Below are positions 1-43,355 of a stretch of 43,355 nucleotides of DNA, piece by piece; positions within the stretch are counted from its first letter, which is position 1, and each line of letters opens with the position of its first letter. The translations under genes were made by a program, and so were the position numbers. Location: positions 1-43,355 of IMG/VR virus record IMGVR_UViG_3300045996_000618. One strand, given 5' to 3'. This DNA comes from a virus. A model generated the notes under the pieces. It ran no database searches. It was not told the DNA's origin and saw nothing but the letters and a program-made list of their open reading frames with translations.

Positions 1-1
1 T

Positions 2-205
2 GTCTTTCGCGCTCAAAACCTTCCCAACCTGTTGGTTGCGCAGAAGCTTGGCCGCGACAGCTTCGGCGCCAGGGTGCGGATACGGCCGCCGAAGGGCACC
101 CCGGAATTTGCATGGTATCGCAAGGTGGCGCTGCATCTCGGCATCGATGCTGCGCATGCGCTGCCAATTAAGTCGGCCGAGACAGATCGAGCGGGGGCGC
201 CATGA
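2..205 (+). CDS. C-terminal fragment of a protein on the variant branch
   Basis: This frame is open from the left edge and stops at 203-205. Its last 11 residues (from KSAE) lie in the 127-bp repeat and are identical to the end of the gene at 43079-43264. The preceding residues, including PPKGTPEFAWYRKVALHLG, are unrelated to that gene. I read it as the end of an alternative gene in a related phage or subpopulation, joined at the repeat. It has no start here and no recognised family. It may also be an assembly overhang. Confidence 0.4.
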   Translation, partial: VFRAQNLPNLLVAQKLGRDSFGARVRIRPPKGTPEFAWYRKVALHLGIDAAHALPIKSAETDRAGAP

Positions 206-480
206 ACCCGTCCCGGCCGCACGCCGCTCCCCAAAAGCGACGTGAACTTGATCACGTTTCCCGCGCTGCCCGACGCCCCCTCCCAATTGTCGGCAGCGCC
301 GCGCGGCTGGTTGGTCTTCCCCCCGACCGGCCGCGCACTTTCTTCGATGTCCATCCTGGGCTCGCGCCGATCTTCGGCTGCGGTGCCCTGCTGAATTTCG
401 GCCTGACGCTGCGCCACGAGCCTGGCAGCCAAGCGCTTCGTCAGTGCCCCGAGGCGGTTCCATGTTGGGTCACGCTTCAT
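13..480 (-). CDS. Uncertain leftward hypothetical gene
   Basis: A minus-strand frame starting ATG at 480 has plausible composition, with a KR/E-rich helical N-terminus (residues 1-45), and third codon positions are its most GC-rich. The competing plus-strand frame (202-531) is in exact register and looks worse by that measure. In the closed circle this frame would stop at 43174, giving about 120 residues; in the window it runs into the variant segment and stops at 13. No good ribosome binding site is seen and no family is recognised. It would be antisense to the end of the upstream rightward gene, which argues against it. Confidence 0.28.
   Translation of the reverse strand: MKRDPTWNRLGALTKRLAARLVAQRQAEIQQGTAAEDRREPRMDIEESARPVGGKTNQPRGAADNWEGASGSAGNVIKFTSLLGSGVRPGRVHGAPARSVSADLIGSACAASMPRCSATLRYHANSGVPFGGRIRTLAPKLSRPSFCATNRLGRF
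170..296. repeat. 127-bp direct repeat, left copy (circularisation overlap)
   Basis: Bases 170-296 are identical to 43229-43355, the last 127 bases of the window. The base before differs (t at 169, g at 43228). An exact 127-base identity ending at the window edge is typical of a k=127 assembly overlap of a circular or circularly permuted genome, so it is probably not a biological terminal repeat. Confidence 0.9.
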
Positions 481-502
481 CCTCACAGGATGGAGCAAGC
501 CC

Positions 503-841
503 ATGGAACGAACACCGAAACGGATTCCTAACAGAAAGACCGGAGAACGAAGCGTGCCTAGCGTAGCCATCCGCACCCTCAGCGTGAACGAGGCCATCGG
601 CGAAGCCCTGCGTGGCTGGTCGGCGAAGTTCGTTGCCCGTCGCATCAAGACCAGCACGCGCACCGTCGAAGCATGGCGGGAAGGGAAGGCCGGCCCGCAA
701 GCAAAGCACTTCGTGGCGATGCTCAACGATGACGAGCTGTGCGCGAAGCTCTTGGAAGCAGCGGGCAGGGGAGACCTTGCACGCTCGGCGGAAACGATAA
801 CGAAGCTGCGCGCCGCTCTAGGCGCGGTGGAGGGGAAGTGA
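503..841 (+). CDS. HTH DNA-binding protein
   Basis: A 112-residue basic protein. A helix-turn-helix is likely around residues 44-66 (KFVARRIKTSTRTVEAWREG), the pattern of an XRE-like or transposase-like recognition helix. A GGAG lies 7 bases before the ATG at 503. It heads a tightly packed run of rightward genes and overlaps the next gene by four bases. In the circle it lies downstream of cro and the DnaA-like gene, so a role as an early regulator is plausible but inferred. Confidence 0.7.
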   Translation: MERTPKRIPNRKTGERSVPSVAIRTLSVNEAIGEALRGWSAKFVARRIKTSTRTVEAWREGKAGPQAKHFVAMLNDDELCAKLLEAAGRGDLARSAETITKLRAALGAVEGK

Positions 842-1419
842 TCGCAGCCCTCTACGTCCAGACTGGTGGCTGCTACTACGGCCTTGACGGTGTCGATCCG
901 TGGGACCAAGCGCGCGATGCGCGGCAATACGCCGGCCCGCATCCGGTGGTCGCCCATCCGCCGTGTGATCGATGGCACCAACTGAGCGCGGTCAATCACA
1001 AGCGCTGGGGCTGGAAGATCGACGACGACGATGGCTGTTTTGCCAGCGCGTTAGCCAGCGTCCGCGCCTGGGGCGGCGTTCTCGAGCACCCTGCCGAGTC
1101 TCGCGCCTTCAAGTTTCACGGCATCCCTGAGCCCGTTGCTGGCAATTGGCAGCGCACCATCGACGGCGATTGGGTAACCGAGATTTGGCAGAGCGCCTAT
1201 GGGCATCGCGCGCGCAAGAAGACGTGGCTTCTCTATCACGGCGATCGAGCGCCCGACGCGCTCGTCTGGGCGCGGGTGCCGGGCGCGTTTCAGATCGGGC
1301 ATTTCGACCGGAAACGGCCGGTACTGCCGGCAGCCGAAACCTCTGCCACGCCCGCCGCCTTCCGCGACCTCCTGCTGAGCATCGCGCGCACAGCAACACC
1401 GAAGGCAATCGCCGCATGA
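838..1419 (+). CDS. Conserved phage protein, possibly methyltransferase-related
   Basis: GTG start at 838 overlaps the previous stop (GTGA). The 193-residue product contains VVAHPPCDRW (about residues 35-44) and a later LEHPAESRAFKF. This arrangement occurs in a widespread phage family that resembles cytosine-C5 methyltransferase-like folds with a Pro-Pro-Cys motif. Canonical SAM motifs are not evident, so enzymatic activity is uncertain. It lies in the early rightward operon. Confidence 0.75.
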   Translation: MIAALYVQTGGCYYGLDGVDPWDQARDARQYAGPHPVVAHPPCDRWHQLSAVNHKRWGWKIDDDDGCFASALASVRAWGGVLEHPAESRAFKFHGIPEPVAGNWQRTIDGDWVTEIWQSAYGHRARKKTWLLYHGDRAPDALVWARVPGAFQIGHFDRKRPVLPAAETSATPAAFRDLLLSIARTATPKAIAA

Positions 1420-1607
1420 CCGCCATCACCTTCCGCTTTCACCGCTGGCAGGGCTTCGCGCGCTCCAACCTCGAGCCCGACCTGTTCCACTTCGTCGTGA
1501 AGGCCGGATTCGTGACGGTCTACATCGAGAAGAAAAGCCTTCTCGAGGCCTACAGGAAGCTCCGCACCACGATTGAGGAAGTCGTGGGCAGGGAGGAAGG
1601 GCAATGA
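1416..1607 (+). CDS. Small hypothetical protein
   Basis: A 63-residue protein whose ATG at 1416 overlaps the previous stop (ATGA). It begins MTAITFRFHRWQGF, continues with a short beta-rich part and ends in an amphipathic helix (about residues 38-60, KKSLLEAYRKLRTTIEEVV). No family is recognised. Coupling to the genes on both sides suggests co-translation in the early operon. Confidence 0.65.
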   Translation: MTAITFRFHRWQGFARSNLEPDLFHFVVKAGFVTVYIEKKSLLEAYRKLRTTIEEVVGREEGQ

Positions 1608-2140
1608 CCGACGCCAAGCTCAAGTCCCTGGTGGAGCGGATCGAGCGCCTTGAAGAAGAGCGCAAGGCCATCGGCGGTGACGTTAAGGACATCTACAGCG
1701 AGGCCAAGGGCGTGGGGTACGACGCGCCCGCGCTGCGTCGCCTAGTGTCGTGGCGCAAGCTAGACGCCGCCGACCGTGCCGAGCGGGAGGCGCTGGATGA
1801 GACCTATCGCCACGCGCTGGGCATGGCCGTCGAGATGGTCAGCAACGGGGACATGTCCTTGCGCCAAGCGGCCAAGGCGACCGGAGTCAGTAAGTCTAGC
1901 ATTCACAAGGCGTTGGCTGTCCACGAAGTGTCCACGGACCATCGCGAGATGGTTGCCGACGACCTTGGCGACCCGCTGTGGGTGGTCGATCGGGACCGCG
2001 CCCGCTTCCGGGAGAAGGTAAGGGCGATCTCGGCGGCGGTGCGCGCGCCCGATCCTGAGTCAGCGATTTCCGACATCATCGTCCAAGAATGGGACTTCGC
2101 AATCCCCGATTTCCTCCGTCGTGAACGGGGGACGGCATGA
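1604..2140 (+). CDS. GapR/DUF2312-like DNA-binding domain fused to HTH
   Basis: 178 residues. Residues 1-73 match the GapR/DUF2312 (UPF0335) pattern: a coiled-coil start (LVERIERLEEERKAIGGDVK) followed by EAKGVGYDAPALRRLVSWRK. GapR is an alphaproteobacterial nucleoid protein that binds overtwisted DNA ahead of replication and transcription. Here it is extended by a second module with a clear HTH at about residues 84-106 (MSLRQAAKATGVSKSSIHKA) and a C-terminal region of unknown function. Host GapR is about 90 residues, so this is roughly double length. The ATG at 1604 overlaps the previous stop. A role in early replication or transcription is inferred. Confidence 0.85.
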   Translation: MTDAKLKSLVERIERLEEERKAIGGDVKDIYSEAKGVGYDAPALRRLVSWRKLDAADRAEREALDETYRHALGMAVEMVSNGDMSLRQAAKATGVSKSSIHKALAVHEVSTDHREMVADDLGDPLWVVDRDRARFREKVRAISAAVRAPDPESAISDIIVQEWDFAIPDFLRRERGTA

Positions 2141-2316
2141 CCCTGCGCCAACTCCGGGCGGCCCATGCCCGCGCCTGCCGAATGCACCGCATCACCCGCT
2201 CGCGCGGCTGGGAGAGGGCCGTGAAGCGGCTGTGCACGGAGATCATGGCGAGGTGCAGGGGTGCGTCGTCGCTGCGCTCCTCCGGGGAAAAACGTGGGGA
2301 GGCTCGTGCGCAATGA
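2137..2316 (+). CDS. Small basic hypothetical protein
   Basis: A 59-residue very basic protein with ATG at 2137 overlapping the upstream stop and its own stop overlapping the next ATG at 2313. It contains many Arg residues and an amphipathic helix (WERAVKRLCTEIMARCRG). No family is recognised; nucleic-acid contact is possible from charge alone. Confidence 0.55.
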   Translation: MTLRQLRAAHARACRMHRITRSRGWERAVKRLCTEIMARCRGASSLRSSGEKRGEARAQ

Positions 2317-2531
2317 CATGGACGATCTATCGCTACTATCCCAACCAGCCGATTGTCACGACTCTCACTTATGGCGGGTCGGTGGCAGCCGCCCAAAGCA
2401 TGGGGCTTGCCTGGGTGCGCGATCTGCCTGTAAGCGCCGCCTGTGAGGCCACGCTCCCGATGCGTCAGCCACCGCCAAGGCCCGAGGAGTTTCTATCCTT
2501 GGACGACCGCATCGGACTGGAGACGGCATGA
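2313..2531 (+). CDS. Small hypothetical protein
   Basis: A 72-residue protein starting MTWTIYRYYPNQPIV at 2313 (ATGA overlap) and stopping at 2529-2531. Small, aromatic N-terminus and Pro-rich C-terminus (MRQPPPRPEEF). No recognised domain. The overlap with both neighbours supports it as real. Confidence 0.6.
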   Translation: MTWTIYRYYPNQPIVTTLTYGGSVAAAQSMGLAWVRDLPVSAACEATLPMRQPPPRPEEFLSLDDRIGLETA

Positions 2532-2659
2532 AGCGCCCGGAGCAAGTTCTTCGCATCCGCGCGGACAATCGCACCCTTGTCGCAATCGGCAAGGAATACG
2601 GCGTCGCAATGACGACGATCAGCGCGATCAAGAACCGAAATACATGGGCTCACCTGTGA
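2528..2659 (+). CDS. Tiny HTH-like protein
   Basis: 43 residues, ATG at 2528 overlapping the previous stop. The core reads VLRIRADNRTLVAIGKEYGV followed by AMTTISAIKNRNTW, the pattern of a single minimal helix-turn-helix (RIRADNR-x3-IGKEYGV-x3-TISAIKNR) known from small phage proteins and from HNH-associated DNA-binding modules. It likely binds DNA; target unknown. Confidence 0.65.
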   Translation: MKRPEQVLRIRADNRTLVAIGKEYGVAMTTISAIKNRNTWAHL

Positions 2660-3015
2660 GACGCCCAGAACAGACCCTGCAAATCCAAGTTGCTGCCTTC
2701 CTGCGGCATGCGCTGAAGCCGCCCGTGCTGTGGAGCGCGTTCCCGGCCGGCGGCGGTGGTGTCATCCGTGGCGCCATCCTGAAGAGCATGGGCCTGCAAG
2801 CCGGCTGGCCTGACGTGCTGGTCATGGCGCCTGGCCCGATCATTGTCGGCATCGAACTGAAGGCCGGGAAGGGCAAGCAGACGCCGCAGCAACTCGACAT
2901 CCAAAACGGCTTCATTGAATGCAAGGCCACGTACTACGTCGCCCGCTCTGTCGATGAGGTGGAGGGCTTCCTGCGCGGTGTCGGCATCCCGCTTCACGCG
3001 AGGATCGCAGCATGA
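2656..3015 (+). CDS. VRR-NUC domain nuclease
   Basis: A PD-(D/E)XK-fold nuclease of the VRR-NUC family. Visible are RRPEQTLQIQVAAFLRHAL at the start, then SAFPAGGGG, GWPDVLVMAPG (acidic metal ligand Asp) and VGIELKAGKGKQTPQQ (the ExK catalytic pair followed by the family's Gln). Stand-alone phage VRR-NUC proteins of 100-130 residues act as structure-specific DNA nucleases. I chose GTG 2656, which overlaps the previous stop; ATG 2644 is in frame and gives four more residues. Probably part of replication or recombination. Confidence 0.85.
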   Translation: MRRPEQTLQIQVAAFLRHALKPPVLWSAFPAGGGGVIRGAILKSMGLQAGWPDVLVMAPGPIIVGIELKAGKGKQTPQQLDIQNGFIECKATYYVARSVDEVEGFLRGVGIPLHARIAA

Positions 3016-3434
3016 CCTCTCCCGACCTCTTCGCTCGCCCTGAGCCCGTTAGACGTGGCACGCGGTTGCCCTCCGATTGGAAGCCCAGTTTAGAGGCTGC
3101 CAAGTTCGCCCGCGACCTGGGGCTGGATGTTGGCGCGGTGGCCGACACGTTCCGGGACTACTGGATTAGCCGGGCTGGCGCTGGTGGGGTGAAGCTGGAT
3201 TGGCTGGCTACGTGGCGGAACTGGTGCCGGACGACTGCGGAGCGGAAGCCCAAGGCTCGTGTGAGCCAGTTCAATCTGCCGCCATCTGCCCCGCCTGAGA
3301 CGGAATGGTGGCCGAGGCTTCGCACGTACAAGGCCGGTGGGTGGTGGTCGCCTATGTGGGGGCCGCGTCCGGAGTCGGGCCAGTCCTTCGTGCCCAAGGA
3401 CATACTAGCACGTTGGAAGAATGGAGAACAGTGA
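3012..3434 (+). CDS. DnaT-like replication protein
   Basis: 140 residues. Residues 18-70 carry the signature LPSDWKPSLEAAKFARDLGL, then a loop, FRDYWISRAG, KLDWLATWRNWCR. This module is the C-terminal DnaT-like ssDNA-binding domain found in phage replication initiators and helicase-loader proteins. Here it stands near the N-terminus of a short protein without the usual long N-terminal HTH part, so the initiation function may be shared with the DnaA-like gene at 42465. ATG overlaps the VRR-NUC stop. Confidence 0.75.
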   Translation: MTSPDLFARPEPVRRGTRLPSDWKPSLEAAKFARDLGLDVGAVADTFRDYWISRAGAGGVKLDWLATWRNWCRTTAERKPKARVSQFNLPPSAPPETEWWPRLRTYKAGGWWSPMWGPRPESGQSFVPKDILARWKNGEQ

Positions 3435-3661
3435 TGAGCGATATGCACCGACTGCCGGACGGTTCCGGCTTCTTCACGGCAACGATCTACAGTGAACGCT
3501 CGGCGGGCTTCGTCAACTGGCTCAAGTACACGAAGAAGGCCCATGCTCGCCGGCACCTCTTCGTGTGGCGCATGTACTGTTGCGCTCGGCAGGACTGGGG
3601 GCCGAAGCACCCCAAGATGCCTCCGATAAAGGCGCTGATCGCCGCGTGGCGATGCCCATGA
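3434..3661 (+). CDS. Small hypothetical protein
   Basis: A 75-residue basic protein starting MSDMHRLPDGSGFF at 3434, overlapping the upstream stop by one base. It contains FVNWLKYTKKAHARRHLFVW. No recognised family. Position in the early operon and overlap on both sides support a real gene. Confidence 0.6.
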   Translation: MSDMHRLPDGSGFFTATIYSERSAGFVNWLKYTKKAHARRHLFVWRMYCCARQDWGPKHPKMPPIKALIAAWRCP

Positions 3662-3852
3662 CCGACGAATACTCAATCGACGGCGCCCAGATCGAGGCAG
3701 CACGAACCATGCTCTCCGCGCTGGAGGCGTTGGTTTCATCCCTCGTCGCGGCTGACGAAGAGGGCCTGATTGAGCACGCCGAGCCCATGTGCATCGCCCG
3801 CATGGCCATCGTCCAGGCCAAGGCCGCTGGCATTAAGCGGAGAGGCGAGTGA
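3658..3852 (+). CDS. Small acidic helical protein
   Basis: A 64-residue, mostly helical, acidic protein (MTDEYSIDGAQIEAARTMLS at its start). ATG at 3658 overlaps the previous stop. No family is recognised. Confidence 0.55.
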   Translation: MTDEYSIDGAQIEAARTMLSALEALVSSLVAADEEGLIEHAEPMCIARMAIVQAKAAGIKRRGE

Positions 3853-4124
3853 TGTTCACTGAACAGCAAATATTGAAACCGGCATTCGTTCTTTCGGCGC
3901 TTAGGTCTAGTGCCGAATGGCATGCGAACCGGGACCGTCCTCATTCAGCGACCATTGACCGAGACGCCATTGCGGCAATTGAGCGCCTGATTGCCGAACG
4001 GGACGGCGAGCGAGAGGCGCGGCACAAGGTCGAGAAGGCTCTGGCCGCCAAAGATGAAGCGATGGGCGTTCTGTTCGAGAGGCTGGCTGCCGCTGGCGTC
4101 GATTGCTCGGACCTAATTCCGTGA
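3852..4124 (+). CDS. Small coiled-coil protein
   Basis: About 90 residues. The C-terminal half forms a charged helix (IERLIAERDGEREARHKVEK and onward) likely to be a coiled coil, as in many phage proteins of the 'ead/Ea22-like' style. Start ATG 3852, with GTG 3849 one codon upstream also possible. No function assigned. Confidence 0.55.
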   Translation: MFTEQQILKPAFVLSALRSSAEWHANRDRPHSATIDRDAIAAIERLIAERDGEREARHKVEKALAAKDEAMGVLFERLAAAGVDCSDLIP

Positions 4125-4819
4125 CCCGCATCGAGACCCTCGGCGACGCTACGCTCTACCTGGGCGACTGCCTGGAGATATTGCCAACGCTCGGCAGGGT
4201 CGATGCCGTGGTGGCTGACCCGCCGTATGGGATGGCTTGGGATGGCAAGGTGACTCCGGGGCCGAACACCAACACCCGCTGGCGCGGCCCAAGCGACGGC
4301 AGATCGCGCCACTATGGGCAGATGATACGCGGCGATGATGGGCCGTTCGATCCGGCGCCGTGGCTCGCATACGATGAGGTCATCCTATGGGGAGCGAACC
4401 ACTACGCCGCGCGTCTCCCTGTTGGCACGACGCTTGTCTGGCTTAAGCGCCTTGATGGCGGATTTGGCTCATTCCTGTCTGATGCAGAGATCGCATGGGA
4501 GAAAGGCGGCCATGGCGTTTATTGCTGGCGTGACCTCTCTCTTTTGCAGGTCACTCGTGACAGGCTTCATCCTTCGCAGAAGCCAGTAACGTTGATGCAG
4601 TGGTGCATAGAGCGCACCAAGGCGCTCACCATCCTCGATCCATTTATGGGCAGCGGCACGACGGGCGTTGCCTGCGTGAACCTCGGCCGCAAGTTCATCG
4701 GCATCGAGATCGAGCCCCGCTATTTCGACATCGCCTGCCGCCGGATAGAGGAGGCATACCGGCAACCGCGCCTCTTTTCCGAGCCGACGCCACAACCCAA
4801 GCAGGAGGCGCTCCTGTGA
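4121..4819 (+). CDS. DNA adenine/cytosine-N4 methyltransferase (beta class)
   Basis: 232 residues from GTG 4121, which overlaps the previous stop. The catalytic motif ADPPYGM (DPPY at residues 33-36) precedes the SAM-binding FxGxG motif DPFMGSGTTG (about residues 173-182), the motif order of beta-class N6-adenine or N4-cytosine methyltransferases. HPSQKPVTLMQWCI is the usual segment before the SAM site. The size is that of a minimal phage orphan enzyme. Its likely job is modification of phage DNA against host restriction; the target base and sequence cannot be read from here. It closes the early rightward operon. Confidence 0.92.
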   Translation: MTRIETLGDATLYLGDCLEILPTLGRVDAVVADPPYGMAWDGKVTPGPNTNTRWRGPSDGRSRHYGQMIRGDDGPFDPAPWLAYDEVILWGANHYAARLPVGTTLVWLKRLDGGFGSFLSDAEIAWEKGGHGVYCWRDLSLLQVTRDRLHPSQKPVTLMQWCIERTKALTILDPFMGSGTTGVACVNLGRKFIGIEIEPRYFDIACRRIEEAYRQPRLFSEPTPQPKQEALL

Positions 4820-4903
4820 ATATAAAACGCCCGTAAAATCAACGTTTTCACCGCCTGTGTTCTTGCAAAGTTCTCACCGATGGAGTAGACCAGAAACGCC
4901 AAA

Positions 4904-4924
4904 GGGCTCAACCAGAGCGAGCCC
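4904..4924. repeat. Hairpin after the methyltransferase gene
   Basis: GGGCTC at 4904-4909 pairs with GAGCCC at 4919-4924; the stem extends outward with one bulge (AA/TT). There is no T-run on either side, so it is not a convincing intrinsic terminator. Confidence 0.4.
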
Positions 4925-5006
4925 CTTGGGAAGCGGATGTAGTTACCAGCTACGAGCCGCTTCGATGGTCGAGCCATCCATAACCGGTTAAAGGGTTATA
5001 GGCTAA

Positions 5007-5363
5007 ATGGACTCGCTATTCAACCCGCATGCTGGCCAGGAACGCGACCGCCGCAGTCAAATAGGGTCGCAAGAGACCGGCCGGGAACTTACCCCGACCG
5101 TCCCCGGAGGCCATGCGAAGGGGAGCAACTGCGCCGCCCGTAAAAGGGCATCATCCCAGAGGCCGTCGTTACGGCGGAGGGCGAGAAGGCCACTCGTTAA
5201 AATACGCAGCGCAGCTATCGCCGGTCATGAATGGACAGTGAGCTTTCACGCTGAAGGCTCCGAGCATCGTCTGATCCCTGAACCCAAGCTTGAGGGAGGG
5301 ATTAGCGGGGTGCGGGGTATGCCTAGAGATCCACGCCCCCAAGTCACGGAGGAGCACAGATGA
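5007..5363 (+). CDS. Doubtful hypothetical ORF
   Basis: A 118-codon open frame from ATG 5007. Codon use is poor for this genome (many AGG, AGA, CGG, ATA), although the C-terminal part (about residues 77-118) reads more naturally. The frame may be open by chance, or the region may be a degraded gene. The stop overlaps the start of the 19-residue ORF at 5360. Confidence 0.22.
   Translation: MDSLFNPHAGQERDRRSQIGSQETGRELTPTVPGGHAKGSNCAARKRASSQRPSLRRRARRPLVKIRSAAIAGHEWTVSFHAEGSEHRLIPEPKLEGGISGVRGMPRDPRPQVTEEHR
5341..5359 (+). repeat. 19-nt leader repeat, copy 1 (contains ribosome binding site)
   Basis: The 19 bases aagtcacggaggagcacag occur here and again at 5709-5727. Each copy holds a strong GGAGGAG Shine-Dalgarno and lies directly before a start codon (ATG at 5360 and at 5731). 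Confidence 0.8.
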
Positions 5364-5419
5364 GCGGAGATCAAGTATTTGATGCTGTGCAAATGCAAGT
5401 GAGAGGAGAGCGAACATGA
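5360..5419 (+). CDS. Possible 19-residue leader peptide
   Basis: ATG at 5360 directly follows a strong GGAGGAG. The frame encodes only 19 residues (MSGDQVFDAVQMQVRGERT) and ends in an ATGA overlap with the start of the gene at 5416. It may be a leader that couples translation of the next gene, or a remnant. No homology claimed. Confidence 0.4.
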   Translation: MSGDQVFDAVQMQVRGERT

Positions 5420-5583
5420 GTGAGAGAGATTTGCTAATCGAATTGCTGGCATGGCGCTTATTCGAGGCCGGCGATCCGCTCACGACATGGCGTCGGTTGG
5501 GCGAAGAGGGGCGAGAGACGTGGCGCCAGAAAGTGCGCCGCGCCGACCAGCCGCGTGGCCTTTACCCCAAAGATGACCAATAG
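5416..5583 (+). CDS. Small hypothetical protein
   Basis: 55 residues starting MSERDLLIELLAWRLFEAGD, with GGAGAG just upstream of ATG 5416. Helical and highly charged (TWRRLGEEGRETWRQKVRRA). No family is recognised; composition and the ribosome binding site support a real gene. Confidence 0.65.
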   Translation: MSERDLLIELLAWRLFEAGDPLTTWRRLGEEGRETWRQKVRRADQPRGLYPKDDQ

Positions 5584-5610
5584 AGCGCGGCCCGCTTACG
5601 GGGCAGAAGA

Positions 5611-5679
5611 GGCGGCACGAAAGGAATCGAACCTTCTTGGGATGCAATGGCACCAGCTTTCCAACCGCCCCGTGCCGCC
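5611..5679 (-). ncRNA. tRNA-like element A
   Basis: Read on the minus strand, 69 nt fold as a tRNA-like cloverleaf: a perfect 9-bp closing stem (GGCGGCACG / CGTGCCGCC), a short D-like arm with TTGG in the loop, a 5-bp central stem GGTGC / GCATC closed by a 4-nt loop (CATT), and a T-arm GAAGG-TTCGATT-CCTTT. The T-loop is canonical. A working tRNA has a 7-nt anticodon loop, so this cannot decode in the normal way. No CCA is encoded. A second copy lies at 32250-32317 with a compensatory change in the T-stem. It could be a tRNA mimic, a decayed tRNA, or an attachment-related sequence. Confidence 0.6.
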
Positions 5680-5708
5680 GACGCGCAACATAGCAGACAG
5701 TCCCGATG

Positions 5709-5727
5709 AAGTCACGGAGGAGCACAG
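5709..5727 (+). repeat. 19-nt leader repeat, copy 2
   Basis: Second exact copy of the repeat at 5341-5359, placed three bases before ATG 5731 and supplying its GGAGGAG. Confidence 0.8.
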
Positions 5728-5730
5728 GCC

Positions 5731-6198
5731 ATGACCTCCCTCACTATCGAGAAGGGCGGGAAGCGCCGCCCATGGAAGCTCGCCGCTGCCGATGACCACC
5801 ACATCCGAACGTTCCACGCTGAGGGAAAGTCCGACGCTGACCTGGCCTACATCCTAAACCGCTCCCTCAGTGCAATCTGCCGCCGCCGCAAGGTGCTCGG
5901 CCTCAAGCGCAACGTCAAATCCGGGGCAAAGAAAGGCGAGTACAAGCATACGGAGGAGGCAAAGGCCAAGATTGGCGCCGCAGCCTCCAAGCGCTGGCAG
6001 ACGGACGAGGGCTATCGCGTCAGCACCCTTGCGTCACTGCAGCAAGGACGCAAAGCCAGCAAGTACAATGGCTGGCATATCCCGACCGACCCCGAGATCC
6101 GCCGGTATTACTTCAAGGTCCGCAAGCTATTCAGGTCGAATTACGCCCGCGCTGCCGTTGCGGAAGTAATGTCTAAAGAGGCTTCCCCTGTAGGGTAG
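5731..6198 (+). CDS. HTH and NUMOD-like DNA-binding protein
   Basis: 155 residues. An HTH-like segment at about residues 26-56 (HAEGKSDADLAYILNRSLSA then ICRRRKVLGLKR) is the Myb/GcrA-like 'trip-helical' pattern. It is followed by HTEEAKAKIGAAASKRW, a NUMOD3-like motif normally seen as a DNA-contact module of homing endonucleases. No nuclease motif is visible. It lies directly before the terminase genes, so a regulator or a packaging-related DNA-binding protein is possible. Confidence 0.65.
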   Translation: MTSLTIEKGGKRRPWKLAAADDHHIRTFHAEGKSDADLAYILNRSLSAICRRRKVLGLKRNVKSGAKKGEYKHTEEAKAKIGAAASKRWQTDEGYRVSTLASLQQGRKASKYNGWHIPTDPEIRRYYFKVRKLFRSNYARAAVAEVMSKEASPVG

Positions 6199-6220
6199 CG
6201 CACGCTACAGAAATTGTAGC
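6189..6220. repeat. Cluster of TGTAG/GTAGC repeats before terS
   Basis: TGTAG (6189), GTAGCG (6195-6200), CGCTAC (6203-6208) and TGTAGC (6215-6220) lie within 32 bases. They give two mutually exclusive hairpins: 6195-6208, and 6204-6220 with a GAAAT loop. The site is 65 bases upstream of the small terminase gene. It could be a terminase recognition site or a leader structure. Confidence 0.5.
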
Positions 6221-6284
6221 ATGGTTCCCGCGTCGCTCACCCCAAGGAGCAACGCGCTATTTCAATGACTTGCCGATTTTAAAA

Positions 6285-6581
6285 ATGGCAGGGCGTCCTC
6301 GCGGAGCCTGGGCCAATAAAGCGTGGCGCGATGCGCTGCGTTTGGCTGTTCTGCGTGAGGTCGATTGGGACGAGAAGCCCAAGACCAAACTGGATGAACT
6401 GGCGGATTCGCTCATCACGGCGGCGAAGGGCGGAGACATCTCTGCATTGAAGGAACTGGGCGATCGGCTCGACGGCAAACCAGCCCAGGCCATCGTGGGT
6501 GGGGACGATGACGATCCTGCCGTGCGCGTAATCACAGAGATCAGGCGTTCCATTGTCGATCCTCGACATACGGACGGCTAG
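6285..6581 (+). CDS. Terminase small subunit (putative)
   Basis: 98 residues starting MAGRPRGAWANKAWRDALRL at ATG 6285; a TTG at 6270 is in frame but lacks a spaced ribosome binding site. The N-terminal AGRPRGAWANKAWRDAL followed by LADSLITAAKGGDISALKEL and DRLDGKPAQAI is the pattern of DUF5681-type small terminases. Such proteins bind the packaging start site and recruit the large subunit. It directly precedes and overlaps terL, which supports the call. Confidence 0.75.
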   Translation: MAGRPRGAWANKAWRDALRLAVLREVDWDEKPKTKLDELADSLITAAKGGDISALKELGDRLDGKPAQAIVGGDDDDPAVRVITEIRRSIVDPRHTDG

Positions 6582-7851
6582 GGTGTTCCAGCCCTTGCTC
6601 GCCCCCGCGCGCTACAAGGCTGCCTTTGGTGGCCGTGGCAGCGGCAAGTCGCATTTCTTCGCGGACCTGCTGATTGACGACAGCATGCGCAACAAGGGGC
6701 TGCGCTCTGTCTGCATCCGTGAAGTCCAGAAAAGCCTGAAGGAGTCCGCCAAGCGCCTGATCGAGGACAAACTGGCAGAACACCGGCTGGGTGAGGCTGA
6801 CGGCTTCAAGGTGTTCAGCGACGTTATCAAGACGCCTGGAGATGGCCTGACCACGTTCCAGGGCATGCAGGACCACACGGCCGAGTCCATCAAATCTCTG
6901 GAGGGCTACAAGCGTGCCTGGTGTGAAGAAGCGCAAAGCCTGTCCGCAAGATCCCTTTCCCTCCTGCGGCCTACCATCCGAGCAGAAGGCTCTGAGATTT
7001 GGTTCTCCTGGAACCCGCGTCGAAAGACTGATCCCGTCGATGCCATGCTGCGGGGTGAGAGTCTGCCAACCGGCGCAATGGTGGTTAGAGCCAACTGGAG
7101 CGACAACCCTTGGTTCCCTAGCGTCTTGGAACAAGAGCGCCAAGACTGCCTGAGGGACGACCCCGACCAGTATCCGCACATCTGGGAAGGCGACTACGCC
7201 ACGGTGCTGGCTGGGGCCTACTACGCCCGCCACTTGGCCGAGGCTCGCGCACAGGGCCGCATTGGCAGGGTAGCGGCCGACCCGCTGATGACCATCCGCC
7301 TGTTCTGCGACATCGGCGGGACGGGCAGGCAAGCGGACGCCTTCACCATCTGGGCCGCTCAGTTCATTGGCCGCGAGATCCGGGTGTTGAACTACTACGA
7401 GGCTGTTGGCCAACCGATAGGCGCGCACCTCGAATGGTGCAGGACGCAGGGCTACACGCCCGCTCGTGCCCAGTTCTGGCTGCCTCACGACGGCGACAGC
7501 AACGACAAGGTCTTTGACGTTAGCTACGCCTCTGCGCTGAGGGCTGCGGGCTATTCTGTGGAAGTTGTGCCAAACCAGGGCAAGGGCGCTGCGATGAACC
7601 GCGTAGAGGCCGCGCGCCGCCGGTTTCCCATGGTGTGGTTCAACGAGGCCACGACGCAGGCCGGCTTGGATGCGCTGGGCTGGTATCACGAGAAGCGTGA
7701 CGAGGCGCGGAATGTGGGCTTGGGGCCTGATCACGACTGGTCGAGCCACGGCGCCGACTCGTATGGCCTGATGTGCGTGGTCTACGAAGAGCCGATCGTC
7801 AAAGAGGCGGAAGAGCGTCACGTCCCCGTTGGTAGCTGGATGGCCGTGTAG
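6553..7851 (+). CDS. Terminase large subunit
   Basis: 432 residues from TTG 6553, overlapping the small subunit by 29 bases. Walker A is GGRGSGKS at residues 26-33, and the Walker B/catalytic acid region is WCEEAQS at about 123-129. The C-terminal RNase H-fold nuclease has acidic residues in LFCDIGGTG (Asp 253), HDGDSND (from 312) and HDWSSHGADS (from 394). This is the PBSX/Terminase_3-like class. It is an ATP-driven motor and nuclease that cuts concatemers and fills the procapsid through the portal. Slightly shorter than the P22 protein. Confidence 0.95.
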   Translation: MSILDIRTARVFQPLLAPARYKAAFGGRGSGKSHFFADLLIDDSMRNKGLRSVCIREVQKSLKESAKRLIEDKLAEHRLGEADGFKVFSDVIKTPGDGLTTFQGMQDHTAESIKSLEGYKRAWCEEAQSLSARSLSLLRPTIRAEGSEIWFSWNPRRKTDPVDAMLRGESLPTGAMVVRANWSDNPWFPSVLEQERQDCLRDDPDQYPHIWEGDYATVLAGAYYARHLAEARAQGRIGRVAADPLMTIRLFCDIGGTGRQADAFTIWAAQFIGREIRVLNYYEAVGQPIGAHLEWCRTQGYTPARAQFWLPHDGDSNDKVFDVSYASALRAAGYSVEVVPNQGKGAAMNRVEAARRRFPMVWFNEATTQAGLDALGWYHEKRDEARNVGLGPDHDWSSHGADSYGLMCVVYEEPIVKEAEERHVPVGSWMAV

Positions 7852-7852
7852 G

Positions 7853-8347
7853 ATGAAAACACTTGCGCTCACAGCCGACCGCCTGCGGCAAGTCCTGCAC
7901 TACGATCCGGACACGGGCTTATTCACGCGCCTATTCGGTAAGGGGCGGGGAAAGCCCACGCGCGGAACACTGCACCACACGGGCTATCTCTTCATCGGCG
8001 TCGATGGGGTGACGCATCTGGCTCACCGCCTCGCGTGGCTCTACGTCACGGGCGAGCACCCTCCGGAGGACGTGGAGCATCGCGACCTAGACAAGGCCAA
8101 CAATCGCTTCGCCAATCTGCGTGAGTGCAACGACAGCACCAATCAGGCCAACACGAAGCCCAGGCCGGGTAACACGAGCGGCTACAAGGGGGTCTGCTGG
8201 AACAAGAAGTCGAACAAATGGCAGGCCGGCATCAAGAAGGACGGCAAGTCTCACCATCTGGGACTGTTTGACTGCCCCGTCGCTGCTCATCTCGCGTACG
8301 CCACTGCGGCTGATCGCATCCATGGTGAATACGCGAGGGCCGCATGA
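7853..8347 (+). CDS. HNH homing endonuclease with AP2 domain
   Basis: 164 residues, ATG at 7853 one base after the terL stop. It has an HNH_3 module (residues about 40-105, with LAHRLAWLYVTGEHP, VEHRDLDKANNRFANLRECN) and a C-terminal AP2 DNA-binding domain (about 108-160, SGYKGVCWNKKSNKWQAGI). This is a free-standing homing endonuclease, a selfish gene common next to phage terminase genes. It probably cuts the matching site in phages lacking it. All catalytic His and Asn positions appear present. Confidence 0.93.
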   Translation: MKTLALTADRLRQVLHYDPDTGLFTRLFGKGRGKPTRGTLHHTGYLFIGVDGVTHLAHRLAWLYVTGEHPPEDVEHRDLDKANNRFANLRECNDSTNQANTKPRPGNTSGYKGVCWNKKSNKWQAGIKKDGKSHHLGLFDCPVAAHLAYATAADRIHGEYARAA

Positions 8348-8634
8348 GCAACATCAACGACATGGGCCTGCCGCAGGGGCTGCCGGAGATGCTGCGCGAA
8401 GTCTGCCCTCGTTGGAGGTCGGATGACGGCAAGGTCTACGAATATAATCCGTGGTTTCACAGCTATCGCGAGGTGGACGAACACCGCGAGATGACGGCCG
8501 CCGACCTCGGGCTGCGCGACTTCGCCAGCGACTGGCGCGAGCTGCATCGGGAATTGCTGGCCACCAATGCCGTCTATCGTCGGCTGGTGATGGGTGACGC
8601 TCCCTACGCCTTCTGGCTGGGAGCCGAGGGATGA
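8344..8634 (+). CDS. Hypothetical protein
   Basis: 96 residues, ATG 8344 overlapping the HNH stop. Acidic, with conserved-looking aromatic stretches (YEYNPWFHSYREVDEHREMT). No recognised family. Lies between packaging and portal genes and may be a minor head or late accessory protein. Confidence 0.6.
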   Translation: MSNINDMGLPQGLPEMLREVCPRWRSDDGKVYEYNPWFHSYREVDEHREMTAADLGLRDFASDWRELHRELLATNAVYRRLVMGDAPYAFWLGAEG

Positions 8635-8741
8635 CCCTCGGCACATTCCTTCTAGCCATAGCCTTCGGCTGTTTGCTCGCCGTGCCCGTGATGGCCTTCG
8701 TTTTCCTGCTGGCGTGGTGCGCTAATCGGTGGCTGCCGTGA
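8631..8741 (+). CDS. 36-residue single-span membrane peptide
   Basis: ATG 8631 overlaps the previous stop and its own stop overlaps the next GTG (GTGA). The product is almost entirely one hydrophobic helix (LLAIAFGCLLAVPVMAFVFL), ending in RWLP. Tiny membrane peptides in late operons can act in lysis or superinfection, but nothing here decides that. Confidence 0.6.
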   Translation: MTLGTFLLAIAFGCLLAVPVMAFVFLLAWCANRWLP

Positions 8742-9721
8742 TCCGTCCCCTCATCCTCGGCGGCATGGTCTACGGCCCCGCGTTCCTCGACATCTTCGAG
8801 CGCTTCTGCGTGGCCTCCATGCGCGCTCCGGAGAACCTGGAGGCCCTGCGCAGCAACGGCGCGTCCGTGGTCCTCGCCACCGACAAGGAGTCCTGTGACC
8901 GCCTCACGGCCATCCTGGGCGACATCCCGCATGAGCTGTACGAACTGCCGGCGGGCTCCAAGGACACGCTGTTCGAGACGCTGGCGGGAATGCAGGCGAC
9001 GATTGTCCGTCACGCGGCCGACAAGGGCTGCGCGTTCCACATGCTGATGCCGGACCAGTGCTATTCCGAGCGGTACTTTCCCAACCTGTTCCGGCTGGCT
9101 GAGCAGGGGGACGTTGTTCACAACGGGCTGAACGTGGCCCTTTCGGGGGCTGTCCGTCTGTTTCGACGCCGCGAAGCAGATGGCGCGCTGTCTGTTTCCG
9201 CCAATGTCCTTGGTGACGTTGCTTGGGAGCATCTCCACGAGCGCATGTCGGCCTACCTGATGAACCGCGCCAAGGTGCCGGTATCCATGCCGCCGTCGCA
9301 TTTCCACCTGTGGCGCGCTCAAGACCGGGTGATGCTGTTCAGCCCCTACAACAGCCCCGTATACCTCACGCCTGAGACGGCACGCCGCTATCCGCCGCCT
9401 CCGCTTCACACGCTGGACAGGGAGATCCAGCGCATAGTGGACGAGTTCGTATGCCCGACGCTGGCCGACGACATGGTGATGATCGGCATTGAGCAGGCAG
9501 ACGTTGAGGCGCAGCCCTTCGTTGATTGGGAGACCTTCGCGGCGAGTTGCTGGGGCGACATTGGCGGCGAGTTCAATCGCCTGCCGTACTACGCCAAGCC
9601 GATTGCGGAGGTGCCAGCGGCGGTGCTGGAGGGCATGCCCACGGCTGCGGATGTGATGCAGCGGCAGGGCGTGATTGCAGCGGGCCTTGAGGAATGGGGA
9701 ATTGTAGGGGCTGCCGCATGA
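8738..9721 (+). CDS. Glycosyltransferase-like protein, paralogue 1
   Basis: 327 residues from GTG 8738 (GTG 8729 also in frame). A GT-A-like pattern is visible: VVLATDKESC after an N-terminal beta strand, then MLMPDQCYSERYFPNLFRLA (from residue 102) at the place of the DxD-type site. It shares several blocks with the protein at 14646: PDxxYxExYFxNxxRxAEQ, ADGxLxxxxxxLGDxxWxHL and MPxSHxxxW. No membrane anchor is seen. The family occurs in alphaproteobacterial phages, with glycosyltransferase-like annotation. It sits between terL and portal, so modification of capsid or tail protein is a reasonable inference. Confidence 0.7.
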   Translation: MIRPLILGGMVYGPAFLDIFERFCVASMRAPENLEALRSNGASVVLATDKESCDRLTAILGDIPHELYELPAGSKDTLFETLAGMQATIVRHAADKGCAFHMLMPDQCYSERYFPNLFRLAEQGDVVHNGLNVALSGAVRLFRRREADGALSVSANVLGDVAWEHLHERMSAYLMNRAKVPVSMPPSHFHLWRAQDRVMLFSPYNSPVYLTPETARRYPPPPLHTLDREIQRIVDEFVCPTLADDMVMIGIEQADVEAQPFVDWETFAASCWGDIGGEFNRLPYYAKPIAEVPAAVLEGMPTAADVMQRQGVIAAGLEEWGIVGAAA

Positions 9722-9957
9722 TCCCCGAGCACGCCCGCTTGGAAGCCTACCTCCGCGACCTCGCGCAGAAGCCCAGCCACGGCGTCGGCTGCCCCTGCTT
9801 CGACTGCGTGCTGGCGTTCGGCTCGGCGCTGCCGACATCGATCTTCCGCGGCCGGCCCTTTGAGAACTATCAGGACCAGCCCGACACGGCCGAGCGCAAG
9901 CGGCGTGAGGTGCAGGCCATACCGTTCGCCCTGCCGGAGAAGCGCGATGCCCGCTGA
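9718..9957 (+). CDS. Small Cys-containing hypothetical protein
   Basis: 79 residues, ATG 9718 overlapping the previous stop. Contains GCPCFDCVLAFG (CxCxxC), which may bind a metal, then a charged C-terminus. No family is recognised. Confidence 0.6.
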   Translation: MIPEHARLEAYLRDLAQKPSHGVGCPCFDCVLAFGSALPTSIFRGRPFENYQDQPDTAERKRREVQAIPFALPEKRDAR

Positions 9958-10054
9958 GCTAGAGGCCCTTCTGTGGCGCATGGTGGCCGCGATGTATCGG
10001 CAAGAGGCGGCGTTCCTGCGCCGCATGATGGAGTTCGATCATGGCCAAGCCTAG
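9947..10054 (+). CDS. 35-residue helical protein
   Basis: ATG 9947 lies inside the end of the previous gene and the stop lies 12 bases into the portal gene. The product (MPAELEALLWRMVAAMYRQE and 15 more residues) is an amphipathic helix. Translational coupling into the portal gene is likely. Function unknown. Confidence 0.5.
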   Translation: MPAELEALLWRMVAAMYRQEAAFLRRMMEFDHGQA

Positions 10055-12254
10055 TCAACGCGGCTCCGGCCCCCAGAGTGGCACAGGAGCCAACGGCTCC
10101 GCATCCCAGCGCGACGGCCTGCCCGCCAAAGACGATGTCCTTGAAGAAGCCCTGCGCCGCGCTGATGAGGCATGGCTTGCCGAGCGCAACAACGTCGCTG
10201 AAGGCCGCGACTGCCAGAAGTTCTACGCGGGCGACCAGTGGGACGTGAAGGCCAAGCAGATGCGCGAGAAGGACGGCCGCCCCGTCCTCACCGTCAACAT
10301 GCTTCCCCAGTTCGTGAAGCAGATGACCGGCGACGTGCGCAAGAGCCCACCGAGCATCAAGGTCATGCCGGCCGGCGGCAAGGCCAACAAGGAGACTGCG
10401 GAGGCTTACACCGGCATCATCCGCAACATCGAGCAGCAGAGCCAGGCGAAGGACTGCTACATCAAGGCGGTCGAGAACGCGGCCCAGGCGGGGCAGGGGG
10501 CTTGGGAGGTCGTCACCGAGTACAGTTCTGACGACGCCTTCGAGCAGGACATCCGCATCAGGCCCATCCTCGATCCGTTCGGCGTGCTGATCGACCCGTT
10601 CTGTCAGCTCCTCGATAGGTCGGACATGCGTTACGCCTTCAAGTTCGACTATTTGACGGTGGAGGACTTCAAGAAGGAATACCCCGGCAAGGCGGTGGTG
10701 AGCGCGCCGGGCGGCGTTGAGAACCAGACGATCTTTCCGTGGCGTGTGAACGACGTTATCCGCATCGCTGAGTATTGGCGGCGAGTGCCGGTCAAGAAGA
10801 CGCTCTATTTGCTGCCGGATGGCACGACCTGCGATGACAAGGCGCTGATACCGAAGCCGGGGCCGGAGGAGATGGCTCCCGAGCAGGCGGAGGAAATGGT
10901 CGATCGGGCGATTGAGAGCGGCGAGCTGAAGACCCGCCAAGTCGACACCTTCAAGGTCGAGAAGTACATCATATCGGGCTCGGACAAGTTGAGCGGTCCC
11001 CATGCGTGGGCTGGTCGCTACATCCCGATCTGCATGGTTGCCGGCGAAGAAACCACGATGGAGGGCTCTACCGTCCGAAAGGGCATGATCCACGACGCCC
11101 GCGACCCCCAGCGGATCTACAACTACACGCGTTCGGCCAGCGTCGAGGCTGTTGCCCTGCAGCCCAAGGCGCCCTTCATGGTCACGCAGAAGCAGGTCGA
11201 AGGCCGTGAGGGGATGTGGGCCAAGGCTGGGTCAACCAACCAGGCGTACCTCATCTTCAACCCAGATCAGATGAATCCGGGGCCGCCGCAGCGCAGCCCG
11301 CCGCCCATCGCATCAACTGGCCTCGATACGCAGGCGATCATTTCCGCCGAGGACATCAAGCGCGTTACGGGCATCTATGACGCAGCCCTTGGGGCTCGCA
11401 GCAACGAGACCTCCGGCGTGGCCATCAACGCCCGCCAGCAAGAGGGCAACACCGCCACGTTCCTGTACCCGGACAACCTGGGTCGAGGGATCGGCTATTG
11501 CGGCAAGATCCTGGTCGACCTCATCCCGCGCATTATCGACACCCAGCGCCAAGTCCGAATCCTGAGCGAGGAAGGGACGGCCGAAATGCTGCCGGTCAAC
11601 CAGGGCATGGGCCTTCCGCCCGGTGCCCCTCCGCCCATGGACGAGAAGACCGGCAAGCCCGCGCCGCTCTACGACCTCTCCGATGGCGAGTACGACGTTG
11701 TTGTTACCACAGGCCCGACGTTCGCGACGCAGCGCGCCGAGGCTGTGGCCAACATGGTGGAGATCGTGCGGGCTGATCCCCGGATGATGCCGCTGATTGG
11801 CGACTTGCTGATCTCCAACATGGACTGGCCCGGTGCCGACGAGATGGCGAAGCGCCTGCGCAAGGCCAACGGCATACCGGAGGAGGGCGAGCCCCCGCCC
11901 GAGCCGCCACCGCCACCGCCCGACATGATTGCCAAGGTCGAGAAAGACATGGCCGACGCGGGCAAGACCAAGGCCGAGACGCAGAAGACCGAGGTCGAGA
12001 CGGCCACGATGCTTGTGCAGCTGCAGGCGTCGATTGCGCAGATTCAACAGATGCTGGCGGGCGGTGCGCCGATGGGCGGTCCTCCCGGTCAATCTCCCCC
12101 GGGCGCACCTATGCCGGCGCCCCCGCCAGCGCCTCCTATGCCGCCTGAAGCCGGGCCGCCTCCGGGCGACGACCTTCCCCCGATGGTCGAAGTCGGCGGG
12201 GATGACCTGCCGCCCATGGTCGAGATCGAATCACCACCCCTAGGAGCCGCATGA
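10041..12254 (+). CDS. Portal protein (P22 gp1 family)
   Basis: 737 residues, close to the P22 portal (725). The N-terminal part reads KFYAGDQWD, then REKDGRPVLTVNMLPQFVKQ and a VRKSPPSIKVMPAG block, which is the P22-portal signature. The C-terminal 140 residues are Pro-rich with a coiled-coil segment (VEKDMADAGKTKAETQKTEV), matching the barrel and its tail. Twelve copies would form the DNA entry ring at one capsid vertex, binding terminase and later gp4-type adaptor. ATG 10041 starts inside the previous small gene. Confidence 0.95.
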   Translation: MAKPSQRGSGPQSGTGANGSASQRDGLPAKDDVLEEALRRADEAWLAERNNVAEGRDCQKFYAGDQWDVKAKQMREKDGRPVLTVNMLPQFVKQMTGDVRKSPPSIKVMPAGGKANKETAEAYTGIIRNIEQQSQAKDCYIKAVENAAQAGQGAWEVVTEYSSDDAFEQDIRIRPILDPFGVLIDPFCQLLDRSDMRYAFKFDYLTVEDFKKEYPGKAVVSAPGGVENQTIFPWRVNDVIRIAEYWRRVPVKKTLYLLPDGTTCDDKALIPKPGPEEMAPEQAEEMVDRAIESGELKTRQVDTFKVEKYIISGSDKLSGPHAWAGRYIPICMVAGEETTMEGSTVRKGMIHDARDPQRIYNYTRSASVEAVALQPKAPFMVTQKQVEGREGMWAKAGSTNQAYLIFNPDQMNPGPPQRSPPPIASTGLDTQAIISAEDIKRVTGIYDAALGARSNETSGVAINARQQEGNTATFLYPDNLGRGIGYCGKILVDLIPRIIDTQRQVRILSEEGTAEMLPVNQGMGLPPGAPPPMDEKTGKPAPLYDLSDGEYDVVVTTGPTFATQRAEAVANMVEIVRADPRMMPLIGDLLISNMDWPGADEMAKRLRKANGIPEEGEPPPEPPPPPPDMIAKVEKDMADAGKTKAETQKTEVETATMLVQLQASIAQIQQMLAGGAPMGGPPGQSPPGAPMPAPPPAPPMPPEAGPPPGDDLPPMVEVGGDDLPPMVEIESPPLGAA

Positions 12255-13153
12255 ACGACCCCGAAGCCTTAGTCACCATCGCGGATATTGACAACGCCGC
12301 TGCTACTGATACTGTAGCGCCCGCGCAACCCTCCAACGGGGCCGCGCCTGCTAGCAACCCGGCCGACTCAGCACCGGCCAATCAGGCGGAAACGCCTGCG
12401 GTCCCCTCGCAAGAGGGTCCGGCGGATGCTCCGGCTCAAGAGCCGAAGAAGTTCCAGGAATCTTCCGACTACCGACGAATTCAACGCCAACGTGCGAACG
12501 CAGAACGACGCGCCCTGCGCGCTGAGGCAGAGCTGGCCGCATTGAGGGGAAACCCCCAGCAGCAGCCGGCGCCTCAAGCGAGGAGCGCAAGCGAGCAGCC
12601 CAAGGCGTCGGACTTCGCGAGTTACGATGATTACGTGCGGCACATTGGCCAAGAAGCGGCCAGATCAGCAGCACGAGAGGTCGTCTCCGAGACCCAGCGG
12701 GCGCAGGCCCAAGGGAACGCGGAGGCAGCGGCCCAGCAGGCGCGGTCGGCCTTTGAGAAAGAGGCGATGGCGCAGGCGAAGGTCGCAGGCATCGACTTCG
12801 CGGATGCGTGGGAGACTCTTCTGGAGCTTCCCAAAGAAGACGTATCCGAGGCGTTTGCGGCTTACCTCTACCAAGCGGCCGAGAACAAGGCGGCCCTGGT
12901 TGATCACTTCGCGAAGAATCCAGACGAGGTTGCGCGCATTTCAAGTCTGCACCCGGCGGCGGCGTTCAAGGAACTGGCAAAGGCCGATCTCCAGATGGGG
13001 AACAAGCCCAAGCCGAACGCAACCAACGCGCCGCCGCCCCCTCCCAGGGTCGGAGGCCGGACAGTGACTCAACAGGACTGGCGTGCCGCCAACGACATGG
13101 ACGCATATGCGGCCGGTTGGAGGAAACACCACAACGCCCCCCGAGATGAGTAG
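12251..13153 (+). CDS. Scaffolding protein (P22 gp8-like)
   Basis: 300 residues against 303 for P22 scaffold, and placed between portal and coat as in P22. Low-complexity Ala/Pro/Gln N-terminus, then a long helical charged middle (from about residue 70), and a basic C-terminus. Scaffold directs coat assembly and leaves before packaging. Its last 25 residues carry DWRAANDMDAYAAGWRKHH, in the place where P22 scaffold has its coat-binding helix-turn-helix. A similar motif begins the tail protein at 26836. ATG overlaps the portal stop. Confidence 0.88.
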   Translation: MNDPEALVTIADIDNAAATDTVAPAQPSNGAAPASNPADSAPANQAETPAVPSQEGPADAPAQEPKKFQESSDYRRIQRQRANAERRALRAEAELAALRGNPQQQPAPQARSASEQPKASDFASYDDYVRHIGQEAARSAAREVVSETQRAQAQGNAEAAAQQARSAFEKEAMAQAKVAGIDFADAWETLLELPKEDVSEAFAAYLYQAAENKAALVDHFAKNPDEVARISSLHPAAAFKELAKADLQMGNKPKPNATNAPPPPPRVGGRTVTQQDWRAANDMDAYAAGWRKHHNAPRDE

Positions 13154-13193
13154 CTGACCGACCGAGGCGCCAGACAAAGGCACTCAACCCTCA

Positions 13194-14426
13194 ATGGCTA
13201 CGAATACCCTTCTGACCAACGACGTGATCCTCAAAGAAGGGATCATGCACCTCACCAACAACATCGTCGCGGGCAAGCTCATCAACCGCGACTATGAAGC
13301 CGAGTTTGGCGGCAGTTCTGCCAAGAACGGCGCAACGATCCGCATCGCTCGTCCCATTCGCGGCACCGTCCGCGAGGGCGCGACGATGGTCCCCCAGGAT
13401 GTCACCGAAGGCCGGACGGCGCTGACCGTCGCGACCCAGCTCGGTGCCGATCTGGAGTTCACTAGCGCGGATCTCACGCTCTCGGTCGACAAGTTCTCCG
13501 AGCGCATCCTGAAGCCGCAGATGATCAAGCTGGCCAACCACATCGACCGGCTGATCACCACGGAACTGACCGACCGCTCGTACAACTGGGTTGGCACTGC
13601 CGGCACCGTCATTACGGCGCCTGCGGCTCTCTTCCGTGGCCCGAATCGCCTCGACAACCAGTCGGTCCCGACCGACAGCCGCGTCGGCCTGGTCGCCCCG
13701 GACGACTATTGGGGCGTCGCCGGATTCCTGACCGGCAGCTTCATCACCGATGTCGCCGGATCGGCCTTGAAGAAGGCCAAGCTGCCGCTGATGGGCAACG
13801 TCGACATGTACATGTCGCAGAACGTGATCACCCACACCAACGGCAACTGGGGCACGTCCACCATGTCGATTACGACCACCCTTGAGGTGACGTATGCGAC
13901 GGCGAAGGACACGACCTACCTGTCCATGTCGACCCAGATCAAGAACACGACGGCTAACGCCGTAATCAACAAGGGCGACGTGTTCACCATCACCTCGGTC
14001 AACGCGGTCAACCCGATCACCAAGGCGGATGCCGGTTACCTCCAGCAGTTCGTTGTGGTCAGCACGGTCACGGCGACGGCGGGCGGGCTCGCCAGCGTCG
14101 AAATCTCCCCGGCGATCATCGACTCGGGTCCCTACCAGACGGTCACTGCCGCCCCGGCGGACAGCGCGGCCATCACCTGGAAGGGGTCGAGCGCGACCGC
14201 CTACACCAACAGCCTCGTCTACCACAAGGATGCAGCCACGCTGGCCATGCCGGCGCTGCAGAAGCCGCAGGGCGCCGCGTGGTGCGAGTCTCGCTCCTAC
14301 GACGGTTTCAACCTTCGCCTGGTGCAGGGCTACGACATGGTCAACGACCTTCAGTCGTGGCGCTTCGATTGCCTGGTTGGCGTGCTCGCCCATCAGCCGA
14401 ACTTCATCGTCCGCACCAGCGGCTAA
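13194..14426 (+). CDS. Major capsid protein (P22 gp5 family)
   Basis: 410 residues (P22 coat has 430). It starts MATNTLLTNDVILKEGIMHL and continues with NNIVAGKLINRDYEAEFGG and GATIRIARP, the recognisable P22-coat N-arm. Between about residues 215 and 335 lies a Thr/Val-rich insertion, where the P22 fold carries its extra I-domain. It forms the icosahedral shell with the HK97-type fold. A 40-base gap separates it from the scaffold gene. Confidence 0.95.
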   Translation: MATNTLLTNDVILKEGIMHLTNNIVAGKLINRDYEAEFGGSSAKNGATIRIARPIRGTVREGATMVPQDVTEGRTALTVATQLGADLEFTSADLTLSVDKFSERILKPQMIKLANHIDRLITTELTDRSYNWVGTAGTVITAPAALFRGPNRLDNQSVPTDSRVGLVAPDDYWGVAGFLTGSFITDVAGSALKKAKLPLMGNVDMYMSQNVITHTNGNWGTSTMSITTTLEVTYATAKDTTYLSMSTQIKNTTANAVINKGDVFTITSVNAVNPITKADAGYLQQFVVVSTVTATAGGLASVEISPAIIDSGPYQTVTAAPADSAAITWKGSSATAYTNSLVYHKDAATLAMPALQKPQGAAWCESRSYDGFNLRLVQGYDMVNDLQSWRFDCLVGVLAHQPNFIVRTSG

Positions 14427-14438
14427 GGAGAAACGACA

Positions 14439-14645
14439 ATGGCTGCTAAGTACGTCGTCAACAACGCCAGCGATGGGTCGATCTATGGCTTCAACGCCAC
14501 GGACAAGATCGGCTTCTTCGGTGTCACGCCGATCGTCCGCCCCTCGGTCTCGGCCTCCGCGTCGTCCAGCGCAACCACGATCGCGCAGCTCAACGCGGTC
14601 ATCACGGCACTGGGCAACCTCGGCCTGATCACGGCCGGCGGTTAA
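14439..14645 (+). CDS. Small head decoration/head-fibre-like protein
   Basis: 68 residues following the coat gene, with AAGGAGAA before ATG 14439. It contains a Ser/Ala linker and ends in TTIAQLNAVITALGNLGLI. This helical ending resembles the C-terminal motif of small phage head-fibre or capsid-decoration proteins. Placement right after coat supports a head-surface role; family assignment is tentative. Confidence 0.6.
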   Translation: MAAKYVVNNASDGSIYGFNATDKIGFFGVTPIVRPSVSASASSSATTIAQLNAVITALGNLGLITAGG

Positions 14646-16052
14646 GTGCTCGGGATCGATCTGGAGTCGGCGATAGACTTCAAAGTCTATCTGCCCTCTC
14701 TCGAAACCTGGTTCTGGGGGGAGATGCACAAGTCCGCTTGTGTGCTCCCCCCTCCGGTTAACCCATTGGCGCCCCCCAAGGTGCTGATGGGTTGTCCTTT
14801 GTGGGGTGACGAGTTTGTCGCCCGCTTCACGACGCTTTGCCTGCCTACGCTGATGGCGCCGAGGAACCGGGCCGCACTCCTTGGGCGCTGCCAGGTCGTG
14901 TTCTTCACGGACGCGAAGAGCTTCAAGGGCATCAACTACCTTGCTCGCGACATGACCGCTGCCGGCCTGCCGACGACCGTGCATGTCATCCCCCAGCCGA
15001 TCATGGATTTCAACAACGGCATTGAGTACGAGAAGGTCCACCAGGCCCACAAGCGGCTCATAGCCCGCAACGCCCCCGCCGCCGAGATCGAGGAGGCGCA
15101 TCGCCATTCGCTGGCGGTTGGCAGCACGCTCAACAAGTATTGGCTGCTCGGCGTGACGCAGCAAATCCTGGTGTGGATGGCGGGCAAGGCCGGCATGGGC
15201 TTCCACTCGCTGTTCCCGGATCATCTCTACGCCGAAGCATACTTCGAGAACATGTGGCGCATTGCCGAGCAGGCGCCTGACGGCGGCATCGCGCAGACTG
15301 GGATCAGTGCCGACATTCATTCCTGCCTGCCGGAGATCGAGAAGTTTCGTCAGGCTGACGGCTCGCTCGTCATCCCCGATCTTGAGCTGGGCGACATGGG
15401 TTGGCGCCATCTGCACAAGCAGATGCGCGGCAACATCATGGGCAAGTCGGATCTGGCGACGGATATGCCGAACTCGCACTACATGTTTTGGGTAGGCAAG
15501 GAGCGGCTGCACATCAATTGCTGCCACATGAACGCGGTTTGGATACCACCGAGCAAAACCTCCGTGGCGCCGATCAAGCTCTACAACGCCATCGACACGA
15601 TGCTGCCGCTGTTCATGCCGAAGCAGGTCTACATCCCGGATGCGCTGGATGGGCTGGGCTTCCTCGAGGTGAGCGACAACCTTAAGAACGAGAGCGCGCC
15701 GCGCGTGGACTTCGCGACCTATGCGGCGACGGCCTGGAACCAGTGTCACCTATCCGACGACTGGAACCCGTTTTTCGAGGCTTCTTGCGAGGTCCCCATC
15801 AAGGAGCAGACGGAATACACCGAGGACGCCGAGATACAGAAGCAGCAGGCGACGGTCGTGGCTTGGTTGAAGGCTGCCAAGCCTCTTGTGAAGGAGACGT
15901 TGGAGGCCGCGCAGAAGAAGCAGGAAGAGCGCATCGCGGCGCTGAAGGCTGGGCTGACCAATGGCGCGCCCAAGAGTAAGCGGGCGCTGAAGCGGCAGAT
16001 GCAGGCCAAGAAGCGCCACAACGGCGCCGAGCATCACGCGGGGGCTGACTGA
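14646..16052 (+). CDS. Glycosyltransferase-like protein, paralogue 2
   Basis: 468 residues from GTG 14646, directly after the previous stop. VVFFTDAKSFKGINYLAR resembles the first nucleotide-binding strands, and FPDHLYAEAYFENMWRIAEQ (from residue 190) the acidic site. It shares motif blocks with the protein at 8738 but is 141 residues longer, with a basic coiled-coil tail (about 385-468, KAAKPLVKETLEAAQKKQEE and onward). The tail may tether it to a structure. Position among head-completion genes suggests it acts on virion proteins. No direct evidence of activity. Confidence 0.7.
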   Translation: MLGIDLESAIDFKVYLPSLETWFWGEMHKSACVLPPPVNPLAPPKVLMGCPLWGDEFVARFTTLCLPTLMAPRNRAALLGRCQVVFFTDAKSFKGINYLARDMTAAGLPTTVHVIPQPIMDFNNGIEYEKVHQAHKRLIARNAPAAEIEEAHRHSLAVGSTLNKYWLLGVTQQILVWMAGKAGMGFHSLFPDHLYAEAYFENMWRIAEQAPDGGIAQTGISADIHSCLPEIEKFRQADGSLVIPDLELGDMGWRHLHKQMRGNIMGKSDLATDMPNSHYMFWVGKERLHINCCHMNAVWIPPSKTSVAPIKLYNAIDTMLPLFMPKQVYIPDALDGLGFLEVSDNLKNESAPRVDFATYAATAWNQCHLSDDWNPFFEASCEVPIKEQTEYTEDAEIQKQQATVVAWLKAAKPLVKETLEAAQKKQEERIAALKAGLTNGAPKSKRALKRQMQAKKRHNGAEHHAGAD

Positions 16053-16264
16053 TGGCCCTCACCGATGCCGGTCGCAAGGAGTTCGTCCGATGCGTCAAGG
16101 AGATGCGTCGCGGGCGCGTATCGTCCAACGCCATGGCTGATGATCTTCTCTCGCGGCTCACCGGCGCTGGCCTCGTCTTGTCAGGGCCAGAGCCAGACCT
16201 TGATGCGATGGCGCAGGCGTTGGAGGAGGCGGGGTATGCGGTGACTCCGCCGGAGGCGCCCTAA
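16052..16264 (+). CDS. Small hypothetical protein
   Basis: 70 residues, ATG 16052 overlapping the upstream stop. Basic N-terminal half (RKEFVRCVKEMRRGR), acidic C-terminal half (EPDLDAMAQALEEAGY). No recognised family. Lies in the head-completion segment. Confidence 0.6.
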   Translation: MALTDAGRKEFVRCVKEMRRGRVSSNAMADDLLSRLTGAGLVLSGPEPDLDAMAQALEEAGYAVTPPEAP

Positions 16265-16602
16265 TGGGCAACATCAAGAACCTGAGCATGAAGGGCGGCA
16301 CGGACCGGACCTTCACGCTCTATGCGCGTGATGACGACAACGCCGTGTTGAGCCTGTCGGCGGCAACCATCTCCCTGCGCGTAGGCCGCCCGCCGGCTTG
16401 CAAGAACTCCGACTGGCCGGTGCTGACCGTGACGGGTGCGGTGGTGAGTGCTGCCCTTGGGACGTTCACGGCGGCCTTCACGGCGTCGGCCACGCAGTAC
16501 ATGGCGGGTGATTACTACTACGAGGCTTGGGTCACGATCAGCGCCGCGCTTCAGGTCGGCGTTGATGGCCGTTTCCGTGTTCTCGAACACATCACGAGCT
16601 GA
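16264..16602 (+). CDS. Beta-rich virion-associated protein (putative)
   Basis: 112 residues, start overlapping the previous stop as TAATG. Alternating beta-strand pattern with KGGTDRTFTLYARDDDNAVL and ISLRVGRPP, ending in a strand-rich domain (DYYYEAWVTISAALQVGVDG). It resembles small Ig- or BppU-N-like modules of phage tails. Located just before the gp4-type gene. Confidence 0.55.
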   Translation: MGNIKNLSMKGGTDRTFTLYARDDDNAVLSLSAATISLRVGRPPACKNSDWPVLTVTGAVVSAALGTFTAAFTASATQYMAGDYYYEAWVTISAALQVGVDGRFRVLEHITS

Positions 16603-16604
16603 CC

Positions 16605-17009
16605 ATGGCAACCCGCACCGCACGCCAAGTCATCACCGACGCCTTCCACCGCATGGCCCTCATCAGCGAGGACGAGGCCCTAACTGCCGAGCAGACCGTG
16701 CGCGCGCTCTACGTGCTGAACGACATGATGAACGGCTGGGAGGCCGAGGGCATCCAGTACACCCACACCGACCTGGGGCTGGACGATACCGTCAACGTGC
16801 CGGACTTCCTCGTGCGCTCCACGACGTGGCGTCTGGTGCCTGAACTTGCGCAAGAATACGGAAAGGTTCTGACGGATGCTCAGCGGTCCGACGTGACGGA
16901 CGCGCTTAACGCCCTGCAAGCCTACTTCACGCCCGCCCCGATGGCGCAGACCGACGAGGGCATCGTCAACCGCCGCCGCGCCACTTTCGGGAATATAACC
17001 CGTGCCTAG
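16605..17009 (+). CDS. Head-completion/tail adaptor protein (P22 gp4 family)
   Basis: 134 residues. The pattern RQVITDAFHRMALISEDEAL, then QTVRALYVLNDMMNGWEAEG, is that of the P22 gp4 adaptor, which binds below the portal after packaging and closes the channel. P22 gp4 is longer (166) and has a muramidase-like activity; no such site can be confirmed here. Followed directly by the gp10-type gene, as in P22. Confidence 0.88.
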   Translation: MATRTARQVITDAFHRMALISEDEALTAEQTVRALYVLNDMMNGWEAEGIQYTHTDLGLDDTVNVPDFLVRSTTWRLVPELAQEYGKVLTDAQRSDVTDALNALQAYFTPAPMAQTDEGIVNRRRATFGNITRA

Positions 17010-18414
17010 ATCACCTCTCGCTCTCGGCAAAGCCAGCGGCCGCTCGCGCCCGATCAATCCCGCGCGTCTCGTCAATCTTTACGCCGAGCCCGCGCCGGCG
17101 AACTCCGTCTCACCCTGGATACTGTTCGGCACGCCAGGGCAGAAGGCGTTTACGACGGCAGGCAGCGAAGACATCCGCTGTGGGCTAGAGGCGCTCGGCG
17201 CCCTCTACGTGCTGTCCGGGACGACGGTCTACCAAATCCAAAGAAACGGCACCGCCACGGCCTGCACGGGCGCCACGCCTGCCTCCACCGGCTCGGCCAT
17301 GATGAAAAGCAACGGCGTCCAGATCGGGCTGCTGGTCAACGGCCGCCTGTTCTACATCGCGGCGGCGGCGCCTACGGTGGTCGTGGAAGTGACCGACGCG
17401 CAGTACCCGGCTGACGGCGCCTCCAGCTTCGACTTCATCAACGGCTATGGCGCCTTCACCAAGGCGGCGACGGACGGCGAGTGGTTCCTGTCCGATTCCT
17501 ACGACTTCTCGGCCTTCGACGCTGCCGACTTCGCGACGGCCGAGTCTGCGCCTGACGGCCTGCGTCGCGGCTTGGCGAACCACAACGAGATGTGGCTATT
17601 CGGCACCGACACGACCGAGGTGTGGGCGGGCTCAGCCTCCGTGTTCCCCTTCGATCCAATCCCCGGATCGCTGATGGACCGGGGCATCGCCGCGCCTCTC
17701 TCGGCGGCCCTGATGGATAACTCGGTCTTCTGGCTGGGTGACGATCGCATCATCTACCGGGCCAACGGCTATACGCCCCAGCGGATCTCCGACTTCGCGG
17801 TGGAGGAGCTTCTGCGCTCGGGAACGGTGGACGATGCCGAGGCCAGCACGCACGCCATTGGCGGCCATCACTTCTACGTCCTGAGGCTGCCGACTCTGGA
17901 CCGCACCATCGTCTACGACGCGGCAACAAACCTGTGGCACGAGCGGCAGTCGGGCACCTCGGTCATCCCCGCTGCGTGGGATGTGCTGTGCATCTTCACC
18001 GCCTACGGCAAGACGCTTGTGGGCCTGGCTGACGGTGTGATCCGTGAGCTTGATCTGGACACCTACTTGGACGGCGCTGACCAGATTCGCAGCGCCATCG
18101 TGTCCTATCCCGCGTATCCTGGCGGCCCGCGTGCGATCCTGCGAGAGGTCGAGCTTGAATGCGAGCTGGGTGTTGGCCTGCCGACGGGGCAGGGCTCGGA
18201 CCCTCAGTGGATGCTGCGCTTCTCGCGTGACGGCGGCATGACCTACGGGAACGAGAAGTGGGCAAGCGTTGGCGCGGCCGGCGCCCGGCGCGCTCGCTGC
18301 ACATGGCACCAGCTCGGCATGTTCCGCAATGGAGCGGTGGAGATCTCCTGCTCCGACCCGGTCAAGAGGGCCATCTACGGAGGCAGGTACGAAGTCGAGG
18401 GGCTTCTCCAGTGA
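17002..18414 (+). CDS. Packaged-DNA stabilisation protein (P22 gp10 family)
   Basis: 470 residues (P22 gp10 has 472). GTG 17002 overlaps the gp4-like gene by 8 bases. It begins PRSPLALGKASGRSRPINPA and is followed by RLVNLYAEPAP, a typical gp10-family start; the rest is beta-rich (propeller-like), including NHNEMWLFGTDTTEVWAG. It forms the tail hub between the gp4 ring and the needle or spike. Confidence 0.9.
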   Translation: MPRSPLALGKASGRSRPINPARLVNLYAEPAPANSVSPWILFGTPGQKAFTTAGSEDIRCGLEALGALYVLSGTTVYQIQRNGTATACTGATPASTGSAMMKSNGVQIGLLVNGRLFYIAAAAPTVVVEVTDAQYPADGASSFDFINGYGAFTKAATDGEWFLSDSYDFSAFDAADFATAESAPDGLRRGLANHNEMWLFGTDTTEVWAGSASVFPFDPIPGSLMDRGIAAPLSAALMDNSVFWLGDDRIIYRANGYTPQRISDFAVEELLRSGTVDDAEASTHAIGGHHFYVLRLPTLDRTIVYDAATNLWHERQSGTSVIPAAWDVLCIFTAYGKTLVGLADGVIRELDLDTYLDGADQIRSAIVSYPAYPGGPRAILREVELECELGVGLPTGQGSDPQWMLRFSRDGGMTYGNEKWASVGAAGARRARCTWHQLGMFRNGAVEISCSDPVKRAIYGGRYEVEGLLQ

Positions 18415-18671
18415 ACGCCCAGCAGCCCATCGTGGAGAACCGCAGGGCCACCCGGTCATTCATGGCCGAGGTGAACGGCCTGCGTGTGACGGCAACGCAG
18501 CCCTTCCTGGGGGCGACGGCAGAGATCGTGGACGAGTACGGCAGGCCGCTGCGGACGCTGATCCTGGTGCTCAACTCGCTTGCCAGCAAGGCCCCCGTAG
18601 CCAGCCAGCCGATTGCCGATCCCAAGACCGGGCGGCCTACCCGCGAATTTATCAGGCTGATGGAGTCATGA
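18411..18671 (+). CDS. Small hypothetical tail-module protein
   Basis: 86 residues from GTG 18411, overlapping the gp10 stop (GTGA). Reads MAEVNGLRVTATQPFLGATA with a short beta-rich core, ending DPKTGRPTREFIRLMES. P22 has the needle gene (gp26) at this place; this product is far too short and not coiled-coil, so I do not call it a needle. Confidence 0.6.
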   Translation: MNAQQPIVENRRATRSFMAEVNGLRVTATQPFLGATAEIVDEYGRPLRTLILVLNSLASKAPVASQPIADPKTGRPTREFIRLMES

Positions 18672-19147
18672 TCCGCAACGCCACCCAAGAGGACGCCGAC
18701 GCCCTGATCCGGATGGGCGCCGCGTTCTTTGAAGAGGCCGGCCTGGCAGAGCGCTTCACCGCCTTGGAACTGCCCAACATCGAGTTTTGCCCGCGCTCGT
18801 TCCTGACGACATGTGAGGCGCTGGCGAAAAGCGGCGTCATGCTTGTAGCCGAGCACGACGGAGAGGTTGTGGGGATGCTTGGCGCGGCCTTCATCCCGGC
18901 CCTGTGGAATTACAAGGTGACGCTGGCCCAGGAGACTTGGTGGTACGTGCAGCCCGATCGCCGCAAGGGTCTCGGCGTTGCCCTTTTGAAGGAATTTGAG
19001 GATCGGGCCACTGCCCAAGGGGTGGTGCTTTCTGCTATGGTAGCGGAACTAGGTCTACGCGGAAAAGCTGTAGGCCGGTTGTACGAGGCCAAGGGCTATG
19101 CCCCCGCCGAGTCCGTTTTCTGGAAACGGTTAGGCGCGGTGCATTAA
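18668..19147 (+). CDS. GNAT-family N-acetyltransferase
   Basis: 159 residues, ATG 18668 overlapping the previous stop. The fold markers are the MIRNATQEDADALIRMG start, the strand pair VMLVAEHDGEVVGMLGAAF, and the acetyl-CoA loop VQPDRRKGLGVALLKEFE (R/Q-x-x-G-x-G/A-type, RRKGLG). The C-terminal GRLYEAKGYAPAE...WKR is typical. Phage GNATs beside tail genes occur widely; the acceptor is unknown and could be a virion or host protein. Confidence 0.9.
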   Translation: MIRNATQEDADALIRMGAAFFEEAGLAERFTALELPNIEFCPRSFLTTCEALAKSGVMLVAEHDGEVVGMLGAAFIPALWNYKVTLAQETWWYVQPDRRKGLGVALLKEFEDRATAQGVVLSAMVAELGLRGKAVGRLYEAKGYAPAESVFWKRLGAVH

Positions 19148-20176
19148 ATGGCAATCGGAACCTCTGCAGCCATCTTGGGCGGCCTTTCAGTCGCAGGGTC
19201 GATCGGCGGCGGCCTCCTAAGTGCCAGCGGCGCGCAGGCTGGCGGCGCTGCCGCAGCGCAGGCGGCCCAGAATGCTGCCACCACGAACGCCAACATCTCG
19301 CGCGATCAGCGGATGGAAAACCGCGTCGATGCCTCGCCCTACATGGCGGCCGGGCGTGGTGGCCTGAACGAGCTTGGTCGCCTATTCGGCTGGGGCTCAC
19401 TTGAGACGAACGGCGGCCATGACCAGTGGCGTTTTAGCACGGACCCCTATGGCGGGAGCCAGGGGAGCCCCGGCGGGCCGAGCGGCACTCCGGACGCCAG
19501 CCGCCTCAACGCGCTGGCCAACACCGTCCCTCGACCCAACTTCTCGGCCAACTTGCCGACGTTCGACCGGCTCAATTTCTCGAAAACCTTTGAGGCCGAC
19601 CCCGGCTATGCCTTCCGGCAGGCCGAGGGGAGCAAGGCCCTGGAGCGCTCGGCGCTGTCTCGCGGCAAGGCGCTGTCCGGCGAGCAGGGGAAGGCCCTGG
19701 AGGATTTCAACTCTGGGCTCGCCAGCCAGGAATACGGCAACTGGTGGAACCGCTACACGGGCGGCACGCAGTTCAACAACGCCGCGACCCAGCAGGAGTT
19801 CGGCAACAAGCTCCAGGCAGGGCAGCAGGACTACACCAACGCCTATGGCGCGACCCGCGACGTGATGTCCGATTGGATGGCGCTGGCCGGCTTGGGGCAG
19901 GGCTCGACCAACAGCATGGCGGGCATGAACTCCAGTCTTGCCGGCCAGACGGGAAACGCCTTCGTAAATGCAGGCATCGCTGGCGGGCAGGCGCAGGGCG
20001 CGGGGATTGCCAACGGCGCCAACGCGCTGGCGTCCGGCATCGGCTCGGGCATCAACAACGCGCTGACGGCTGCCTATCTCGGCGGTGCGTTCAGGGGTGG
20101 CGGCGCGTCAATCTACGGAACGCCAAACCCGAACCTGGGAAGCGTCGGCGGCCAGCCGATGAGCTACTATCGATGA
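19148..20176 (+). CDS. DNA ejection protein 1 (putative)
   Basis: 342 residues, starting one base after the GNAT stop. A Gly/Ala-rich hydrophobic N-terminus (ILGGLSVAGSIGGGLLSASG) and AQNAATTNANISRDQRMENR are typical of internal virion proteins that leave the head with the DNA. The Gly/Ala-rich C-terminus (about 260-300) could insert in membrane. In P22 the corresponding slot holds gp7/gp20/gp16. The central part has the FEADPGYAFRQAEGSKALER motif that is common in phage proteins of this kind. Confidence 0.75.
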   Translation: MAIGTSAAILGGLSVAGSIGGGLLSASGAQAGGAAAAQAAQNAATTNANISRDQRMENRVDASPYMAAGRGGLNELGRLFGWGSLETNGGHDQWRFSTDPYGGSQGSPGGPSGTPDASRLNALANTVPRPNFSANLPTFDRLNFSKTFEADPGYAFRQAEGSKALERSALSRGKALSGEQGKALEDFNSGLASQEYGNWWNRYTGGTQFNNAATQQEFGNKLQAGQQDYTNAYGATRDVMSDWMALAGLGQGSTNSMAGMNSSLAGQTGNAFVNAGIAGGQAQGAGIANGANALASGIGSGINNALTAAYLGGAFRGGGASIYGTPNPNLGSVGGQPMSYYR

Positions 20177-20181
20177 CCGCC

Positions 20182-20394
20182 CTAGTAGCAGCTCGTCACG
20201 GTCCCATAGGTGGTGCAGTTCATCATGCGCCCGCTTGGCATGATGTAGGTCTGCGTGGGCATCGGCTGCGCCGGGGGCGGTGTCCAGACCTGAAAGGGGT
20301 TTGTGCCCATGGGGGGCGGATTGTCCGGGCTGTAGCCGCCTCCGTTCTCACAGGCGGCGACGGCGAGAAGCAGGCCAAGCGCAAGTCTCTTCAT
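20182..20394 (-). CDS. Small lipoprotein, antisense in the late operon
   Basis: A 70-residue lipoprotein encoded leftward. Signal MKRLALGLLLAVAAC gives lipobox VAAC with Cys 15. A strong AGGAAGGA lies 6 bases before the ATG at 20394 on the minus strand, which fixes the start. The mature part is Pro-rich, ending MPSGRMMNCTTYGTVTSCY, with two Cys. It sits exactly in the gap between two rightward ejection genes, so it is likely an independently expressed 'moron', perhaps affecting the lysogen surface or superinfection. That role is inferred. Confidence 0.8.
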   Translation of the reverse strand: MKRLALGLLLAVAACENGGGYSPDNPPPMGTNPFQVWTPPPAQPMPTQTYIMPSGRMMNCTTYGTVTSCY

Positions 20395-20451
20395 GGTGTG
20401 GTCCTTCCTGCCCCCGCAACCGGACAATACCACGAAGTGGGGGCCTAGGCC

Positions 20452-22329
20452 ATGGCCGGCATCGTCTTCCCGAACATTGGCAACGCCCTTCTGCCGCTGA
20501 TCCAGATGGATCGGCAGCAGGAGGAATCGCGCCTGAACCGTGAGCGCATGGACCGCCACGACCAGTTGCTGCTGGACGACCGCAAGGACGCTCGCGAGCT
20601 GCAGCGCATGCAGGTCTTCCAGGGTCTGGACGACAAGAAACGCGCCAAGGCTAAGGAAGAGTTCGAGATTGCCGCCAAGACCACGGCGGGCATCCTGAGC
20701 CTTCCTGAAGCCGAGCAGCCGGCCGCCTATGAGGCCGCACACCAAGCGCTGACGGCTCAGGGCTACTCGCTCAACCTGCCTCCCCGGTGGTCTCCCGACA
20801 TCAAGCCTCGCTTGCAGGCGTTTGCAGTTCAGGTGCCGAAATATCTTGAAATGCTGGGCGGCCAGCCGCAGGCCATGCCGCCTGTGGGCGGTGGCGCTCC
20901 GGCTCCGGGCGGTCCTCCGGGCGACGTGCTGGCGCGCTCTGGCAACGCCATTTCTGGCATCGAGAGTGCGGGCCAGCCGAACAACGGCTACGGCGCTATC
21001 GGCCCTGTTGCGAAGAGCAACGGCGCCCGCGCCTACGGCAAGTATCAGGTGATGGACTTCAACATCCCGACTTGGACGGCCGAGGTGCTGGGCAAGCCCA
21101 TGTCTCCGCAGGAGTTCCTTGCGGACACGCAGGCGCAGGATGCGGTGTTCAAGGCCAAGTTCGGCCAGCTCGTGCAGAAGTACGGCCCCGAGGGCGCGTC
21201 TCGCGCGTGGTTCGCGGGCGAAGGCGGGATGAACAACCCCAACGCCGCCGACGTGAACGGCATGACGGTCGCGAAGTACGGGCAGAAGTTCAACGCAGGC
21301 TTCGGCGGGCCGCAAGTGGCTCAAGCTGGCGGCCCGCCTGTGGTTCCACCGCAGGGCGGCGGCGAAGGGCCGGGGCAGGGTGATGTGATGACCCCGCCCC
21401 GCGCTGCGCCTCCGGCGATCGGCAACGAGGTCGATGAGATCCGCAAGCAGACACGGGCCAGCGGCGGCGACATCTTCACGGTCAAGGGCCAGGTCGAAAT
21501 CCAGAACGGCAACTACGTCGTCCGGTCCATTCAGAACCCGCGCCAGATCGTCGGCATGATCCCGGTCAAGAGCAAGGAGTCGGGACCTTCTGGTCCCTTC
21601 GCCGGCAACAATCCGGACGTGCAGGCTTTCAACTACCTTGTCAGCACCGGGAAGATGACCGTCGAGCAGGCGGCGAATGTTCTTGGCGGCAAGACCGTCA
21701 CCAACCCGGCAGATGGGTCAATCGTCTTTATGCCCGCCAGCGCGTTGGCTGGAGCTGGTGGTCCGCCCGCCGCCGCACCCAGCGCGGCCTCGCCGCCCAC
21801 CGGCCCCTCGGGCGCGGTTCAATTGACGCCGGCCAAGAAGGACCCGGCCTTCAAGAAACTGGAGACCGAGATTCGCGCGGTAGAAAGCGCGGTCAACAAT
21901 TTCCAGAAGGTGATCGCCGAAGCCGGCGGCGGCTCTTGGCGCGCATTCGTGAACGACCCCACCAGTCCGGACGCGCAAAAGGTTCTCGGCGCCTTCAATG
22001 CCATGAAGACGGCGCTGCGGTCAGAAGCCTTCATCAACACGGGCGTCTTGCAGCCGGCCGAAATGACGATGATCGACGACATGCTGCTTTCGCCGCAATC
22101 CATTCGTGGCGCCATGGCCACTCCCGAAGCCTACGGGGCGATGCTTGGTCAGGTTCTGACGTACGTTCGCAACAAGCACGACGCGGCGGCCGCCGCCTAT
22201 GGCCAAAGCGCCCCGCCGTCAGCCGCGCCAGCCCCCGCCGGCCCCCCGAAGGTCGGCGATACGCAGGACGGCTACCTATTCAAGGGCGGAGACCCGTCGC
22301 AGCCTTCTAGCTGGGAGAAGGTTCGGTGA
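20452..22329 (+). CDS. Ejection protein with lytic transglycosylase-like domain
   Basis: 625 residues. An N-terminal charged helical part (1-125) is followed, at about 160-285, by a lysozyme-like domain: ISGIESAGQPNNGYGAIGP with the candidate catalytic Glu in GIESAG, then GARAYGKYQVMDFNIPTW and YGPEGASRAWFAGEGGM. The rest is Pro/Gly-linked, with a helical C-terminal part. A peptidoglycan-cutting ejection protein would open the cell wall during DNA entry. ATG 20452 follows a 57-base gap that also holds the divergent lipoprotein's start region. Confidence 0.85.
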   Translation: MAGIVFPNIGNALLPLIQMDRQQEESRLNRERMDRHDQLLLDDRKDARELQRMQVFQGLDDKKRAKAKEEFEIAAKTTAGILSLPEAEQPAAYEAAHQALTAQGYSLNLPPRWSPDIKPRLQAFAVQVPKYLEMLGGQPQAMPPVGGGAPAPGGPPGDVLARSGNAISGIESAGQPNNGYGAIGPVAKSNGARAYGKYQVMDFNIPTWTAEVLGKPMSPQEFLADTQAQDAVFKAKFGQLVQKYGPEGASRAWFAGEGGMNNPNAADVNGMTVAKYGQKFNAGFGGPQVAQAGGPPVVPPQGGGEGPGQGDVMTPPRAAPPAIGNEVDEIRKQTRASGGDIFTVKGQVEIQNGNYVVRSIQNPRQIVGMIPVKSKESGPSGPFAGNNPDVQAFNYLVSTGKMTVEQAANVLGGKTVTNPADGSIVFMPASALAGAGGPPAAAPSAASPPTGPSGAVQLTPAKKDPAFKKLETEIRAVESAVNNFQKVIAEAGGGSWRAFVNDPTSPDAQKVLGAFNAMKTALRSEAFINTGVLQPAEMTMIDDMLLSPQSIRGAMATPEAYGAMLGQVLTYVRNKHDAAAAAYGQSAPPSAAPAPAGPPKVGDTQDGYLFKGGDPSQPSSWEKVR

Positions 22330-24038
22330 GCCCTCCTTGGGAAAAATACGCCAAGACAGAGGGGCCATGGGCTAAGTACGCGCCTGCCCCGGTCGAGGCC
22401 GGCGGCGGCGGCGTGCAGGACTGGGAGCCGGAGGGTTACACCGAAGGCCAAAAGGTCAAGCGCAAGGTTGGCCTTGGCGCGCAGGGCGTAAACGATGCCA
22501 TCGCCAACACCGTGGGCGCTCCGGTCGATGCTGTGGCTTGGGGCCTACGCCAACTCGGCGTTCCGGTGGACAAGCCGGTCGGCGGATCTGACAGCATCAA
22601 GGCAGGCATTGACTACGTAGCCACGCTGCCTGGCCGAGTCCATGAGTTCACGGACATTCTTCGGCCGAAGAAGGGGACGCTGACGGACGATCGCACGTCG
22701 CGGCTTCAGCCGGTCACGACTGGAGAGAAAACCGCCTACGGAGTGGGCGAGGGCGTGGGCAATGCCCTGACGGTCCTGGCCCCAGCCGCTGCGGTCGCCA
22801 ATACCGCCCGTGCCGGCACTGTAACGCAGGGCGTGGCAAACGTTCTGAGGACGCAGCCGGGAACGCAGCTCCTCGCCGGCGCCACGGCTGGCGGTGTCAC
22901 GGGCGCGACGGACAATCCGTGGCTCGGGCTCGCTGCTGGCGCCGCGGTTCCGCTCGGTATGGCCGCCCTCAGAGGCATCGTTAGCCCGACGACCAACCGC
23001 CTCACGCCTCAAGAGCAGCGCATCGTTCAGACGGCGGACACGGAAGGCGTGCGATTGACCCCAGCCCAGCGCACCGGCAGCCCCGCTCTCAAGGGCATTG
23101 AAGGCACCATGGCGGGCACGCCCGGCCCCAGCGGTCCCATGCAGCGCGCGATTTCCAATCAGCGCACCGACCTCAACAAGGCCGTCCTGGCGAAAGCCGG
23201 CGTCACCGCGGGCGATGCATCGCCAGAGACTGTCGGCCGCGCCTTCAAGAACATCGGTCAGACGTTCGATGATCTGGCCTCGCGCACCACGCTCAAGGCA
23301 GACACGCAGTTTGCCGACGATGTGCAGAAGGTGGCGCAGGACTACGGGCGCCGGTTAGAGACGAACGTTGCCGGCATCTTCCAGTCTTACATGGACGACC
23401 TTGCACCCCTGGTTAAGTCGATCCGCGAGGGCAGTAACGACCCGCAGATTGCCGGTGAGACCTACGCCCGCATTCGCTCTGACATCGGCCGGACCATCCG
23501 CGCCAATGGGCGGAACCCGGATCTCCAGCGCGCGCTGGGCGGCATTCAGGATGCGATGGACGATGTGGTGGAGCGGAGCGCATCTGGGGCCTTGCGGCAG
23601 GAATGGCGCGACACCCGCCGGCAGTACCAAGCGCTTATGACGATAGACAAGGCCATGCAGGGTGGCACGCAGGCCGACCGTTCGGCGGGCAACATTCCCC
23701 TCAATGCGCTGCGGCAGGCGGTGGCGCAGGGCGACCGTGCCGGCTACTCGCGCGGCCGGGGGCAGTTGAACGAGCTATCTCGCGTCGGTGACTTCATCGG
23801 CCAGCGCATCCCAGACTCGGGAACGGCTGGCCGAGAGGCCGTCCTAAACCCGCTGAAGTGGCCGGTCATGGGCGCCATGAATGTATTTGCTCGCGGTTAC
23901 AACTCGCCGGCAGGAAACGCCTACTTCACCAATCAACTCGCCGGGCCGACTGACTTCAGGGCTCTCTATGCCGCGCAGATGGCCCGGCAGGCGCTTGAAG
24001 AAGCCAACGGGAATAACGCGCTGGTAGGCGGGCAATGA
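22326..24038 (+). CDS. DNA ejection protein 3 (putative)
   Basis: 570 residues from GTG 22326, overlapping the previous stop. Starts SPPWEKYAKTEGPWAKYAP, a repeat-like W-x-K-Y opening seen in large phage internal proteins. A Gly/Ala-rich stretch (about 140-215) may be membrane-active, followed by a long helical region (about 270-520). Third in the row, it would correspond in position to P22 gp16/gp20. No enzymatic motif is visible. Confidence 0.75.
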   Translation: MSPPWEKYAKTEGPWAKYAPAPVEAGGGGVQDWEPEGYTEGQKVKRKVGLGAQGVNDAIANTVGAPVDAVAWGLRQLGVPVDKPVGGSDSIKAGIDYVATLPGRVHEFTDILRPKKGTLTDDRTSRLQPVTTGEKTAYGVGEGVGNALTVLAPAAAVANTARAGTVTQGVANVLRTQPGTQLLAGATAGGVTGATDNPWLGLAAGAAVPLGMAALRGIVSPTTNRLTPQEQRIVQTADTEGVRLTPAQRTGSPALKGIEGTMAGTPGPSGPMQRAISNQRTDLNKAVLAKAGVTAGDASPETVGRAFKNIGQTFDDLASRTTLKADTQFADDVQKVAQDYGRRLETNVAGIFQSYMDDLAPLVKSIREGSNDPQIAGETYARIRSDIGRTIRANGRNPDLQRALGGIQDAMDDVVERSASGALRQEWRDTRRQYQALMTIDKAMQGGTQADRSAGNIPLNALRQAVAQGDRAGYSRGRGQLNELSRVGDFIGQRIPDSGTAGREAVLNPLKWPVMGAMNVFARGYNSPAGNAYFTNQLAGPTDFRALYAAQMARQALEEANGNNALVGGQ

Positions 24039-24189
24039 TGACCGTGAACAACCATGCCGCCCCCACGCCAACAACCATAACGCAAAGCAGCCACGACTGG
24101 CCGGTTGGGAGCGGGTCGCTCGCTTGCCATCGGTCAAAGGCAAAGGCGGCAAGGATCGACACGGCGCATTGCGCCAATTCCATTCGCAT
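23956..24189 (-). CDS. Possible two-span membrane protein, antisense
   Basis: A 77-codon leftward frame between the third ejection gene and the first tail-fibre gene, overlapping the former's 3' end by 83 bases. It shows two hydrophobic helices, near residues 5-18 (LAQCAVSILAAFAF) and 33-52 (WLLCVMVVGVGAAWLFTVII), with charged ends. No clear ribosome binding site. The 168-base gap here would otherwise be empty, and two other antisense genes sit in comparable seams. Confidence 0.38.
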   Translation of the reverse strand: MRMELAQCAVSILAAFAFDRWQASDPLPTGQSWLLCVMVVGVGAAWLFTVIIARLPARYSRWLLQAPAGPSARHREP

Positions 24190-24206
24190 GCGGGAAATAT
24201 AAGCCC

Positions 24207-25229
24207 ATGGCCACTGTAATCAATCCCTTCGTCGCGGTAGACGGCAACGGCCACGTCCGGGCCAATGCCAAGCTCTACTTCTACCAGACCGGCACGACTA
24301 CGCCGCAGAACACCTTTACGGATGCGGCCCTGACGGTCACGGCCACCAATCCTGTGGTTGCCGATAGCAATGGCCTGTTCACGGCCATGTACCTGGGCGA
24401 CCCGCCGGACTTCACGGCCTACAAGGCGATCCTCAAGGATTCGGCTGATGTGACGGTGTGGACGGCCGACCCGATCGCGGGCGCTCCGATCTCGACGCCC
24501 GTTTCAGCCTCCCTGCTGCGAGGGTATCTGGCTGGCCTTCAGCGCACGGCAAACACGACAACCACGCTGACCCTGAGCGATGGCGTCTGCGTCGATGACA
24601 CCCGAACGGCAGTGCTGAGCCTGGAGGCGGGGACAATCAACTTCGCCACGGTCGGCGCAGATGGACTGGACGCGGGCTCGATTGCCGCCGCTACGTCCTA
24701 CCATATCTTCGCCATCGGCAAGACGGACGGGACGGTGGCGCGTCTTGCTTCCACCAGCCCGACCAGCCCGACCATGCCTTCCGGCTACACGCTGAAGCGC
24801 CGGATTATGAGCGTCAGGACAATAGCTGGCGCCGCGACCCTTCCCAACTTCGTCCAGCTTGGCGACGAGTTCCTGTTGTCGGCAACGATCAGCGCCAACA
24901 CATTCAGCGTTACAGGAGTTGCCGCCACTATTTCACTGGCGGCGGGAATGCCTACCGGCGTTCAGATGATGGCGAAAATTCGGGCGAGGGCTGGAAACTC
25001 CGTCACTTCCGGAGCCCTTTTTTACTCACCGGACCAGGGCGCCGAAACGCTCGATACGCCGAATGGCAACGACTCTCTTGCGTGGACGGGCAACACGCAG
25101 GCAGCGGGTGAGTTCCGGATACGCACCAACACCAATGCCCAGATCAATGCCGTGTCCGGAGAGTTGACTGGGGCGACCGGCGGTATCGCCGTCATTGGCT
25201 GGGAAGACACGCGCGGCAGGGACGATTGA
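24207..25229 (+). CDS. Tail fibre/appendage protein
   Basis: 340 residues from ATG 24207. The N-terminus contains GNGHVRANAKLYFYQTGTTT and PVVADSNGLF followed by KAILKDSADVTVW, a recurrent phage tail-fibre N-terminal domain that attaches the fibre to the tail. The remainder is beta-rich with a jelly-roll-like C-terminal part. First of a run of likely receptor-binding or tail-surface proteins. Confidence 0.8.
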   Translation: MATVINPFVAVDGNGHVRANAKLYFYQTGTTTPQNTFTDAALTVTATNPVVADSNGLFTAMYLGDPPDFTAYKAILKDSADVTVWTADPIAGAPISTPVSASLLRGYLAGLQRTANTTTTLTLSDGVCVDDTRTAVLSLEAGTINFATVGADGLDAGSIAAATSYHIFAIGKTDGTVARLASTSPTSPTMPSGYTLKRRIMSVRTIAGAATLPNFVQLGDEFLLSATISANTFSVTGVAATISLAAGMPTGVQMMAKIRARAGNSVTSGALFYSPDQGAETLDTPNGNDSLAWTGNTQAAGEFRIRTNTNAQINAVSGELTGATGGIAVIGWEDTRGRDD

Positions 25230-26311
25230 TGACCTTCCGCGACTCCCACGTCTACGGCTTCCGCGACCTTGGCCCGGCAACGGCGATCGGGCAGAACGCC
25301 TATATCGTGCATCTGCCCCCGCGATGCCCCGACGTGGTTCGCATCATCGGCGCCGAGCTGAACGCACAGAACTGGAACCCCTATGTGGTGGGGACATACT
25401 TCCTGTCTGTCGGGCTCGATCCGGGTGGGCGCTACTGCAAGACGGCGGGTTTCCCGGCTACCCAGGTTGGCGGCTACTCGGGCCTGCAGGGGCTGGCGCT
25501 ATTGCCGATCATTCCCATCGAGTACGGCGGGGATCAGTCCAAGGCACGACACTTCTCGCCGGGCTATCTATACGACCGCACGGCGGGCGACTGCATAGTG
25601 GTAGATTTGGCCTATGGCGGTGGCGGCGACTTCTATCTCCGCGTCGAATGGGAGGCCGAAGAGCGTTACGCCTGGGATCTCGACACGCATCTGTTGATGC
25701 ACTTCGATGAGTGGCAGGGCACCGACACCGACCTTTGCGCGTGGCCGCACCTGACCAACATCCTGGGCGATGGCCGCTTCTCGACCGAGCAAGCGAAGTT
25801 CGGCCGCGCATCCTTCAAGCCCGCCACCACGTCGGCCGGCGTCATACGTATCTGGTATGCCAACGATCTCAACCTCCAGTGGGGTGACTGGACATGGGAG
25901 GCGTTCGTGCGGCCCGCCGATCACGACAATAACAAGATCATCCTGACGCAGGGCGACGGCTACAGCCCCGTCATGCTGAAGCAGGCAGGCAACACCTTTG
26001 AGTTTCGCGCATCAGTAAGCGGCACAAACTGGGACGTCATCCAGTCGATGGGCTCGGCGCCGGTCGATACCTGGGTGCATCTGGCGGCGGTGCGCTCTGG
26101 CAGCGAGATCAAACTGTACCGCGACGGTGTGCAGCAAGGCGCCACGATCACGAGCGTCACGCACCTGCACAGCTCCGGCGCGGACTGGTTCATTGGCGCG
26201 GCCGGCACATCCATGGTCGAGCCCTTCCGGGGCTACATCGACGAGGTGCGGTTCTCCAAGGTGGCGCGCGATCCCGCGAGCTTCCCGCCTACCGAGGCTT
26301 ACCCGTCATGA
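25229..26311 (+). CDS. Tail appendage protein with LamG-like jelly roll
   Basis: About 360 residues from ATG 25229, overlapping the previous stop. Residues about 150-350 form a concanavalin/LamG-like domain: LLMHFDEWQGTDTDL, FGRASFKPA, WTWEAFVRPAD, WVHLAAVRSGSEIKLYRDG and YIDEVRFSKVARD. The N-terminal 140 residues are an unrelated beta-rich module. Such domains bind glycans, so a role in host surface contact is likely. Confidence 0.85.
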   Translation: MTFRDSHVYGFRDLGPATAIGQNAYIVHLPPRCPDVVRIIGAELNAQNWNPYVVGTYFLSVGLDPGGRYCKTAGFPATQVGGYSGLQGLALLPIIPIEYGGDQSKARHFSPGYLYDRTAGDCIVVDLAYGGGGDFYLRVEWEAEERYAWDLDTHLLMHFDEWQGTDTDLCAWPHLTNILGDGRFSTEQAKFGRASFKPATTSAGVIRIWYANDLNLQWGDWTWEAFVRPADHDNNKIILTQGDGYSPVMLKQAGNTFEFRASVSGTNWDVIQSMGSAPVDTWVHLAAVRSGSEIKLYRDGVQQGATITSVTHLHSSGADWFIGAAGTSMVEPFRGYIDEVRFSKVARDPASFPPTEAYPS

Positions 26312-26466
26312 CGGCGCGGCAGCCTATCCCCCATGGCGTCATAGAGCGCGTCTCCCTCAAGGGGATCGGGCGGCTCGGCCTTGTGCAGCTTTTCGACTTC
26401 GGTGCGCAGCGCGCGGAGGGCGGTTTCAGCCTCGCGCAGCAGCTCCATCAATCTTCGCGTGTCCAT
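26299..26466 (-). CDS. Small coiled-coil protein, antisense in the tail module
   Basis: 55 residues encoded leftward from ATG 26466. The first 35 residues are a clean amphipathic helix (MELLREAETALRALRTEVEK), then a Pro-rich hinge and an acidic end. Codon use is good for this genome, whereas the plus-strand frame over the same bases (26308-26490) has a composition like a shadow. It fills the gap between two rightward tail genes. Function unknown. Confidence 0.6.
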   Translation of the reverse strand: MDTRRLMELLREAETALRALRTEVEKLHKAEPPDPLEGDALYDAMGDRLPRRHDG

Positions 26467-26512
26467 CCCTTCACCCTATCACCAGCCTAAGCGTTCGCCA
26501 CGGAGTTTCGCA

Positions 26513-26839
26513 ATGGCTGACTATGACATTCTGACATTCACCCCGCACAACGGCGGGCAGGGCGTCCGGCTCACGGTGACAGCCGTGGCGTCTGTGCCCG
26601 TAGGCATTCCCTGCCCCAGTCGAGACGACTCCGAGTCGCCCATTCGCATCAGGGTCGCCAACCTTGGCAGTGTGGCCGCCTCCATCAACCTCTTTGGAAC
26701 GGCGTCCCTGACAAACATGGCGATCCTGCCTGGCACCGTCGAAATGTTCGGCATTGCGCCAAACTCTGGCTTGGCGATCAGCGCCATTACCGAGGCGGGG
26801 GAAACCACCCTTTCTGTAGTGGCGGGGATCGGAACGTGA
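26513..26839 (+). CDS. Small beta-rich tail protein
   Basis: 108 residues from ATG 26513, with CGGAG upstream. All-beta pattern (YDILTFTPHNGGQGVRLTV, then IRIRVANLGSVAASINLFG), consistent with a small virion domain or a tail-tip accessory. No family is recognised. Confidence 0.6.
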   Translation: MADYDILTFTPHNGGQGVRLTVTAVASVPVGIPCPSRDDSESPIRIRVANLGSVAASINLFGTASLTNMAILPGTVEMFGIAPNSGLAISAITEAGETTLSVVAGIGT

Positions 26840-27642
26840 GCGACTGGCGCAAATCCAACGACATGGATGACTACGCCGCCAAATGGCGTGAGGAACGCAG
26901 CGACGGGGAGGGGCCGCCGCCGATCTCCACGCGGCGATGGAACGTCAGGTACGGCGGCGGTGCCGCGAGCTGGTCGCCGTTAGACCTTGGCTCACAGCTT
27001 GTCGGCTTCTTCGACTTCAGCCGGTATGGCGAAGCTAGCACCGTGAGCGACCTTGTGTCGGGGCAGGCGTTCACCGCCGCTGGCAGCGTGGCGCTCGGGA
27101 CGGGGCTGAATGGCCGAAGAGCAGCGATCCTCGACGGCACGGACGATTGCTTTGAATGCGTCGGCATTCCAACGGCGTGGCCGACTGGCGCCAATCCGGC
27201 AACGATCTTTGCCGTCGTCAACCAGACTGCGCTGGTGGCGGACACAGGCACTCGAATCATTGCCGGCTGGGGCACGGGCGCTGCAGCCACCACCACGTTC
27301 CTGACGCGAGTGGTTGTGTCCGGGCAGAACAGAATCCGGATGCAGACGGGCGATAACGCAGTAGGCAAAAGCTCGACACTCACCGCCGATTTCTCAGGCC
27401 GCAAGCTGGTGATCGGCACATCGAGCGGCACGGAGGTCGCCGCGTCGATGGATAGCTTGACCTCCACGCCGACCGCTGTCGTGCCGGCAGTTGGCACCAC
27501 GAGAACGCGGCTCTTTGCCGGTTCCGGTGCGGGCGCTGCGACGTTCTTCCAGGGTGATTGCAGCTACTTGGGCGTCGTTGCTGGAAGCCTGAGCGCCGGA
27601 AACCTCGCCTTGCTGCGGGCTTGGGGCGAGTCGGTGAAGTAG
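26836..27642 (+). CDS. Tail protein with lectin-like domain and scaffold-like N-terminus
   Basis: 268 residues from GTG 26836, overlapping the previous stop. Residues 3-18 read DWRKSNDMDDYAAKWR, closely matching the end of the scaffold (DWRAANDMDAYAAGWR). From about residue 55 it has a concanavalin-like pattern (QLVGFFDFSRYGEASTVSDL, then RRAAILDGTDDCFECVG and the ATIFAVVNQ strand). The lectin-like part suggests surface binding; the N-terminal motif may be an assembly tag. Confidence 0.7.
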   Translation: MSDWRKSNDMDDYAAKWREERSDGEGPPPISTRRWNVRYGGGAASWSPLDLGSQLVGFFDFSRYGEASTVSDLVSGQAFTAAGSVALGTGLNGRRAAILDGTDDCFECVGIPTAWPTGANPATIFAVVNQTALVADTGTRIIAGWGTGAAATTTFLTRVVVSGQNRIRMQTGDNAVGKSSTLTADFSGRKLVIGTSSGTEVAASMDSLTSTPTAVVPAVGTTRTRLFAGSGAGAATFFQGDCSYLGVVAGSLSAGNLALLRAWGESVK

Positions 27643-27644
27643 CG

Positions 27645-29675
27645 ATGTTGCGCTCGGCCATCACCAACCCAACGGGCGGCTCCTACGGTCGAATGTCTCG
27701 ACTGAGGTTTCCTCGCGGCTTTCTTCGGTTGCTCACGCCCCCGCCGGAGCCGCCACCGCCGATGCAGGAGGAAACCTTGGATTGGCTGGCGCGTAACGGC
27801 ATTTACGCCCCAGTCGATGCTCTGGCCATTGAGGCCGCCAACACCTTCATTTACCGGGGGCTGACCGAGGGCTGGTACGCCGCCGCCGTGGACTTCGGCA
27901 TCGCCGTTGGCGAAAGCTGGCAGGCCGCATTCGAGGGCGTGAAGGGCATCTATACCTTCGCGGCCGGCCAGTTGATCGGCAGCGCGCCGGAAAACCAGCT
28001 TTACTGGGGCGTCACGTTCGACGGAGCTTCGGCCTGGAATACCAATGTCTTCTATGACGTGGCGGGCGGGCGCGACCCGAGCGGGGCCAAGTTCGGGCTA
28101 GGCGTCGCCCTGACCAGCAATTTGAACAGCGTCTCCGCTTTCGAGATCGGTTGTTATGAGCCCATTTCCGACATTCAGGTATCACAGCAAGCAAGCGGCG
28201 GCCTTCGATCACTGGCCCGCCTGACGGGCGGCTCCCTCACCTTTGGCGACTCCAACTCGCTTGGCGTGACGTGCTCGTATCATACGGCCCAAGGCGCAGC
28301 GAGCCTGTGCAGCAGCGGCATCATTACATCGAGCGCAACAACGGCAGTTGCTCTGCCACACGCCAAGCTGTGCATCGGCAAGGGCGGCGCCACGGGCAAC
28401 ACCTTCAGCCCCAACACCATCCAAGTCTGGGTCGACTGGAACGAGATGACAGACGCTCTCTATCTGTCGTTCCTCGACGCCTGCAATGAGCTGCTGGTCA
28501 ACCTCGGCATCTGGGACGAGGTCCAGCAGTTGGCGGCAGAGCCGGACCAGGGGCCAAACGCCTTCGGCAAAGACGCTATTGACGACGTTACGCCGCTCGA
28601 TCTGACCATTCGTCGCTTCGTGACGCCGCCTGCCACCGACCTGATCGACGGCGACACCTACACGCGGTTTCCGGTGACTTGGGCGTGGTCGCGCCCGATC
28701 GGCGCAGTGCCGAGTTCGACATGGACGCCTCCTCGGAGCGGCGGACATATCGAGTGGTTCTGGGGCGACAGGAAGAACGTTCTGCTTCCCGGCGATCCGG
28801 TAAACCTCAACATCACGCCCAACGACAGCGGGTTTCAGGGGCTCGCCACGCTGCCCAAGGTGAACAATCTTCACTGCCGGCCTTGCTACACGACTTCCGA
28901 AAAGGCTATCGGCGCCTCGCTGACGCGCCTGGCGTACAGTTGGGGCGCGGAGGATCGGGACGACCCGCTGTTCCCCCTTGGGGGGTATCTCGACTATGCC
29001 GAGGCCTACGGGCTGGACGCCGACCAAGTCGTCGCAAACACGCAGGCGGTGATCGACAAGGACACCATATTCGATGATGTCCTGATCGGCTACGCCGTGT
29101 CGTGGGACTGGGTGATCCTGCCTCGCGGCCGCGAGATCGACCTGACGAACTTCGCGAATAAGCGCGCCGGCTGCGACTACGAATCAGCCGACAACCGCAC
29201 GCCGGCGCAGAACCTGGACTTTCATCTACAGGCCGCCCGCATCGTTGCCGCACAGGGCGGCTATTACGAGTTCTATCCGCACATCATCAACCTTGGAAAC
29301 GGCGAGCAGGCTGGCTTCGACCAGTCGAACCTCTGGCAGCTCATGGCAGAGCCCAACTGCCTTTGCACTGTCGTTGCGTCTCGCCGGCAAACGACCGGCA
29401 CGATTCGTCAGTCGCTTGACGCGCAGGTCGATATGTACCGCGGCCCCCTGCTGGATAAGCCCATCGACTGGTCGAAGATTCTGCTGCTGCTCCAGATCGG
29501 TGTGGGCACGAGTGGCTTTATCACCGTGCCTTGGGCGCAGGATTGCCGGCAGTGGCTCTTGGATAACGGCGTCACGGAACTTGTCCTCTCCGGCAGCGGC
29601 TCTCCGATGGGTGGCCCGCTTACTCGCAACTACAACCAGGTGATAGCGACCATGTGCGGATTACCCACCGAATGA
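27645..29675 (+). CDS. Large putative tail/receptor-binding protein
   Basis: 676 residues from ATG 27645; an upstream in-frame start is possible but would lie inside the previous gene. Pro-rich N-terminus (TPPPEPPPPM), a beta-rich segment with VWVDWNEMTDALYLSFLDAC, then a C-terminal half (about 400-670) with an alternating helix/strand pattern, WILPRGREIDLTNFANKR and QGGYYEFYPHIINLGNGEQ, that suggests a TIM-barrel-like enzyme. A glycan-degrading tail spike is possible, but no family could be named. Largest protein of the tail end. Confidence 0.7.
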   Translation: MLRSAITNPTGGSYGRMSRLRFPRGFLRLLTPPPEPPPPMQEETLDWLARNGIYAPVDALAIEAANTFIYRGLTEGWYAAAVDFGIAVGESWQAAFEGVKGIYTFAAGQLIGSAPENQLYWGVTFDGASAWNTNVFYDVAGGRDPSGAKFGLGVALTSNLNSVSAFEIGCYEPISDIQVSQQASGGLRSLARLTGGSLTFGDSNSLGVTCSYHTAQGAASLCSSGIITSSATTAVALPHAKLCIGKGGATGNTFSPNTIQVWVDWNEMTDALYLSFLDACNELLVNLGIWDEVQQLAAEPDQGPNAFGKDAIDDVTPLDLTIRRFVTPPATDLIDGDTYTRFPVTWAWSRPIGAVPSSTWTPPRSGGHIEWFWGDRKNVLLPGDPVNLNITPNDSGFQGLATLPKVNNLHCRPCYTTSEKAIGASLTRLAYSWGAEDRDDPLFPLGGYLDYAEAYGLDADQVVANTQAVIDKDTIFDDVLIGYAVSWDWVILPRGREIDLTNFANKRAGCDYESADNRTPAQNLDFHLQAARIVAAQGGYYEFYPHIINLGNGEQAGFDQSNLWQLMAEPNCLCTVVASRRQTTGTIRQSLDAQVDMYRGPLLDKPIDWSKILLLLQIGVGTSGFITVPWAQDCRQWLLDNGVTELVLSGSGSPMGGPLTRNYNQVIATMCGLPTE

Positions 29676-29845
29676 GCGCGCGCAGCAACGGCAAGCCCCT
29701 CTGGTGGGTCCGTCCCATGGACGGGATGACGATCGACGAGGGCAAGGGCCACGTCTTTGCCGGCACCGATGCCGAGATGGGAGAGCATCTCCGCGACCTG
29801 CACCGGGAGACCGGCAAGCAGCACGCGGCAACGAGCGTCGAGTAA
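29672..29845 (+). CDS. Small hypothetical protein
   Basis: 57 residues, ATG 29672 overlapping the previous stop. Sequence includes KPLWWVRPMDGMTIDEGKGH and a short acidic helix. No recognised family. Confidence 0.55.
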   Translation: MSARSNGKPLWWVRPMDGMTIDEGKGHVFAGTDAEMGEHLRDLHRETGKQHAATSVE

Positions 29846-29915
29846 AGCAGCGGCCCCTGAGCACGCGGACACGTACCCAGGGACCTGACCACCAACCCGC
29901 CCAAGGAGCGGATCA

Positions 29916-30338
29916 ATGGCTGAGATGACGATAGGAGACTGCAAAAAGGCCGTCAGTGCGATTCTACACGTCGCGGCGGCAATCTTTGTGATCTCAGCGT
30001 GGTTTTTGCCACAGACGGCATTCGCGCAGAGCGGCGCGCACGGAGACGGGCATGCAGAGCACCATGATTGGTACAAGGATCTCAAGCAGCCCGGCACGGG
30101 ATTCTCGTGCTGCAACGGCGACAGTGTGGACGCCGATGGCAACCCGCGCGAGGGCGACTGCCGGCCGACACGAGCGGACCTGCGCGAGGATGGCTGGTGG
30201 GCCGTTATCAACGGGCATTGGACCCGCGTTCCGGCCAGTGCGGTGCTGAAGGAGCAGGCGGCCGATGGTCGGTCCCATATCTGCGCCGGGAAGTCGGGCT
30301 TCATCTATTGCTTCCTCGCCGGAAGCCCAAAAATCTGA
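29916..30338 (+). CDS. Secreted Cys-containing hypothetical protein
   Basis: 140 residues, with AAGGAG 9 bases before ATG 29916. N-terminal hydrophobic helix (about 13-36, SAILHVAAAIFVISAWFLP) with AFAQ suggests a cleaved signal. The mature part has HDWYKDLKQPGTGFSCCNGD and later HICAGKSGFIYCF, probably two disulphides. This type recurs in alphaproteobacteria and their phages without an assigned function. Position just before lysis genes suggests a periplasmic role. Confidence 0.7.
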   Translation: MAEMTIGDCKKAVSAILHVAAAIFVISAWFLPQTAFAQSGAHGDGHAEHHDWYKDLKQPGTGFSCCNGDSVDADGNPREGDCRPTRADLREDGWWAVINGHWTRVPASAVLKEQAADGRSHICAGKSGFIYCFLAGSPKI

Positions 30339-30351
30339 CTGGAGGGAGTTT

Positions 30352-30687
30352 GTGACCGACGTAGCCCCCAAAATGGACAACCGGGTTTCGACCGGAAACC
30401 TGCTCACGCTGATTGCGCTGCTGATCGCGGGCGCGGTCGCCTGGGGAACTTCGCAGGGTGACATCAAGGCGTTGGCGCAGCGGGTCGATGCCGGCGAGAA
30501 GCGCGACGACAAGACGGCCGACACGCTGGGCGAAGTGAAGGGCGCGATCATCGAGCTCAAGGCGGACAGTAAGGCCATTAAGTCTGATGTCGAGCGGCAG
30601 GGCCGGCAGATGGACCGGATCGAACTGTTGATCCGCGAGCTGCGGTCGACGCCGCCACCACCCTCGCCAACCCCACCCCCTCGATAA
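30352..30687 (+). CDS. Membrane-anchored coiled-coil protein, possible holin
   Basis: 111 residues from GTG 30352, with GGAGGG 6 bases upstream. One transmembrane helix near residues 17-36 (LLTLIALLIAGAVAWG) is followed by a coiled coil (about 40-95, KADSKAIKSDVERQGRQMDR) and a Pro-rich end. It sits directly before the endolysin, where a holin or lysis regulator is expected, but single-span topology with a long coiled coil is also seen in other lysis accessory proteins. Confidence 0.6.
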   Translation: MTDVAPKMDNRVSTGNLLTLIALLIAGAVAWGTSQGDIKALAQRVDAGEKRDDKTADTLGEVKGAIIELKADSKAIKSDVERQGRQMDRIELLIRELRSTPPPPSPTPPPR

Positions 30688-30696
30688 GGAAAGAAC

Positions 30697-31452
30697 ATGA
30701 AGATCAGCCCCAAGGGCCGCGACCTGATCGCAGAGTTTGAAGGTCTCCGCTTGACGGCCTACCTCTGCCCGGCAGGCGTCTGGACGATCGGCTACGGCCA
30801 CACCAGGGGCGTGAAGCCCGGCGACACGCTGGACAGCCCCACCCACGCCAAGGTGCTTCTGGACGAAGATCTGGCCGAATGGGCGGCCGATGTCGCAAAG
30901 CTCCTTGAAGGCACGAACACCACGCAGCACGAGTTCGACGCCATGGGCTCTCTTGCCTTCAACATCGGTGTCCCCGGCTTCTCAAAGTCCACCGTCCTGC
31001 GGCTGCACAAGGCGGGCGACAAGAACGGGGCGGCCCGCGCCTTCGGCATGTGGAACAAGGCGACGGTCAACGGCAAGCTGGTGGAGCTGGCGGGTCTCAC
31101 CAGGCGGCGCGCGGCCGAGGCGGCCCTGTACCTCACGCCCGACATGCTGATCGCGACGCAGGACGCCCCGGCGCTGCCAATGCCGCAAGAGGTGAAAGCC
31201 GAGGTCAAGGCCAGCTCGAGCCAGTCGGTGATTGCCGGAGGCGTCTCGGTGGCGGCCGGCGCCAGCACGATCGCGGCGCAGATCGACACCATCACGCCCG
31301 TGATTCAGAGCGTCACCACCTTCGGCGCGTCGCTCAACTCGGTGATGAAGCTGGGCGCGCTCACCCTCTCTATCGTGGCCTTCGTGGCGGTGGGCTACAT
31401 GCTGATCCGCTACATCATCAAGAAGCGCCGCGGCGAGATCGTGTCGTCATGA
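30697..31452 (+). CDS. GH24 lysozyme endolysin with C-terminal membrane region
   Basis: 251 residues. The E-8-C-5-T triad is present: Glu 15 (EFEG), Cys 24 (in AYLCPAG), Thr 30 (VWTIGYGHT). Cys in place of the T4 Asp marks the P22/R21-type subgroup. The lysozyme domain ends near residue 155. A C-terminal extension holds a small-residue helix (VIAGGVSVAAGASTIAA) and a strong transmembrane helix (about 221-241, LTLSIVAFVAVGYMLIRYI) ending in KKRRGE. There is no N-terminal signal anchor. It cuts peptidoglycan for lysis; the tail probably holds it at the membrane. Confidence 0.93.
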   Translation: MKISPKGRDLIAEFEGLRLTAYLCPAGVWTIGYGHTRGVKPGDTLDSPTHAKVLLDEDLAEWAADVAKLLEGTNTTQHEFDAMGSLAFNIGVPGFSKSTVLRLHKAGDKNGAARAFGMWNKATVNGKLVELAGLTRRRAAEAALYLTPDMLIATQDAPALPMPQEVKAEVKASSSQSVIAGGVSVAAGASTIAAQIDTITPVIQSVTTFGASLNSVMKLGALTLSIVAFVAVGYMLIRYIIKKRRGEIVSS

Positions 31453-31504
31453 GCGCCGGACTGTGTGGAACCCGCTTCCAGACTTCCGGCAGACTGAGGA
31501 AGGG

Positions 31505-31518
31505 GTCGCTGCAGCGAC
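31505..31518. repeat. 14-bp perfect palindrome
   Basis: GTCGCTGCAGCGAC is a perfect palindrome in the 94-base gap between endolysin and inner spanin. No T-run follows. It could form a small hairpin modulating spanin translation; no protein is assigned. Confidence 0.4.
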
Positions 31519-31546
31519 GACCGCCGCAGCGCGCGGAGCATAGCAC

Positions 31547-31804
31547 ATGATGGCGCTTTGGACAGCCTTCAAAGGCAGCAAGGTCTTTGTCTATCTGGCG
31601 ATCGCGGGCGCAGTGCTGGCGGCGATCGCCGTGGCTGTGGCCCGCGTGTTCAGCGCAGGGAAGGCGGTTGAACAGGCAAAACAGATGCGCCGCGAAGGCG
31701 AGATGAGGAACAAAGCCGATGAAGCAGAACGCATGGTTGATCGCGCTGGCGATGGTGAGCTTGACGAGCTGCGCCGGAAGTGGACGCGGCCCGGCCCCCA
31801 ATAG
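31547..31804 (+). CDS. Inner-membrane spanin (Rz-like)
   Basis: 85 residues (ATG 31547 or the adjacent ATG 31550). An N-terminal transmembrane helix (about 14-36, FVYLAIAGAVLAAIAVAVAR) is followed by a charged periplasmic helix (VEQAKQMRREGEMRNKADEA). Short for Rz but typical of i-spanins with embedded partners. It would bridge to the outer-membrane lipoprotein encoded in another frame from 31719 and disrupt the outer membrane in the last step of lysis. Confidence 0.85.
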   Translation: MMALWTAFKGSKVFVYLAIAGAVLAAIAVAVARVFSAGKAVEQAKQMRREGEMRNKADEAERMVDRAGDGELDELRRKWTRPGPQ

Positions 31805-31922
31805 CTTCTGCGACAACGCCAAGCCGATCTATTTCGACGTGGCCGACAAGATGACCCGCCAGACAGAAAAGGCGATCATCGTGCACAATGAAAAGGGCGC
31901 GGCGCTCTGTGGGTGGAAGTAA
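31719..31922 (+). CDS. Outer-membrane spanin lipoprotein (Rz1-like)
   Basis: 67 residues starting 86 bases inside the inner-spanin gene in another frame and ending 118 bases beyond it. Signal MKQNAWLIALAMVSLTSC has the lipobox LTSC with Cys 18. The mature part is short (KPIYFDVADKMTRQTEKAII). The overlapping arrangement is the classical Rz/Rz1 pattern, which supports both calls. Confidence 0.88.
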   Translation: MKQNAWLIALAMVSLTSCAGSGRGPAPNSFCDNAKPIYFDVADKMTRQTEKAIIVHNEKGAALCGWK

Positions 31923-32249
31923 CTACGGGCCGGGCTTGATACCGACTGATTGCGCACCGGGTGCCGCGCCGTCTCTACGCCGCCCTCGGTCGCACAATCT
32001 CTTCAGGGCGACCGGCTGAGAAGCGGTCCTCGGGTGTAACGTGTCCTTCCACGCCGCCGTAGCACTGTGCATTCTACCAGAACAAACACGGGCGGCAATA
32101 CGCGATACGAAGTGCGCTATCCCGCTCTCTGACAGGGTGCGCTAGTAGGGCAGTACCCACTGTTCAGGCAGATGAGGAAGATGGAGAAGGGGTAGGGGTG
32201 CCTTTGGGTCGCGCTTCACCGCCTGAGTTTATTCTGTTATAGATGCCGC
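31923..32249. other. Gene-free convergent region after the lysis genes
   Basis: No credible frame on either strand. Late rightward transcription ends here and early leftward transcription from 40.6 kb arrives from the other side. Short inverted repeats exist (GACCG / CGGTC around a nine-base loop near 32009), but no stem followed by a T-run is clear enough to call a terminator. The right end runs into the second tRNA-like element. Confidence 0.5.
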
Positions 32250-32317
32250 GCGGCTCGGGGCGTTTGGAACGCTGGTGCCCTTTGCATCCCAAGATGGTTC
32301 GATCCCATTCGCGCCGC
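32250..32317 (+). ncRNA. tRNA-like element B
   Basis: 68 nt on the plus strand with the same plan as the element at 5611-5679: closing stem GCGGCTCG / CGCGCCGC (one T-C mismatch), D-like arm GCGT-TTGGA-ACGC with four pairs, the identical central stem GGTGC / GCATC but a 5-nt loop (CCTTT), linker CCAA, and T-arm GATGG-TTCGATC-CCATT. Against copy A the third T-stem pair is T-A instead of A-T, a compensatory change. The anticodon loop is too short for decoding. It lies 0.7 kb downstream of the integrase gene, so an attP role is an alternative. Confidence 0.6.
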
Positions 32318-32326
32318 TCTTCATTC

Positions 32327-32536
32327 CTACGGCAGCATGATCTCCTCTTCCTCGACAGGGTCGACCTCGACCAGCGCCCCGCCTGTGCCTTCGCAGACAG
32401 GGCAATCGCCAATCGGCCAAACGTCTGGATCGTTCCCGCCGTAACGGGACGTGTAGAGTTTCCCCTCGCTGCCACAGGCTTCGCAGGGCTTAAGGCGCAC
32501 GTCCGGCGCGGGGTCATCGGTCTGTCGGGGCATCAT
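32327..32536 (-). CDS. Small zinc-finger (DnaJ-type CxxCxxxG) protein
   Basis: 69 residues from the double ATG at 32536/32533, with AGGAG upstream on the minus strand. Two CxxC motifs, CEACGSEGKLY and CPVCEGTGGAL, match the DnaJ-like zinc ribbon, and the C-terminus is very acidic (VDPVEEEEIMLP). Last gene of the leftward operon. Binding partner unknown. Confidence 0.7.
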   Translation of the reverse strand: MMPRQTDDPAPDVRLKPCEACGSEGKLYTSRYGGNDPDVWPIGDCPVCEGTGGALVEVDPVEEEEIMLP

Positions 32537-32595
32537 CGTCTCCTATACGGTAAAACTGGATTTACAAAGGCTGGCCGAAGGCCAGCGAACTCCCA

Positions 32596-32955
32596 TCACC
32601 TCTTAGGAGAGACGGAGAGGAGACGTTTGATCTCTTTGTCTTGTAGGCGTATCGTCTCGTCGCGGCATTCGATGCCGTCAGGGATGCTGCCGGGCTCGAC
32701 CTCGACGCGCGCCATCTTGCCGTCGATCATCTGCCAGACGTGGGTCATTTCCAGCCGTTCCTGAAGCCGACTGATCTCGCCCTTCGGCACGACCACCATT
32801 CCATTTTCCTCTAGGCAGGAGAGGGCCAACTGCGCAGCCTCCCGCCACGTATTTCGAGTATGTACGTGGGTATCGTCCCAAAGTATCTTCGCGCGGTTCT
32901 TGGTCCGCCCCTCGAACATCGCCCTCGCTATCTTCTCCACCATCTTTTCGTCCAT
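32596..32955 (-). CDS. Hypothetical helical protein
   Basis: 119 residues. Two ATGs are available; AGGAG touches the first (32961) but lies 6 bases before the second (32955), which I chose. The sequence starts MDEKMVEKIARAMFEGRTKN, with a coiled-coil end (IECRDETIRLQDKEIKRLL). Similar proteins are found in many phage accessory regions without a function. Confidence 0.65.
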   Translation of the reverse strand: MDEKMVEKIARAMFEGRTKNRAKILWDDTHVHTRNTWREAAQLALSCLEENGMVVVPKGEISRLQERLEMTHVWQMIDGKMARVEVEPGSIPDGIECRDETIRLQDKEIKRLLSVSPKR

Positions 32956-33009
32956 GTTCATCTCCTGGGGTTCGCTTTGCCTCGCGGATCAGCGCCTAAG
33001 TCTGTTCTG

Positions 33010-33993
33010 CTAGAGCCTCGCTGCGATTTCGGCTGCCGTCTCTCGGTAATATGCGTTCTGCAGGATGCGCAGATCCTTGTGGCCGCTGATGCGCGCGAGG
33101 GTGAGCACGTCGACCTTACGGGCCAACCGTGTCAGGGCCTCGGCGCGAGAGTCGTGGAAGTGCAGGTCTTCTATCATAAGACGGTCGCGGGCCTTGCGGA
33201 ACATGGTGTCCAGTACGGCCGACGAGATAGAGAAGCATCGCGCTCGAGCGGCAATCGGCGTCAGCAGCCGGATGGCGTTCCGGGTGAGCGGCACGTCTCG
33301 CGGTCGACCAGTGATGTGCTGCGTCTTGTGCGCCACCGAGGCGACGCGGCGCTGGAGGTTCAGGGTCTTCCTGCCAAGGCTCAGTATCTCGCCGGCACGC
33401 ATGGCCGACCGCAGGGCCACCATGAAGGCTAGCGCGACCTCCTGATTGCGTGTCTCCGGGGCTAGGCCAGCCCTGTAGCCGAGGTTCCGGCATAGAGCCC
33501 TGACCTCCTTGGGCGATACCCTGCGCGTCCTGGGGGTGGGCTGGCGCGGTATCCGCATGCCCTTGAGCGGGTTGTGGCTCATCCACTTCCATTCCTCGCG
33601 GGCGAGGCGCAAGGCATGCCGGAACCAACTGAGTTGCCGCAGGATCGTAGCGTCAGACACCTTGCGGAGGCGGGCATCGCGCCACTCGGCCATATCCGGC
33701 GTGTCGATGTCTGCCAGCTTCTTGGCAACCAGCTTGGGGAAGTCCCGCAGCATGGCCGTCGCCTGCCGATCCTCGTGCTGCCCACCCTTCTTCTTGGGTA
33801 TCACGTCGCGCTGGTAGCGCTCGATCAGGTCGCGCAGCGTGTGCCTGGTGGCCGGCGATTCCTCCAGCTCGGTTTCCTTCGCTGTCGCCCAGCCTTGGGC
33901 CTCGCGCATGGTGCGGAAGGTCTGCGACGCCCGTTGCCCTCCCACGTAGACTTGCGCTCGGTAGCCGCCCTTGTATTTGCCGATCGACGCCAT
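33010..33993 (-). CDS. int: Tyrosine integrase
   Basis: 327 residues from ATG 33993. N-terminal arm-binding-like beta part (GGYRAQVYVGGQRASQTF), a core-binding helical domain (about 50-135), then the catalytic domain with Arg 199 (SAMRAGEIL), a candidate Lys 223, His 280 and Arg 283 (HDSR), His 305 (SGHKD) and the Tyr nucleophile in NAYYRE (about 315). It performs site-specific integration and excision. It is preceded by an excisionase-like gene in the same direction. The frame is open further upstream, but that part reads as noncoding. Confidence 0.95.
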   Translation of the reverse strand: MASIGKYKGGYRAQVYVGGQRASQTFRTMREAQGWATAKETELEESPATRHTLRDLIERYQRDVIPKKKGGQHEDRQATAMLRDFPKLVAKKLADIDTPDMAEWRDARLRKVSDATILRQLSWFRHALRLAREEWKWMSHNPLKGMRIPRQPTPRTRRVSPKEVRALCRNLGYRAGLAPETRNQEVALAFMVALRSAMRAGEILSLGRKTLNLQRRVASVAHKTQHITGRPRDVPLTRNAIRLLTPIAARARCFSISSAVLDTMFRKARDRLMIEDLHFHDSRAEALTRLARKVDVLTLARISGHKDLRILQNAYYRETAAEIAARL

Positions 33994-34220
33994 GCCATCC
34001 CCCGTGCGTAGTGCCGTGGGGAGATAGTGGGGAATCGGGGTGTGGAAAGTCGAGTCCTGCGGGTAAAATGGTGGAAACGCAAGGTGCGCCGGAAGGCCGT
34101 TGGTGCTATATTTACCCACCCTTCGCCGTCTTGTGCGGTAAAGACGGGAAACGCCCGTGGTGCCCGCTGCTGGACTCGCAAAGGCAAATGAAATGGGCAC
34201 TTGTTGGCTCCCGTGCGTAA
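33994..34220. other. Gap between excisionase-like gene and integrase; attP candidate region
   Basis: 227 bases without a gene. It holds a small hairpin (ACGGG / CCCGT around 34144-34157) and a longer-range inverted pair GTGCCC / GGGCAC (about 34160 and 34196). The AT-richer stretch around 34120 could be a promoter or IHF-type site. Phage attachment sites often lie here, but no repeat proves it. Confidence 0.3.
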
Positions 34221-34442
34221 TTATTGGGGAGCCCGGACCGCGTCGACATCCTCGATCGGCAGGTAGCCACACCGATTGAGCTTCAGGTGGCCAGCGCGGA
34301 TGTAGTTGTAGATCGTCTTGCGGCTGACGCCCAGCATTTCCGCCGCCTGCTGCTGCGTGACCTGCGTCGGGCGTGGGTGCTTGTCAGCGTAGAGCTGCAC
34401 AGCCTGGAGGGCGATCTGTAGCCTTTCGTCGGCGTCGCTCAT
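34221..34442 (-). CDS. Excisionase-like HTH protein
   Basis: 73 residues, ATG 34442 overlapping the upstream stop. The C-terminal half is an HTH_17/MerR-like winged helix: VTQQQAAEMLGVSRKTIYNY then IRAGHLKLNRCGYLPIEDVD. The N-terminal part is a short helix. Phage excisionases use this fold and sit just upstream of int, as here. It could also be a transcription regulator. Confidence 0.75.
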   Translation of the reverse strand: MSDADERLQIALQAVQLYADKHPRPTQVTQQQAAEMLGVSRKTIYNYIRAGHLKLNRCGYLPIEDVDAVRAPQ

Positions 34443-34630
34443 CGGCCACCTTCCCAAGTCGGCTTGCGGCGGGGACACAACGCCCCCTGACAGGTCTTCT
34501 CGCTGCCCGGCGGACAGATGCAACCGAGCGGAGTGTTGCTGTAGAAATAACAAAACTCGCCATGAGGCCCGCGATGGCCGCACCCAACGGTGGTTTGGCA
34601 TTCAGGAAGATTGCAAGCACCGGGGCTCAT
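34439..34630 (-). CDS. Cys-rich small protein
   Basis: 63 residues with nine Cys (ACNLPECQTTVGCGHRG, then CYFYSNTPLGCICPPGSEK and CQGALCP). ATG 34630 overlaps the previous stop. Likely binds zinc. No recognised family. Confidence 0.55.
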   Translation of the reverse strand: MSPGACNLPECQTTVGCGHRGPHGEFCYFYSNTPLGCICPPGSEKTCQGALCPRRKPTWEGGR

Positions 34631-34836
34631 CGGCCACCCCCACCTTCCTGCTTGAGAGAGCGGATGACGAGGCGAAGAACGCGCGCAACTTCCTTGGCGT
34701 CGTCCGCGCATTCAGCCTGCAGTGGGTGTGGCATCGGCTGCTGGTCCCACGCAGGCGGCGGCGCGAAGCCCTTGGCCCTGCATTGGAACAGTGTCCGGGC
34801 GATGATTTCCTCGATGGTCATTATGGCGGTCGGCAT
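34627..34836 (-). CDS. Small hypothetical protein
   Basis: 69 residues, ATG 34836 overlapping the upstream stop. MTIEEIIARTLFQCRAKGFA and ECADDAKEVARVLRLVIRSL suggest a helical protein like other phage accessory proteins. No function. Confidence 0.55.
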   Translation of the reverse strand: MPTAIMTIEEIIARTLFQCRAKGFAPPPAWDQQPMPHPLQAECADDAKEVARVLRLVIRSLKQEGGGGR

Positions 34837-35129
34837 CACTTCTCCTGTATGGAGGAAGAGGGAGGGGATTGGCATTCAGGATAGATGCAGTGCGGATCGG
34901 TCGGGTGGCATTGCTTGCCATCGCATGGGGTGGCTACGCGCTCACTGGCGTTCGCTACCGCCCCATCTCGTGCTGCATGTGGAGCTTTCCGATTAAGCTC
35001 GCGGATGGCGGCCACGATCGCGCGGGCGTCTCCCCGGAAGATCGTCACTGACTGCTTCAGGCCATCGCTGAAGTGCCCAGTGAGTTTGAGCAGCAAAAGC
35101 TCCAATTTGTCTTTGTCGCGCCGGTTCAT
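34836..35129 (-). CDS. Small hypothetical protein with Cys-containing tail
   Basis: 97 residues. N-terminal helices (MNRRDKDKLELLLLKLTGHF and DARAIVAAIRELNRKA), then a C-terminal CDGKQCHPTDPHCIYPECQS cluster that could bind zinc. ATG 35129 overlaps the previous gene's end. Confidence 0.6.
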   Translation of the reverse strand: MNRRDKDKLELLLLKLTGHFSDGLKQSVTIFRGDARAIVAAIRELNRKAPHAARDGAVANASERVATPCDGKQCHPTDPHCIYPECQSPPSSSIQEK

Positions 35130-35524
35130 CGGCCGCCTTCCTTCTCCAGCACGTAGAGGCATTGCGTGGTGATAAAGCCGAGTGCGCTGTCGAGTTCGGC
35201 GCCAACTCCGATCTTGGCCCGCACGTCATCGACGCGCTGGCCGATCTCGCGCAGGGCTGCGTGTGCGATCTCCAATTCAGTCGGGGGCGTGTCCAATGCG
35301 GGTAAGGCGGCGGCACCTGCGCCGCACCCCTCCCTTCCTCTGGATAGAGAGAGGGCGCGAATAGCTTTGGCGATGAACTCGGCGGCGTGGTGGCCGTATG
35401 TCGTCTTGCCCTCGTCAAAAAGGGCCAACTGCCGCTCAGCTTCGTCCCACGCAATTTGCTCGGCGGCATCTCTCATCCGTTCCACGTCGGAGGAGGTGGG
35501 GCCTTGGTCCTTGGCGGCGGTCAT
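35126..35524 (-). CDS. Hypothetical helical protein
   Basis: 132 residues from ATG 35524, overlapping the upstream stop. Acidic helical N-terminus (ERMRDAAEQIAWDEAERQLA) and a C-terminal helical part. No domain recognised; typical leftward-operon accessory gene. Confidence 0.6.
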   Translation of the reverse strand: MTAAKDQGPTSSDVERMRDAAEQIAWDEAERQLALFDEGKTTYGHHAAEFIAKAIRALSLSRGREGCGAGAAALPALDTPPTELEIAHAALREIGQRVDDVRAKIGVGAELDSALGFITTQCLYVLEKEGGR

Positions 35525-36264
35525 GTCGGGAACTCGCGGATAAGCAGGCCGTCCGGGATTGGCGCCTTGTTGGTCATCTGCTTCAGGAAGAACGAGCGGC
35601 CGAGCTCGCGTGTCTGGCGCATCAGGACCCATGCCCACTCCGATTCCATGTGCCGGGCTTTGTGACTGCCCTGGTCGGTCTCGCCGCCGACGATCACCCA
35701 GTCCGGCGCGTGCTTATCGAGGATGATGTGGCTCAGCAGCGGCTCGAAGCTGCCGAACGTGAACACCGGCTGCAGGCGCTGCTTCACCTCCCACAGCTTC
35801 ATCCGGTCGCGGTCGTATTCCTCCTGGTTCGGCAGCGACGCGCCGATGGCGGCGTTGCGCGGCAGGGGCCGGCAGCCGTTCGCTGGGTCGGTCATCTTCA
35901 CGACGTTGCCGATGCGCTTGGTAAGCAGCAGCCAGGTCAGGTGCGGCGTGGCCTCGATCAGCTTGAACAGGTCCCAGCGCCACAGCGGATCGACCTCGTT
36001 GTCGAAGACGTCAGCCAGCGACGCGCAGAACACGTAGGTCGACTCGGCCTTGGCGGCGGCCGCCTTGTTCCAGGCGATCGGCTTCCGCCAGTTGCCGGGC
36101 GTCGTGCGCTTACGGTCCTCGCCGGCACCCCACTGCACGCGGCCATACCGATGGTCCATCATGTGCTCGGCATAGCAGCCGTCGCAGGCTGGGCTCACCT
36201 TGGTGCAGCCGATCCACGGATTGAAGGTGTGGTCGGTCCATTCGATCTTGGTAGTCTCGCCCAT
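35521..36264 (-). CDS. DUF5131 (phage Gp37/Gp68) family protein
   Basis: 247 residues from ATG 36264. N-terminal signature KIEWTDHTFNPWIGCTKVSP followed by ACDGCYAE gives Cys 20, Cys 27 and Cys 30, a CX6CX2C cluster. LTWLLLTKR, VFTFGSFEPLL and WVIVGGETDQGSHKAR are further family blocks. The family is conserved in phages and bacteria; its biochemistry is not established to my knowledge, and the Cys cluster could hold an iron-sulphur centre or zinc. It lies with HNH, NinB and ERF genes. Confidence 0.88.
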   Translation of the reverse strand: MGETTKIEWTDHTFNPWIGCTKVSPACDGCYAEHMMDHRYGRVQWGAGEDRKRTTPGNWRKPIAWNKAAAAKAESTYVFCASLADVFDNEVDPLWRWDLFKLIEATPHLTWLLLTKRIGNVVKMTDPANGCRPLPRNAAIGASLPNQEEYDRDRMKLWEVKQRLQPVFTFGSFEPLLSHIILDKHAPDWVIVGGETDQGSHKARHMESEWAWVLMRQTRELGRSFFLKQMTNKAPIPDGLLIREFPT

Positions 36265-36638
36265 CAATATCTCCGTTCCGGTGGTCCGTTGAAGGGCTTA
36301 CGCCAGCCCGAGGCTTTGCTGCCGGGAATCGGCCGTGAGGTCCGCCGCTGAAAGCCGCCGTCCTTGGCCTCGACGCGCTTGACCTTCGCGATGTCGCCTT
36401 GGTCGATCGCCGTCTTAGGCTTATGGCAGCAGTCCCAGCCCAGCAGTTTCCCATCCTTCGCCGTAAGCTCGCGCGTCTTGTCGGCAAACATGGCGTCCGG
36501 GATGGTGTGGTCGATGTGATAGGGCTTCTTGCCCAGCACCAGGCCGCAGCCCTCGCACTTAACGATCCCGTCCGGTTGCGCTGCCCGGTGGACGATCTCG
36601 GCTTTGACGGAACGCGGGAACTCGCGGCGGTCTCTCAT
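36264..36638 (-). CDS. HNH endonuclease
   Basis: 124 residues from ATG 36638. C28-x2-C31 (KCEGCGLVL), HIDHTIPDAM (residues 41-50, catalytic HxxH) and LGWDCCHKPKTAIDQGDIAK (about 66-85, the second CxxH-like metal part) build a complete HNH ββα-metal module. The basic C-terminus resembles phage HNH proteins acting in recombination or packaging. It overlaps NinB upstream, so a role with the recombination set is plausible; a homing nuclease is the alternative. Confidence 0.85.
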   Translation of the reverse strand: MRDRREFPRSVKAEIVHRAAQPDGIVKCEGCGLVLGKKPYHIDHTIPDAMFADKTRELTAKDGKLLGWDCCHKPKTAIDQGDIAKVKRVEAKDGGFQRRTSRPIPGSKASGWRKPFNGPPERRY

Positions 36639-37054
36639 CGCAGATAGTCCGCAGGATCGCGAAGCGCGATGCCGCGCTGGGCGCACTCGGCCATAATGTA
36701 TTCGATCAGGCTAGCGCACTCGGCTTTGTCGAAGGTGGTTGTCGAGCGCCGTAGTTGAACCGGATGGCCGCTGAAGGCGACGATGTCGGACTCGTGGCCG
36801 TTCTCAATCATCCAGCCGGTAACAAAGGCGACCTTGGCCTCCTCCTGTGTCAGGCGGCGGCCGGTGTCCGTCGATAGGCCGCCCGCGACGGCGTCAGCTA
36901 TCAGCATGTGCAGGGTGCTGTTCTGCGAGATCGTGCGACGCGGCGGGTCGAGCGTGACCAGCCAGCCGCGCTCAAGCGATGCCACCAAGGAGCCGACGAA
37001 CTTTCGGTGCAGTTCGCTGCCCAGCACAATTTGCCGACGCTCGGTGACGCTCAT
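36635..37054 (-). CDS. ninB: NinB recombination protein
   Basis: 139 residues from ATG 37054, overlapping the ERF stop. GWLVTLDPPRRTISQNSTLH and RRLTQEEAKVAFVTGWM followed by LRRSTTTFDKAECASLIEYI are NinB (lambda Orf) family blocks. Lambda Orf binds single-stranded DNA and SSB and helps the Red pathway load annealing protein. Its place next to ERF matches that role. Confidence 0.9.
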   Translation of the reverse strand: MSVTERRQIVLGSELHRKFVGSLVASLERGWLVTLDPPRRTISQNSTLHMLIADAVAGGLSTDTGRRLTQEEAKVAFVTGWMIENGHESDIVAFSGHPVQLRRSTTTFDKAECASLIEYIMAECAQRGIALRDPADYLR

Positions 37055-37983
37055 TCCAGGTCTTCCCCGGTCACATTTTGGTAGCACTGCTGGACGCGGA
37101 CGTACTGACCGGGGGAGTTGTCCGCCAGCCACTGCAGAGCCGACTTACGCTTGCCCTTCTCTACGGTCTGTTTCTCGCGCCGCCACTCCTGGGCATCCCG
37201 CGCATTGACCATGTTGAGGTATTGGATGGCCTCGTCTGCCCACTGCTGGGCCTGCTTGGCGCGCTCGGCGTTGTAGGTCGAAAGCAGTTTCCCTTCGGCA
37301 TCGCGCGGCGCATTCTTGGGGGCGAGGGATTCGACATCGTCACCGCCGTCGAGGCCGCCCGCTCCGTTGCCGTCGTCGTCGCGCGAGATAGCAAGGTTCC
37401 AGATCATGCCGTGGAGGTAGCGCTTCCCGTAGGTGGCCGCTGCGCCCATGGCGTGCGTCTTGGTCATGACATCGCCGCCCTTCGCCCCCTTGCCGTCGGC
37501 GGGCATGTCGAGCTGGTACGGCTGTCGATGGCCGCCGCGGTGGGCGACAATGCAGACGAGCCGAATGCAGTCGGGCGGCGCACCTTCAGCGGTGCTGAAG
37601 CTCAGGGAGAAGCCGTGCTTCGTGTAGATCGGCCGAATGGCGCGGTCGAGCGCGGCCTGGTCGGCGTACTCGCTCCGGGTCTGCGGGTTTTCCATGTTCG
37701 CCCGGATCGGCTTCATTTCCTCCTGGGCGTCGGCCATCGCATTGTCGAACTCGATTTGCGCCGTGCGCTCCTGGGCGCGGTCCTGCATCTTGATTAGGCG
37801 TTCCAGCTTGTCGATGTCGACGCGAGGATCGCTCGCCATCCGAATGATGGCCTGTGACAGCGTCTCGGCTTCGGTCGCGACTGGCAGTTGCGCGGCCTCC
37901 ACGACGGCGGGCACTGCGGCCGGCGTCTCGGCCACAGGCGGCGCGAAGTCGATGGTCACTTCTTTGGCGGCGGTCTTGCTCAC
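37051..37983 (-). CDS. erf: ERF-family single-strand annealing protein
   Basis: 310 residues from GTG 37983, with AAGGAG 7 bases upstream. The core runs from about residue 40 to 210, with KMQDRAQERTAQIEFDNAMA, IRPIYTKHGFSLSFST, and the conserved THAMGAAATYGKRY (176-189). The C-terminal part is helical. ERF proteins anneal complementary strands and circularise phage DNA after entry, as in P22. Extra N-terminal 40 residues are Ala/Val/Pro-rich. Confidence 0.93.
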   Translation of the reverse strand: MSKTAAKEVTIDFAPPVAETPAAVPAVVEAAQLPVATEAETLSQAIIRMASDPRVDIDKLERLIKMQDRAQERTAQIEFDNAMADAQEEMKPIRANMENPQTRSEYADQAALDRAIRPIYTKHGFSLSFSTAEGAPPDCIRLVCIVAHRGGHRQPYQLDMPADGKGAKGGDVMTKTHAMGAAATYGKRYLHGMIWNLAISRDDDGNGAGGLDGGDDVESLAPKNAPRDAEGKLLSTYNAERAKQAQQWADEAIQYLNMVNARDAQEWRREKQTVEKGKRKSALQWLADNSPGQYVRVQQCYQNVTGEDLE

Positions 37984-38043
37984 TTCAATCTCCTTGCTGT
38001 CGAATGTTCGTCAGATGGTTGCGTCGCGACCCGATAGGCACTC

Positions 38044-38247
38044 CTAACTAGTCGCGACCAGGATCAAAGCCCCGGCCAAGAGAACACCGCCGACTATCAA
38101 TCCCAATGGCAGGATGGTTCCCAAGATCCATGGGCGGCTGGGCGCGATCTCCACAGGCTCGGCACCCCATCTCGGATCAGTCCCGCGTCGCATTGCTGCG
38201 TAGAGGGCTATCTTGGCCTGCGCTTCGGTGTTGGGCATTTCGGTCAT
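38044..38247 (-). CDS. Small membrane protein
   Basis: 67 residues from ATG 38247, overlapping the upstream stop. A soluble N-terminal part (EAQAKIALYAAMRRGTDPRW) is followed by one transmembrane helix (about 41-64, LPLGLIVGGVLLAGALILVA). No family is recognised. Confidence 0.65.
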   Translation of the reverse strand: MTEMPNTEAQAKIALYAAMRRGTDPRWGAEPVEIAPSRPWILGTILPLGLIVGGVLLAGALILVATS

Positions 38248-38501
38248 GGCTTGCCCGCCAGTCCGCAGAAGCCGCCGGGGCGCTTCTCGTGGCGCACGCC
38301 GGTATCGCTGCTGCTGGGCTCTGTGTAGATGCTTTCGGTGAAGGTCGCGTCGCGCCATGCCATGCAGCGCGATCCGATGCAGTGACAGCCGATGTCGATA
38401 TGCCCCTGAAGGGTGCGATTTACGGCCGGAGCGGCCTCGCGATCTTCGGTCTGCGACCGCGCGAACGGGCACCACTTGGTCTTGGCTTCTTCCTCGGTCA
38501 T
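38244..38501 (-). CDS. Conserved Cys-containing phage protein
   Basis: 85 residues from ATG 38501. KWCPFARSQ and CHCIGSRCMAWRDATF form a pattern known from phage accessory proteins (CP..R, C..S.CMAWR), probably a metal-binding fold. Function unknown. Confidence 0.7.
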   Translation of the reverse strand: MTEEEAKTKWCPFARSQTEDREAAPAVNRTLQGHIDIGCHCIGSRCMAWRDATFTESIYTEPSSSDTGVRHEKRPGGFCGLAGKP

Positions 38502-38860
38502 CGCCCGCGCTCCAGCGTTGTGATAAGCTGATCGAGTTCGCCCATGTCGATGTCGGCGTCTCGGTCGTCGGCGCCGCAGTTGTCGAGATCGGAGCGCATG
38601 CCGGCCATCAGGCGGGTGAGCGCATCGTGCAGCCCTGTTGCCGTTTCCGACAGGAAGGCGAGATCGGCCTTGGCTTCCATGCCGCGCTCGATCATGTCGA
38701 GGCCGGCGGCGAGGAAGCGGCGGGCGTCCTGGCGGCGATTGGCAACGTCGTCCCTGACGGCGAGGCGGTCACGCAGTGCGGCTCGGCGGCGAGCCAGCGA
38801 CGGATAGCTCGTGGCGGGTTCGGCGCTTACGGGCTCTGCAGCGGTGAGAGTGTCGGGCAT
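38498..38860 (-). CDS. Hypothetical helical protein
   Basis: 120 residues. Mostly helical, acidic at the C-terminus (DLDNCGADDRDADIDMGELD). Overlaps the next leftward gene by four bases. No recognised family. Confidence 0.6.
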   Translation of the reverse strand: MPDTLTAAEPVSAEPATSYPSLARRRAALRDRLAVRDDVANRRQDARRFLAAGLDMIERGMEAKADLAFLSETATGLHDALTRLMAGMRSDLDNCGADDRDADIDMGELDQLITTLERGR

Positions 38861-38870
38861 GATGGGCTCC

Positions 38871-39071
38871 CTACTGTCCGGCGAACTTCAAGAGTGCGGT
38901 GATTGCGGAGATCAGGTCGGCCGCCTCGTCCATCGTCTCGCGGGTCTGCGCGATGTTCAGGCGGGCGTCCTCGCCGGGAACGCTTTCCCACGAGGGGTTG
39001 CGCAGTCGCTCAACGAGCGTCATGGGCTGGCCGTCGGAGTTGATGGCGTCTTGCACTTCGCTGTCGGTCAT
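38871..39071 (-). CDS. Small hypothetical protein
   Basis: 66 residues starting MTDSEVQDAINSDGQPMTLV. It contains LVERLRNPSW and TRETMDEAADLISAI, close to a very common phage accessory motif (LVERLRxxxx...ADxIExL). Function unknown. Confidence 0.65.
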   Translation of the reverse strand: MTDSEVQDAINSDGQPMTLVERLRNPSWESVPGEDARLNIAQTRETMDEAADLISAITALLKFAGQ

Positions 39072-39079
39072 GGTGTGCC

Positions 39080-39259
39080 TCAGTCGTTACGAGCGTGGGG
39101 GTATTCGCACTGGCTCGGGTTGCCCTGCTTGCAAGGCTTCTCGCCCGAGGCGCAGTAGGCGCAGTTGTGATCGCGGAACATGGGATGCAGCGGGTTCTCG
39201 CGCGGCCCCATGGCCTTCTCGAACGCGCGCTGTGCGTCAGATTTGGACGTGTCGGGCAT
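39080..39259 (-). CDS. Small Cys-containing protein
   Basis: 59 residues from ATG 39259; a longer frame exists but the start near the previous stop is preferred. CAYCASGEKPCKQGNPSQCE gives four Cys in zinc-ribbon spacing. No family is recognised. Confidence 0.55.
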   Translation of the reverse strand: MPDTSKSDAQRAFEKAMGPRENPLHPMFRDHNCAYCASGEKPCKQGNPSQCEYPHARND

Positions 39260-39260
39260 G

Positions 39261-39542
39261 TCAGGACTCCTTGGTCTTAGCGAGAAATGCGCGAGTGGCT
39301 TCCATTTGCCCTTCCACGAGTCCGCCAACGTCGTCAGTGTCGAGTTCGTGCAGGAGGTCTGTCAGCCTCGCGCGCGCCTCTGCATGCAGAGCACGAAGGC
39401 GCTCGTTTTCGGTCGCCAGTTCCGAGCAGGTGCGGACGTGCCTTGCGATGTCGAACCGAAGCCGGAAAATCTCCAGCGCCCCGTCGCGCATGGCCGGGAT
39501 GCTGGGGACTTGCCCGTTGAGACGATCGGTAATGTCGGCCAT
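39261..39542 (-). CDS. Small coiled-coil protein
   Basis: 93 residues from ATG 39542, with GGAGGG upstream. Long helix (about 35-70, ENERLRALHAEARARLTDLL). No function assigned. Confidence 0.6.
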   Translation of the reverse strand: MADITDRLNGQVPSIPAMRDGALEIFRLRFDIARHVRTCSELATENERLRALHAEARARLTDLLHELDTDDVGGLVEGQMEATRAFLAKTKES

Positions 39543-39545
39543 GTC

Positions 39546-40172
39546 TCAGCCCTCCGTGGCGCGGGTGATGGCGGCGCGGATTTGGAACTTGATGAAGTCG
39601 AGGTCGCCTTCCTTGTCGTCCATGACGATGGAGACGAGTTCGGCGTTCAATGCGTGCAGTTCTTCGGTGCGTTGGAGCATCCACACGTACTGGCGCGCGG
39701 CCACGACCAGACGCCAGACCTTGGTCCACTCCAGCATTCCCATCTGGCAGTCGTCGTAGGCGGTGACGTGCTTGATTGCCTCTTCAAGCTCGGGATGCGT
39801 CAATGGCACAATGTCGGAGGCGACCGGAGGGACGACACGCGCCACCTCCGTTGGACCGATTACAGGCCCGGCGTCATGGTCGCCTCCTCCGATGCGGACG
39901 GTCGTCGCACCGTCCTGGGATTTTGCGCGGAGGTCCCCCCTTCTGAAGGAGTAAAGCTCCAAGGAAAGCTCACTCAGGACGACAGCGAGTGAGCCTATTT
40001 CGTCACGAGCGGCGTACAGATTGGCGAGCGCCGCGCGGTCGTGCCCGTTATCGATGCAGTCCTGCACGTAGGCACGGATGGCCTGAAGTCGCTCCAGCCA
40101 GCCTCGCTCGTTGCTAGCCTCGCGCGCCCAGTCCTCGGCGTACTTGTAGGTGTTCGCGATATCGTCGGTCAT
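39546..40172 (-). CDS. Hypothetical protein
   Basis: 208 residues from ATG 40172, overlapping the upstream stop. Helical N-terminal part (YAEDWAREASNERGWLERLQ) and a helical C-terminus (VWMLQRTEELHALNAELVSI), joined by a Gly/Pro linker. Largest of the accessory leftward genes. No recognised domain. Confidence 0.65.
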   Translation of the reverse strand: MTDDIANTYKYAEDWAREASNERGWLERLQAIRAYVQDCIDNGHDRAALANLYAARDEIGSLAVVLSELSLELYSFRRGDLRAKSQDGATTVRIGGGDHDAGPVIGPTEVARVVPPVASDIVPLTHPELEEAIKHVTAYDDCQMGMLEWTKVWRLVVAARQYVWMLQRTEELHALNAELVSIVMDDKEGDLDFIKFQIRAAITRATEG

Positions 40173-40366
40173 TGTGCAGCCCTCCAAGGGCATTCAGGGC
40201 AACGGCGCTCGTCGGCTATCGCATCGGCCGGCGGGCAGGTAGCGCACTCGGCGCGGCGCTTTGGCTTGTGCGATTCCAACTGCCGCCGATACGACTCGCG
40301 CAAGCGTTCTCGACGCTCCGCATCGGTCTCGCGGAACTGACTTTGAAAGCGATTCCATCCGCTCAT
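40169..40366 (-). CDS. Small protein with zinc-ribbon-like Cys pairs
   Basis: 65 residues from ATG 40366, overlapping the previous stop. Basic helix (ERRERLRESYRRQLESHKPK) followed by CATCPPADAIADERRCPECP, four Cys as two CxxC pairs. Likely a zinc-stabilised fold. Confidence 0.6.
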   Translation of the reverse strand: MSGWNRFQSQFRETDAERRERLRESYRRQLESHKPKRRAECATCPPADAIADERRCPECPWRAAQ

Positions 40367-40644
40367 CGGAAACCGCACATCTTCTTGCGGCGTTCGTATT
40401 CCTCGCGAGTGAGGCCGCCGATCATTTCGGGCGTGGCTGGCTGCAGGGCGCGCCGCAGGGCATCGGCTACGCGCTTGCGTCCGATCCGGTCCGCCTCTGG
40501 CATCAAGTTGCCGTAGTGCGCGAGCATGTTGTCGAGCGTCGCGAGTGCGTTCTCGGCAGGCTCGCGAAGCGCTGCGTTCGCGTCTTCCTGCCTGATCTCG
40601 TCGGCAAGGATTTGTTCGGGGGTGCGGATGGTGGGGGCGGGCAT
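40363..40644 (-). CDS. First gene of the early leftward operon
   Basis: 93 residues from ATG 40644, with AGGAG 5 bases upstream. Helical and charged (TPEQILADEIRQEDANAALR; GLTREEYERRKKMCGFR). No recognised domain. It is the first gene behind the early leftward promoter. Confidence 0.65.
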   Translation of the reverse strand: MPAPTIRTPEQILADEIRQEDANAALREPAENALATLDNMLAHYGNLMPEADRIGRKRVADALRRALQPATPEMIGGLTREEYERRKKMCGFR

Positions 40645-40668
40645 GTGGGCTCCTGTTCTCTGGAGCCA

Positions 40669-40697
40669 ACACTATCGGATTACCAATATCTGGTCAA
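40669..40697 (-). promoter_or_regulatory. Early leftward promoter (PL) with operator half-site
   Basis: On the minus strand: -35 TTGACC (40692-40697), 17-base spacer, -10 TAGTGT (40669-40674). The spacer holds TATTGGTAATC (40678-40688), which lies 3 bases from each box. The early rightward promoter has the same plan. A second half-site, TATTGGATAGC, lies at 40701-40711. Predicted transcript start is near 40662, 18 bases before the first leftward gene. Confidence 0.7.
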
Positions 40698-40716
40698 TAG
40701 GCTATCCAATATTTTT

Positions 40717-40753
40717 GCGCACAGAAATATCAGGGTGTGCGCTTTTGCACACC
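40717..40753. terminator. Two mutually exclusive hairpins after the repressor gene
   Basis: GCGCACA (40717-40723) can pair with TGTGCGC (40736-40742), while GGTGTGC (40734-40740) can pair with GCACACC (40747-40753). The second stem starts right after the repressor stop codon. On the plus strand the first stem is followed by TTTT; on the minus strand neither stem has a T-run. It may separate the repressor transcript from PL or act as a protein-binding site. Confidence 0.45.
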
Positions 40754-41443
40754 TTACCGCCGGTTATAGCTGCCGAAGATGTGGAAGGCTGATCGCCATT
40801 CGGTGCGGTCGAGCTTTTGCTCGCGGGCGTCGGTCACGAAGCGGCGGACAATCCAGTGCTCGGGTGTGATCCTGACCAAGCGGCGGGCCATGCCGGCCAT
40901 TGGGCTGGCCGTCTGATCTCGTACAAAGAAACAGTCGTCACCCTCTGCAGGGGTCGTGCCAGGATCGAGCAGGAGGGTATCGCGGCGTTCGTATCGGGGG
41001 TGAGCTTCGTCGTCCACCACCTTGATGGCAAACGCTTGTTTCGAGAAGGCCAGCTCTACCGGACGGGTGGCGATACCCGCTTGTTCCTTGTAGATCAAGG
41101 TTTCCCCCGCCCGGCCCGTACTGGGCACAGTTCGCCAGACTATCAGCGGTTCGGACGATGTGACAATCGCGCGACCGTTTGTGTTGTGGACAGTCGCATT
41201 GTTGCCATTTTCTTTCTCAGGAGGCGATGCAGAATTATCCTCGTTCAAGAGCCACTCCACGGTCGTTCGCAGCGCGGCTGCAAGCTCTGGCAGTGAGCGC
41301 GGCCGACCTACCGTTCCAGCCTCCAAACTGGAAATCTGGCCTTGAGACAGGCTGCCGCCGCGGTTCTTCACCGCTTTCGCCAGCTCCACCTGGTTCATGC
41401 CTAGCGCTTCCCGGCGCTCCCTGACGCGATCCCCAATAGGCAT
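40754..41443 (-). CDS. CI-like repressor with inactive S24 domain
   Basis: 229 residues. N-terminal HTH_3 (about 5-65, REALGMNQVELAKAVKNRGG, SQGQISSLEAGTVGRP). The C-terminal domain has S24/LexA-like layout (VVDDEAHPRYERRDTLLLDP then GDDCFFVRD), but the GDSMxP serine site is DDEAHP here and the Lys position falls in MARRLVRI. Autocleavage is therefore unlikely, so induction would need another route such as an antirepressor. Divergent to cro. The start codon coincides with the predicted transcript start and no ribosome binding site is seen. Confidence 0.88.
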   Translation of the reverse strand: MPIGDRVRERREALGMNQVELAKAVKNRGGSLSQGQISSLEAGTVGRPRSLPELAAALRTTVEWLLNEDNSASPPEKENGNNATVHNTNGRAIVTSSEPLIVWRTVPSTGRAGETLIYKEQAGIATRPVELAFSKQAFAIKVVDDEAHPRYERRDTLLLDPGTTPAEGDDCFFVRDQTASPMAGMARRLVRITPEHWIVRRFVTDAREQKLDRTEWRSAFHIFGSYNRR

Positions 41444-41478
41444 GGGGAAACTATACGACGGGCCTATATCGGTTTCCC
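41443..41478 (-). promoter_or_regulatory. Repressor promoter (putative), leaderless
   Basis: On the minus strand a -10 TATAGT (41450-41455) lies 6 bases before the A of the repressor ATG (41443). The -35 position holds only GGGAAA (41473-41478), a weak match that would suit an activated maintenance promoter. The predicted transcript begins at the start codon. Confidence 0.45.
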
Positions 41479-41479
41479 A

Positions 41480-41515
41480 TTGACGTATTATTGGCTATCA
41501 AATAGATTGCCAATA
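41480..41515 (+). promoter_or_regulatory. Early rightward promoter (PR) with palindromic operator
   Basis: -35 TTGACG (41480-41485), 17-base spacer, -10 TAGATT (41503-41508). Between 41489 and 41515 lies an imperfect palindrome with half-sites TATTGGCTATC and (reverse) TATTGGCAATC. The first half-site is at the same distance from the boxes as in PL. The transcript would start at or next to the cro ATG at 41515. Confidence 0.7.
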
Positions 41516-41778
41516 TGAACGACAAAACCCCCTTCCAACTCGCCATCGAAGACCTCGGCGGCCAGGTCAAGGCCGCCGAGAAGATCGGCCGCCACCAGTC
41601 CACCATCAGCGAGGCACTGCGCAAAAACCGGCCCTCTGCCGAGATGTGTATGCTGATCGAGGCGGCGACAGATGGAAGGTTCACCGCCGAGCAGCTTCGG
41701 CCATCCAAGGCCGCTGTGTTTGCCGGATTCCGGAAGACCTCCAAGCGCCGCAAGGCCGCACAGACAGAGGCGGCGTGA
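41515..41778 (+). CDS. Cro-like HTH regulator
   Basis: 87 residues. LAIEDLGGQVKAAEKIGRHQ followed by STISEALRKNRPSAEM is a YdaS/Cro-type HTH (about 8-40). It is the first gene of the early rightward operon and is divergent to the CI-like gene. No Shine-Dalgarno is present before ATG 41515, and the promoter predicts a leaderless message. It probably competes for the TATTGG operators and turns down the repressor. Confidence 0.82.
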   Translation: MNDKTPFQLAIEDLGGQVKAAEKIGRHQSTISEALRKNRPSAEMCMLIEAATDGRFTAEQLRPSKAAVFAGFRKTSKRRKAAQTEAA

Positions 41779-42026
41779 TGGCCATAGAGGCTCTTCGCTG
41801 TGCCATCGCCTTGGCCGGGAGCCAAGTAGAGTTGGCGCGGCGCATCGGCAAGACACAATCGCATGTCGCCCAATGGCTGAAGCGCGGCCGAGTCAGCCCG
41901 GCCGCCTGCATCCCCATCGAAACCGCTGTCGGCGGGCAGGTCACGCGCTACGAGCTGCGGCCTGACGTGTTCGGGATCGCCGCTCATCCCGCCATCCCAT
42001 CCGCCCAGCAGGATGCCGCAGCATGA
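41778..42026 (+). CDS. YdaS-family HTH protein (second early regulator)
   Basis: 82 residues, ATG 41778 overlapping the cro stop. ALRCAIALAGSQVELARRIG and KTQSHVAQWLKRGRVSPAAC are YdaS/Cro-like HTH, the same general fold as the previous product. In lambdoid order this place is held by cII, so it may activate repressor or integrase expression; that is inferred from position. Confidence 0.75.
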   Translation: MAIEALRCAIALAGSQVELARRIGKTQSHVAQWLKRGRVSPAACIPIETAVGGQVTRYELRPDVFGIAAHPAIPSAQQDAAA

Positions 42027-42115
42027 GCGCTCACGATCCCGCCGCTCCTGTAGGCCGTTCTACGGACATGACCGTCTTCCGCATCTCTATAGAGAGGGGG
42101 GAAGGGCATGAGTGA
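42023..42115 (+). CDS. 30-residue peptide (putative)
   Basis: ATG 42023 overlaps the previous stop, and the frame ends 5 bases inside the next gene, which has its own GGGGGGAAGGG. The product (MSAHDPAAPVGRSTDMTVFR and 10 more residues) is unremarkable. Continuous coupling is the only support. Confidence 0.35.
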   Translation: MSAHDPAAPVGRSTDMTVFRISIERGEGHE

Positions 42116-42464
42116 TAATTCGCTGACGCCTCGCTCGGTAGACAACCGTGATCCTTCTGAAGCGGAGCCGGTTGCATCGTGGACCTGCGAGCGGCAGGAC
42201 GGTGACGGCGGCGACGCCAATGCCGGCGATGATGTCTACGCCGACATCTATTGGGCTATCCACGACGCCCGCACCTATGAGTTCATCGCCAACGTTCACA
42301 GCAACGAGAAGCACGCGCGGATCATCGGCGCTGCCCCGGATGTGCTCGCGGCGCTGAAGGCTCTTCTGGCTGCCGTCAAGGCCAGCAAGACGATGGAGGG
42401 TCGCCAGTATGTCGACCTCGGTATCCAAGTCCACGCCGCCATCGCCAAAGCGGAGGGCCGCTAA
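42108..42464 (+). CDS. Conserved phage hypothetical protein
   Basis: 118 residues from ATG 42108, preceded by GGGGGAAGGG. The C-terminal part (NEKHARIIGAAPDVLAALKA and onward) belongs to a very widespread phage group with an (A)RLIAAAPDLL-like motif and unknown role. The N-terminal half is acidic and variable. Confidence 0.7.
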   Translation: MSDNSLTPRSVDNRDPSEAEPVASWTCERQDGDGGDANAGDDVYADIYWAIHDARTYEFIANVHSNEKHARIIGAAPDVLAALKALLAAVKASKTMEGRQYVDLGIQVHAAIAKAEGR

Positions 42465-43082
42465 ATGTCCGCCCAGCCCATAGGCATCGTTGCCGAGCAG
42501 ACAGCAAAGCGTGAGGCCCTTGTGGGCCGTCTGTCCCCAGCGGCCAAGCATGCGGCGTTCCCCACTCTGTACGCTCAGCCTTTGCCCCAGTTGACTGATG
42601 TGCAGAAACTGCGGCGCGAATTGAATCGCGCCCAAGGTGCCTTGGACGAGGCTCGCGCCGAGAATCTTCGCCTGCAGTCCGTGGTCGATGGGCTCCAAGC
42701 TGCCTTGAAGAATGGTTACGTTCTGCCTGCCGACCGGGGGGACGTTGGCGCTTGTAGCGCAACCATCGAGGCCGTCCAGAAACTGTTTCTGGTTGAGTAC
42801 AACGCCCTGTCGACAGACGACGAGCGAGAGTTGATGACGCTTGCCGATCTCATCGGCCCCAGGCGCGGCTTTGCGCTCGCCCACCCCCGTCAAGTCTGCA
42901 TGTGGCTTTGCGCGAAACTCTGCAAGGGGCAATCGCTGCCCCGTATCGGGCGGTCGTTCGGTGGCAAGGATCACACCACCGTCATGCATGCCAAGCGCGT
43001 TGCGCCGCAACGGATGGCGATGCGCCCCGACCTCAACTTGGTTGCGATCCGCGTTTTCGCTCACTTTGGGGTGAGCCAGTGA
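42465..43082 (+). CDS. DnaA domain-IV replication protein
   Basis: 205 residues, ATG 42465 right after the previous stop. Residues about 145-200 carry the DnaA C-terminal DNA-binding domain: RQVCMWLCAKLC, LPRIGRSFGGKDHTTVMHAK (GGKDHTTVMHA at 166-176), the DnaA-box contact signature. There is no AAA+ ATPase domain; the N-terminal half has a coiled coil (LRRELNRAQGALDEARAENL). It may bind DnaA-box-like sites at the phage origin and hook into host replication. Confidence 0.85.
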   Translation: MSAQPIGIVAEQTAKREALVGRLSPAAKHAAFPTLYAQPLPQLTDVQKLRRELNRAQGALDEARAENLRLQSVVDGLQAALKNGYVLPADRGDVGACSATIEAVQKLFLVEYNALSTDDERELMTLADLIGPRRGFALAHPRQVCMWLCAKLCKGQSLPRIGRSFGGKDHTTVMHAKRVAPQRMAMRPDLNLVAIRVFAHFGVSQ

Positions 43083-43264
43083 GAGGCCCACACACCCCCG
43101 AGACGCGCGAGAAGATGCGCCAAGCCATGAAGGCCAAGTGGAGCGACCCCGCCTACCGCGCCGCCAACTTGCGTCATGTGTTGGCCGCGCAACGACAGAG
43201 CGTGGTGAACTTCTGGCGAGCCGCGCAGAAGTCGGCCGAGACAGATCGAGCGGGGGCGCCATGA
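43079..43264 (+). CDS. Small NUMOD-like DNA-binding protein
   Basis: 61 residues from GTG 43079, overlapping the DnaA-like stop. TPETREKMRQAMKAKWSDPA is a NUMOD3-like motif, similar to the one in the protein at 5731. The last 11 residues lie in the 127-bp repeat and are shared with the variant frame at the left end. Function unknown; DNA contact is likely. Confidence 0.6.
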   Translation: MRGPHTPETREKMRQAMKAKWSDPAYRAANLRHVLAAQRQSVVNFWRAAQKSAETDRAGAP

Positions 43265-43355
43265 ACCCGTCCCGGCCGCACGCCGCTCCCCAAAAGCGAC
43301 GTGAACTTGATCACGTTTCCCGCGCTGCCCGACGCCCCCTCCCAATTGTCGGCAG
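43229..43355. repeat. 127-bp direct repeat, right copy
   Basis: Identical to 170-296 and ending exactly at the window edge. Joining the two copies closes the genome at about 43,059 bp and links the early rightward operon (to 43264) to the genes from 503 onward. Confidence 0.9.

What the first reader, a model, noticed from the sequence alone, without database searches (positions are those of the whole stretch)
5611..5679. tRNA-like element A with a 4-nt 'anticodon' loop
The minus strand folds into a tRNA-like cloverleaf with a perfect 9-bp closing stem, a canonical T-arm (loop TTCGATT) and a 5-bp central stem with only four loop bases. Functional tRNAs need seven. It is not part of any gene and points against the surrounding transcription. 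It could be a tRNA mimic (aminoacylation decoy, RNase P substrate, replication or packaging signal) or a tRNA remnant.
Basis: partly seen in the sequence, partly recalled or inferred. Interest (0 to 1): 0.7.

Follow-up and report, generated by a model that had tools for sequence, protein, structure and literature searches.

The report
Two tRNA-shaped, non-decoding phage RNA genes
A bacterial virus carries two copies of a small gene whose RNA should fold like a transfer RNA but whose anticodon loop is too short to read codons; each copy has its own likely promoter, so it is probably an expressed tRNA imitation or a fading relic of a viral tRNA rather than a working tRNA.

Summary
Window 5611-5679 (-) can form a tRNA cloverleaf: 9-bp acceptor, 3-4-bp D-arm with GG in its loop, 5-bp central stem with a 4-nt loop, 4-nt variable loop, 5-bp T-arm with loop TTCGATT. 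A second copy (B) lies at 32249-32318 (+), about 86% identical, with a 5-nt central loop. Similarity ends at the edges of the cloverleaf; the flanks are unrelated. A tRNA-shape scan scores the copies 34.6 and 33.9; the best of 5.2 Mb of shuffled DNA scored 27.0. Both lack CCA, U8 and a 7-nt anticodon loop, and ARAGORN and Rfam at its cut-offs do not call them. Each has an extended -10 promoter-like site that puts the predicted RNA start within one or two bases of the acceptor stem. The phage is a temperate ~43.06-kb circle, also present in a Microvirga MAG. No homologues were found in about 840 Rhizobiales genomes or the viral records searched. Unrelated odd-loop tRNA-like elements occur in related phages. 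Best reading: a tRNA-derived, promoter-driven, non-decoding RNA. Mimicry of host tRNA-binding factors, perhaps an uncleavable competitor of tRNA-cutting defences, is inferred. Main rival: decaying phage pseudo-tRNAs.

The parts
5611..5679 (-). tRNA-like element A (4-nt central loop CAUU, 9-bp acceptor stem, no CCA)
5687..5715 (-). promoter-like site of A: GTGACT (5710-5715), 17 nt, TATGTT (5687-5692) preceded by TG (extended -10); predicted start at the first base of A
   Evidence: score in the top 0.035% of positions in the window; top 0.4% of intergenic positions; below the threshold of the generic scan
32249..32318 (+). tRNA-like element B, second copy (5-nt central loop CCUUU; one U.C mismatch in the acceptor stem)
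32215..32243 (+). promoter-like site of B: TTCACC (32215-32220), 17 nt, TATAGA (32238-32243) preceded by TG; predicted start 32250
   Evidence: top 0.1% of positions; top 0.85% of intergenic positions; below the threshold of the generic scan
33010..34272 (-). tyrosine integrase gene (context of B, ~690 bp away)
6553..7851 (+). terminase large subunit gene (context of A, ~870 bp away)

Best explanation
A and B are two diverged copies of a small tRNA-derived RNA gene of a temperate phage. Each is transcribed on its own, from an extended -10 promoter that starts the RNA at the first base of the acceptor stem (shown as sequence, transcription inferred). The RNA keeps the parts that tRNA-handling machinery recognises: the acceptor/T stack, the T-loop TTCGA and the GG of the D-loop that together make the elbow. 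It has lost what a decoding tRNA needs: a 7-nt anticodon loop with U33, U8, and an encoded CCA (shown). It therefore cannot decode, and works, if it works, as a mimic that engages a host tRNA-binding factor through elbow and stem (inferred). The most attractive target is a tRNA-cutting defence enzyme, for which a tRNA body without a cleavable anticodon loop would be an uncleavable competitor; RNase P, RNase Z or CCA-adding enzyme are alternatives (speculative). Confidence is for 'expressed, maintained, non-decoding tRNA-like RNA', not for the target.
For: Architecture far beyond chance in both copies. Similarity stops at the structural edges: element ~86% identical, flanks not above shuffles (p 0.88 upstream, 0.98 downstream), as expected if the RNA unit is what is conserved. 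Independent promoter-like sites place the start within one or two bases of the 5' end in both copies. D-loop GG, T-loop TTCGA, central stem and variable loop CCAA are unchanged between copies, and one T-stem pair changes compensatorily (host tRNA-Gly(CCC), the most similar cellular tRNA to the A+B model, has G-C there). Elbow recognition by RNase P, RNase Z and CCA-adding enzyme, and viral mimics of it, are reviewed in PMC4810234. Phage tRNAs with anticodon-loop changes against tRNA-cutting defences: PMC10264068, PMC11555353.
Against: Only two copies, in one phage; no homologue by the A+B model in 49 related viral records, 48 Microvirga genomes, 397 family and 397 order genomes, or 21 integrase-neighbour loci. 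Pair retention is only modestly better than neutral change (p 0.002 to 0.23 by model). B has a mismatch in its acceptor stem. No RNA data. The promoter match was noticed before it was tested, neither site reaches the generic scan's threshold, and no terminator was found.
Confidence: 0.5

Rival explanations
1. Decaying pseudo-tRNAs: the phage once carried a functional tRNA (closest to tRNA-Gly or tRNA-Lys), which was duplicated and is losing function, starting with the anticodon loop; no present role.
For: Related phages carry ordinary tRNAs in the same place, e.g. tRNA-Gly(TCC) in L089 ~540 bp upstream of TerL, and odd-loop elements occur in L003, L207 and L317. Among cellular tRNAs the A+B model best hits tRNA-Gly(CCC) (30-34 bits). 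The T-arm of B shares 16 exact bases with Microvirga tRNA-Lys(UUU).
Against: All four arms are kept in both copies, promoter-like sites sit at both 5' ends, and differences do not pile up in stems as broken pairs (though the statistics of that are modest).
Confidence: 0.33
2. Attachment site or DNA element: B is attP (tRNA-type) near the integrase, or A and B are recombination, packaging or replication sites read as DNA.
For: Tyrosine integrase 690 bp from B; integration in tRNA genes with cores as short as 8-17 bp is known (PMC10865867); 16-bp word shared by B and Microvirga tRNA-Lys. A lies upstream of the terminase genes.
Against: tRNA-type attP sites carry a 3' tRNA half ending in CCA, as elements of related phages G042 and G011 appear to. 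A and B have D-arms and 5' acceptor halves and no CCA, and A is nowhere near int. No long identity to any of 27 tRNA genes of the MAG.
Confidence: 0.1
3. Unusual but decoding tRNA: either D-armless with the first hairpin as anticodon arm (loop UUUGGAA/GUUGGAA, anticodon UGG) and the second as a long variable arm, or B with a 4-bp stem and 7-nt loop (CUU).
Against: Linker lengths (1-2, 0-1, 4 nt) and the D-loop GG fit an ordinary class I cloverleaf; no D-armless bacterial tRNAs are known to me; A is not called in ARAGORN's standard or mitochondrial mode; no CCA; C33 in B's second reading.
Confidence: 0.07

Closest known systems
Phage-encoded tRNAs with altered anticodon loops (PMC10264068; PMC11555353)
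   Same: tRNA-shaped RNA gene in a phage; anticodon loop departs from host sequence
   Different: those are called as tRNAs and are held to decode; A and B have 4-5-nt loops, no CCA, no U8
tRNA-dependent lysogeny tRNAs of temperate actinobacteriophages (PMC10865867)
   Same: temperate phage with tyrosine integrase and tRNA-type gene (B lies near int)
   Different: those tRNAs are functional isoacceptors; A and B cannot replace one
vtRNAs of murid herpesvirus 4 (PMC2888160)
   Same: several tRNA-like genes in a DNA virus
   Different: unrelated virus, pol III promoters, miRNA processing; no sequence relation claimed
Viral tRNA-like structures with elbow mimicry, such as TYMV (PMC4810234)
   Same: acceptor/T-arm and elbow mimicry
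   Different: parts of RNA genomes; A and B are genes in a dsDNA phage

Membership tests
Functional bacterial tRNA | 7-nt anticodon loop with U33 | tested here: not met
   loops CAUU (A), CCUUU (B)
Functional bacterial tRNA | ARAGORN / Rfam RF00005 call | tested here: not met
   best Rfam hit tRNA-Sec 25 bits, cut-off 47
Functional bacterial tRNA | T-arm with TTCRA loop, D-loop GG, acceptor stack | tested here: met
Functional bacterial tRNA | U8 and encoded CCA | tested here: not met
   G at position 8, no CCA encoded; CCA addition after transcription not testable here
tRNA-type attP site | 3' half of a host tRNA, ending in CCA, long identity | tested here: not met
   longest shared word 16 nt, no CCA; contrast G042/G011. 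The true host is uncertain
tRNA mimic RNA (expressed, non-decoding) | own transcription | tested here: inconclusive
   promoter-like sites at both 5' ends; no RNA data
tRNA mimic RNA (expressed, non-decoding) | binding to a tRNA-handling factor | not testable with these tools
   needs biochemistry
Conserved structured RNA family | covarying homologues | tested here: inconclusive
   two copies, one compensatory pair; no homologues found

The most novel reading that the evidence does not exclude
Temperate phages of this group repeatedly turn tRNA genes into promoter-driven, non-decoding tRNA mimics with collapsed (4-5 nt) or swollen (12-14 nt) anticodon loops and extended acceptor stems (A, B, L003, L207, perhaps L317), used as uncleavable competitors of tRNA-cutting defence enzymes or as regulators of tRNA processing.
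Probability: 0.15. Interest if true: 0.75.

Novelty: new variant of a known kind. Interest (0 to 1): 0.45.

Why it matters
Phage tRNAs are now seen as counter-defence and lysogeny factors. A tRNA body kept without an anticodon loop would separate decoding from other roles and give a directly testable candidate for an RNA inhibitor of tRNA-cutting immunity. Standard tRNA finders miss such genes.

Tried and rejected
Rfam at gathering and permissive thresholds: only tRNA-Sec at 25 bits. DNA patterns of the conserved core in IMG/VR: none. blastn and megablast against phages: none. Relatives of the neighbouring 155-aa gene: none. A+B model weak hits in Microvirga: canonical tRNA-Lys or unconvincing matches. 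Strict attP reading: rejected for lack of CCA and 3'-half identity. Homology of A and B promoters or flanks: rejected, flank similarity is at chance, so the promoter likeness is of type only. Energy z-scores: uninformative. Intrinsic terminators after A and B: none found. Literature searches for phage tRNA-like RNAs with unusual anticodon loops: no matching paper in the held library.

Full report
Observation. The minus strand of 5611-5679 reads GGCGGCACG GG GCG GUUGGAAA GCU GGUGC CAUU GCAUC CCAA GAAGG UUCGAUU CCUUU CGUGCCGCC. A second copy B lies at 32249-32318 on the plus strand. ARAGORN and Rfam at curated cut-offs call neither; the best sub-threshold Rfam match for A is tRNA-Sec, 25 bits, probably because of the long acceptor stem.

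Chance. Folding energy is no argument (z -1.92 and -0.27; for A a rod is 1.7 kcal/mol better). A descriptor of tRNA architecture with free central-loop length is. A scores 34.6 and B 33.9, host class I tRNAs mostly 38-43, and in 5.2 Mb of shuffled sequence one hit reached 26 (27.0).

Geometry. Linkers fit a class I tRNA: two bases after the acceptor, one before the central stem, a 4-nt variable loop. The D-loop has GG followed by A. Departures: G for U8, central loop of 4 (A) or 5 (B) nt, no CCA, acceptor stem of 9 bp in A and 8 positions with one mismatch in B. A D-armless class II reading (first loop as anticodon UGG) is possible but fits the linkers less well.

Context. The window is a temperate phage: TerL 6553-7851, portal, head, Erf, repressor, tyrosine integrase 33010-34272. 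The same phage is contig JAJFBI010000001.1 in a Microvirga MAG, 100% identical over the mapped segments and circularly permuted, implying a circle of ~43,059 bp; whether Microvirga is the true host is not shown. A lies between a 55-aa gene (5416-5583) and a 155-aa gene (5731-6198) on the other strand. B lies in the gap where plus-strand late genes meet minus-strand genes.

Transcription. Upstream of A on its strand: GTGACT-17-TATGTT with TG before the -10. Upstream of B: TTCACC-17-TATAGA with TG before the -10. The implied starts are at or next to the first base of each element. Under a simple sigma-70 score A ranks in the top 0.035% and B in the top 0.1% of window positions; restricted to intergenic positions, 0.4% and 0.85%. 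Caveats: the motif was seen first and tested after, neither site reaches the threshold of the generic scan, and the host's promoter preferences are assumed.

Evolution. A and B differ at 10 of 69 aligned positions plus one loop insertion. One T-stem pair changes on both sides, A-U to U-A, with G-C there in tRNA-Gly(CCC). Retention of pairs is modestly above neutral in simulation: p 0.04, 0.002 or 0.23 by model. The flanks are at chance similarity, so the conserved unit coincides with the cloverleaf. The closest cellular relatives of the A+B model are tRNA-Gly(CCC), 30-34 bits in many Rhizobiales; the T-arm of B is closest to tRNA-Lys(UUU). The parent is unresolved.

Relatives. No A/B homologue in 49 related viral records, 48 Microvirga genomes, 397 family and 397 order genomes, or 21 integrase-neighbour loci. 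The A+B model was not run on every locus fetched; the others were scanned with the shape descriptor. Other tRNA-like elements of the phage group: L207 6270-6363, downstream of a 67%-identical integrase, RF00005 27.9 bits, 12-nt central loop, ~15-bp acceptor with one mismatch; L003 139-220, upstream of TerL, 14-nt loop, 10-bp acceptor (one shuffled stretch scored slightly higher on that relaxed test, so this one is weaker); L317 506, tRNA-Gly-like with a 6- or 8-nt loop and CCA. Canonical tRNAs also occur, including tRNA-Gly(TCC) upstream of TerL in L089. 3' tRNA halves with CCA, of the attP type, are seen in G042 and G011 and look different from A and B.

Reading. I favour an expressed, non-decoding tRNA-derived RNA (0.5) over decaying pseudo-tRNAs (0.33), a DNA or att element (0.1) and an odd decoding tRNA (0.07). 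Shown: architecture, second copy, absence of decoding features, promoter-like sites. Inferred: transcription, elbow formation, engagement of a host factor. Speculative: competition with tRNA-cutting defences. Literature used: PMC10264068, PMC11555353, PMC10865867, PMC4810234, PMC2888160.

Noticed in passing
window 1-169 and 170-296 / 43229-43355: 127-bp exact end repeat (typical of an assembly k-mer) that starts at 170; bases 1-169 are absent from the identical MAG contig, so they look like an assembly branch and the phage is a ~43,059-bp circle.
   Followed up: partly
window 5341-5359 and 5709-5727: Exact 19-bp direct repeat AAGTCACGGAGGAGCACAG, each copy just upstream of an ATG (5360, 5731) and containing a Shine-Dalgarno-like GGAGGAG; element A lies between them and its -35-like site overlaps the second copy.
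   Followed up: partly
window 4820-5360 and 31810-32240: Long gaps with little clear coding next to A and B; folds only slightly better than shuffles (z -1.14 and -1.63).
   Followed up: partly
L207:6270-6363: tRNA-like element (RF00005 27.9 bits) with a 12-nt anticodon-region loop and very long acceptor stem ~85 bp downstream of an integrase gene.
   Followed up: partly
L003:139-220: tRNA-like element with a 14-nt loop upstream of TerL, itself enclosed by an inverted repeat GAGACGGC/GCCGTCTC.
   Followed up: partly
L317:506-580: tRNA-Gly-like gene with CCA but a 6- or 8-nt anticodon loop; ARAGORN calls it tRNA-???.
   Followed up: no
window 29851-29923: Sub-threshold Rfam match to Plasmid_R1162 antisense RNA (30.7 bits, cut-off 55) in the late region; probably chance.
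   Followed up: no
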